This document shows positions 1 through 34,538 of a stretch of DNA of 34,538 bases, in pieces. Source of the stretch: Acidobacteriota bacterium (lineage in GTDB: Bacteria; Acidobacteriota; Terriglobia; Bryobacterales; Bryobacteraceae); contig VFZY01000046.1 in assembly GCA_016870915.1 (NCBI GenBank), positions 1-34,538 on the forward strand, read 5' to 3'. A program made the position numbers and the translations under genes. A model generated the notes under the pieces. It saw only the letters and a list, made by a program, of their open reading frames with translations. It was not told where the DNA came from and ran no database searches. How positions within the stretch are numbered: the first letter of the stretch is position 1; every line of letters starts with the position of its first letter.

Positions 1-19
1 GGTTTTGTTTGTCACCCAT
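1..19 (-). CDS. IS1380-family transposase, N-terminal fragment (runs off left edge)
   Basis: On the minus strand an ATG at 19-17 opens the frame M-G-D-K-Q-N before the window ends. It is identical to the start of the right-hand copy at 34508. A GGAGG lies ten bases upstream, inside the shared terminal sequence. Only six codons are visible here, so the call depends on the longer right-hand copy. Confidence 0.6.
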
Positions 20-127
20 TGGGTGCTGTCCTCCGCAGGGGTCTTCGCTGCCTTCAAACCCCTATCGATATTGATGCGGACGAGCATCCAGGAGATTCGC
101 ACGCGCGGCTCAAAACGGAAATGTGGG
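1..127 (-). mobile_element. End of an IS1380-family insertion sequence (left copy, cut by window start)
   Basis: These 127 bases are the exact reverse complement of 34400-34526. The element's terminal base is at 127 and the element continues leftwards out of the window. Reading outward on the minus strand it begins CCCACATTTCCG, has about 108 untranslated bases containing GGAGG, and reaches an ATG at 19-17. Homology stops abruptly at 127/128, where TonB-receptor coding sequence begins, as expected of an IS end inserted in a gene. The family call rests on the ten transposase residues visible in the right copy. IS1380 elements are known to start with CC and to duplicate 4 bp of target; the duplication cannot be checked because the other end is outside the window. 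Confidence 0.75.
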
Positions 128-793
128 ATGGAGAGCCTCACCGAGTGGCTGAATGCCGGCGTCGGCTCCGGCGGCGGTGTGCAGCAGCCCAACAATCTGC
201 GCGCCGAAAAGTCGCTCGCCGGCTTCGATTCACGCAACCGGCTGGTGGTTTCCTACGCTCTTGATGCGCCCTTCGGCAAGGGACATCGCTTCGGTGGCTC
301 CGTTTCAGGGCCGACCGGAATGGTGATTTCCGGATGGAGCGTCAGCGGCACGGCAACGTTCCAATCCGGCTTCCCGCTGGCGCTAACGGCCACTCCGAAC
401 ATCACGGGGCTGGGAACCGGGCTGCGCCCGAACGTGGTTCAGGGTTGCGCCAAGCAGGTGGAAGGGCCGGCTCAGGCACGGCTTCGCCGCTGGTTCAACA
501 CGTCGTGCTTCACTGTTCCCGACGCCTATACGTTCGGCAATCAAAGCCGTACGGATCCGGAGCTTCGGGGCCACGGAATTGCCCAGTACAACCTGGCCAT
601 CCTGAAGCGGACGGCGGTGAAGGAGAACGCCAACATCGAGTTTCGCGCTGAGATCTTCAACTTGTTCAACCGGGTGCAGTTCGGTTTGCCGAACCTGGTT
701 GTGACTACGGCGGCTAACGCAACAACGGGACAGGTGTTTTCGCAGATCAACACACCGCGACTGGTTCAGTTTGCCCTGCGATTCGCATTCTGA
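128..793 (+). pseudogene. TonB-dependent (Oar-like) receptor, 3' fragment truncated by the IS
   Basis: This is the last 221 codons of an outer-membrane TonB-dependent receptor. It shows the usual C-terminal features of the acidobacterial Oar-like family: a GGGVQQPNNLRAEKS segment, RNRLVVSY, APFGKGHR, FNLFNRVQFG, and a final strand ending in the aromatic pattern ALRFAF. Full-length members are about 1,000-1,200 residues, so signal peptide, regulatory domain, plug and most of the barrel are absent. The receptor frame begins exactly at the IS junction (128). The reading frame stays open back through the IS to base 5, but that extension is transposon sequence, not receptor. Without its 5' end the gene should not give a working receptor. 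The missing part presumably lies beyond the IS, outside this window. Confidence 0.85.
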
Positions 794-804
794 GGGCAAC
801 AGGA

Positions 805-840
805 TAGGGCGCTGTCTCTTCTTATGAGGAGTGGCGCCTA
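805..840. terminator. Possible bidirectional hairpin between convergent genes
   Basis: TAGG at 805-808 can pair with CCTA at 837-840 and CGC with GCG just inside, with one bulged G, giving an imperfect stem across the 44-base gap between the receptor fragment and the DUF1552 gene. The right arm overlaps the DUF1552 stop codon. There is no strong T-run, so this is a weak call based on position and partial symmetry. Confidence 0.3.
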
Positions 841-2196
841 CGCCAATCCCTGCAAGACTCCGGTGCTGTCCCCGAAGGACTCTTCCTTGACGCCCATGCG
901 ATGCAGCATTGCCAGATGCAGATTGCACAGCGGAGTCTTCTCCGCCGCACGCACGCGCCGCCCGGGCCGCAGCGTTCCGCGCCCGCCTCCGGCCAGCACC
1001 ACCGGCAGATTCTCGGGATCATGCCGGTTCCCGCACTTCAGTGAGCACCCGAACAGGATCATCGAGTTGTCCAGCAGCGATGTTTCGCCCTCTTTCAACT
1101 CCTTCAGCCGGGTGAGGAACTTGGCCACCTCGGCCATGTTCCAATCGATGATCGCCTCGTATTGGCGCCGCTGCTCCTCGATATCCCGGTGATGGGACAG
1201 GCCGTGCCAGCTCCCCTTCACTCCCGGCAAGAATGAATAGTCCTGCGAACTCTGCGCATCCCCGATCATCATCGTTGCAATCCGCGTGCTGTCGGTCCAC
1301 AACGCAAGCGTCAGGATGTCGTACATCAGCCGCAGATGCTCCGGATGAGTCGCCGGAATCCCGGGATTCGGCCGGTCCATTGGGAACTTGCCTTCGTTGA
1401 TCCACCGCTTCTGCGGGCGCATCGAAAGCTCAATCCGGTGCTCGACCGCACGCACGGAATCGAAATACTCGTCCAGCCGGGCCTGATCGGCGCGGCTCCC
1501 CTTCGCCCGCAGGGATTTCGCCTGCTCCCGCACTAGGTCCAGCACGCTGGTGTCGTCGCGCTGCATCGATTCGATCAACGACGGATTCTTCGGATCCGCG
1601 CCCGAAATCACGCGCGCCTTGTTGTTCCGGAACAGCCGGTCAAACGCCAACTGCGGCACAATCTCCTTCGGCACCGGAGTATGCCGGCTCGACCAGGAGA
1701 GAAAAGACCCCAGCGCCCTGGGAAACCCGCCGCCCGCCGTATCGATGCCTGTGCGGGGCGGATCCAGCCCAAGCTCAAGCGAAGGGAGCGGCGTCTCATG
1801 GCCCACCGCCCGCGCAGCCATCTGATCCACCGTGGTGCCGCCCGAATCCAGGTCGCCGTCCGTTGTCCGCTCCACGTACCCGCCAGACAGCCATGCCGGC
1901 ACCTTGGGCCAATGCCCGTTCCGCCCCACTGAGTTCTTGTTCCACAAGTTTTCGATCAGCAGGAAATCGTTCTTGAGATGCGCCAGCGGCCGCAGATGCG
2001 GAGTGATCTCATAGGACTCGCCATCGCCCGCCGGCGTCCAGTGATCGGGCCGCACGCCGTTCGGCATGAACATGGCCACCATGCGCAACGGCGGCGCGGT
2101 CAGCCGCTCCGCGCGGCCAACCGATTCCAGCCAGGGCAGCGCCATTGTAGCCCCTGCTCCGCGCAGGAATACGCGCCGGGACAATGTGGTCTTCAT
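838..2196 (-). CDS. DUF1552 domain protein, Tat-exported
   Basis: A 452-residue protein of the DUF1552 family, whose biochemical role is unknown. The N-terminus has a twin-arginine signal (S-R-R-V-F-L-R-G, arginines 7 and 8, then an Ala/Gly-rich stretch), so it is probably exported folded. Family-like segments include FMPNGVRPDHW, NGHWPKVPAWLSGG, SWSSRHTPVP, RVISGADPKNPS and GSWHGLSHH. The ATG at 2196 is preferred over the TTG at 2202 because AGGA (reverse of 2203-2206) sits six bases upstream. It follows the DUF1592 gene on the same strand after 30 bases. DUF1592 and DUF1552 genes are typically paired, so the two very likely form one operon and may form one complex (inference). Confidence 0.88.
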   Translation of the reverse strand: MKTTLSRRVFLRGAGATMALPWLESVGRAERLTAPPLRMVAMFMPNGVRPDHWTPAGDGESYEITPHLRPLAHLKNDFLLIENLWNKNSVGRNGHWPKVPAWLSGGYVERTTDGDLDSGGTTVDQMAARAVGHETPLPSLELGLDPPRTGIDTAGGGFPRALGSFLSWSSRHTPVPKEIVPQLAFDRLFRNNKARVISGADPKNPSLIESMQRDDTSVLDLVREQAKSLRAKGSRADQARLDEYFDSVRAVEHRIELSMRPQKRWINEGKFPMDRPNPGIPATHPEHLRLMYDILTLALWTDSTRIATMMIGDAQSSQDYSFLPGVKGSWHGLSHHRDIEEQRRQYEAIIDWNMAEVAKFLTRLKELKEGETSLLDNSMILFGCSLKCGNRHDPENLPVVLAGGGRGTLRPGRRVRAAEKTPLCNLHLAMLHRMGVKEESFGDSTGVLQGLA

Positions 2197-2226
2197 GGTC
2201 AATCCTAAGGTATCACTTCCCGCCGG

Positions 2227-4515
2227 TCATTTCTCTCCCAGCAGCAGCCGCGTCGACCGCTTCGACCGTGGTCCCGAACTCGAAATCTCAACGCCGCCCT
2301 GCGCGGCCCGGAACGGCAGGCTCAACACCACTTCGCGCACCAGCGTACGGGCGCGGTAGCCATCCCGCTCCACCGCCGCCGCCAGCTTCTGCACCGTGCA
2401 GTGATCTCCGTCCTGAACCGGCCGTCCGGTGGCGTAGCCCAACACCTTCCCCGCGAGGTGCCGCACGAAATCGCTCTTTCGCCGCAGCAGGACCTCGCGC
2501 AGCTCAACCGGCCCGTCGAACTTCTCCCCGGAAGGCAGGACGCCGGCCGCATCCACGGGCTTCTCCTGGAACCGGCCCATCCAGTCGAACGGTTCGAGCC
2601 CAAACCCAATCGGATCCATCAGGTTGTGACAGGTGGAGCACGCAGGGTCCGCACGGTGGCGCGCCAGAATCTGCTTCATCGTGAGTCCCTTCTCGGATTT
2701 TGACGCTTTCTCCAACGGCGGCACATCCGGGGGCGGCGCCGGCACCGGCGTGCCGAGCAGTGTATCCAGCACCCACGCCCCGCGCAACACCGGACTGCTC
2801 ATCCGGTAGTGCGACGTCAGGGCCAGCACGCCCGCCATGCCCAGGACGCCGGCGCGCCGGTTGTCCGGCCATGCCACGCGCTCAAAACGGTCACCCAGGG
2901 CAGGGAACTTGTCCTCCACCTGGTAATAGCGCGCCAGCCGCGCTGTCAGAAAGGAGTAATTACCGCCAATAAGGTCCAGCAGACTGCCGTTCGAAGAGAG
3001 TAAGTGATGAAACAGCATCACCGGCTCCTGGCGAAGCTCCACCGAAACCTCCGGTGTGTAGAAATGCTGCAACTCCGTCAGCAATGGCACAGCCCGGCCG
3101 CCCACATCCTGCGTGCCCAGCCACTGGCCCGTGAACGCCGTGGCGAACTGCCGCGACCGGGGGTCGTCCAGCATCCGGTCCACCTGCCCGGCCAGCACTC
3201 TGTCATCCTGAAGCCGGCCCGCCGCCGCCAGACGCAGCAGTTCGTCATCCGGCGCGGTTGCCCACAGGAAGTACGATAGCCGCGACGCCATCTCATACTG
3301 TCCAAGCTGCCGGATCTCCCGCCCCGCCGGCACATCCTCCACGCGGAACAGGAACCGCGGCGAGACCAACACAGCCTTCAACGCCAGCTTCACGCTCTCC
3401 TCATACGGATCGCCGCGCCGGCTCGCCCGCTCATACAGCGCCAGGAACGGCTCCACATCCGCCGCCGCAACCGGCCGCCGGTACGCCCGCTCGACAAACC
3501 GCTCCATCACCCGCCGCGCCGCCACGCGCCCATCCACGGGAGCCTCGCCCGGCTCCAGACCGAACAGCCTCTGGTGCAGCACAGCTTTGTCCGGCGACGC
3601 CGCGGCCGGCCGCTGCTCAACCGTCAGACTGTAGAACACCACGGGTTCCTCACCGGTCACCACGGCCACCTTGTGCACGCCGCGCTCAAGCGTCACGGTC
3701 TGAATCCGCGTCGTCGCGCCGCCATTCAGATCCCGCTGATAGTTCAGGGACCCCACCGCCCCGCCATCCACCTTCACATGCATCTGGAACGGAGTCTGCC
3801 GCGGCCTTTCCACGTTCACCCGCAGGTTGTACTGCCCTTCATTGAAAACGGTGACCTCGGTTGAAACCTCCTGCCCCGGCGCCAGATCCCGCCCGGGCTT
3901 GGTGCTCGGCGCCGCGGGAGCCATGCCAGCCGATGGGAATACACGATTGAGCGGCGGCGTCACAATCACCCGGTCCAGAATCTTCCCCGCCGCCTCCATG
4001 TACCGCTCCACCATCATCGGTGGAATGTACAGCGTATCCGCGTTCGTGTCGAACCCCGCGCCGCCGGTCTCATCGGCCGGGAAGACATCGGCCACCGCCA
4101 AGTCCACGCCCAGTAGATCCCGCACCGTGTTCCGGTACTCGCGCCGGTTCAGCCGCCGCGGTGGCGCCGCGCCGGCCCACGGCCCGGCCGAACAGGCGGT
4201 CTCCCGAAGCCGGTTGTCGATCCAGGAAGTGACCGCCAGCCGGTCCTCTTCGCTCAACTTCGAAGCAGCCGGCGGCATCGTCCGGTTCCGCAACTGCACC
4301 GCCGCACTGGCCCACTGCCCTCGCCGGTCCTGGATCTCATCCACGGTCTTCGAAGCCAGAAAGTTCACCCGCTTGCTGGTCCCCTGAGGGTTGTGGCACC
4401 CGGCGCAATTCTGCTCCAAAACCGGCCTGATCCGCCCGGAAAACTCCGCCGCGGCATCGGCGGCAATCAATCGCACCGGAGCAACAAGGGCAACAACAAT
4501 CGACAAGAACCGCAC
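2227..4515 (-). CDS. Cytochrome-like DUF1587/DUF1592/DUF1588/DUF1585 protein
   Basis: A roughly 762-residue exported multidomain protein of the type paired with DUF1552 proteins. After a hydrophobic signal (FLSIVVALVAPV) comes a cytochrome c-like motif CAGCH near residue 37. DUF1587 follows (RRLNRREYRNTVRDLLGV), then a central carbohydrate-binding-like region, DUF1592 (MASRLSYFLWATAPDDELL), DUF1588 (ALTSHYRMSSPVLRG), a second heme-type motif CSTCH near 626 followed by NLMDPIGFGLEPFD, and C-terminal DUF1585. Function is unknown in the literature I know. The CxxCH motifs suggest heme binding and redox work outside the cytoplasm. The start is uncertain: GTG at 4515 gives the cleanest signal peptide, while GTG at 4530 and TTG at 4551 are in frame. 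The gene begins only 38 bases after the PEP-CTERM stop. Confidence 0.88.
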   Translation of the reverse strand: MRFLSIVVALVAPVRLIAADAAAEFSGRIRPVLEQNCAGCHNPQGTSKRVNFLASKTVDEIQDRRGQWASAAVQLRNRTMPPAASKLSEEDRLAVTSWIDNRLRETACSAGPWAGAAPPRRLNRREYRNTVRDLLGVDLAVADVFPADETGGAGFDTNADTLYIPPMMVERYMEAAGKILDRVIVTPPLNRVFPSAGMAPAAPSTKPGRDLAPGQEVSTEVTVFNEGQYNLRVNVERPRQTPFQMHVKVDGGAVGSLNYQRDLNGGATTRIQTVTLERGVHKVAVVTGEEPVVFYSLTVEQRPAAASPDKAVLHQRLFGLEPGEAPVDGRVAARRVMERFVERAYRRPVAAADVEPFLALYERASRRGDPYEESVKLALKAVLVSPRFLFRVEDVPAGREIRQLGQYEMASRLSYFLWATAPDDELLRLAAAGRLQDDRVLAGQVDRMLDDPRSRQFATAFTGQWLGTQDVGGRAVPLLTELQHFYTPEVSVELRQEPVMLFHHLLSSNGSLLDLIGGNYSFLTARLARYYQVEDKFPALGDRFERVAWPDNRRAGVLGMAGVLALTSHYRMSSPVLRGAWVLDTLLGTPVPAPPPDVPPLEKASKSEKGLTMKQILARHRADPACSTCHNLMDPIGFGLEPFDWMGRFQEKPVDAAGVLPSGEKFDGPVELREVLLRRKSDFVRHLAGKVLGYATGRPVQDGDHCTVQKLAAAVERDGYRARTLVREVVLSLPFRAAQGGVEISSSGPRSKRSTRLLLGEK

Positions 4516-4553
4516 GCTAGCACTGTACACGCCCTGCGTTCCGATGCGCAAGC

Positions 4554-5507
4554 CTAAGCCCGGCGGCGAAGCCGGACCATTCCGAAGACAAACGCTCCGG
4601 CGGTGAGCATCCCAAACGTGGCGGGTTCGGGAACATCCGCGCCCGGGACGGCGCGCGTGTAGTCGTACCCGGACTCAGACCTGAAAGTCGCGTCCAAGAG
4701 ATTCATGCTGGCGTCGAGCAGGCGGAAGCCGCCCAAGTGGCTGCTGTTGAAGTAGTTCGCCGAGGCCGACGTCGACGGCTCACGGGTTCTCAGCATGTAG
4801 GGCGTGATGGATGCACGCAGATAGGAGGCTATTTGGAAAGTGGGAAGGCTGTGGCCCGAAAGGTGGTAGATCGACGACAGAGGTATCGTCACCGTCATGG
4901 CGATTTTCGCGCCGGCCGGCCGAAGGTCAGAGGTCAAGCCCGCTTTCCCTTCGCATTCCAGGAAGCCTCAATCCCAGTCTGCACACGTATAGAACGTATA
5001 AACCTCGGTGTCTAATTGTCTGCTTCCAAAGATAGTGGAAGAACTTATCACCCAGTTTCCATAGTTGGTGATGGTGCCGCTTCCTTCAACCAGGACGTCT
5101 GCCTGTAAAAAGGCAGCGTCTACAGGCGCGTCGTAACTGAGCAGATCAACATAACTTGAGAGAACATAACTTCCATTCATCGTCGGATTCTCGCCGGTAT
5201 AGTCCCCGCTCAGCGAGAAACCGATCTCGGCTCCCAGATTGGCGATTGCGGCCCGTCCGCGAGCGTAGCGCTCGGATACGATCGCGTGTTGCCCCAATCC
5301 TGTTCCCGTCCCTGAAACAGACTCCATCGCGAGCAGCGTGTCACCCGCCATGGCAGAGTATCGGGTCTCGTTGACCTCCATGTGCGGAAGGATCTGCCCG
5401 CGGGGGCCTCTCACCGGACCAGCACTCATAATGACCTGCAAGGTCGCCGCCTGTGACGCCAATACGCCGCCCACGAGCAACGCCAGAAACCTGGATAAAG
5501 TACGCAT
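4554..5507 (-). pseudogene. PEP-CTERM exported protein split by an in-frame TGA
   Basis: Two open frames, 5507-4968 and 4937-4554, lie in the same reading frame and are separated only by a TGA at 4970-4968. The first half starts with a signal peptide (MRTLSRFLALLVGGVLASQA) but has no C-terminal anchor. The second half has no signal peptide and ends in a classic PEP-CTERM sorting tail: VPEPAT, a hydrophobic helix (FGMLTAGAFVFGMV), then RLRRRA. Joined, they give about 317 codons with the expected order signal-domain-PEP motif-helix-Arg cluster. Reading through the stop gives CADWD*GFLECEGK with no frame change. PEP-CTERM proteins are exported and processed by exosortase; no exosortase is in the window. 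The middle domain is not recognised. As written, the anchor is lost. A sequencing error or strain-level mutation is possible. Confidence 0.75.
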
Positions 5508-5564
5508 TGGTAAAAGTTAGCACGACCTGTGCTCTCAGCGCAACAATGCCCCCGGCCGAACCGT

Positions 5565-5791
5565 CTACCGAACGGTAAGGAAGTGGTCTGGATCAATTCC
5601 CGCCTGTCTGAGATTGACCGCAACGTGCCCTCGGGCAGATCTCCGGTGTGATTCGGAAGCGTTGTGTAACGATTACTCGCCGGGTTAAACCAGATCTCAT
5701 GACTCCCGGCCCCCTGCCGGTCGAACACGAATCCCAGGGCCCTGAGTCTACGCGCAATCTCCCGGTACCGGAAACCAGAAAGCCGGCCCAT
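5565..5791 (-). pseudogene. hicA: HicA-type toxin with a one-base frameshift near its C-terminus
   Basis: HicA toxins are small mRNA interferases with a dsRBD-like fold and a catalytic histidine. Here the ATG at 5791 gives MGRLSGFRYREIARRLRALG, then RQGAGSHEIWFNP (catalytic His in GSH) and TTLPNHTGDLPEGTLRSI, a clear HicA. After that Ile (5612-5614) the frame goes wrong. One frame over, the sequence reads RQAGIDPDHFLTVR and stops at 5565, exactly a HicA tail. Restoring one base (ATCTCAGA to ATCCTCAGA) would give a normal 75-residue toxin. As written, the frame runs on to 5426 with an unrelated tail, overlapping the start of the PEP-CTERM gene. It starts one base after the hicB stop (TGAAATG), so the pair is translationally coupled. 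The toxin is probably inactive unless this is a base-calling error. Confidence 0.8.
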
Positions 5792-5792
5792 T

Positions 5793-6023
5793 TCAGGCAG
5801 CGACGACGATCGTGTAATCCCGATGGTCCGCCGTGGTCGAGAGGTTAGGCAGAGTATCGCGTTCTCGTCTTGCCTCAATAATCCGGCGTGCAACGTCACG
5901 GGCAATCTCGAGTGTTTCGGCGACGGTCCGTCCCTGAGCGACCAAACCCGGCAACTCGTAGGACGTAGCGAGATAGACCCCCTCAGGCAAGTGCTCCACC
6001 TGGATTCGGATCACGAGTTCCAT
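5793..6023 (-). CDS. hicB: HicB-type antitoxin
   Basis: A 76-residue protein of the short HicB-like antitoxin family, which binds and neutralises HicA. It begins MELVIRIQVEHLPEGVYLAT, continues YELPGLVAQGRTVAETLEIARDVARRIIEARRERD, and lacks the longer C-terminal DNA-binding domain seen in some HicB proteins. The ATG at 6023 is chosen over the in-frame start at 6092 because family members begin here, GGGA precedes it, and the longer form would overlap the divergent gene at 6082. The antitoxin gene comes first and overlaps the toxin's translation signals. The antitoxin frame is intact although the toxin next to it is damaged. Confidence 0.82.
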   Translation of the reverse strand: MELVIRIQVEHLPEGVYLATSYELPGLVAQGRTVAETLEIARDVARRIIEARRERDTLPNLSTTADHRDYTIVVAA

Positions 6024-6081
6024 ACGTCCCGATGCTAGCACCTTGCTCAGCAACCCCGCCCCTGCCACAATGAGGGCAGGC

Positions 6082-6642
6082 ATGTTGGTCACCGCCTACG
6101 ACGCACACGTGGAACAACTCTTCGATCGGGTCCGTCAACTGCACGCCATCTTGACAGCCCACGGCATCCCATACCGCATCGTCGGAGGCGTTGCCGTCTA
6201 CCTCCACGTCTCTGCCGTCGACCCTCTCAGTGCACGCATGACCAAAGATGTCGACGCCGCCATCCACCGGCGCGATCTCGACCGCGTCATTGCCGCCGCA
6301 GCCGAAGCCGGATGGACCTACCGCCACGCTGCCGGCGTTGACATGCTCATCGGTCAACCCGAATCCAAGGCCCGCTCCGCCGTCCACCTCATCTTCCTGA
6401 ACGAGCGCGTCCGCCCCGATCACCTGGAACCCGTCCCCGCCTCCGCCCCCGTCGCCACGCCCGAAGGATTCCTCCTAGCGCCCCTCCCGGACCTCATCCG
6501 CATGAAGCTCACCAGCTTCCGCCTCAAAGACCAAGTCCACATCCAGGACCTCGACGCCGCCGGCCTCATCACACCACCCATCGAAGCCGCCCTCCCGCCA
6601 CTCCTCCGCCAACGCCTCGCTCAAGTCCGGACCACCGAGTAG
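6082..6642 (+). CDS. Nucleotidyltransferase-fold protein (AbiEii/MNT-like)
   Basis: A 186-residue protein with the polymerase-beta-like nucleotidyltransferase signature. RIVGGVAVYLH (Gly35-Gly36) is followed by MTKDVDAAI, giving Asp56-x-Asp58, the expected metal-binding pair. After it come an HLIFLNERV strand and an LIRMKLTSFRLKDQVHIQDL helix typical of the domain's end. Similar proteins are annotated as AbiEii toxins or as plain nucleotidyltransferases; no partner antitoxin is adjacent, so the toxin reading is unproven. ATG 6082 is preferred because GAGGG sits five bases upstream; ATGs at 6070 and an earlier start at 6043 are in frame. It is divergent from hicB (58 bases apart) and ends 23 bases before the DUF1549 gene, so it may be co-transcribed with it. 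Confidence 0.75.
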   Translation: MLVTAYDAHVEQLFDRVRQLHAILTAHGIPYRIVGGVAVYLHVSAVDPLSARMTKDVDAAIHRRDLDRVIAAAAEAGWTYRHAAGVDMLIGQPESKARSAVHLIFLNERVRPDHLEPVPASAPVATPEGFLLAPLPDLIRMKLTSFRLKDQVHIQDLDAAGLITPPIEAALPPLLRQRLAQVRTTE

Positions 6643-6665
6643 CCCCCATGTGATACACCAGACGT

Positions 6666-9095
6666 ATGCGGCTCCTCACCGCGATCCTCCCCACCCTCGC
6701 CCTCGCCCAGCCTCCCGCTGACCCCGCCCTCCGCGTTCTCGAAGCCAACTGCCTCTCCTGCCACGGAGCCACAGCCATGGGCGGCCTCGACCTCCGCACC
6801 CGCCAAGGCCTCCTCAAAGGCGGCGCCCGCGGACCCGCCGCTCAACCCGGCAACCCCGCCGCAAGCCTCCTCATCCAGGCTGTCCGCCGCACCGGGCCCC
6901 TCCACATGCCCCCCGGCCGCACCCCCCTGCCCGCCGCCGATATCGCCGAGCTCGAACGCTGGGTTCAGGCCGGCGTTCCCTGGCCCGCCACCCTCACCGC
7001 TGCTCCCTCCTGGTGGTCTTTCAAACGCATCCAACCGCCGCCCATCCCCGCCGCGAGCACCAACCCGATCGACGCCTTCATCCTTCAAAAGCTCAGCCAA
7101 AACGGGCTCACCCCCGCCCCTCGCGCCGATCGCCGCACGCTCATTCGCCGCGCCACGTTCAACCTCCATGGCCTGCCGCCGACTCCCGAAGAGATCGCCG
7201 CCTTTGAAAACGACACACGGCCCGACGCCTGGCCCCGCCTGATCGATCACCTGCTTGAATCTCCACGCTACGGCGAACGCTGGGGCCGCCACTGGCTGGA
7301 TGTGGTCCGATACGCCGACACCGGCGGCTTTGAAACCGATATCTACTTCCCCAACGCCTGGCGTTACCGCGACTACGTGATCCAGTCCTTCAACCAGGAC
7401 AAACCCTTCCACCGCTTCGTCCGCGAGCAGATCGCCGGCGACGAACTGTGGTCCGACAACCTCGATCTCGACGGCGGCTTCGAAGTCCCCGCCCAGAAAC
7501 GCGAGCACCTCAACGCCCGCATCGCCACCGGCGTCTACACCATCGGACCCGCCTATCACGAAGCCGCCCTCTTCGGCGGCCAGGCCCGCTACGAATGGCT
7601 CACCGACGCCGTCGACACAACCGGCGAAGCTTTCCTCGGCCTTACCCTCGGCTGCTCCCGCTGCCACGATCACAAATTCGACCCCATCACCAGCCGCGAC
7701 TACCACGCCCTCATGGCCGTCTTCGCCGCCAGCGAAGAGCGCGAAGTCCCCGTCGTCAGCCCCTTCAACATCTTCGGCTTCAAGAGCGGCTACCCCAACT
7801 GGCTCCGCGTCGAAGAGATCAAGGGCGCCATCAATCGCATCGACGGCGCCGCTCGCAAGCGCGTCGTCGACCGTGTCCGCGCCCCCTTCCCCAAGGAAGT
7901 CCTCGACGCCTACGCCATCCCCGTTGAGAAGCGATCACCCGCCCAGCGAGCCCTTGCCGCCCGCCTCGAAAAGGCCATCACCGAAGCCGGCCTTCAGGAG
8001 AACGCCGAAGGCAAAGAGGCCGACATCCCGCTGACCGCCGAAGAGAGCCAGGAACGGGAGCGCCTGATCGTCGAACTCGGCAAGGCCGCGCTCAAAGCCA
8101 ACCCCGTCCTGGCCACGGCCACGGTTTTAGGCCGGGCCGCGAGCATCCCCGATGTCCATCTGACCCACCGCGGCGACTGGCGCTCCCAGGGTCCCGTCAT
8201 CCCGCCGGCCCTTCCCGCCGTCCTTGCCGCCGGCGCCACGGTCAGCAACGAAACACGCCGCAGTTCGCTTGCGAACTGGCTTGTCGACCCGTCCCACCCC
8301 CTGACCGCGCGTGTCATCGCCAATCGCCTCTGGCAATGGCACTTCGGCGCCGGCCTGGTGGCCACCCCCAACGACTTCGGCCGCCAGGGCGCTGCACCCA
8401 CGCACCCCGAACTTCTGGACCACCTGGCGCACCGCCTGATCACCAACAACTGGAGCCTCAAGCAACTCCACCGCGAGATCCTGTTGACCGACACCTACCA
8501 GCGCGCCTCCACCCACAACGAATCCAACACGCGCATCGATGCCGGCAATCGCTTCCTGTGGCGCGCCAACCGCCAGCGCCACGACGCCGAAACCCTGCGC
8601 GACGCCATGCTCGCTTCGAGCGGCGCGATCAATTTCAAGATGGGCGGCCGCCCTGTCATCCCGCCGCTTTCGAAGGAGGAGTACTCCACTCTCTGGGCCC
8701 GCAGCCAGTGGCCCGAAGCCCTTGACCCCGCCGAGCACGGCCGCCGCAGCGTCTACCTCTACGTCAAACGCAGCTTCCCGCTCCCCATGCTCACCACCTT
8801 CGATGCGCCCGACACGGCGGCCAGTTGCGCCCGCCGCGATTCCACCACCGTTGCTCCGCAGGCTCTCACGCTCATCAACGGCGAATTCAGCGTCACCCAG
8901 GCCGACCGCTTCGCCGAGCGCGCCCGCAAGCTCAACCCTCAGGACCCCATCGCCGCCATCTGGAACCTCGCCCTGGGCCGCGCCCCCACCGCGGCCGAGC
9001 GCCAAAGCGCGCAATCCTTAGGCCCTGACCCGGAGGCCTTGACCCGCCTTTGTCTCGTGGTCTTCAACATGAACGAATTCCTCTACATCGATTAA
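6666..9095 (+). CDS. Cytochrome-like DUF1549/DUF1553 protein
   Basis: An 809-residue exported protein with a short signal peptide (MRLLTAILPTLALAQ), a planctomycete-type cytochrome motif CLSCH at 29-33 with the distal HMPPG, then DUF1549 (PIDAFILQKLSQNGL, RRATFNLHGLPPTPEE, YGERWGRHWLDVVRYADTGG), an internal LGCSRCHDHKFDPI (CxxCH at 330-334), and C-terminal DUF1553 (SSLANWLVDPSHPLTARVIANR, NDFGRQGAAPTHPELLDHLA). It is a fairly short, complete member of the family. The function is unknown; the paired CxxCH motifs suggest heme attachment in the periplasm. The DUF1501 gene follows after 6 bases, the usual partner arrangement. Codons end almost entirely in C or G. Confidence 0.9.
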   Translation: MRLLTAILPTLALAQPPADPALRVLEANCLSCHGATAMGGLDLRTRQGLLKGGARGPAAQPGNPAASLLIQAVRRTGPLHMPPGRTPLPAADIAELERWVQAGVPWPATLTAAPSWWSFKRIQPPPIPAASTNPIDAFILQKLSQNGLTPAPRADRRTLIRRATFNLHGLPPTPEEIAAFENDTRPDAWPRLIDHLLESPRYGERWGRHWLDVVRYADTGGFETDIYFPNAWRYRDYVIQSFNQDKPFHRFVREQIAGDELWSDNLDLDGGFEVPAQKREHLNARIATGVYTIGPAYHEAALFGGQARYEWLTDAVDTTGEAFLGLTLGCSRCHDHKFDPITSRDYHALMAVFAASEEREVPVVSPFNIFGFKSGYPNWLRVEEIKGAINRIDGAARKRVVDRVRAPFPKEVLDAYAIPVEKRSPAQRALAARLEKAITEAGLQENAEGKEADIPLTAEESQERERLIVELGKAALKANPVLATATVLGRAASIPDVHLTHRGDWRSQGPVIPPALPAVLAAGATVSNETRRSSLANWLVDPSHPLTARVIANRLWQWHFGAGLVATPNDFGRQGAAPTHPELLDHLAHRLITNNWSLKQLHREILLTDTYQRASTHNESNTRIDAGNRFLWRANRQRHDAETLRDAMLASSGAINFKMGGRPVIPPLSKEEYSTLWARSQWPEALDPAEHGRRSVYLYVKRSFPLPMLTTFDAPDTAASCARRDSTTVAPQALTLINGEFSVTQADRFAERARKLNPQDPIAAIWNLALGRAPTAAERQSAQSLGPDPEALTRLCLVVFNMNEFLYID

Positions 9096-9101
9096 CCGCC
9101 C

Positions 9102-10538
9102 ATGTGTGAAAAAACTCTCCTCGCCGCCACACGCCGCCAGTTCCTCTCCCAAAGCGCACTCGGTTTCGGCGCCGTCGCCGCGTCAAGCCTGCTTGGGGCT
9201 CCCGCCGCCGATCCCTTCGCCGCCAAACCCACCCATCACCCTGCCAAGGCTCGCAGCGTGATCTTCCTCTTCATGCACGGCGGCCCCAGCCACCTGGATA
9301 CCTTCGATCCCAAGCCACTCCTGAACAAGCTCGATGGCCAGCCGGTTCCGCCCAGCTTCGGCAAGGCCGACTTCCAGTTCACGAAGGTGGATAAGGTGCC
9401 TCTGATGGCCTCCCCGCGCGTCTTCAAACCCCGCGGCCGGTCCGGCATCCCAATCTCTGATCTTTTTGAACACACTGCCGCCCACGCGGACGATCTTGCC
9501 GTCATCCGTTCCTGTCACCACGACGGCTTCACGCACGTTACCGGTCAAACCTGGATGAACACAGGCTGGGGCCGCATCGGCCGCCCCAGCATCGGTTCCT
9601 GGCTGGTCTACGGCCTGGGCAGCGAAAGCAGCAATCTGCCCGCCTATGTGGTGATGCTCGATGGCGCCATCAAGGCCGGAGCCCCCGCTTATGGCGCCGG
9701 CTTCCTCCCCGCCATGTACCAAGGCACGGTCCTCCGCTCCTCCGGCCCGCCCATTCTCAACGTCAACCGCCCGCCGTCGATCAGCGCGCCGCAGCAGGAA
9801 CGCATGTTCAACCTGCTTCGCGATCTTAACCGCGATCACCTCCAGGCCCGCCCCGGTGACTCCACGCTTGACGCCCGCATCGCCTCCTACGAACTCGCCT
9901 TCAACATGCAGATGTCGGTGCCTGAAGTGTCCGATCTTACCCGTGAGACCGCCGCCACCCGCAAACTCTACGGAATCGACGAGCCCCGCACCGCCTCATT
10001 CGGAGCCCAGTGCCTCATGGCCCGCCGCCTGGTGGAACGCGGCGTCCGCTTCGTGCAACTCTACTCCGGCGGGAAGCGCGGCGCCGAGGTGGGCTGGGAC
10101 GGCCACAACGAATGCGACCAGAACCACCAGTTCATGGCCAGCCAGGTGGACCGCCCCATCGCGGGCCTTCTCGCTGACCTGAAGTCACGCGGACTCCTCG
10201 ACTCCACTCTGATCCTGTGGGGCGGCGACTTCGGCCGCACCCCATTCACCGATGGCGCCGAATCCGGCGGCGGCAACCGCAATGGCCGCGATCACAACCC
10301 CTACGGCTTCACCGTCTGGCTGGCGGGCGGAGGCATCCAGGGTGGGAAGACCATCGGAGAGACCGACGAAATCGGCCTTCGCGCCGCCGTCGACCGGGTC
10401 TCCATGCATGACCTTCATGCCACCATGCTCAGCCTTCTTGGCCTCGATCACACCCGCCTGACGTACTTTTTTCAGGGCCGCGATTTCCGTCTTACCGACG
10501 TCGGCGGGGACAACAACCTTTACCGCCGGCTCACCTGA
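9102..10538 (+). CDS. DUF1501 domain protein, Tat-exported
   Basis: A 478-residue DUF1501 protein, a family placed in the alkaline phosphatase/sulfatase-like superfamily. A twin-arginine signal (TRRQFLSQSALGFGA) points to Tat export. Family signatures are FLFMHGGPSHLDTFDPKP, VIRSCHHDG, GRPSIGSWLVYGLGSE, GWDGHNECDQNHQ, ILWGGDFGRTPF and NGRDHNPYGF, with Asp/His residues placed as in metal-dependent hydrolases of that fold. The substrate is unknown. It starts 6 bases after the DUF1549/DUF1553 stop and the two are almost certainly one operon. DUF1501 with DUF1549/1553 mirrors DUF1552 with DUF1592 on the other strand of this window. Confidence 0.9.
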   Translation: MCEKTLLAATRRQFLSQSALGFGAVAASSLLGAPAADPFAAKPTHHPAKARSVIFLFMHGGPSHLDTFDPKPLLNKLDGQPVPPSFGKADFQFTKVDKVPLMASPRVFKPRGRSGIPISDLFEHTAAHADDLAVIRSCHHDGFTHVTGQTWMNTGWGRIGRPSIGSWLVYGLGSESSNLPAYVVMLDGAIKAGAPAYGAGFLPAMYQGTVLRSSGPPILNVNRPPSISAPQQERMFNLLRDLNRDHLQARPGDSTLDARIASYELAFNMQMSVPEVSDLTRETAATRKLYGIDEPRTASFGAQCLMARRLVERGVRFVQLYSGGKRGAEVGWDGHNECDQNHQFMASQVDRPIAGLLADLKSRGLLDSTLILWGGDFGRTPFTDGAESGGGNRNGRDHNPYGFTVWLAGGGIQGGKTIGETDEIGLRAAVDRVSMHDLHATMLSLLGLDHTRLTYFFQGRDFRLTDVGGDNNLYRRLT

Positions 10539-10589
10539 GCATCGACGGACCGCTGTGGCACGAATCCTTACCAGGAAGAAGCATTACAG

Positions 10590-10619
10590 TTGCGGAACCG
10601 TGAGCTTCCCGCCGATACT
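10590..10619 (+). promoter_or_regulatory. Candidate sigma70-type promoter of the OmpA-family gene
   Basis: TTGCGG at 10590-10595 and GATACT at 10614-10619 are spaced by 18 bases and sit just before the AGGGAG ribosome-binding site of the gene at 10629. Both boxes are partial matches, and the predicted leader would be very short. This is the most promoter-like stretch in the 90 bases between DUF1501 and the OmpA gene. Confidence 0.3.
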
Positions 10620-10628
10620 AAGGGAGAA

Positions 10629-11417
10629 ATGCGGCTCCTACTTGCTTTTCTTGCCTCCTCGATCGCTTTCCTCCACGCCCAGGACGCGGAGGGCTGCAAG
10701 GACCCTGAATTCCTGAAACGAATGCCGGGGTACACCCTTATTGAATGCGAGAACAAGGAGTTCGAAGCACTCGAACTGCTGATGCCTGGCGAGACGTCGC
10801 AGCGCATCGAAGGTCAGTGGGCGCGGGTGATGTACCAGACCGACAAGACCGGCGGGTCCGGGTTGCAGATCCGGCGCAACATCGAAAATGCCTTGCGCAT
10901 GGCGAAGTGGACCATCGTCTTTTCGCTCAACAACGACCTGACGGCCCGCAGCGGCCCGCGTTGGGTCCGGGTGCTGGCAGGCGGCGACGGGGATGCCTAC
11001 CAGGTCTGGACGGTGCTTGATAAGCCCATGGAACAGGTGGTGACCGCGTCGACGCTGAGCGAGAAACTGGAGGCCGACGGCCGCATCCCCATCTGGGGCA
11101 TTCAGTTCGACACGGGGAAGGCGGTTCTGAAGCCGGAATCGACGAAGGTTCTGGAGGAGGTGCTGGCGCTGCTCCAGTCCTCAGCCGGGTTGAAGCTGAT
11201 CGTGGAAGGGCACACCGACAATGTGGGGCAGCCCGCGGCGAACCTGACGCTATCCCAGCAGCGAGCCGATGCGGTTGTCGCGTGGCTTGTGGGAAAAGGT
11301 GTGGCCAAAGACAGACTCACTGGCCGGGGCTTCGGCCAGACGCGGCCGCTCGACGACAACTCGCTTGAAGAGGGGCGTGCGAAGAACCGGCGTGTGGAGT
11401 TGGCGAAGGCCCCCTGA
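10629..11417 (+). CDS. OmpA-family outer-membrane/periplasmic protein
   Basis: A 262-residue exported protein whose last hundred residues form an OmpA C-terminal peptidoglycan-binding domain: IQFDTGKAVLKPES, VEGHTDNVG, LSQQRADAVVAWLVGKGV, LTGRGFGQTRP and a final AKNRRVELAK. The N-terminal region (about 20-150) has two Cys residues and is not a beta-barrel; I do not recognise it. The start ATG at 10629 is chosen over the in-frame upstream start at 10590 because it gives a clean signal peptide (RLLLAFLASSIAFLHA) and has AGGGAG just upstream. It probably tethers the outer membrane to peptidoglycan. It stands alone between DUF1501 and the convergent RNase gene. Confidence 0.85.
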   Translation: MRLLLAFLASSIAFLHAQDAEGCKDPEFLKRMPGYTLIECENKEFEALELLMPGETSQRIEGQWARVMYQTDKTGGSGLQIRRNIENALRMAKWTIVFSLNNDLTARSGPRWVRVLAGGDGDAYQVWTVLDKPMEQVVTASTLSEKLEADGRIPIWGIQFDTGKAVLKPESTKVLEEVLALLQSSAGLKLIVEGHTDNVGQPAANLTLSQQRADAVVAWLVGKGVAKDRLTGRGFGQTRPLDDNSLEEGRAKNRRVELAKAP

Positions 11418-11461
11418 CGGGGTGATTGGGACGCCATAGGGAATCGGTTGCCGGGCCACCA

Positions 11462-11478
11462 GCTTTCACAAAGCCTTT
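11462..11478. terminator. Small hairpin with trailing T's between convergent genes
   Basis: GCTTT (11462-11466) pairs with AAAGC (11470-11474) around a three-base loop, followed by C and TTT. It lies in the 154-base gap between the OmpA-family gene and the convergent RNase gene, which holds nothing else I can name. The stem is short, so termination is only possible, not clear. Confidence 0.25.
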
Positions 11479-11571
11479 ACGCCCCACACCCTTCAGACTG
11501 AATCGGCTTCGTTTCGCAACGCCCCCCGGACCACCCATGGGAGCCCCGTCAAGTGACCCTCGATGCGGCTC

Positions 11572-12987
11572 TCAACTCAACTCGAACCGCTCTCCACGCT
11601 CCGGCGCCACTACCGGTACGCCATAGGTCTCTTCAATCAACCGGCCCAACACCTCCTGCTGCCGCGGTTCGCCATGCACCAGGAACACACACTTCAACCC
11701 TCGTGCCACCGGCTCCATCCATGCCACCAGTTCGGCTTGATCGGCGTGGCCTGAAAGCTCGTTCAGCCGTACCACCTCGGCGCGCAGACGCATCGGCTCG
11801 CCGAAGATCGGCACCTCGGCGTGCCGCTCCACAATCTTTCGCCCCAGCGTGTTCTCCGCCTGGTATCCGGTAATCAGCACGGTATTCCGCGAATCCTCAA
11901 TCGAATTCCGCAGGTGGTGGATCACGCGCCCCGCTTCGCACATCCCGGATGCCGACAGAATCAACATCGGCCCGCGCAGATCGTTCAACGCCTTCGATTC
12001 GGCCGCTTCCCGCACATACCGCATACGCGAAAAGCCGAACGGATCCTTGCCGTCGTTCAGAAACTCGCGCGTCTCGGCGTCGTAGCACTCGGTGTGCTTC
12101 CGGAAGACTTCCGTGACGTTCACCGCCAGCGGGCTGTCCACGAAGATGGGTATGTTCGGAATCTCCTTCTCCAGCATCAACTCATGCAGCATCAGGACAA
12201 GTTGCTGCGTGCGGCCCACCGCGAACGCCGGGGCCACAATCCGCCCGCCGCGCGCCGCCGTGCGCCGAACCGTGTCCGCCAGTTTATTCTTGGCCAGGTC
12301 CATCGGCTCGTGCAGCCGGTCGCCGTACGTCGATTCCAGAATCAGGTAATCCACCGGCGGCAGTGTCTGTGGATCGCGGATAATCGGCAGGTTCTTGCGC
12401 CCCACATCGCCCGAAAACCCCAGCCGGATTGTGCGCCCGCCACTTTCCGCCTCAACCACCATCGCCGTCGACCCCAGCATGTGGCCGGCCTCCACCGTGC
12501 TGTACCGCACGCCGGGCGCCACCTCAACCCCCTGGCCCACATCCACCCCTCGGAACCGTGCCAGAATCGCCTCGGCATCCTCGGTGGTGTACAACGGCTC
12601 CGTGGTCTCCTCACCGTCTTCCCCCAGCAACGCACGGCGCCTCCGCCGGCGCTTGTTCACAAACAGAGCATCCTTCTCCTGCAGGAAAGCCGAGTCCCGA
12701 AGCATCGCGCCGCACAGGTCCACGGTGGCCGGCGAAGTGTGCACCAGGCCCTCATAACCGTGCCGTGCCAGAGAGGGCAAATTGCCGCTATGGTCGATGT
12801 GCGCGTGCGAAAGCAGCACGGCATCCACATCCGCGGCCCGCACCGGCAGATCGCGGTTTCGCTCGAACGCCTCCCGGCGCCGGCCCTGATACAACCCGCA
12901 GTCCAGCAGCAGGCGATGTCCATTCGCCTCCACCTCATGCATCGATCCCGTCACCGTGCGCGCCGCGCCCCAGAACGTCAGCTTCAT
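11572..12987 (-). CDS. Metallo-beta-lactamase/beta-CASP family ribonuclease
   Basis: A 471-residue protein of the beta-CASP RNA-processing family (CPSF/YSH1-like, COG1236), predicted to cut RNA with two zinc ions. It starts MKLTFWGAARTVTGSMHEVE and has HAHIDH at 61-66 for metal binding. Later metal-ligand positions appear in EAGHMLGS and GFSGDVG. The beta-CASP part has LILESTYGDR, PAFAVGRTQQL, SASGMCEAG and LSGHADQ, and VFLVHGEP near the end. An unusual basic-acidic insertion (NKRRRRRRALLGEDGEE, about 110-127) follows the first motif set. It ends convergently with the OmpA-family gene and is divergent from the peptidase gene (51 bases). No recognisable partner is encoded nearby. Confidence 0.9.
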   Translation of the reverse strand: MKLTFWGAARTVTGSMHEVEANGHRLLLDCGLYQGRRREAFERNRDLPVRAADVDAVLLSHAHIDHSGNLPSLARHGYEGLVHTSPATVDLCGAMLRDSAFLQEKDALFVNKRRRRRRALLGEDGEETTEPLYTTEDAEAILARFRGVDVGQGVEVAPGVRYSTVEAGHMLGSTAMVVEAESGGRTIRLGFSGDVGRKNLPIIRDPQTLPPVDYLILESTYGDRLHEPMDLAKNKLADTVRRTAARGGRIVAPAFAVGRTQQLVLMLHELMLEKEIPNIPIFVDSPLAVNVTEVFRKHTECYDAETREFLNDGKDPFGFSRMRYVREAAESKALNDLRGPMLILSASGMCEAGRVIHHLRNSIEDSRNTVLITGYQAENTLGRKIVERHAEVPIFGEPMRLRAEVVRLNELSGHADQAELVAWMEPVARGLKCVFLVHGEPRQQEVLGRLIEETYGVPVVAPERGERFELS

Positions 12988-13026
12988 ACTTCCCGATCAT
13001 CGCACACCGTCCGGCGCCGGCACCGC

Positions 13027-13041
13027 TACAATCGGAAGGTG
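13027..13041 (+). promoter_or_regulatory. Possible -10 box giving a leaderless mRNA for the peptidase gene
   Basis: TACAAT at 13027-13032 is a five-of-six match to a bacterial -10 box. The GTG start of the next gene is only seven bases downstream, about where transcription would begin. GGAAG touches the start codon directly, too close to act as a normal ribosome-binding site. Together this suggests a leaderless or near-leaderless transcript. No good -35 box was seen. Confidence 0.35.
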
Positions 13042-15177
13042 AATCCCGCCAAGCCGGCCGTCCTCCTCGCGCTCGCACTCGCCGCTCACGCCAAGAAGCC
13101 TGTCACGCTCGACGATATCGCCGCCGCGACGCCCGCGCCCCGCCCCATCTGGTCACCGGCCGGCCGCTACTTTGCCTGGCAGCAGGATCAGGCCGTCCAC
13201 CTCTACGACGCCTCCAATCGCAAGTCGCGCGAGATCCTGAAGACCGCCCCCCTCGCCGCCGCCGCCCGGAAGCCTCCGGAGCCGGAAGCCTTCGATTGGG
13301 AGAACCGCCGTGTCAGCGAAGAGCGTCTGCAATGGTTCCCTTCCGGCCGCGAACTCCTCCTGTCCCTCTCCGGCGACCTCTTCTCCATCGACATCGACAA
13401 GGGCAAGTGGACCCAACTGACCACCACCCCAACCGCCGAGCGCGATCCCAAACTCTCCCCCGACGGCCGCCGCATCTCCTTCCGTCTCGACTACGACCTC
13501 TACGTTCTCGATATCGCCACCCGAGCCGTCAACCGCCTCACGCGCGATGGCTCACCCACCCTTCGCAACGCCGAGCTCGATTGGGTCTATCCCGAAGAAC
13601 TGAACCTTGGAACGGCACACTGGTGGTCGCCCCAATCCAGCCACATCGCCTTTCTGCAATTCGATACCAGCCGCCTCGGCATCTACCACCACACCGACCT
13701 CCTCAAACTCAATCCCGTCCACGAGCCGCAGCGCTATCCCAAGGCCGGCAGTCCCAATCCCGACGTACGCCTGGGCGTCATCTCGCTTGAAACCGGCCGC
13801 ACCCGGTGGATGGATCTCGGCGAAACCCGCGACGCCCTCATCGCCCGCGTCCACTGGAACCCCAACGGCCGTGCTCTCTCCGTGCAGCGGCTCAACCGCA
13901 TCCAGAACCGCCAGGACCTTCTTGCCGCCGACATCGAGACCGGCGCCGCCCGCCCCACGCTGCGTGAGACGGACCCCTATTGGATCAACGTCAAGGACGA
14001 ATTCCGCCATCTCCCGACGCGCAAGCAGTTCCTCTGGGCGAGCGAAAAGGACGGCTACCGCCACCTCTATCTGCACACGGAAACCGGCGAACCGATCCGC
14101 CAACTCACCGCCGGCGACTGGGAAGTCACCGATCTCGCCTGCGTCAACGAATCGGCCGGCCGCGTCGTCTACACCTCCACGGCCGTCAACCCCACCGAAC
14201 GCCACCTCTACTCCGTCAGCCTGGACGGCGGTCCCGCCACCCAACTCACACGCGACGCCGGCACTCACACCATCTCCATGAGCCCCGTCTGCGACTACTA
14301 CGTGGACTCCTTCTCCAGCCTTTCCACACCCACGCGCCGCACCCTGCATCGCGCCGATGGCTCGGAAACCGCCGTCCTCGCCGCCTCCGATCGCAAGCCC
14401 CTTGATGACTTCGAAATCCTTCCCACCGAAATTCTCACCTACAAAGCTCCCGACGCCGCCACGCTCTACGCCCGCCTCATCAAGCCCCCCAACTTCGACC
14501 CCACGAAGAAGTACCCCGCCATTGTCATGGTCTACGGCGGACCCCACGCCCAAACGGTGCGCGACGCCTGGGCCGGCCTGACCTGGGATCAGGCTCTCGC
14601 CCACCGCGGCTTCGTCATCTGGCAGACCGACAACCGCGGTTCGGCCGGGCGCGGCCATCTCTGGGAAGCGAAGCTCCATCGCCGCCTCGGCCGTCAGGAA
14701 CTGGAAGACCAGAAGGCGGGCCTGAATCACCTTCTGTCGCTTGGTTTCGTCGACCCGGCCCGCGTGGGAATCTATGGCTGGAGCTACGGCGGCTTCATGA
14801 CCCTCTACGCGCTGCTCAACGCCCCGGACACGTTCGCCGCCGGCATCTCCGGAGCCCCGGTCACGGACTGGCGCCACTACGACACCATCTACACCGAACG
14901 CTACCTGGGCCTACCGCAAGACAACGAACAGGGCTACGCCGCAAGTTCCGCCATAACCTACGCCCCCAAGCTCAAGGGCAAGCTCCTGCTCATCCACAAC
15001 ACCGATGACGACAACGTCCTCTTCCAGAACACTCTGCAGATGATGGACGCTTTCCAGAAGGCCGGCCATCCCTTTGAGCTCATGCTCTACGCCCAGAAGT
15101 CCCACGGCGTCATCGGCGTGGCGCGCAGGCATCTCAACAGGACCATGACCGCTTTCTTTGAGCGGCATCTCAAATAG
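13039..15177 (+). CDS. Dipeptidyl peptidase IV-like serine peptidase (S9B), secreted
   Basis: A 712-residue S9 family peptidase that removes N-terminal dipeptides, usually after proline. The N-terminal part is a beta-propeller (SPDGRRISF, NAELDWVYPEELNLGT containing the paired Glu motif, TAHWWSP). The C-terminal alpha/beta hydrolase domain has GWSYGG with the nucleophile Ser582, the acid in TDDDNV (about Asp657), and His689 in KSHGV. The signal peptide starts from GTG 13039 (VNPAKPAVLLALALAAHA). The frame stays open upstream to 11821, but that stretch is antisense to the RNase gene, lacks codon bias, and is not part of the protein. The ketoacyl synthase gene starts four bases after the stop. 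Confidence 0.88.
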   Translation: MNPAKPAVLLALALAAHAKKPVTLDDIAAATPAPRPIWSPAGRYFAWQQDQAVHLYDASNRKSREILKTAPLAAAARKPPEPEAFDWENRRVSEERLQWFPSGRELLLSLSGDLFSIDIDKGKWTQLTTTPTAERDPKLSPDGRRISFRLDYDLYVLDIATRAVNRLTRDGSPTLRNAELDWVYPEELNLGTAHWWSPQSSHIAFLQFDTSRLGIYHHTDLLKLNPVHEPQRYPKAGSPNPDVRLGVISLETGRTRWMDLGETRDALIARVHWNPNGRALSVQRLNRIQNRQDLLAADIETGAARPTLRETDPYWINVKDEFRHLPTRKQFLWASEKDGYRHLYLHTETGEPIRQLTAGDWEVTDLACVNESAGRVVYTSTAVNPTERHLYSVSLDGGPATQLTRDAGTHTISMSPVCDYYVDSFSSLSTPTRRTLHRADGSETAVLAASDRKPLDDFEILPTEILTYKAPDAATLYARLIKPPNFDPTKKYPAIVMVYGGPHAQTVRDAWAGLTWDQALAHRGFVIWQTDNRGSAGRGHLWEAKLHRRLGRQELEDQKAGLNHLLSLGFVDPARVGIYGWSYGGFMTLYALLNAPDTFAAGISGAPVTDWRHYDTIYTERYLGLPQDNEQGYAASSAITYAPKLKGKLLLIHNTDDDNVLFQNTLQMMDAFQKAGHPFELMLYAQKSHGVIGVARRHLNRTMTAFFERHLK

Positions 15178-15181
15178 CCCC

Positions 15182-16429
15182 ATGCCACATCGAGTCGTCA
15201 TCACCGGCATCGGCGCGGTGAGCCCGAATGGCGCCGGCCGGGAAGCCTTCTGGGCCGCCACCCGCGCCGGCGTCAGCGGCATCCGCCCCATCACGGTCTT
15301 CAATCCCGAAGGCTTCGCCTGCCGTGTTGCCGGCTCCATCCCCGATTTCGATGCCGCCCGGTACATCGCCCCCAAGGACCGCCCGCACGTCTCCCGCTCC
15401 GCACCTCTCGCCATCGCCGCCGTCACCGAAGCGCTCGCTCAAGCCGGACTCGAACCCGCCCGTATGACCCGTCAGGAACTCCGCCACATCGGCGTTTCAC
15501 TGGGCTCCGGCGGCGGCGCCAATGACTTCACCGAGGAACAGTACCGGCTCTATTACACCGGCCGTCAGAAGGAATGCAGCGTCTATGTCATTCCCACCTC
15601 CACCATCGGAACCCTCGCCAGCGAGGTCTCGATGCGCTTCGGCTTCCGCGGCTATAGCCACGTCGTCTCCACCGGCTGCACCTCCTCCACCGACGCCATC
15701 GGCTATGCTTTTCGCGCCATCCGCCACGGCGAAATGCACACCATCGTCGCCGGTGGCGTCGATTCTCCGATCGCGCCTCTCATCCTGCGCGGCTTCCTTG
15801 TCATGCGCATCATGTCCACCCGCTGGAACCACGCGCCAACACGGGCCTCGCGCCCCTTCTCCCGCGATCGCGACGGTTTCGTCATCGCCGAAGGCGCCTG
15901 GTTCTTCATCCTCGAAGAACGCGAACGCGCCCTCGCCCGCGGCGCCGTTCCACTGGGTGAGATCGTGGGTTACGGCTCAACCTGCGAAGCCTATCATCGC
16001 GTGCGCCTGGAGGAATGCGGCGAGGAACCCGCCCGCGCCATCCACATCGCGCTCGAAGAGGCGAACCTCGAGCCCGATGCCATCGGCTATCTGAGCTATC
16101 ACGGCACTTCCACCGAACTGAACGACCGCATCGAATCCCGCGCCGTCCAACTCGCCTTCGGCGCTCATGCCGAGCGTCTTCCCGGGTCGGCTTTGAAGAG
16201 CATTATCGGCCACCCGCAAGGCGCTTGCGGAGCCGCCGGCGTCGCCGCCACCCTCCTCGGCATGCGCGACGGCGTGGTCCACCCCACGCTCAACCTGGAC
16301 CAGCCGGACCCCGCCTGCCCCCTCGACTACATCCCCCACCAGGCCCGCGCGCTCAGCTTCGAATACGCCGTCGCCAACTGCATCGCCTTCGGCAGCAAGA
16401 ACTCCGCCCTCGTTCTCAAGTCTTCCTGA
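15182..16429 (+). CDS. Beta-ketoacyl-ACP synthase, FabF-like (KAS II type)
   Basis: A 415-residue decarboxylating condensing enzyme. The Cys-His-His triad is complete: STGCTSSTDAIG (Cys166, with STGC where FabF usually has DTAC), YHGTSTELND (His307) and IIGHPQGACGAAG (His344). It also has the usual N-terminus RVVITGIGAVSPNG, SRPFSRDRDGFVIAEGAW, and the C-terminal NCIAFGSKNSALVLK. It should extend an acyl chain on an acyl carrier protein. No ACP, ketoreductase, dehydratase or malonyl transferase gene is nearby, so its pathway cannot be told from context. ATG 15182 matches family starts; an in-frame start at 15158 would overlap the peptidase gene. It follows the peptidase stop by 4 bases and overlaps the convergent gene by 14 bases. 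Confidence 0.87.
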   Translation: MPHRVVITGIGAVSPNGAGREAFWAATRAGVSGIRPITVFNPEGFACRVAGSIPDFDAARYIAPKDRPHVSRSAPLAIAAVTEALAQAGLEPARMTRQELRHIGVSLGSGGGANDFTEEQYRLYYTGRQKECSVYVIPTSTIGTLASEVSMRFGFRGYSHVVSTGCTSSTDAIGYAFRAIRHGEMHTIVAGGVDSPIAPLILRGFLVMRIMSTRWNHAPTRASRPFSRDRDGFVIAEGAWFFILEERERALARGAVPLGEIVGYGSTCEAYHRVRLEECGEEPARAIHIALEEANLEPDAIGYLSYHGTSTELNDRIESRAVQLAFGAHAERLPGSALKSIIGHPQGACGAAGVAATLLGMRDGVVHPTLNLDQPDPACPLDYIPHQARALSFEYAVANCIAFGSKNSALVLKSS

Positions 16430-17201
16430 CCGCCTTGCGCGTGACCACCATCGCCGACCACGCTGCGTCAATCGAACAGATCTTGTAATCAACCAGCCCC
16501 AGGGCCAGCGCCGCCTTCCGCACCACGAACTGCGACAACCCGGTCTGCGCCCGGGTCTTCGCGGTCTTCAGCTTCGGCCACGCAATCCAAAGCGGACGCC
16601 CGCCGGCGCGGGCATCTACATACGGAAGGTCCGCCAGCAGGCTCTCCTGGGACCACACAAACCACAGCCAGATGTCACACGCCCCGCGCGGGTCTTCCAT
16701 CAACCGCGCCCCCTCCGGCAGATCGCCAAGGGTCTCGGCGAAACCGTCCGGCGCCCCGATCAGCCCCACGGTCTTCTTCTCCCGAATCCCCAGCTTGGCC
16801 CACAGCGGCCTGTGCGCCCACCGCTCCATGTAGTCCGGCGGAACCACCACGTCGCGCCCGCCGCCCGCCAGCGCCTTCTTCAACGCCGCGCCCATCTTGG
16901 GCCACTCCGCATACAGAGCATCCGGCAGCGCCGCCTTCACGCGAGCCACCTTCTCCGGATCGCCGCCAGCGAACACTATCGGCACGGTCCGCGTCCGCTT
17001 GGTGCGCCGCAGCACCGTTCCAACCGCCAGTCCGTGCGCCGGCAGGCGCTCCAGGCTGATCACGACAGCCTCTGCCCCGGCTGCTTTCGCCGTAAGTCCG
17101 GCCGTCGCGAACGGATGCACCTGCACCACATGCCCGAGCGAACGCAGCCGCTCCGCGCCGGTCTCCGCCTCCTCCGGACGGGCATGAATCAGAAGAATCA
17201 T
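16416..17201 (-). CDS. Receiver-like domain fused to a DUF3052-like domain
   Basis: A 261-residue, probably cytoplasmic protein. Residues 1-110 follow a response-regulator-like alternation (ILLIHARPEEAE, AEAVVISLERLPAHG, TVPIVFAGG), but the phosphoacceptor position appears to be Ser49 and the acidic pair is missing, so phosphorylation is unlikely. Residues 134-261 match the DUF3052 pattern: KLGIREKKTVGLIGAPDGF, LGDLPEGA, RPLWIAWPKL and ALGLVDYKICSIDAAWSAM. The function of DUF3052 is unknown. Its ATG overlaps the stop of the upstream PLP-enzyme gene (ATGA, 17198-17201), so the two are translationally coupled. It overlaps the ketoacyl synthase gene convergently by 14 bases. Confidence 0.75.
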   Translation of the reverse strand: MILLIHARPEEAETGAERLRSLGHVVQVHPFATAGLTAKAAGAEAVVISLERLPAHGLAVGTVLRRTKRTRTVPIVFAGGDPEKVARVKAALPDALYAEWPKMGAALKKALAGGGRDVVVPPDYMERWAHRPLWAKLGIREKKTVGLIGAPDGFAETLGDLPEGARLMEDPRGACDIWLWFVWSQESLLADLPYVDARAGGRPLWIAWPKLKTAKTRAQTGLSQFVVRKAALALGLVDYKICSIDAAWSAMVVTRKAVRKT

Positions 17202-18319
17202 GGCTGCAGCGCCTGGTCGAGATCCGCCGCCAGATCGTCGAAATGTTCCAGCCCGATCGACATACGGATCACGTTCTGCGGCGTTGCCGTGCCAGGCCCT
17301 TCCACCGACGCCCGGTGCTCAATCAGGCTGTGTGTGCTGCCCAGGCTGGTGGCTCGCGTGAACACCCGCGCTCGCGCCACCGCGCCCATCGCTTCATCCT
17401 TGCCGCCGCGAACCCCGAATGAGAGCATTCCGCCAAACCCGCTCATCTGCCGCCGGGCGATCTCATGGCCCGGATGCGTCGGAAGCCCGGGATAGTACAC
17501 GCGCTCCACGGCCGGATGAGCCTGCAGGAATTCAGCCAGCCGCAGTGCCGTTTCGCACTGCGCCCGCACCCGGTACGGCAGCGTCTCAATGCCGCGTAGC
17601 GTCAGCCAGCAATCGAACGGCGACGGCGCCGCCCCGCCGAATTTCAGCGAGGCCCGCGCCCGCTCGAAAAGGTAGTTGTCATACCGCGTCACCAGCGATC
17701 CGCCCACCACGTCGCTGTGGCCGTTGATGTACTTGGTGGTCGAATGCATCACCATGTCGATCCCGTGATCGAGCGGCCGCTGCAGCACCGGTGTCGCGAA
17801 GGTGCCATCGCAGATCGAGATGGCCCGCGCCTCGCGCGCAATCGCCGCCACCGCGGCAAGGTCGGTGATGTTGAGCAAGGGATTTGACGGGGTCTCCACC
17901 CACACCATCCGCGTCGAGGGCCTTACCGCCGCCCGAACCGTGTCCAGATCCGTCATGTCCACGTAGCTGATCTCAACCGGCCACTTCTTATACAGCCGGC
18001 CGAGAATCTTGCGCAGTGCGTAGTAGACTTCGGCCGGCGCCAGAATGTGGTCCCCCGGTTCCATGCCCTGCACCAGTGCCGTCACCACGGCCAGGCCGGA
18101 CGCGAACACCAGGCCTTCCTTGCCGCCCTCAAGCGCCGCCAGGCACTCCTCCAGCGCGTTGCGGTTGGGATTGCCCTCGCGTGAGTAGCTGAAGCCTCGC
18201 GAGTACTCGCCATCCGCATCCCGCTCGAACGTCGTCGAAAGCGAGATGGGCTGCGCCACCGCACCCGTCGCCGGGTCGATCCGCCGGCCCGCGTGAACCG
18301 CGATCGTTTCGATCTTCAT
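17198..18319 (-). CDS. Cystathionine gamma-synthase-family PLP enzyme
   Basis: A 373-residue trans-sulfuration-type PLP enzyme (Cys/Met metabolism family). It has the early motif FSYSREGNPNRNALE, ALEGGKEGLVFASGLAV, VWVETPSNPLLNITD, Asp171 (ICDGTFATP) which should bind the PLP ring nitrogen, and Lys196 in HSTTKYINGHSDVVGG as the Schiff-base lysine. Near the C-terminus SLGSTHSLIEHRAS resembles the substrate-binding loop of the family. Exact activity (gamma-synthase, gamma-lyase or beta-lyase) cannot be told from motifs. The start is set at ATG 18319, where family N-termini begin (MKIETIAVHAG); ATG 18337 is possible. The upstream start at 18373 would overlap the divergent kinase gene. It heads a two-gene operon with the DUF3052 fusion. 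Confidence 0.85.
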   Translation of the reverse strand: MKIETIAVHAGRRIDPATGAVAQPISLSTTFERDADGEYSRGFSYSREGNPNRNALEECLAALEGGKEGLVFASGLAVVTALVQGMEPGDHILAPAEVYYALRKILGRLYKKWPVEISYVDMTDLDTVRAAVRPSTRMVWVETPSNPLLNITDLAAVAAIAREARAISICDGTFATPVLQRPLDHGIDMVMHSTTKYINGHSDVVGGSLVTRYDNYLFERARASLKFGGAAPSPFDCWLTLRGIETLPYRVRAQCETALRLAEFLQAHPAVERVYYPGLPTHPGHEIARRQMSGFGGMLSFGVRGGKDEAMGAVARARVFTRATSLGSTHSLIEHRASVEGPGTATPQNVIRMSIGLEHFDDLAADLDQALQP

Positions 18320-18362
18320 TGTTTGGCCGTGCGCCATTTCGTTAGTGTAGAAGGTACGGGGC

Positions 18363-19964
18363 ATGCAAAGCATCGGCCGCTATCAGATCCAGGGCGAACT
18401 CGGCCGCGGCGCCATGGGAGTGGTGTACCGCGCGCTCGATCCCGTGCTCAACCGCACGGTGGCCGTCAAGACCATTCACCTTGCCCAGGCTGGTCCCGAA
18501 CGCGACCGCCTGCGTGACCGCCTTCTCCGCGAGGCCCGCCTTGCCGGCGCTCTCTCCCACCCCGGCATCGTGACCATTTTCGACGTCATCGAGGAAGACG
18601 GCAATGCCTACATCTGCATGGAGTGCGTCAGCGGCCCAACCCTCGCGGATTTCCTCCAGTCCGGCCGCGCCCCCAGCCGCGAGACCGTTCTCTCCATCCT
18701 GCGTCAGACCGCCGCCGCGCTCGACTACGCCCATGCCCAAGGAATCGTCCACCGCGACATCAAGCCGGCCAACATCATGCTGCACGCGGACAGCATCGCC
18801 AAGATCACGGACTTCGGCGTAGCCAAGGCTAACACCCACTCCCTCACTCAAACCAGCGGCTCCATGATGGGCACGCCCAACTACATGCCGCCCGAACAGG
18901 TGAAGGGCGAATCCGTCGACGGCCGTGCCGATCAGTACGCCCTTGCCGTCCTGGCCTTCGAGATCCTCACCGGCGAACTGCCGTTCACGGCGGACCGCCT
19001 GCCCACACTGGTCTTCCGCATTGTCAATGAGCCTCCGGCCTCCGCCCGTCTGCTCAACCAGAGCCTGCCCGCCACCGTCGATGCCGTCCTCGCCCGCGCT
19101 CTTGCCAAGGCGCGCGAGGAGCGCTTCCCCACCTGCACCGCCTTCTTCACCGCGCTCGAGGCCGCTCTTGGCCAGAACCGCGGCTGGTACGCCATGGCCA
19201 AGGGGGCAAGCGCCAGCCTGCCCACGGCGGCGGAAGTGGCGCCGCCGCCCGCGCGCCCGTCGCCCCGCCGCAGGAGCTACGGCCGTCTGGTCTTCGCCAC
19301 CGTCATGGGATTTGCCGTGCTGAGCGGCATCGTCTGGACCACGCGAGACCGCTCATCGCAGCGCCCGGAGTTGGAGCCGCAACTCCCCCCGGTCTCCGAG
19401 CAGGACGCCAAGCCCAGCCCCGCCGGCGCCGCCGTCGAAACCCCGCCGTCCGCGCCCGAGCCGAAACCCGATGAACCCGCAACGCCCGTCACAGCCGAGC
19501 CCCGCCGCCCCGAACCACCCAAGGAAACCCCCGCGGCGCCCCAGCGTGTGCAGTTCTTCTCCAGCCCCGCCGCGGCCTCCGTCACCATCGAGGGCTCGCG
19601 GGAGCAGTGCCTCACACCCTGCACCCTCACGCTCCCGCCCGGCCGCCATCTCGCGCGCATCGCGCTCAACGGCCATCGTGAAGCCATCAAGTTCGTCGAA
19701 GTTCCGCGCGACACCTACATCACCGCGCCGCTCGTCCGGCAGACCGGCACTCTGGCGGTGAAGTCCAACCCGCCCGGCAGTCTCATCCGCGTCAACGGCC
19801 AGGAACAGGCTTCGAAAACCCCAACCATTCTCACCCTGCCGGTGGGACACTATAAGGTGGAAATCTCCAAGGAAGGATACGGAAAAGACGAGCAGGAGAT
19901 CGATATCAAGGACAGCGTCATCACCAACCTTGAGATCAACTGGCTCGTCCGCAACCCCCAATGA
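18363..19964 (+). CDS. Ser/Thr protein kinase with transmembrane helix and PEGA repeats
   Basis: A 533-residue Hanks-type kinase. The cytoplasmic catalytic domain is complete: glycine loop GRGAMGVVYRA, Lys36 in VAVK, HRDIKPANIM (His130-Arg131-Asp132), DFG at 150-152, and MGTPNYMPPEQ. One membrane helix follows at about 308-326 (VFATVMGFAVLSGIVW), then a Pro/Glu-rich linker to about 395, then two PEGA domains outside the membrane (SPAAASVTIEG...TPCTLTLPPGRH, and SNPPGSLIRVNG...TPTILTLPVGHYKVEISKEGYG). PEGA domains are thought to bind surface or peptidoglycan-associated ligands, so it is a likely transmembrane sensor kinase. GAAGG lies upstream of ATG 18363. Its TGA overlaps the ATG of the sulfite-oxidase-like gene (ATGA). 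Confidence 0.92.
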   Translation: MQSIGRYQIQGELGRGAMGVVYRALDPVLNRTVAVKTIHLAQAGPERDRLRDRLLREARLAGALSHPGIVTIFDVIEEDGNAYICMECVSGPTLADFLQSGRAPSRETVLSILRQTAAALDYAHAQGIVHRDIKPANIMLHADSIAKITDFGVAKANTHSLTQTSGSMMGTPNYMPPEQVKGESVDGRADQYALAVLAFEILTGELPFTADRLPTLVFRIVNEPPASARLLNQSLPATVDAVLARALAKAREERFPTCTAFFTALEAALGQNRGWYAMAKGASASLPTAAEVAPPPARPSPRRRSYGRLVFATVMGFAVLSGIVWTTRDRSSQRPELEPQLPPVSEQDAKPSPAGAAVETPPSAPEPKPDEPATPVTAEPRRPEPPKETPAAPQRVQFFSSPAAASVTIEGSREQCLTPCTLTLPPGRHLARIALNGHREAIKFVEVPRDTYITAPLVRQTGTLAVKSNPPGSLIRVNGQEQASKTPTILTLPVGHYKVEISKEGYGKDEQEIDIKDSVITNLEINWLVRNPQ

Positions 19965-21319
19965 CATCACGCCGGATGTTCTTCTCCACGCTGGCCGCGG
20001 CCGGCTTTGCCCCGCTGGCGGCCGAGACCGCCAAACGCGGCATGCGTGTGCTTTCCACACGGCCCGAGGATTTCGAAATGCCGATGGAGGGTTTCCTTTC
20101 CGAAGTCACCCCCATCGAGCAGTTCTTCGTCCGCAGCCACCACTACACGCCCAAGGTGGATCTGGCTTCCTGGCGGCTCGCCGTGGAAGGCGAAGTGGGC
20201 AGGACGCTCTCGCTCTCCATGGACGATCTTCGCAAGCTGCCCCGCGTGGAACTGGTGAGTGTCATTGAATGCGCGGGCAACGGGCGCTCCCTCTATGAGC
20301 CGTCGATCATCGGCCTGCAATGGGAACACGGCGGCGTCGGCAATGGACGCTGGGCCGGCGTGCGTCTGGCCGATGTGCTGAAGCAGGCGGGTCTCAAGCC
20401 CACCGCGCGCCACATCCTCTTCGACGGCGCGGATGTGCCCGTGGGCACCATGCCCAAGTTCCAGCGCACCGTGCCCACCGCCAAGGCTTTGCATCCCGAT
20501 ACACTGCTGGCCTATGAGATGAACGGCCAGGCGCTTCCGGTCTCGCACGGCTTCCCTTTGCGGCTGGCGGTGCCCGGCTGGGGCGGCGACTGCTGGACCA
20601 AGTGGGTCACCCGCATCCAGGCGCTCGACCGTGACTTCGAAGGCTTTTTCATGGCCACCGGCTACCGTCACCCCGGCAAGGCGGTGGTGCCCGGCACAGC
20701 GGTTGACCCGAAGCTGATGAAGCCCGTCGAGAGCCTGCACATCAAGTCCGTCATCGCGGCACCGCTCGAAGGCGCGGTGCTCGGAACCGGACCGGTGACC
20801 ATCTCGGGCGCGGCATGGAGTGGTGATTCCCCGGTGGCCTCCGTTGAGGTGTCAACCGACCGCGGCCGGACGTGGAAGCCAGCCCGTCTTTCAGCAGCGC
20901 TTTCCCGCTACAGTTGGCGCACCTTCCAACTCGCCTGGACGCCGCCGGAACAGGGCCACTATGTCCTGATGGCCCGTGCCCGGGACGCCGCCGGTAACAC
21001 ACAGCCGTTCGCGCCGGAATGGAACCCCTCCGGCTATCTCTGGAACGTGGTGCACCAGGTGCTGGTGGAAGTGGCCGCCGCCGCGTCCGCGCCGAAAGCA
21101 CCCGCCGCACCGGCCACCGGTACGCCCAATGCCCGCTACAAGGCGGCCTGCATCGGCTGCCACGAAGAGGATGTCATCGCCCAGCAGCGCCTCACCCGCG
21201 CGCAGTGGGACCGCGAACTCACCAAGATGAAAAACTGGGGCGCGAGCGTCCCCGATGACGCCCGCAACGAACTGCTGGACTACCTGACCAGCCGCTTCGG
21301 CTACCGCCCGCGCCGTTAG
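19961..21319 (+). CDS. Sulfite oxidase-like molybdopterin enzyme fused to a cytochrome c motif
   Basis: A 452-residue exported protein. A twin-Arg-containing N-terminus (TSRRMFFSTLAAAGFAPLAA) suggests Tat export with bound cofactor. Residues about 45-250 are the oxidoreductase molybdopterin-binding domain: EQFFVRSHHYTP, ECAGNGRS with Cys104 as molybdenum ligand, WGGDCWTKWV. Residues about 255-375 are a Mo-co dimerisation-like beta-sandwich (ISGAAWSGDSPVASVEVSTDRG, DAAGNTQP). After an Ala/Pro linker, ACIGCH (397-401) and a short helical tail (LTRAQWDRELTKMKNWGA, NELLDYLTSRFG) look like a small c-type cytochrome. In classic SorAB the cytochrome is a separate subunit; here the two appear fused. 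Substrate is probably sulfite or a similar compound, unproven. It starts within the kinase stop codon and overlaps the DinB-like gene by 4 bases. Confidence 0.85.
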   Translation: MTSRRMFFSTLAAAGFAPLAAETAKRGMRVLSTRPEDFEMPMEGFLSEVTPIEQFFVRSHHYTPKVDLASWRLAVEGEVGRTLSLSMDDLRKLPRVELVSVIECAGNGRSLYEPSIIGLQWEHGGVGNGRWAGVRLADVLKQAGLKPTARHILFDGADVPVGTMPKFQRTVPTAKALHPDTLLAYEMNGQALPVSHGFPLRLAVPGWGGDCWTKWVTRIQALDRDFEGFFMATGYRHPGKAVVPGTAVDPKLMKPVESLHIKSVIAAPLEGAVLGTGPVTISGAAWSGDSPVASVEVSTDRGRTWKPARLSAALSRYSWRTFQLAWTPPEQGHYVLMARARDAAGNTQPFAPEWNPSGYLWNVVHQVLVEVAAAASAPKAPAAPATGTPNARYKAACIGCHEEDVIAQQRLTRAQWDRELTKMKNWGASVPDDARNELLDYLTSRFGYRPRR

Positions 21320-21834
21320 CGCCGCGGTTCGCTGGATGGTGGCACCACGCCCTTGATGCGCATGTACGTCACCAGGTTGCCGTAGTGCTCAAACGTGTGG
21401 CTGGTGTTGAACGACAGGACGTTCAGCCGGGTCCGCTCGCCGCCAAAGAATTTCACGATGCCGGCCGCGTTGGCATCGGTGGTCTCGGCGTAGACCTTGT
21501 CGCAGTAGGCGAAGGCATCCTTCAACGCCTGCACCAGATCCGCCTTGGACGACTTGCTTTTCTCAATCCCCGGCGCCGGGTTCTTCTCCGCCGAAGCCCC
21601 CGCGCAAAACGCATACTGCGCATCGGCGATGTGGCCCAGCAAATGAGCGAACGAGCGCACCTCCGGCGCCGGCTTGAACCCGTAATGCTCCTCGTCCATC
21701 TTCTCCGCCGACCGCACCACCACGTTCTTCATCTGGTTCTGCAGCGCCTGCGCGCCGCCTCCCAGCGTCTTCAGATCCGGCGCCTGCGCCATCAAGCCCA
21801 CGGCGCTGAACGCCGCCATTGCGAGTGTCCTCAT
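21316..21834 (-). CDS. DinB-like four-helix protein with a signal peptide
   Basis: A 172-residue DinB/YfiT-superfamily protein. A signal peptide (MRTLAMAAFSAVGLMAQ) precedes helices with the family pattern: MDEEHYGFKPAPEVRSFAHLLGHIADAQYAFC, then FNTSHTFEHYGNLVTYMRIKGVVPPSS. His residues in HLLGHIAD and in SHTFEHYG sit where DinB-fold proteins hold a metal. The fold is often used by thiol-dependent transferases, but no substrate can be assigned. The start at 21834 is fixed by a good GAGGTGA five bases upstream; the in-frame start at 21927 is rejected. It is convergent with the sulfite-oxidase-like gene and divergent from the RND operon. Confidence 0.82.
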   Translation of the reverse strand: MRTLAMAAFSAVGLMAQAPDLKTLGGGAQALQNQMKNVVVRSAEKMDEEHYGFKPAPEVRSFAHLLGHIADAQYAFCAGASAEKNPAPGIEKSKSSKADLVQALKDAFAYCDKVYAETTDANAAGIVKFFGGERTRLNVLSFNTSHTFEHYGNLVTYMRIKGVVPPSSEPRR

Positions 21835-21839
21835 GATCG

Positions 21840-21846
21840 TCACCTC
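21840..21846 (-). promoter_or_regulatory. Ribosome-binding site that fixes the DinB-like start
   Basis: On the minus strand GAGGTGA lies five bases before the ATG at 21834. It is among the best ribosome-binding sites in the window and decides for the shorter protein beginning with a signal peptide. Confidence 0.7.
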
Positions 21847-21905
21847 GCCCTTATTAGAGCACGGCCGCTTTCGGTGCTGTGCGGGGTAAACTTGATGTAA
21901 CCCTG

Positions 21906-24900
21906 ATGTGGATAGTCCGCCTCGCACTCCGACGCCCCTACACCTTCACCGTCATGGCTCTGCTGATGACGCTGCTGGGTGCTTTGTCTATCTATGTCAT
22001 GCCCACCGACATCTTCCCCACCATCGACATCCCGGTGGTGAGTGTCATCTGGGCCTACAACGGCCTCTCGCCGGAGGAGATGGCGACCCGCGTGCTTACC
22101 TCAAGCGAGCGCGCCATCACCACCACCGTCAACGACATCGAGCGCATTGAAGGCACCGCCGTCTCAGGCTTCGGCGTCATCCGCGTCTACTTCCACCCGG
22201 GTACCAACGTCGACTCGGCCGTTGCGCAACTCACCTCCGTCTCACAGGCCATCCTGCGCATCATGCCGCCCGGCATGTTCCCGCCCTTCATCATCCGGTA
22301 CAACGCGGCCAGCGTCCCTATCCTTCAACTGGCCATCTCCAGCAAGACCATGGGCGAGATGCAGCTTTTCGACAACGCCCAGAACTTCATCCGCACCGGT
22401 CTTGCCACCGTGCAGGGCGCCTCGCTTCCGTTGCCCTCGGGCGGCAAGATGCGAACGATCATGGTGGATCTCGACCCCGCCGCGCTCTACGCCAAGCGCC
22501 TCTCGCCGGCCGACATCTCACTGGCCATCAACTCCCAGAACCTCATTCTTCCCGCGGGCCAGGCCCGCATTGGAGACCGCGAGTACAACGTCAAGCTCAA
22601 TGGCAGCCCCGAGATCGTTGCCGAGATGAACAACTTCCCGGTGAAGGTGGTGAATGGCCAGACCGTCTTCGTGCGCGACGTGGCCCAGGTGCGCGACGGC
22701 TTCATGCCGCAGACCAACATCGTGCGCCAGGACGGCACCCGGGGCGCGCTGCTCACGGTGCTCAAGAGCGGGCGCGCCTCGACGCTCGACATCATCGAAA
22801 GGGTGCAGGCCGGGCTGACGAAGATCCTCGCCACGCTGCCGCCCGAGATGGAGGTGAAGCGCCTCTTCGACCAGTCCCTGTTCGTCCGCGCCGCCATCGA
22901 CGGCGTGGTTCGCGAGGGGGCCATCGCCGCGCTGCTCACCGGCCTCATGATCCTGGTCTTCCTCGGAAGCTGGAGAAGCACGCTGATCGTCTGCGTCTCC
23001 ATCCCTCTCTCCATTCTCACCTCGCTCACCATTCTCAACTGGCTGGGGCAGACCATCAATGTCATGACCCTTGGCGGACTCTCGCTCGCCGTCGGCATCC
23101 TGGTGGACGACGCGACGGTCGAAATCGAGAACATCCACCGCAACCTGCACCAGGGCAAGGGCCTCTTCCAGTCCATCATCGATGGCGCACAGCAGATCGC
23201 CGTTCCGACGTTCGTCTCCACGCTCTCCATCTGCATCGTTTTCGTGCCCGTGGTCTTCCTCACCGGCACCGCGAAGTACCTGTTCACACCCCTCGCCATG
23301 GCGGTGGTCTTCGCCATGCTCGCCTCATATCTGCTGTCGAGAACGCTGGTGCCGGCGATGGTCAACTACCTGGTGGCGGGCGAGATCCATCGCTACCAGG
23401 GCGAACTCGGCCCCAACCAGAAGCCGGACCGCAGCCCCATCTGGCTCTTTCATTGCTGGTTCGACAAACAGTTTGACCGGCTGCGAGACGTCTACCAGCG
23501 CTCGCTCGATTGGACGCTCCGCCACGCAATGCTGTGCCTGTTCGCGTTCACGCTCTTTGCCGGCGGTTCCTTCTACCTGGCGCGCTTCGTCGGGCAGGAC
23601 TTCTTTCCCGAGGTGGACGCGGGCCAGTTCCGCCTGCACGTTCGCGCACCCGCGGGCACACGCATCGAAGAGACCGAGCAGTACTTTGCCCGCGTTGAGC
23701 GCATCATCCGCCGCATCGTTCCGCCCCCGGAGATCGACACCATCCTCGACAACATCGGCCTGCCCTACGTCGGCATCAACCTGGCCTATTCGGACTCCGG
23801 CACGAACGGATCGAGCGATGGCGAGATCCTGGTGGCTCTCAAGCGAGGCAATCACGGGCCCACGCGCGAGTACATTCAGCGCATCCGCCACGCCGTCAAG
23901 GAAGAACTGCCCGACGTCGACCTTTTCTTCCAGCCGGCCGACATGGTGAGCCAGATCCTCAACTTCGGCCTGCCCGCGCCCATCGACATTCAGATCGCGA
24001 CGCGCAACCTGCGCGCCGGCTATCAGGCGGCTCGCGACCTTCAGCGCGAAGTGTCCCGCATCCCGGGCGCCACCGATGTGCACATCCATCAGGTGATGGA
24101 CTACCCCGAAGTGAAGGTGAACCTGGACCGTGTTCGCGCCGGGCAGGTGGGTGTTACCGCGCGCGACGTGGCCAGCAATCTGCTGGTCTCCCTGAGCGGC
24201 TCCGGCCAGGTGGCGCCGAACTATTGGCTGAGCCCGGTGAACGGCGTGAGCTATCAGGTCATGGTGCAGACCCCCACCCACCGCATGGCGGAACTGGCGG
24301 ACCTGGAGAACACACCGGTCACCCAGCAATCCGTTTCCCAGCCGCAACTGCTGCGCAACGTCAGCACCATCGATCGCGGCGTAGCGATGGGCATGGTGAG
24401 CCACTACAATGTGCAGCCGGTCTTCGATGTCCTGGCCAACGTGGAGCACCGCGATCTGGGCAGCGTGGCGCGCCACGTGCAGGCGGCCATTGACCGCCTT
24501 ACGCCCAAGCTGCCCAAGGGTATGACCATCTCCATGCGCGGCCAGGTGGAGACCATGACGCAGTCCTTCACCCGCCTTGGCCTGGGCCTCATCATCGCCA
24601 TCGTGCTGGTTTACCTGCTGATGGTGGTGAATTTCCAGACATGGCTCGATCCGTTGATCATCCTTACCGCGCTTCCCGGCGCTCTGGCCGGCATTGTCTG
24701 GATGCTGTTCGCCACCGGCAGCACGTTCAACGTGCCCTCGCTCATGGGTGCGATCATGAGCATCGGCGTCGGCGTGGCCAACAGCATTCTGGTGGTCACC
24801 TTCGCCAATGAGCGCCGCGCGGATGGCGTCACGGCGCGCCAGGCAGCGCTTGAATCCGGCGCCACCCGCCTGCGCCCAGTGGTGATGACCGCGCTGGCCA

Positions 24901-25100
24901 TGGTGATGGGCATGCTGCCCATGTCTCTCGGTTTGGGCGAGGGCGGCGAGCAGAACGCACCGCTCGGCCGCGCGGTCATCGGGGGGCTGGTGCTGGCCAC
25001 TCTGGCAACGCTCTATGTGGTGCCGGTGGTGTATAGCCTGCTCAGCCGCCGCCTGCCGCGCATGCTGGATGAGGCCGCACCCGTGGAGTTGAAGTCATGA
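21906..25100 (+). CDS. RND efflux transporter permease subunit (AcrB/MdtB-like)
   Basis: A 1,064-residue inner-membrane proton-driven exporter. The duplicated RND layout is visible: first helix (about 11-31), a large periplasmic loop, helices 2-6, a second helix/loop and the final six helices. The proton relay pair Asp401-Asp402 lies in GGLSLAVGILVDDATVEIENIHRNL-type helix 4, and the end has GGEQNAPLGRAVIGGL and VVPVVYSLL. Substrate cannot be assigned. ATG 21906 is used because it starts the conserved N-terminus (WIVRLALRRPYTFTVMALL); an in-frame GTG at 21879 is possible. Its stop overlaps the adaptor's ATG (ATGA, 25097-25100). No outer-membrane TolC-like gene is in the window. Confidence 0.93.
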   Translation: MWIVRLALRRPYTFTVMALLMTLLGALSIYVMPTDIFPTIDIPVVSVIWAYNGLSPEEMATRVLTSSERAITTTVNDIERIEGTAVSGFGVIRVYFHPGTNVDSAVAQLTSVSQAILRIMPPGMFPPFIIRYNAASVPILQLAISSKTMGEMQLFDNAQNFIRTGLATVQGASLPLPSGGKMRTIMVDLDPAALYAKRLSPADISLAINSQNLILPAGQARIGDREYNVKLNGSPEIVAEMNNFPVKVVNGQTVFVRDVAQVRDGFMPQTNIVRQDGTRGALLTVLKSGRASTLDIIERVQAGLTKILATLPPEMEVKRLFDQSLFVRAAIDGVVREGAIAALLTGLMILVFLGSWRSTLIVCVSIPLSILTSLTILNWLGQTINVMTLGGLSLAVGILVDDATVEIENIHRNLHQGKGLFQSIIDGAQQIAVPTFVSTLSICIVFVPVVFLTGTAKYLFTPLAMAVVFAMLASYLLSRTLVPAMVNYLVAGEIHRYQGELGPNQKPDRSPIWLFHCWFDKQFDRLRDVYQRSLDWTLRHAMLCLFAFTLFAGGSFYLARFVGQDFFPEVDAGQFRLHVRAPAGTRIEETEQYFARVERIIRRIVPPPEIDTILDNIGLPYVGINLAYSDSGTNGSSDGEILVALKRGNHGPTREYIQRIRHAVKEELPDVDLFFQPADMVSQILNFGLPAPIDIQIATRNLRAGYQAARDLQREVSRIPGATDVHIHQVMDYPEVKVNLDRVRAGQVGVTARDVASNLLVSLSGSGQVAPNYWLSPVNGVSYQVMVQTPTHRMAELADLENTPVTQQSVSQPQLLRNVSTIDRGVAMGMVSHYNVQPVFDVLANVEHRDLGSVARHVQAAIDRLTPKLPKGMTISMRGQVETMTQSFTRLGLGLIIAIVLVYLLMVVNFQTWLDPLIILTALPGALAGIVWMLFATGSTFNVPSLMGAIMSIGVGVANSILVVTFANERRADGVTARQAALESGATRLRPVVMTALAMVMGMLPMSLGLGEGGEQNAPLGRAVIGGLVLATLATLYVVPVVYSLLSRRLPRMLDEAAPVELKS

Positions 25101-26314
25101 AGCCCCTTCTCATCGTCCTGGCCGCCGCCGCGGTCTTTGGCATTCTGTTCAAGACGGGATGGGACCGCCGGAACCGAACCAGCGCGCTGGCTGCCGTCGA
25201 GCAGAAGGCCGAGTCTGAAATCGTGGTCACCACGGCGCGGGTCTCCCAGTCACCGCCGCTGCGCCACATCGAGCTTCCCGGCAGCGCCCAGGGCATCCTC
25301 GAGACCTCCATCCACGCCCGGGCCGAAGGCTATATCCACAAGCTGCACGTCGATATCGGGGACCGGGTCAAGGCGGGCCAACTCCTTGTCGAAATCGACT
25401 CCCCGGAACTCGACCAGCAACTCCGCGTGGCCCGCGCCAGAGTCTCCCAGCTTCAGGCCGCTTACGCCCAGGCCGAAGCCGCGCTGCTTCAGGCCCAGGC
25501 CAACCAGCGTCTGGCCCAACTGACGCTGGATCGTGTCCGGAACCTCGTCGCCCAGGGTATCCTCTCCCGGCAGGAGGGCGACGATAAGCAAGCCATTCAC
25601 GACGCCCGCACGGCCGATGTGGCCGCGGCTGGGGCGGCAATCCGCGCTGCCGGGGAAAGCATTCACGCCCAGGAGGCGGAAGTGCGGCGCATCGAGGAAC
25701 TGCACTCCTTCAAGCGCGTGGTGGCGCCATATGACGGCATCATCACCCGCCGCACCTGCGCCCTGGGTGACCTGATCACACCCGCCCAGGTGGCCGCCGG
25801 CCGCGACCTTTACCGAATCGCGGAGATCAGCGTCATGCGTGTCTATGTCGATGTGCCCCAGGCCAGCGTTCCTGACATCTACCCAGGCCAGCCGGCTGAA
25901 GTGGCCGCGGCCGACATTGAAGGGAAGAAGTTCACCGGCGCCGTGGACCGCACAGCGAACGCGCTGGATGCCGCAACCCGCATCCTCCGCGCGGAAGTTC
26001 GCGTGCGGAACCCGCGCGGTGAACTGATGCCTGGCATGTACACGACGGTCACCCTGGCCGTGAAGCGCCCGCGCACCAAGCTGCTCATTCCCTCGGACAC
26101 GCTGGCGGTGCGAGGCGGACGCCAGCAGGTGGCGGTGGTTCAGGATGGCGGCCGGATCCACTTCCAGAACGTGGCTCTGGGACGGGACTATGGCCAGGCG
26201 ATCGAAGTGGATGAAGGGCTTACCGGCACGGAGATGCTGGTGGTGAATCCGTCGGACCTGGTGGTGGAAGGCGCCCGGGTCAAAGTGGCGCCGGGGAAGA
26301 AGGCGGGTCCGTAG
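25097..26314 (+). CDS. RND efflux periplasmic adaptor (membrane fusion protein)
   Basis: A 405-residue adaptor that links the permease to an outer-membrane channel. A single N-terminal hydrophobic segment (PLLIVLAAAAVFGILF) anchors or exports it; there is no lipobox Cys. Then comes the biotinyl-lipoyl-like domain (ARAEGYIHKLHVDIGDRVKAGQLLVEID), a long alpha-helical hairpin (about 105-200, Ala/Gln-rich), the second lipoyl half (VVAPYDGIITRRTCALGDLI), a beta-barrel (VPDIYPGQPAEVAA) and the membrane-proximal domain (PSDTLAVRGGRQQVAVV). It is translationally coupled to the permease, and the order permease-adaptor is less usual than adaptor-permease. Its 3' end overlaps truA by 35 bases on the opposite strand. 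Confidence 0.92.
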   Translation: MKPLLIVLAAAAVFGILFKTGWDRRNRTSALAAVEQKAESEIVVTTARVSQSPPLRHIELPGSAQGILETSIHARAEGYIHKLHVDIGDRVKAGQLLVEIDSPELDQQLRVARARVSQLQAAYAQAEAALLQAQANQRLAQLTLDRVRNLVAQGILSRQEGDDKQAIHDARTADVAAAGAAIRAAGESIHAQEAEVRRIEELHSFKRVVAPYDGIITRRTCALGDLITPAQVAAGRDLYRIAEISVMRVYVDVPQASVPDIYPGQPAEVAAADIEGKKFTGAVDRTANALDAATRILRAEVRVRNPRGELMPGMYTTVTLAVKRPRTKLLIPSDTLAVRGGRQQVAVVQDGGRIHFQNVALGRDYGQAIEVDEGLTGTEMLVVNPSDLVVEGARVKVAPGKKAGP

Positions 26315-27056
26315 GGTATTCGACGCCGAGCAGGAAGAGGCCGCGCGCGGGGGCGGCGGGCCCGGGAAGGAACGCGCCCGGCCGCGCCAAGCGCTCACGC
26401 ACGGCCGCTTCATCCAGATTCCCCTTGCCGCACTCGACGAGCACGCCGGTCATGTTGCGCACCATGTGCTTGAGGAACCCGCTGCCGCGCACGCGGAACA
26501 GCAGGCGGCTACCCTCGCGCCGCACAGTGCTCGACCAGACCGTGCGCACCTTCGATGCGCCCAGCGCGTCTTTCTCGTCGGCTGCGGCGAAGCACGTGAA
26601 GTCGTGCGAGCCCTCGAAGAGCCGCGCGCAGCGGACGAAGCGCTCCTCATCCAGCGGATAGGGGAAATGATACACGTAGAGGCGGTCGAAGGGCGGGCAG
26701 ATGGGGGTGCGTTGAATGCGGTATTCATACGTCTTGGCGGCCGCCTGAAACCGCGGATGAAAATCCGGGGCCGCCTCCCGTGCGTCGAGAACCCGGATGT
26801 CGCGAGGCAGCACCTGGTTCAACGCCCGCAAGAGGTTCTCCACGGGAATGCGATTGTCCAGGTGGAACGCGGCCACCTGTGCTTCGGCGTGAACACCGGC
26901 ATCGGTGCGGCCTGAGCTATCGACGGAAACCGGGCGTCCTTCAATCCCCGCGACGGCTTCTTCCAGGCATCCTTGAATCGTCGCCAGACCGGGCTGCACC
27001 TGCCAGCCGTGATAGGCGGTGCCATCGTAGGCCAGCGTGATACGGATGCGGCGCAT
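26280..27056 (-). CDS. truA: tRNA pseudouridine(38-40) synthase
   Basis: A 258-residue TruA, which converts uridines 38-40 of the tRNA anticodon arm to pseudouridine. The signature is complete: RITLAYDGTAYHGWQVQPG, then DSSGRTDAGVHA with catalytic Asp52, LPRDIRVLDA, KTYEYRIQ, SHDFTCFAAA, RGSGFLKHMVRNMTGVL and a C-terminal APARGLFLLGVEY. Length matches the family. It follows pyrE after a 10-base gap on the same strand and is presumably co-transcribed. Its last 35 bases overlap the adaptor gene convergently. No clear ribosome-binding site precedes the ATG. Confidence 0.95.
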   Translation of the reverse strand: MRRIRITLAYDGTAYHGWQVQPGLATIQGCLEEAVAGIEGRPVSVDSSGRTDAGVHAEAQVAAFHLDNRIPVENLLRALNQVLPRDIRVLDAREAAPDFHPRFQAAAKTYEYRIQRTPICPPFDRLYVYHFPYPLDEERFVRCARLFEGSHDFTCFAAADEKDALGASKVRTVWSSTVRREGSRLLFRVRGSGFLKHMVRNMTGVLVECGKGNLDEAAVRERLARPGAFLPGPAAPARGLFLLGVEYPTDPPSSPAPL

Positions 27057-27066
27057 CGTGAGTGTG

Positions 27067-27651
27067 TCAGGCCGTGGGCCGCGACCCTGGCTTCACCACC
27101 GGTTGGCCCGCGGCGCACAGCGGGCAGACATCCGGTTGCCAGGCCGTGACGGTCAACGTGGCCAAGGCGGCGCGCGGCGCACCGATATCGGCGCCGCCGC
27201 CGGAGCGGTCAATGATGGAGCCGGCCGCGGCCACTTCGGCGCCCATGGAACGGAGCAGTTCGCAGACCTCGCGGGTTGAGCCTCCCGTGGTGATGACGTC
27301 CTCGACGATCACCACACGCTCGCCCGGCTCAACGGCGAAGCCGCGGCGCAGTGTCATGCGGCCCTCGCCATCGCGCTCCGTGAAGATAAAACGGGCGCCC
27401 GCGGCGCGTGCCACTTCGTGGCCGATGATCAGGCCGCCCATGGCCGGAGCCACCACGGTGGGAACAGGCGCCGGGCCGGCCAAGGCGAGGATGGCGGCGC
27501 CCAGTTCGGCGCCCAGCCGGGCGGCATGCCCGGGATACTGCAACACCTTGGCGCACTGCAGATACTCGGGGCTATGCAGGCCGCTGGTAAGACGAAAATG
27601 GCCTCTCAGGTAGGCGCCGGTCTGGTCGAAAAGACGGAGGGTTTCGGACAT
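27067..27651 (-). CDS. pyrE: Orotate phosphoribosyltransferase
   Basis: A 194-residue PyrE, which makes orotidine monophosphate from orotate and PRPP in pyrimidine synthesis. It has the N-terminal FRLTSGLHSPEYLQCAKVLQYP, VVAPAMGGLIIGHEVARA, FTERDGEGRMTLRRGF and the PRPP-binding loop VVIVEDVITTGGST (113-126). The C-terminus carries CPLC followed by PVVKPGSR, a known variant of the family. The gene heads the pyrE-truA pair and is divergent from the PhnD-like gene, 59 bases away. The ATG at 27651 lacks an obvious purine-rich ribosome-binding site. Confidence 0.95.
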   Translation of the reverse strand: MSETLRLFDQTGAYLRGHFRLTSGLHSPEYLQCAKVLQYPGHAARLGAELGAAILALAGPAPVPTVVAPAMGGLIIGHEVARAAGARFIFTERDGEGRMTLRRGFAVEPGERVVIVEDVITTGGSTREVCELLRSMGAEVAAAGSIIDRSGGGADIGAPRAALATLTVTAWQPDVCPLCAAGQPVVKPGSRPTA

Positions 27652-27664
27652 GGATAAAGGGGCG

Positions 27665-27692
27665 TTGACAGCCGGTAAAAAGAGGGTATCAA
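27665..27692 (+). promoter_or_regulatory. Sigma70-type promoter of the PhnD-like/histidine kinase operon
   Basis: A perfect TTGACA at 27665-27670 is followed after 16 bases by TATCAA at 27687-27692 (four of six to consensus). The predicted start point is near 27700, just before the GAGG ribosome-binding site at 27702-27705 and the ATG at 27711. It is the best-looking promoter in the window and lies between the divergent pyrE and PhnD-like genes. Confidence 0.6.
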
Positions 27693-27710
27693 ATTGCCGA
27701 TGAGGCAGTG

Positions 27711-28364
27711 ATGAACTGCCTTCGCCTCATCGTGGCCAGTGCTGTGTCTCTGGCGCCGGCGCACGGCGGCCCGGCCGGCATCCGGCTGGGACGGGTGACG
27801 ACGACGGTGCAGGGGGAAGAGAAGCGGTTCCAGGCGATCGCCGGAGACCTCAGGGGCAAACTGAGGGATGAGGTTGGGCCGGTGGGAGTCCTGCCGGCGG
27901 CCGACAACTCGCGCGCGACGCCGGCCCGGTACGCGGGGGAAAGCAGGCTGGAACTGGTGTTCTACAAACCGGCCACGGTGATGGCGCTTGAGCGCGCCGG
28001 GTACGTGTTCTCCGGCGGGCGCCTGAACACCCCGGTCTGGATCTTCCATCGAAAAGTGACCGCCGGTGCCGTGCCGGACTTTGTCGACAAGGAGCACGCC
28101 GCCGCCGTGCCGGCGTTCAACGCGGCCATGCGGGTGATCCACCGGATACCGGACCTGCCACACTCGGCTGTCTGTGCGCGGCGCGGGCCGGGCGCGCCGC
28201 TGGTGCGTGCGATCACGGCTGCCCTGGGCGAGATGGCGGATCACCAGGAAGGGCGCGCCGCGCTTCGCCGTTCTCCGTATCGCCGGTTCGTCCCCTTTGC
28301 GGCCGAAGACGCGGCGAGAATCCGGGCGGCGCTTTGCGCCCGCAAGCTGAGCCCCGCGGACTGA
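27711..28364 (+). CDS. PhnD-like periplasmic substrate-binding protein
   Basis: A 217-residue exported protein that resembles the phosphate/phosphonate-binding (PhnD-type) ABC transporter component, but is shorter than the usual 280 or so residues. Support is in the second half: PDLPHSAVCARRGPGAPLVRAITAALGEM is the typical late segment, then HQEGRAAL and YRRFVPFAAEDAARIRAAL, where family members read roughly GFVP...DY..iR. The first half is weakly recognisable (GIRLGRVTTTV; ELVFYKPATVMALERAGY). GAGG five bases upstream favours ATG 27711 over GTG 27708. No ABC permease or ATPase gene follows; instead a hybrid histidine kinase starts 12 bases after the stop, so a sensory role as ligand-binding partner of the kinase is a reasonable inference. 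Confidence 0.6.
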   Translation: MNCLRLIVASAVSLAPAHGGPAGIRLGRVTTTVQGEEKRFQAIAGDLRGKLRDEVGPVGVLPAADNSRATPARYAGESRLELVFYKPATVMALERAGYVFSGGRLNTPVWIFHRKVTAGAVPDFVDKEHAAAVPAFNAAMRVIHRIPDLPHSAVCARRGPGAPLVRAITAALGEMADHQEGRAALRRSPYRRFVPFAAEDAARIRAALCARKLSPAD

Positions 28365-28376
28365 GGACAAACCTCA

Positions 28377-30719
28377 ATGATGTCCTGGGTATACCTGTTC
28401 CGGTTCGCCACACTCACGAACAAGGCGGCCCTGTTTGTCGCCTGTCTGGTGGCCGTCACGGCGGCCATTGTCGCCGGAATCGGCTCCGTGGCCCTGTACC
28501 GGCAGACGGAGGACATGGAGAGACGCCAGCGGGAGGTGCTGGCCGCGGCCCTGGGCAGTGAAGCCGAGCGTGTTGGGCACGCCGTGGCGGAACTGCTGGT
28601 GGGAGCGCTGGCGACGCCGCTCGACCGCTTCGATCTGGCCCGGATGATTGACGCGGTGACGCCCGTGACGCGGGACAAGCGCATCCGGTACGTCTACGTC
28701 ACGGATGCGGCGGGTGTGATTCTCATCGATGCGCCGTCCGGCCGCAAGGCCATGGGCAGCCGGCCGGATGACGCCGTTTCGCGCCGGGCCACTACCGGCA
28801 CAACCCGCCTGACGCAGCGCACGGGCGGACTTCTTGAGACCTCCGCGCCGATCATGACCGGAGGCCGTGTTCTGGGCTACGTGCGTGTGGGCCAGTCGAT
28901 GGACGAAACCACGGCGGCTCTGGATGTGCTTGCCTCGCGCACGAGCAATTTGGCGACGGATTCGATGCGGAGCGCGCGGGCGCAGGCAAGCTGGGTGACC
29001 GTGGCGATGGCCGCGCTGGCGGCGGCCCTTGGACTGTGGCTGGTGCGGCGCGCGCTGCGTCCGGTGGCGGTGCTAGTGGAGGGGACGCGCAGGCTCGCGG
29101 CCGGCGATCTCTCGGTCCGCGTGCCCACCGCGTCAAGCGATGAGCTTGGGCTTCTGGCTCAATCCTTCAACGTCATGGCTTCCGATCTGGACAGGTCCAC
29201 GGTTTCGCGCACGGAGATGGAAGCGACGCTCGCGGCAATTCCGAATCCGGTGATCGTCTCCGACGGCTCCGGCACCATCATCCGCGCCAACCCGGCGGCG
29301 CATGGCTTGCTGACCCCGTCAGGGGCGCGGATGGAGGGCCGTGCGCTGGCTGAGTTCGTCCCGGAGCCCCGCCTGCGCGAAGCCCCGTACGCCAACCACG
29401 AGTCGAGTCTGCTGGCCGAGCACGGAGCCCGGACGCCGGTGCTGCTCTCCGCCACACCGATGCCCGGAGGCCGGTACGTGGTGGTGGCGCTCGATATCGC
29501 GGACCGGCTGAGGTTGGAGAACGACCTGCGCCGAGCCCGGATCGAAGCCGAATCCTCGAGCCATGCCAAGGGTGAATTTCTGGCCAACATGAGCCACGAG
29601 ATACGGACGCCGATGAATGGTGTGATCGGTATGATCGACCTGACGCTGGACACGCCGCTTTCCGAAGAGCAGAAGGATCTTCTGGGCACGGCACGCTCTT
29701 CCGCGGAATCGCTGCTTACCATCATCAACGACATCCTCGATTTCTCCAAGATTGAAGCGGGCCGGATGGAGTTGGAGTACATCGCGTTCAATCCCAGACG
29801 GTGCCTGGAAGGGGTGGCGCGGACACTGGATCCCATCGCGAGGAAGAAGGGGCTGACCCTGGCATGGCATGCAGCGCCGGAGGTGGCGGAAAGCTACATG
29901 GGGGATGAGGGCCGGCTGCGGCAGGTGCTGCTGAACCTGATGGCGAATGGGTTGAAGTTCACCGAGCGCGGCGGGGTGAGCGTCACCTGCGGTGTGGAGC
30001 CGTGCGGCCGGCTCCGGTTCGCCGTCCATGACACCGGTATCGGCATTCCGAAGGAAAAACAGGCGGCTATCTTTGAGGCCTTCTCGCAGGCCGACAGCAC
30101 CATTGCCCGAAGGTTCGGCGGCACGGGCCTGGGGCTATCCATCTCAGCCAAGCTGGTCTCCATGATGGGCGGCACCATCAGCGTGGACAGCTGCCCGGAT
30201 GGAAGCACGTTCCACTTCATGATCGACCTGAAGCCGCCGGTGGGTGAAGTGGGTGGCTTGCCGCAGGCGCCGTCGGAACTGATGCGGCTGGCGCGCTCCG
30301 TTCGTTCGCTCAGCATCCTTGTGGCGGAAGACAATGCCGTGAATCAGAAGCTCATCACGCGGCTGCTGGAGAAACAGGGGCACCGTGTCACGGTCGCGGC
30401 TGACGGGGCCGCCGCCATGCGTGAGGCGTCCAAGGGTGGATTCAATCTGGCACTGATGGACCTTCAGATGCCGGAGATGGACGGCTTCTCCGCCACGGCA
30501 GCGATCCGCCAGCGCGAAGACGCCGAGGGCCTTGCGCGGCTTCCGATCATTGCTCTCACCGCCCATGCCTTTGCGGAAGACCGCGACCGGTGCTTCGCGT
30601 ATGGCATGGACGGATTCCTGAGCAAGCCCGTGCGGCCGGCCGAACTAGCCGCGGAACTGGAGCGGGTGCTGGCGGCGGCGGATGCCGGATCTAGAACAGA
30701 ATCTTTGCCGCCAGAATGA
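28377..30719 (+). CDS. Hybrid sensor histidine kinase with PAS and receiver domain
   Basis: A 780-residue inner-membrane sensor kinase. Order: helix 17-41, periplasmic sensor about 42-204, helix 205-224, HAMP to about 276, PAS about 280-390 (AIPNPVIVSDGSGTIIRANPAA), HisKA with phospho-accepting His407 in FLANMSHEIRTPMN, HATPase with the N box NLMANGLKFT, DTGIGI, and FGGTGLGLSIS, then a C-terminal receiver with Asp695 in LALMDLQMPEMDG and a KPVR lysine motif. The signal would pass to a separate Hpt protein or response regulator, not encoded here. AGGA lies nine bases before the ATG. It is in an operon with the PhnD-like gene, 12 bases upstream. Its last 29 bases overlap the convergent TonB receptor gene. 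Confidence 0.93.
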   Translation: MMSWVYLFRFATLTNKAALFVACLVAVTAAIVAGIGSVALYRQTEDMERRQREVLAAALGSEAERVGHAVAELLVGALATPLDRFDLARMIDAVTPVTRDKRIRYVYVTDAAGVILIDAPSGRKAMGSRPDDAVSRRATTGTTRLTQRTGGLLETSAPIMTGGRVLGYVRVGQSMDETTAALDVLASRTSNLATDSMRSARAQASWVTVAMAALAAALGLWLVRRALRPVAVLVEGTRRLAAGDLSVRVPTASSDELGLLAQSFNVMASDLDRSTVSRTEMEATLAAIPNPVIVSDGSGTIIRANPAAHGLLTPSGARMEGRALAEFVPEPRLREAPYANHESSLLAEHGARTPVLLSATPMPGGRYVVVALDIADRLRLENDLRRARIEAESSSHAKGEFLANMSHEIRTPMNGVIGMIDLTLDTPLSEEQKDLLGTARSSAESLLTIINDILDFSKIEAGRMELEYIAFNPRRCLEGVARTLDPIARKKGLTLAWHAAPEVAESYMGDEGRLRQVLLNLMANGLKFTERGGVSVTCGVEPCGRLRFAVHDTGIGIPKEKQAAIFEAFSQADSTIARRFGGTGLGLSISAKLVSMMGGTISVDSCPDGSTFHFMIDLKPPVGEVGGLPQAPSELMRLARSVRSLSILVAEDNAVNQKLITRLLEKQGHRVTVAADGAAAMREASKGGFNLALMDLQMPEMDGFSATAAIRQREDAEGLARLPIIALTAHAFAEDRDRCFAYGMDGFLSKPVRPAELAAELERVLAAADAGSRTESLPPE

Positions 30720-33700
30720 TTTCGCGCGGCTCCGTGCGTGCCGAAGAGTTCAGATATCCGAACCGCGAGTTGGTGACGTCCACGGACTGGATGCGGCTGA
30801 ACCAGGGGAAGTTGAACGCATTCTGGGCATCGGCGCGGAACTGGAAGCGGATGTTGCGTTCCTTGTGCAGGATGAAGTCCTTCGAAATGGAGAGTTCACC
30901 CACGTTCAGACTCTTGGAACGAACGTCGGGGAAGCGTGTGGGGAAGTCGCGGAGCGTGAACGGCGCCTGCCGCTGGGTTGGGAAGAGGGCAGTGTCGAAG
31001 AAGACGTCCTGTAGCGGGTCGAATTCCGAGCGGCCGTTCTTCCTGGCCAAGTCGTCCCGCTGGCCGTGGTTGAAGCGGGCGGAACGGGCAGTGAGGGGAG
31101 CCGCATTCGGGAAGTCGAAGAGCAGGCCGGAGCGGTAGACGTACTGGAAGTTGACGTTCCAGTTCCCAAGCACTCCGCGGGCCACGCGATTCCAACCGCT
31201 GCCCCAGCGCCGGTTGGTGCCGAACGGCAGTTCATAGCTGGAAACCACAGCGAGATTCTGCGGCGTGTCGAACTCAACCATGCGCTTTTCAAGGGCCGTA
31301 TTGAGCAGATTTCCAAGACTGATATCCTGCGCGTTCAGGACATTGGTTCGCTCCAGGGCCTTCGAGACTGTGTAGGCTACCTGCATTGCCAGGCCGGAAC
31401 TGAACCGGCGCGTGGCCTTCATCTGCAGGGAGTCATAGCGCTGCCGGCCGATGGGTACGTCGCTGATCGACACGTTGGCGAACTGCGGGAACGCGAACAT
31501 GAGCTGCTGGCGGGGAATGGTGGCTCCGTTGAACGCGGAACCGGGCAACTGGCCGGCCATCGGGTTGGGCACCTGCGCATTGAAGAACGCGGCGCGCTGG
31601 GCCACGGGCAGCCGCTGGAGTTCGGCATCCGGGATGTAGTTGAGCGCCAGGCCCACCGGCAGTTTTCCGGTGATGTTCCCTGAGTACGACGCGTCCACCA
31701 CGAATCCGAATGGAAGTTCGCGCTGGAGGCCGAAGGAGAACTGTTGCGAGTACGGCAAAGGGCGGTCGAGGAACTGGGCGCCAACGCCCTGGCCGAGGTT
31801 GGTGGCCAGTCCCAAGGAATTGCCGATGGGCTGGAGCAGCCCCTGAGGATAGAGGCTCAGCGGGAACGGGTCAGAGAGCGTGACCGCCGGGTTGACGTTG
31901 TCGGTGGTGGCAATGAGAGGCGTCCGCCGGCTGAAGCCGGCATCGCTGCCGTTGGCGCTCTGCCCGAGGAAGGACAGCCCGTAGCCGCCGCGCATCACCC
32001 ATTTGGGCCGGAAGTGCCAGGCCACGCCAACGCGGGGCTGCCAGTTGTTGCGGTCGCCGAGGAAGGCGCCGCGATTGCTTCCATCGGCAAAGACAAGGCC
32101 GCCGCGGAGGTTGAGGCCGCCGGCGCGGAGCGGGCTGGCCTGATCGAAGGCGAAGCCGCGAATCATGCGGTTGTAGCGTTCGGTGATGGGAGTTTCGTAG
32201 TCCCAGCGCAGGCCGAGGTTGATGGTCAGGTTGCGGGTGAGCTTCCAGTCGTCCTGGACGAAGCCGGCGAAGTAGTGGTTGCGGTAGGCCGAGTCGATGT
32301 TGCGATCCACGTAGCCGGCGCTGGGCACGCCCAGCAGGAAGGAGGCGAACTCGTTGCCGCTGAGGGCGTCGCCGCGCAGGGGGTCAGCCTGGGTCCAGCG
32401 CTTGTCGAAGTTGTAGGCGCCAGAGGCCGAACCGGGGTTGAGCGTGTTGCGGTGGTAGCGGCGGAAATCGCCGCCCATCTTCACGGAATGCGTGCCGCGA
32501 ATCCAGTTGAGGGTGGGCTGCAGGCTGTAATTGTCGTTGGCGCTATACGAGGTGGTGCGGTCGGCGCCGGCGTCGGTGTAGGTGCCCAGCGTGAAGCGCG
32601 GAAACTGGATGGCGGTGAACTGGGAGACCAGACGGTCGGGGAAGCCCAGTTGACGCGGGTCATAGCCGCCGCCGAAGATGTTGCCGCCGAAGCCTTCAAA
32701 GCGCGCCAGGCCGGCGCGAACGTTGAAGACCATGGTGGGGCTGAGGGTGTAGGTGAGGTCCGACGCCCAGGTGCGTGAGACGCGCGTGGAGGGAGCCTCC
32801 GGGCTGGGTTCCGCCGGGTTGTTGCCCCACACGATGCGGGCGAAATTCGACCAGGGAGTCTGGGCATAGCGGAAGCTGAAGCTGGCCTTGCTGGTGGGCC
32901 GGTAATCGAGTTTGCCGTTCCAGGAGTCGTAGCCGTTCCGGGCGGCGGTGACCAGGGCGTAGTTGCCCTCGTTGTCCAGGCCGAGCGGAGGCCGGTTGGG
33001 CTCCGGCAGGAACGCGGCGACGCGGGAAGACACCGGGTTGATGCGGGACTGTGGGATGCGGTTGCCGGCGAACGGCCGGCGCGTCGTGGGGTCGTAGACG
33101 ATGACAGGCTGATTGGCGTTGTTGCGCAGGGTGGAGAAGTCGCCCCCCTTTTCCGCGGCGGTGGGCATCTTGCGCACCTGCAGGCCGGGATTCCGCTCGC
33201 GCAGTGCTTCCAGCGAGATCATGAAGAACAGCTTGTTGCGGCCGTCGACCAGCTTGGGAATGCGAATGGGGCCGTCGAGTTCAAAGCCCGGTGTGTTCTG
33301 CTTGAACGGTGTCCTGCGGCGACCCAAGGCGTTGTCGATCCAGGTGGCCGCGTAGAGCTTGTCGTTCTCGAGAAAGTGGAAGAGTTGGCCGTGATAGGAG
33401 TTGGTGCCGCTCTTGAGATTGATGGCCGTGACGCCCCCGCCGATGCGCCCGTACTGCGCGTCGTAGGTGTTGCTTACCACCGATACTTCTTCAACGCTCT
33501 GGAGGGCGGGCACATAGGCCACGCCGCGATCTCCGAGCGTGGTGGGCAGGCCGTCGATGAGCGTCTCATTCTCCTGCCGCCGGCCGCCGTTGATGGACAC
33601 GCCGTTGATGTTGCCGAACGCGTAGAGCTCGAAATCGCCCCAATAGTTGCTGGCCTTGTAGACGCCTGGCAGTGTGTACTGGAACTGAAAAAGGTTGCGG

Positions 33701-34131
33701 CCGCTGGTGGGGATGTTGTCGATGAACTTCTGTTCGATGGTGGCGACGCGGGTGGCGGTTTCGGTTTGCAGTTGCAGCGCTTCTCCCGTCACCGTGATGC
33801 TTTCGGCGACCGCGCCCAGTTCAAGGGACACGTCGAGTGAAACCCGGTCGGCCGCCTGCAGCGTCAGGTTATCCCGGACTGCTTTGCGGAACCCCTGGCG
33901 TTCGATGGCCACCTGATAGGCGCCGGGCAGCAGGAACTGAACCAGGTAGCGCCCGGTTTCATTGGTTTCCCCGTCGCTCACAGTGTTCCGCGTGGTGCTG
34001 CGCACCGTGACGCGAGCGTTTGGCACGGGTGCTCCCCCAGGGTCCGTCACCAGGCCGGAAAGAGTGGCGCGTGACTCCTGGGCCAGACCGGAGGCTGCCG
34101 CCAGGAGAGCGAGAGCGATGGAGTGTTTCAT
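30691..34131 (-). CDS. TonB-dependent receptor (Oar-like) with carboxypeptidase-regulatory-like domain
   Basis: A 1,146-residue outer-membrane receptor. A signal peptide (KHSIALALLAAASGLAQ) is followed by a carboxypeptidase-regulatory-like beta-sandwich (about 20-105; LSGLVTDPGGAPVPNARVTV, TNETGRYLVQFLLPGAYQVAI), the plug (IPTSGRNLFQFQYTLPGV, ETLIDGLPT, VVSNTYDAQYGRIGGG) and a large barrel ending EIILAAKILF with terminal Phe. Such receptors import unknown large substrates, often glycans or peptides. ATG 34131 is chosen because it starts the signal peptide and has GAGAGG (reverse of 34142-34147) ten bases upstream; the in-frame start at 34296 adds a non-family extension. Its 3' end overlaps the kinase gene. 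It is a different receptor from the fragment at 128-793. Confidence 0.93.
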   Translation of the reverse strand: MKHSIALALLAAASGLAQESRATLSGLVTDPGGAPVPNARVTVRSTTRNTVSDGETNETGRYLVQFLLPGAYQVAIERQGFRKAVRDNLTLQAADRVSLDVSLELGAVAESITVTGEALQLQTETATRVATIEQKFIDNIPTSGRNLFQFQYTLPGVYKASNYWGDFELYAFGNINGVSINGGRRQENETLIDGLPTTLGDRGVAYVPALQSVEEVSVVSNTYDAQYGRIGGGVTAINLKSGTNSYHGQLFHFLENDKLYAATWIDNALGRRRTPFKQNTPGFELDGPIRIPKLVDGRNKLFFMISLEALRERNPGLQVRKMPTAAEKGGDFSTLRNNANQPVIVYDPTTRRPFAGNRIPQSRINPVSSRVAAFLPEPNRPPLGLDNEGNYALVTAARNGYDSWNGKLDYRPTSKASFSFRYAQTPWSNFARIVWGNNPAEPSPEAPSTRVSRTWASDLTYTLSPTMVFNVRAGLARFEGFGGNIFGGGYDPRQLGFPDRLVSQFTAIQFPRFTLGTYTDAGADRTTSYSANDNYSLQPTLNWIRGTHSVKMGGDFRRYHRNTLNPGSASGAYNFDKRWTQADPLRGDALSGNEFASFLLGVPSAGYVDRNIDSAYRNHYFAGFVQDDWKLTRNLTINLGLRWDYETPITERYNRMIRGFAFDQASPLRAGGLNLRGGLVFADGSNRGAFLGDRNNWQPRVGVAWHFRPKWVMRGGYGLSFLGQSANGSDAGFSRRTPLIATTDNVNPAVTLSDPFPLSLYPQGLLQPIGNSLGLATNLGQGVGAQFLDRPLPYSQQFSFGLQRELPFGFVVDASYSGNITGKLPVGLALNYIPDAELQRLPVAQRAAFFNAQVPNPMAGQLPGSAFNGATIPRQQLMFAFPQFANVSISDVPIGRQRYDSLQMKATRRFSSGLAMQVAYTVSKALERTNVLNAQDISLGNLLNTALEKRMVEFDTPQNLAVVSSYELPFGTNRRWGSGWNRVARGVLGNWNVNFQYVYRSGLLFDFPNAAPLTARSARFNHGQRDDLARKNGRSEFDPLQDVFFDTALFPTQRQAPFTLRDFPTRFPDVRSKSLNVGELSISKDFILHKERNIRFQFRADAQNAFNFPWFSRIQSVDVTNSRFGYLNSSARTEPREIILAAKILF

Positions 34132-34399
34132 GATGGAGTAACCTCTCCGACCATGACAGCACAGTTGGTGTCTGAATGGCCGCGCGCTAGAACCGTCCGT
34201 CGCATTTCCCTCCTCGATTCTTGCCTCCATCACGCAGCTCCACTTGCGCACCAGGTCCTGTTTGAGAAGGGGAACCGTGTCCTGTACGCGACTCATGAGA
34301 TGGAAGTAGTTCGCCGTATCGCCGACAGTCCCTCAAAGTGCCGGCGGGGTGAAGTACAATCGTGGAGCCTGGAAGTCCAGAGCGGACATCGGGATCAAA
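34132..34399. other. Intergenic stretch between the receptor gene and the right IS copy
   Basis: About 268 bases. The reverse strand should hold the receptor's promoter and has its GAGAGG ribosome-binding site at 34142-34147. I see no convincing -35/-10 pair. Open frames here on the minus strand run on from the IS sequence and resemble no family I know. The last four bases before the IS (34396-34399, CAAA) would be the target duplication if the insertion is intact. Confidence 0.5.
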
Positions 34400-34538
34400 C
34401 CCACATTTCCGTTTTGAGCCGCGCGTGCGAATCTCCTGGATGCTCGTCCGCATCAATATCGATAGGGGTTTGAAGGCAGCGAAGACCCCTGCGGAGGACA
34501 GCACCCAATGGGTGACAAACAAAACCAGCCCTTTCAGC
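34400..34538 (+). mobile_element. End of an IS1380-family insertion sequence (right copy, cut by window end)
   Basis: The element begins CCCACATTTCCG at 34400 and continues past the window edge. Bases 34400-34526 match 1-127 perfectly in reverse complement. Twelve further bases are visible here that the left copy does not show. An untranslated leader with GGAGG (34493-34497) precedes the transposase ATG at 34508. The element is oriented with its transposase reading away from the window, opposite to the left copy, so the two must be separate copies unless the contig is misjoined. Confidence 0.75.
34508..34538 (+). CDS. IS1380-family transposase, N-terminal fragment (runs off right edge)
   Basis: ATG at 34508 opens M-G-D-K-Q-N-Q-P-F-Q before the window ends. 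This matches my recollection of IS1380-family transposases in Acidobacteria and related phyla, which begin MGDKQNQPFQ and continue with a conserved VDFQGSRVTSDGGL segment that is not visible here. GGAGG lies ten bases upstream. Ten residues are few, so the family is likely rather than certain. Confidence 0.65.
   Translation, partial: MGDKQNQPFQ

What the first reader, a model, noticed from the sequence alone, without database searches (positions are those of the whole stretch)
4554..5507. PEP-CTERM gene split by a single in-frame TGA
The N-terminal half has the signal peptide and the C-terminal half the PEP-CTERM tail. They are in the same frame with only one TGA (4970-4968) between them. Each half alone is incomplete, so the gene was one piece. 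Either a fresh nonsense mutation released a secreted form without its sorting tail, or the base call is wrong, or the stop is read through.
Basis: seen in the sequence. Interest (0 to 1): 0.6.

Follow-up and report, generated by a model that had tools for sequence, protein, structure and literature searches.

The report
Surface-protein gene broken by one stop
A bacterium's gene for an exported, sorted surface protein is interrupted by a single stop codon; the two halves look like one gene, and the likeliest reason is an ordinary loss-of-function mutation, although a sequencing error cannot be excluded.

Summary
On the minus strand a 179-codon frame with a secretory N-terminus (5507-4968) ends at TGA 4970-4968. 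The same frame then runs open for 137 codons to a PEP-CTERM tail (TAG 4556-4554). Codon usage favours the same frame on both sides of the stop. A profile built without the window gene matches both halves in order. The protein's only two cysteines lie five residues either side of the stop. All 14 homologues found that span the region are uninterrupted.

Best explanation: a PEP-CTERM cargo gene broken by a nonsense mutation. No close orthologue was found, so the lost residue cannot be named. By eye, 9 of 63 PEP-CTERM genes in this draft genome are split or remnants, while none of 62 ABC-transporter domain hits has a stop inside. The exosortase is intact. The neighbouring hicA also shows a frame change, so a sequence error remains the main rival. 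Short PEP-CTERM frames are not clearly commoner here than in relatives.

Selenocysteine readthrough is formally possible, because tRNA-Sec, SelA and SelB are present. It has no positive support: a SECIS-like hairpin is no rarer at ordinary codons, and the homologues do not settle it. Low interest.

The parts
4968..5507 (-). N-terminal part of the broken gene: secretory N-terminus plus the conserved N-terminal block; 179 codons
   Evidence: matches leave-out family profile at model 78-193
4968..4970 (-). in-frame TGA stop, in the variable linker between the two conserved blocks
4554..4967 (-). C-terminal part, 137 codons in the same frame, ending TAG
   Evidence: matches family profile at model 233-309, 41.0 bits
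4563..4637 (-). PEP-CTERM sorting tail (VPEPATFG..., hydrophobic stretch, RLRRRA)
   Evidence: PF07589; TIGR02595
4983..4985 (-). Cys175 codon, five residues before the stop
4953..4955 (-). Cys185 codon, five residues after the stop; only other Cys of the protein
2227..4551 (-). downstream gene on the same strand: cytochrome-like protein with DUF1587/1592/1588/1585/1595 domains in one frame
838..2202 (-). DUF1552 (HXXSHH) protein in one frame, same strand

Best explanation
The gene encodes an exported PEP-CTERM cargo protein with a secretory signal, an N-terminal block, a variable linker with a cysteine pair, a C-terminal block and a sorting tail. A single nonsense mutation, fixed or segregating in the sequenced population, made a TGA in the linker. 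Translation ends there. The 179-residue product would be exported but lacks the C-terminal block, the partner cysteine and the tail that exosortase handles, so it is most likely misfolded, degraded or lost. This is decay of one of many apparently dispensable surface proteins, not a programmed event. Shown: frame, family membership, position of the stop, uninterrupted homologues, intact exosortase in the genome. Inferred: loss of function, recency, and that the base is real.
For: Same frame and codon usage on both sides of the stop. The leave-out profile matches both halves in order. 14 of 14 spanning homologues outside this genome are uninterrupted, and the window copy is the only one of 18 matches with a stop inside. 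The only two cysteines straddle the stop (about 0.1% by a crude random placing), and 5 of 16 homologues, two of them near-duplicates, have two or three cysteines in the linker, one at the same spacing of ten. TGA ends 7 of 12 long genes in the window, so it is an ordinary stop here. Other PEP-CTERM genes of this genome look broken by eye: in L084, L119 and L090 the secretory start and the tail lie in different frames, L107 shows several frame changes, and L075, L098, L117 and L127 are tail remnants beside other genes. With the window that is 9 of 63, while 0 of 62 ABC_tran hits (51 of them full-length) has a stop inside. Exosortase is intact (229.6 bits, 355-aa frame).
Against: One lesion and no other decay in 137 codons also fits a sequence error; absence of a further stop only bounds neutral divergence below about 0.27 per site. 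The 9 of 63 were called by eye and after seeing the data (p = 0.004 against 0 of 51 full-length ABC domains; with only the five frame or stop lesions p = 0.06). Counting full-length ABC domains favours unbroken ones, and they are shorter and more constrained. Relatives do not show this genome to be special: of the 150 rows that one search listed, 6 of 40 own and 11 of 110 other PEP-CTERM frames have 137 aa or fewer (p = 0.39). The 11 are in drafts of 250 or more contigs, and there are 0 in 41 rows from the three listed genomes with 20-40 contigs, which hints at contig ends or assembly. The N-half match is weak (13.9 bits), and the homologues were found with a profile that held the read-through window protein, although the test profile left it out.
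Confidence: 0.77

Rival explanations
1. The stop is an error of the assembly or base calling, and the real gene is intact.
For: The genome is a draft in 367 contigs. Only one codon stands between an open frame of 317 codons and the split. The neighbouring hicA also shows a frame change at about 5612, so two lesions lie within about 650 bases. Short PEP-CTERM frames in relatives were listed only in fragmented drafts.
Against: In 26 window ORFs scanned with Pfam no other gene was seen with its domain cut at a frame change inside the window. 0 of 62 ABC_tran hits has a stop inside. The visible lesions of this genome are mostly inside contigs and in PEP-CTERM genes.
Confidence: 0.15
2. The truncated 179-residue form is made, exported and useful as a secreted variant without the sorting tail.
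For: Signal and N-terminal block are intact.
Against: The stop removes the C-terminal conserved block as well as the tail and leaves an unpaired cysteine; none of the 14 spanning homologues has this form.
Confidence: 0.04
3. The TGA is read as selenocysteine, giving a sorted surface protein with a Cys-x4-Sec-x4-Cys loop.
For: The genome has tRNA-Sec, SelA (389 bits) and SelB (SelB-wing_3, 70 bits). A hairpin whose six-base loop starts with G, at the 29th base after the stop, passes a loose SECIS filter. The stop sits between two cysteines, and one homologue, L062, has three cysteines in the linker.
Against: The same filter passes at 928 of 2504 sampled codons of 12 other genes and 98 of 301 codons of this gene. 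Folding is no better than shuffles (z 0.71, 0.66, -0.31, -0.44), and Rfam gives one irrelevant weak hit. The column is not conserved: 15 of 16 homologues have a gap, one has N, none has Cys. Sec occurs in oxidoreductase active sites (abstract of PMC1794560 in the listing), and no redox family was found here.
Confidence: 0.04

Closest known systems
PEP-CTERM/exosortase cargo proteins (PF07589, TIGR02595; Haft et al. 2006, PMC1569441, passages seen)
   Same: Secretory N-terminus, C-terminal PEP motif with hydrophobic stretch and basic end, many copies per genome, exosortase encoded in the same genome
   Different: The tail is cut off from the rest by an in-frame TGA
Bacterial pseudogenes made by a nonsense mutation (general knowledge)
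   Same: Single premature stop, the remainder still in frame, uninterrupted homologues elsewhere
   Different: No principled difference seen; several other PEP-CTERM genes of the same genome also look broken
Bacterial selenoproteins
   Same: In-frame TGA in a genome with tRNA-Sec, SelA and SelB
   Different: No supported SECIS, no Cys in the matching column of 16 homologues (15 gaps, one N), no redox family hit

Membership tests
PEP-CTERM cargo protein | C-terminal PEP motif, hydrophobic helix, basic tail above the curated cut-off | tested here: met
   PF07589 21.9 bits against 20.7; TIGR02595 20.8 against 16
PEP-CTERM cargo protein | N-terminal signal peptide in the same product as the tail | tested here: not met
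   The signal is in frame (by eye) but a TGA lies between it and the tail; so it is a broken member
PEP-CTERM cargo protein | Exosortase in the genome | tested here: met
   PF09721 229.6 bits, 355-aa frame, no stop
Pseudogene by nonsense mutation | Homologues uninterrupted across the stop | tested here: met
   14 of 14 spanning homologues found
Pseudogene by nonsense mutation | The stop is present in the organism's DNA | not testable with these tools
   No reads, no second assembly of the species; the genus holds one genome
Selenoprotein | Sec machinery in the genome | tested here: met
   tRNA-Sec (Rfam 70.7 bits and ARAGORN; the Rfam model also rings weakly in all 14 controls), SelA, SelB
Selenoprotein | SECIS element downstream of the UGA | tested here: inconclusive
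   The loose filter passes, but so do 928 of 2504 ordinary codons; z-scores 0.71, 0.66, -0.31, -0.44; no Rfam SECIS
Selenoprotein | Cys or Sec at the same place in homologues | tested here: inconclusive
   15 of 16 homologues have a gap in the column, one has N; L062 has three linker cysteines elsewhere

The most novel reading that the evidence does not exclude
The TGA is decoded as selenocysteine, giving an exosortase-sorted surface selenoprotein with a Cys-Sec-Cys loop.
Probability: 0.04. Interest if true: 0.75.

Novelty: new member of a known kind. Interest (0 to 1): 0.15.

Why it matters
By itself it is a routine broken gene. It is one data point that PEP-CTERM cargo genes may turn over quickly even where the exosortase is kept, and it warns against annotating the two halves as separate genes or the N part as a tail-less secreted protein.

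Tried and rejected
Close orthologues to name the lost residue: the N part has no match at E 0.001 in 101 genomes other than its own, and the genus holds one genome. The C part alone has 6 weak matches in 5 other genomes (30-49% identity). In 237 family genomes, own included, the other 15 matches of the read-through query are weak (E 0.004-0.1). Genome contigs gave two loci that match only the tail region.

Structure prediction of the read-through protein alone was useless (mean pLDDT 31.5), so no fold search was made. The second structure job was not used.

Phase variation by homopolymer slippage as a cause of the broken PEP-CTERM genes: no run of five or more equal bases in the stretches searched for L084, L119, L090 and L107.

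Loss of exosortase as the cause of decay: rejected, exosortase is intact.

Genome-wide recoding of TGA: rejected, 7 of 12 long window genes end in TGA.

Independent translation of the C part from the TTG at 4937: it would have no signal peptide; not pursued.

Base rate in relatives: only 150 rows were listed; recounted from that list (own 6 of 40, others 11 of 110 with frames of 137 aa or fewer), it does not set this genome apart. One search compared against a badly chosen stretch and says nothing. The Fisher counts (n = 62) were replaced by n = 63.

Paper searches: PEP-CTERM + nonsense mutation gave 0, and PEP-CTERM + exosortase + Acidobacteria gave 0. PEP-CTERM + pseudogene gave 11, listing only. 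PEP-CTERM + exosortase + sorting signal gave 6, of which I saw passages of PMC1569441. Selenocysteine + UGA + SECIS + Acidobacteria gave 3, of which I saw passages of PMC1794560. I make no claim that this is not in print.

Mended after re-checking: confidence lowered from 0.80 to 0.77, with sequence error raised to 0.15 and selenocysteine to 0.04, because of the base-rate recount and because 15 of 16 homologues have a gap at the stop.

Full report
What is there. On the minus strand an ATG at 5507 opens a 179-codon frame that ends at TGA 4970-4968. The same frame continues without a stop for 137 codons to TAG 4556-4554. The N part begins with a typical secretory sequence (read by eye). The C part ends with a PEP-CTERM tail above the Pfam and NCBIfam cut-offs. 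The window is contig 46 of a 6.6 Mb, 367-contig draft genome with 63 PEP-CTERM hits and an intact exosortase. The taxon (Acidobacteriota, Bryobacterales-like) is my inference: two loci with similar tails come from records titled Acidobacteria, and the rest is recalled.

One gene, not two. In 120-base windows the codon score is best in the same frame before and after the stop, and GC3 agrees, though both halves score below all 12 reference genes. A single-sequence search finds no close orthologue. A five-sequence profile finds 17 other matches in 14 other genomes among 237 searched (E up to 1e-5, at most 11 candidates scored per genome). Four of the 17 were in the profile itself. 14 of the 17 span the region of the stop, and none has a stop inside. 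The other three match only the C-terminal block; one of these, L065, lies near a contig start and its upstream part does not resemble the family, so it is unclear whether it is whole. A new profile built from 16 homologues without the window gene matches the N part at model 78-193 (13.9 bits against at most 7.8 in 200 shuffles) and the C part at 233-309 (41.0 bits against at most 6.7); the read-through scores 50.7. The gap between the two blocks is a linker of variable length, where the TGA lies. The protein has exactly two cysteines, residues 175 and 185, on either side of the stop. Of 16 homologues, L060, L061 and the near-duplicates L067/L070 have two cysteines in the linker (L060 at the same spacing of ten), L062 has three, L069 one and ten none. 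A disulphide is inferred.

Why it is split. TGA is the terminator of 7 of 12 long genes in the window. The genome does encode tRNA-Sec, SelA and SelB, so I tested selenocysteine. The RNA after the stop folds no better than shuffles, and Rfam reports one irrelevant weak hit. A SECIS-like hairpin by loose criteria (recalled, from no call) is present, but it also passes at 928 of 2504 sampled codons of 12 other genes and 98 of 301 codons of this gene. In the stop's column 15 of 16 homologues have a gap and one has N, so the homologues neither support nor firmly exclude Sec. It is possible but unsupported.

Decay or error. I looked at the frames upstream of the PEP-CTERM tails: 61 of the 63 hits, the other two. 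Only 14 were read in all three frames, so the count is a rough minimum. In L084, L119 and L090 a secretory start lies in one frame and the tail in another, with a switch of codon score between them. L107 shows several switches. L075, L098, L117 and L127 are tail remnants abutting other genes. With the window gene that is 9 of 63; L081 and L071 are unclear and not counted. As a control, none of 62 ABC_tran hits has a stop inside; 51 are full-length, and the 11 weak or partial ones lie in open frames of 210-1250 aa. This control sees only the domain, and counting full-length ones favours unbroken genes. 9 of 63 against 0 of 51 gives p = 0.004, 5 of 63 gives p = 0.06, by eye and post hoc. Relatives weaken the point: in the 150 rows listed, frames of 137 aa or fewer are 6 of 40 here and 11 of 110 elsewhere (p = 0.39), and elsewhere they occur only in drafts of 250 or more contigs. 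So decay of PEP-CTERM genes may be general, or partly an assembly effect.

Neighbours. In 26 window ORFs scanned with Pfam I saw no other gene with its domain cut at a frame change inside the window; one hit at 5-793 is partial at the contig start, and five or more ORFs had no significant family. The exception is hicA just upstream, whose match stops at model position 52 of 58, while a stretch that resembles a HicA end (my judgement, no search) lies in another frame from 5612. Two lesions next to each other in accessory genes fit relaxed selection, but a bad patch of assembly would look the same.

Verdict. Most likely an ordinary nonsense-mutated PEP-CTERM cargo gene, with sequence error as the main rival. 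The proposed secreted variant has no support, because the stop removes a conserved block and not only the tail.

Noticed in passing
window 5426-5905 (-), frame change near 5612: HicA-type toxin gene whose family match stops at 52 of 58 model positions; a stretch that looks like a HicA end followed by a stop lies in another frame at 5612-5565. The 99-aa ORF upstream (5793-6092) sits where a HicB antitoxin would be, but no family hit reaches its cut-off.
   Followed up: partly
L084 (C40), L119 (C191), L090 (C67), L107 (C54): Other PEP-CTERM genes of the same genome that look split by frame changes, without homopolymer runs of five or more in the stretches searched.
   Followed up: partly
L075 (C15), L098 (C116), L117 (C312), L127 (C60): PEP-CTERM tail remnants (41-112 aa frames) directly beside or fused to unrelated genes.
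   Followed up: partly
own genome G000, 63 PEP-CTERM hits: 18 of 63 PEP-CTERM hits lie within 1500 bases of a contig end, against 17% expected (p = 0.013): assembly may tend to break near these genes.
   Followed up: no
L020 (C119), L028 (C111), L134 (C27): Selenocysteine machinery (tRNA-Sec, SelA, SelB) in this genome; its true selenoproteins were not identified.
   Followed up: no
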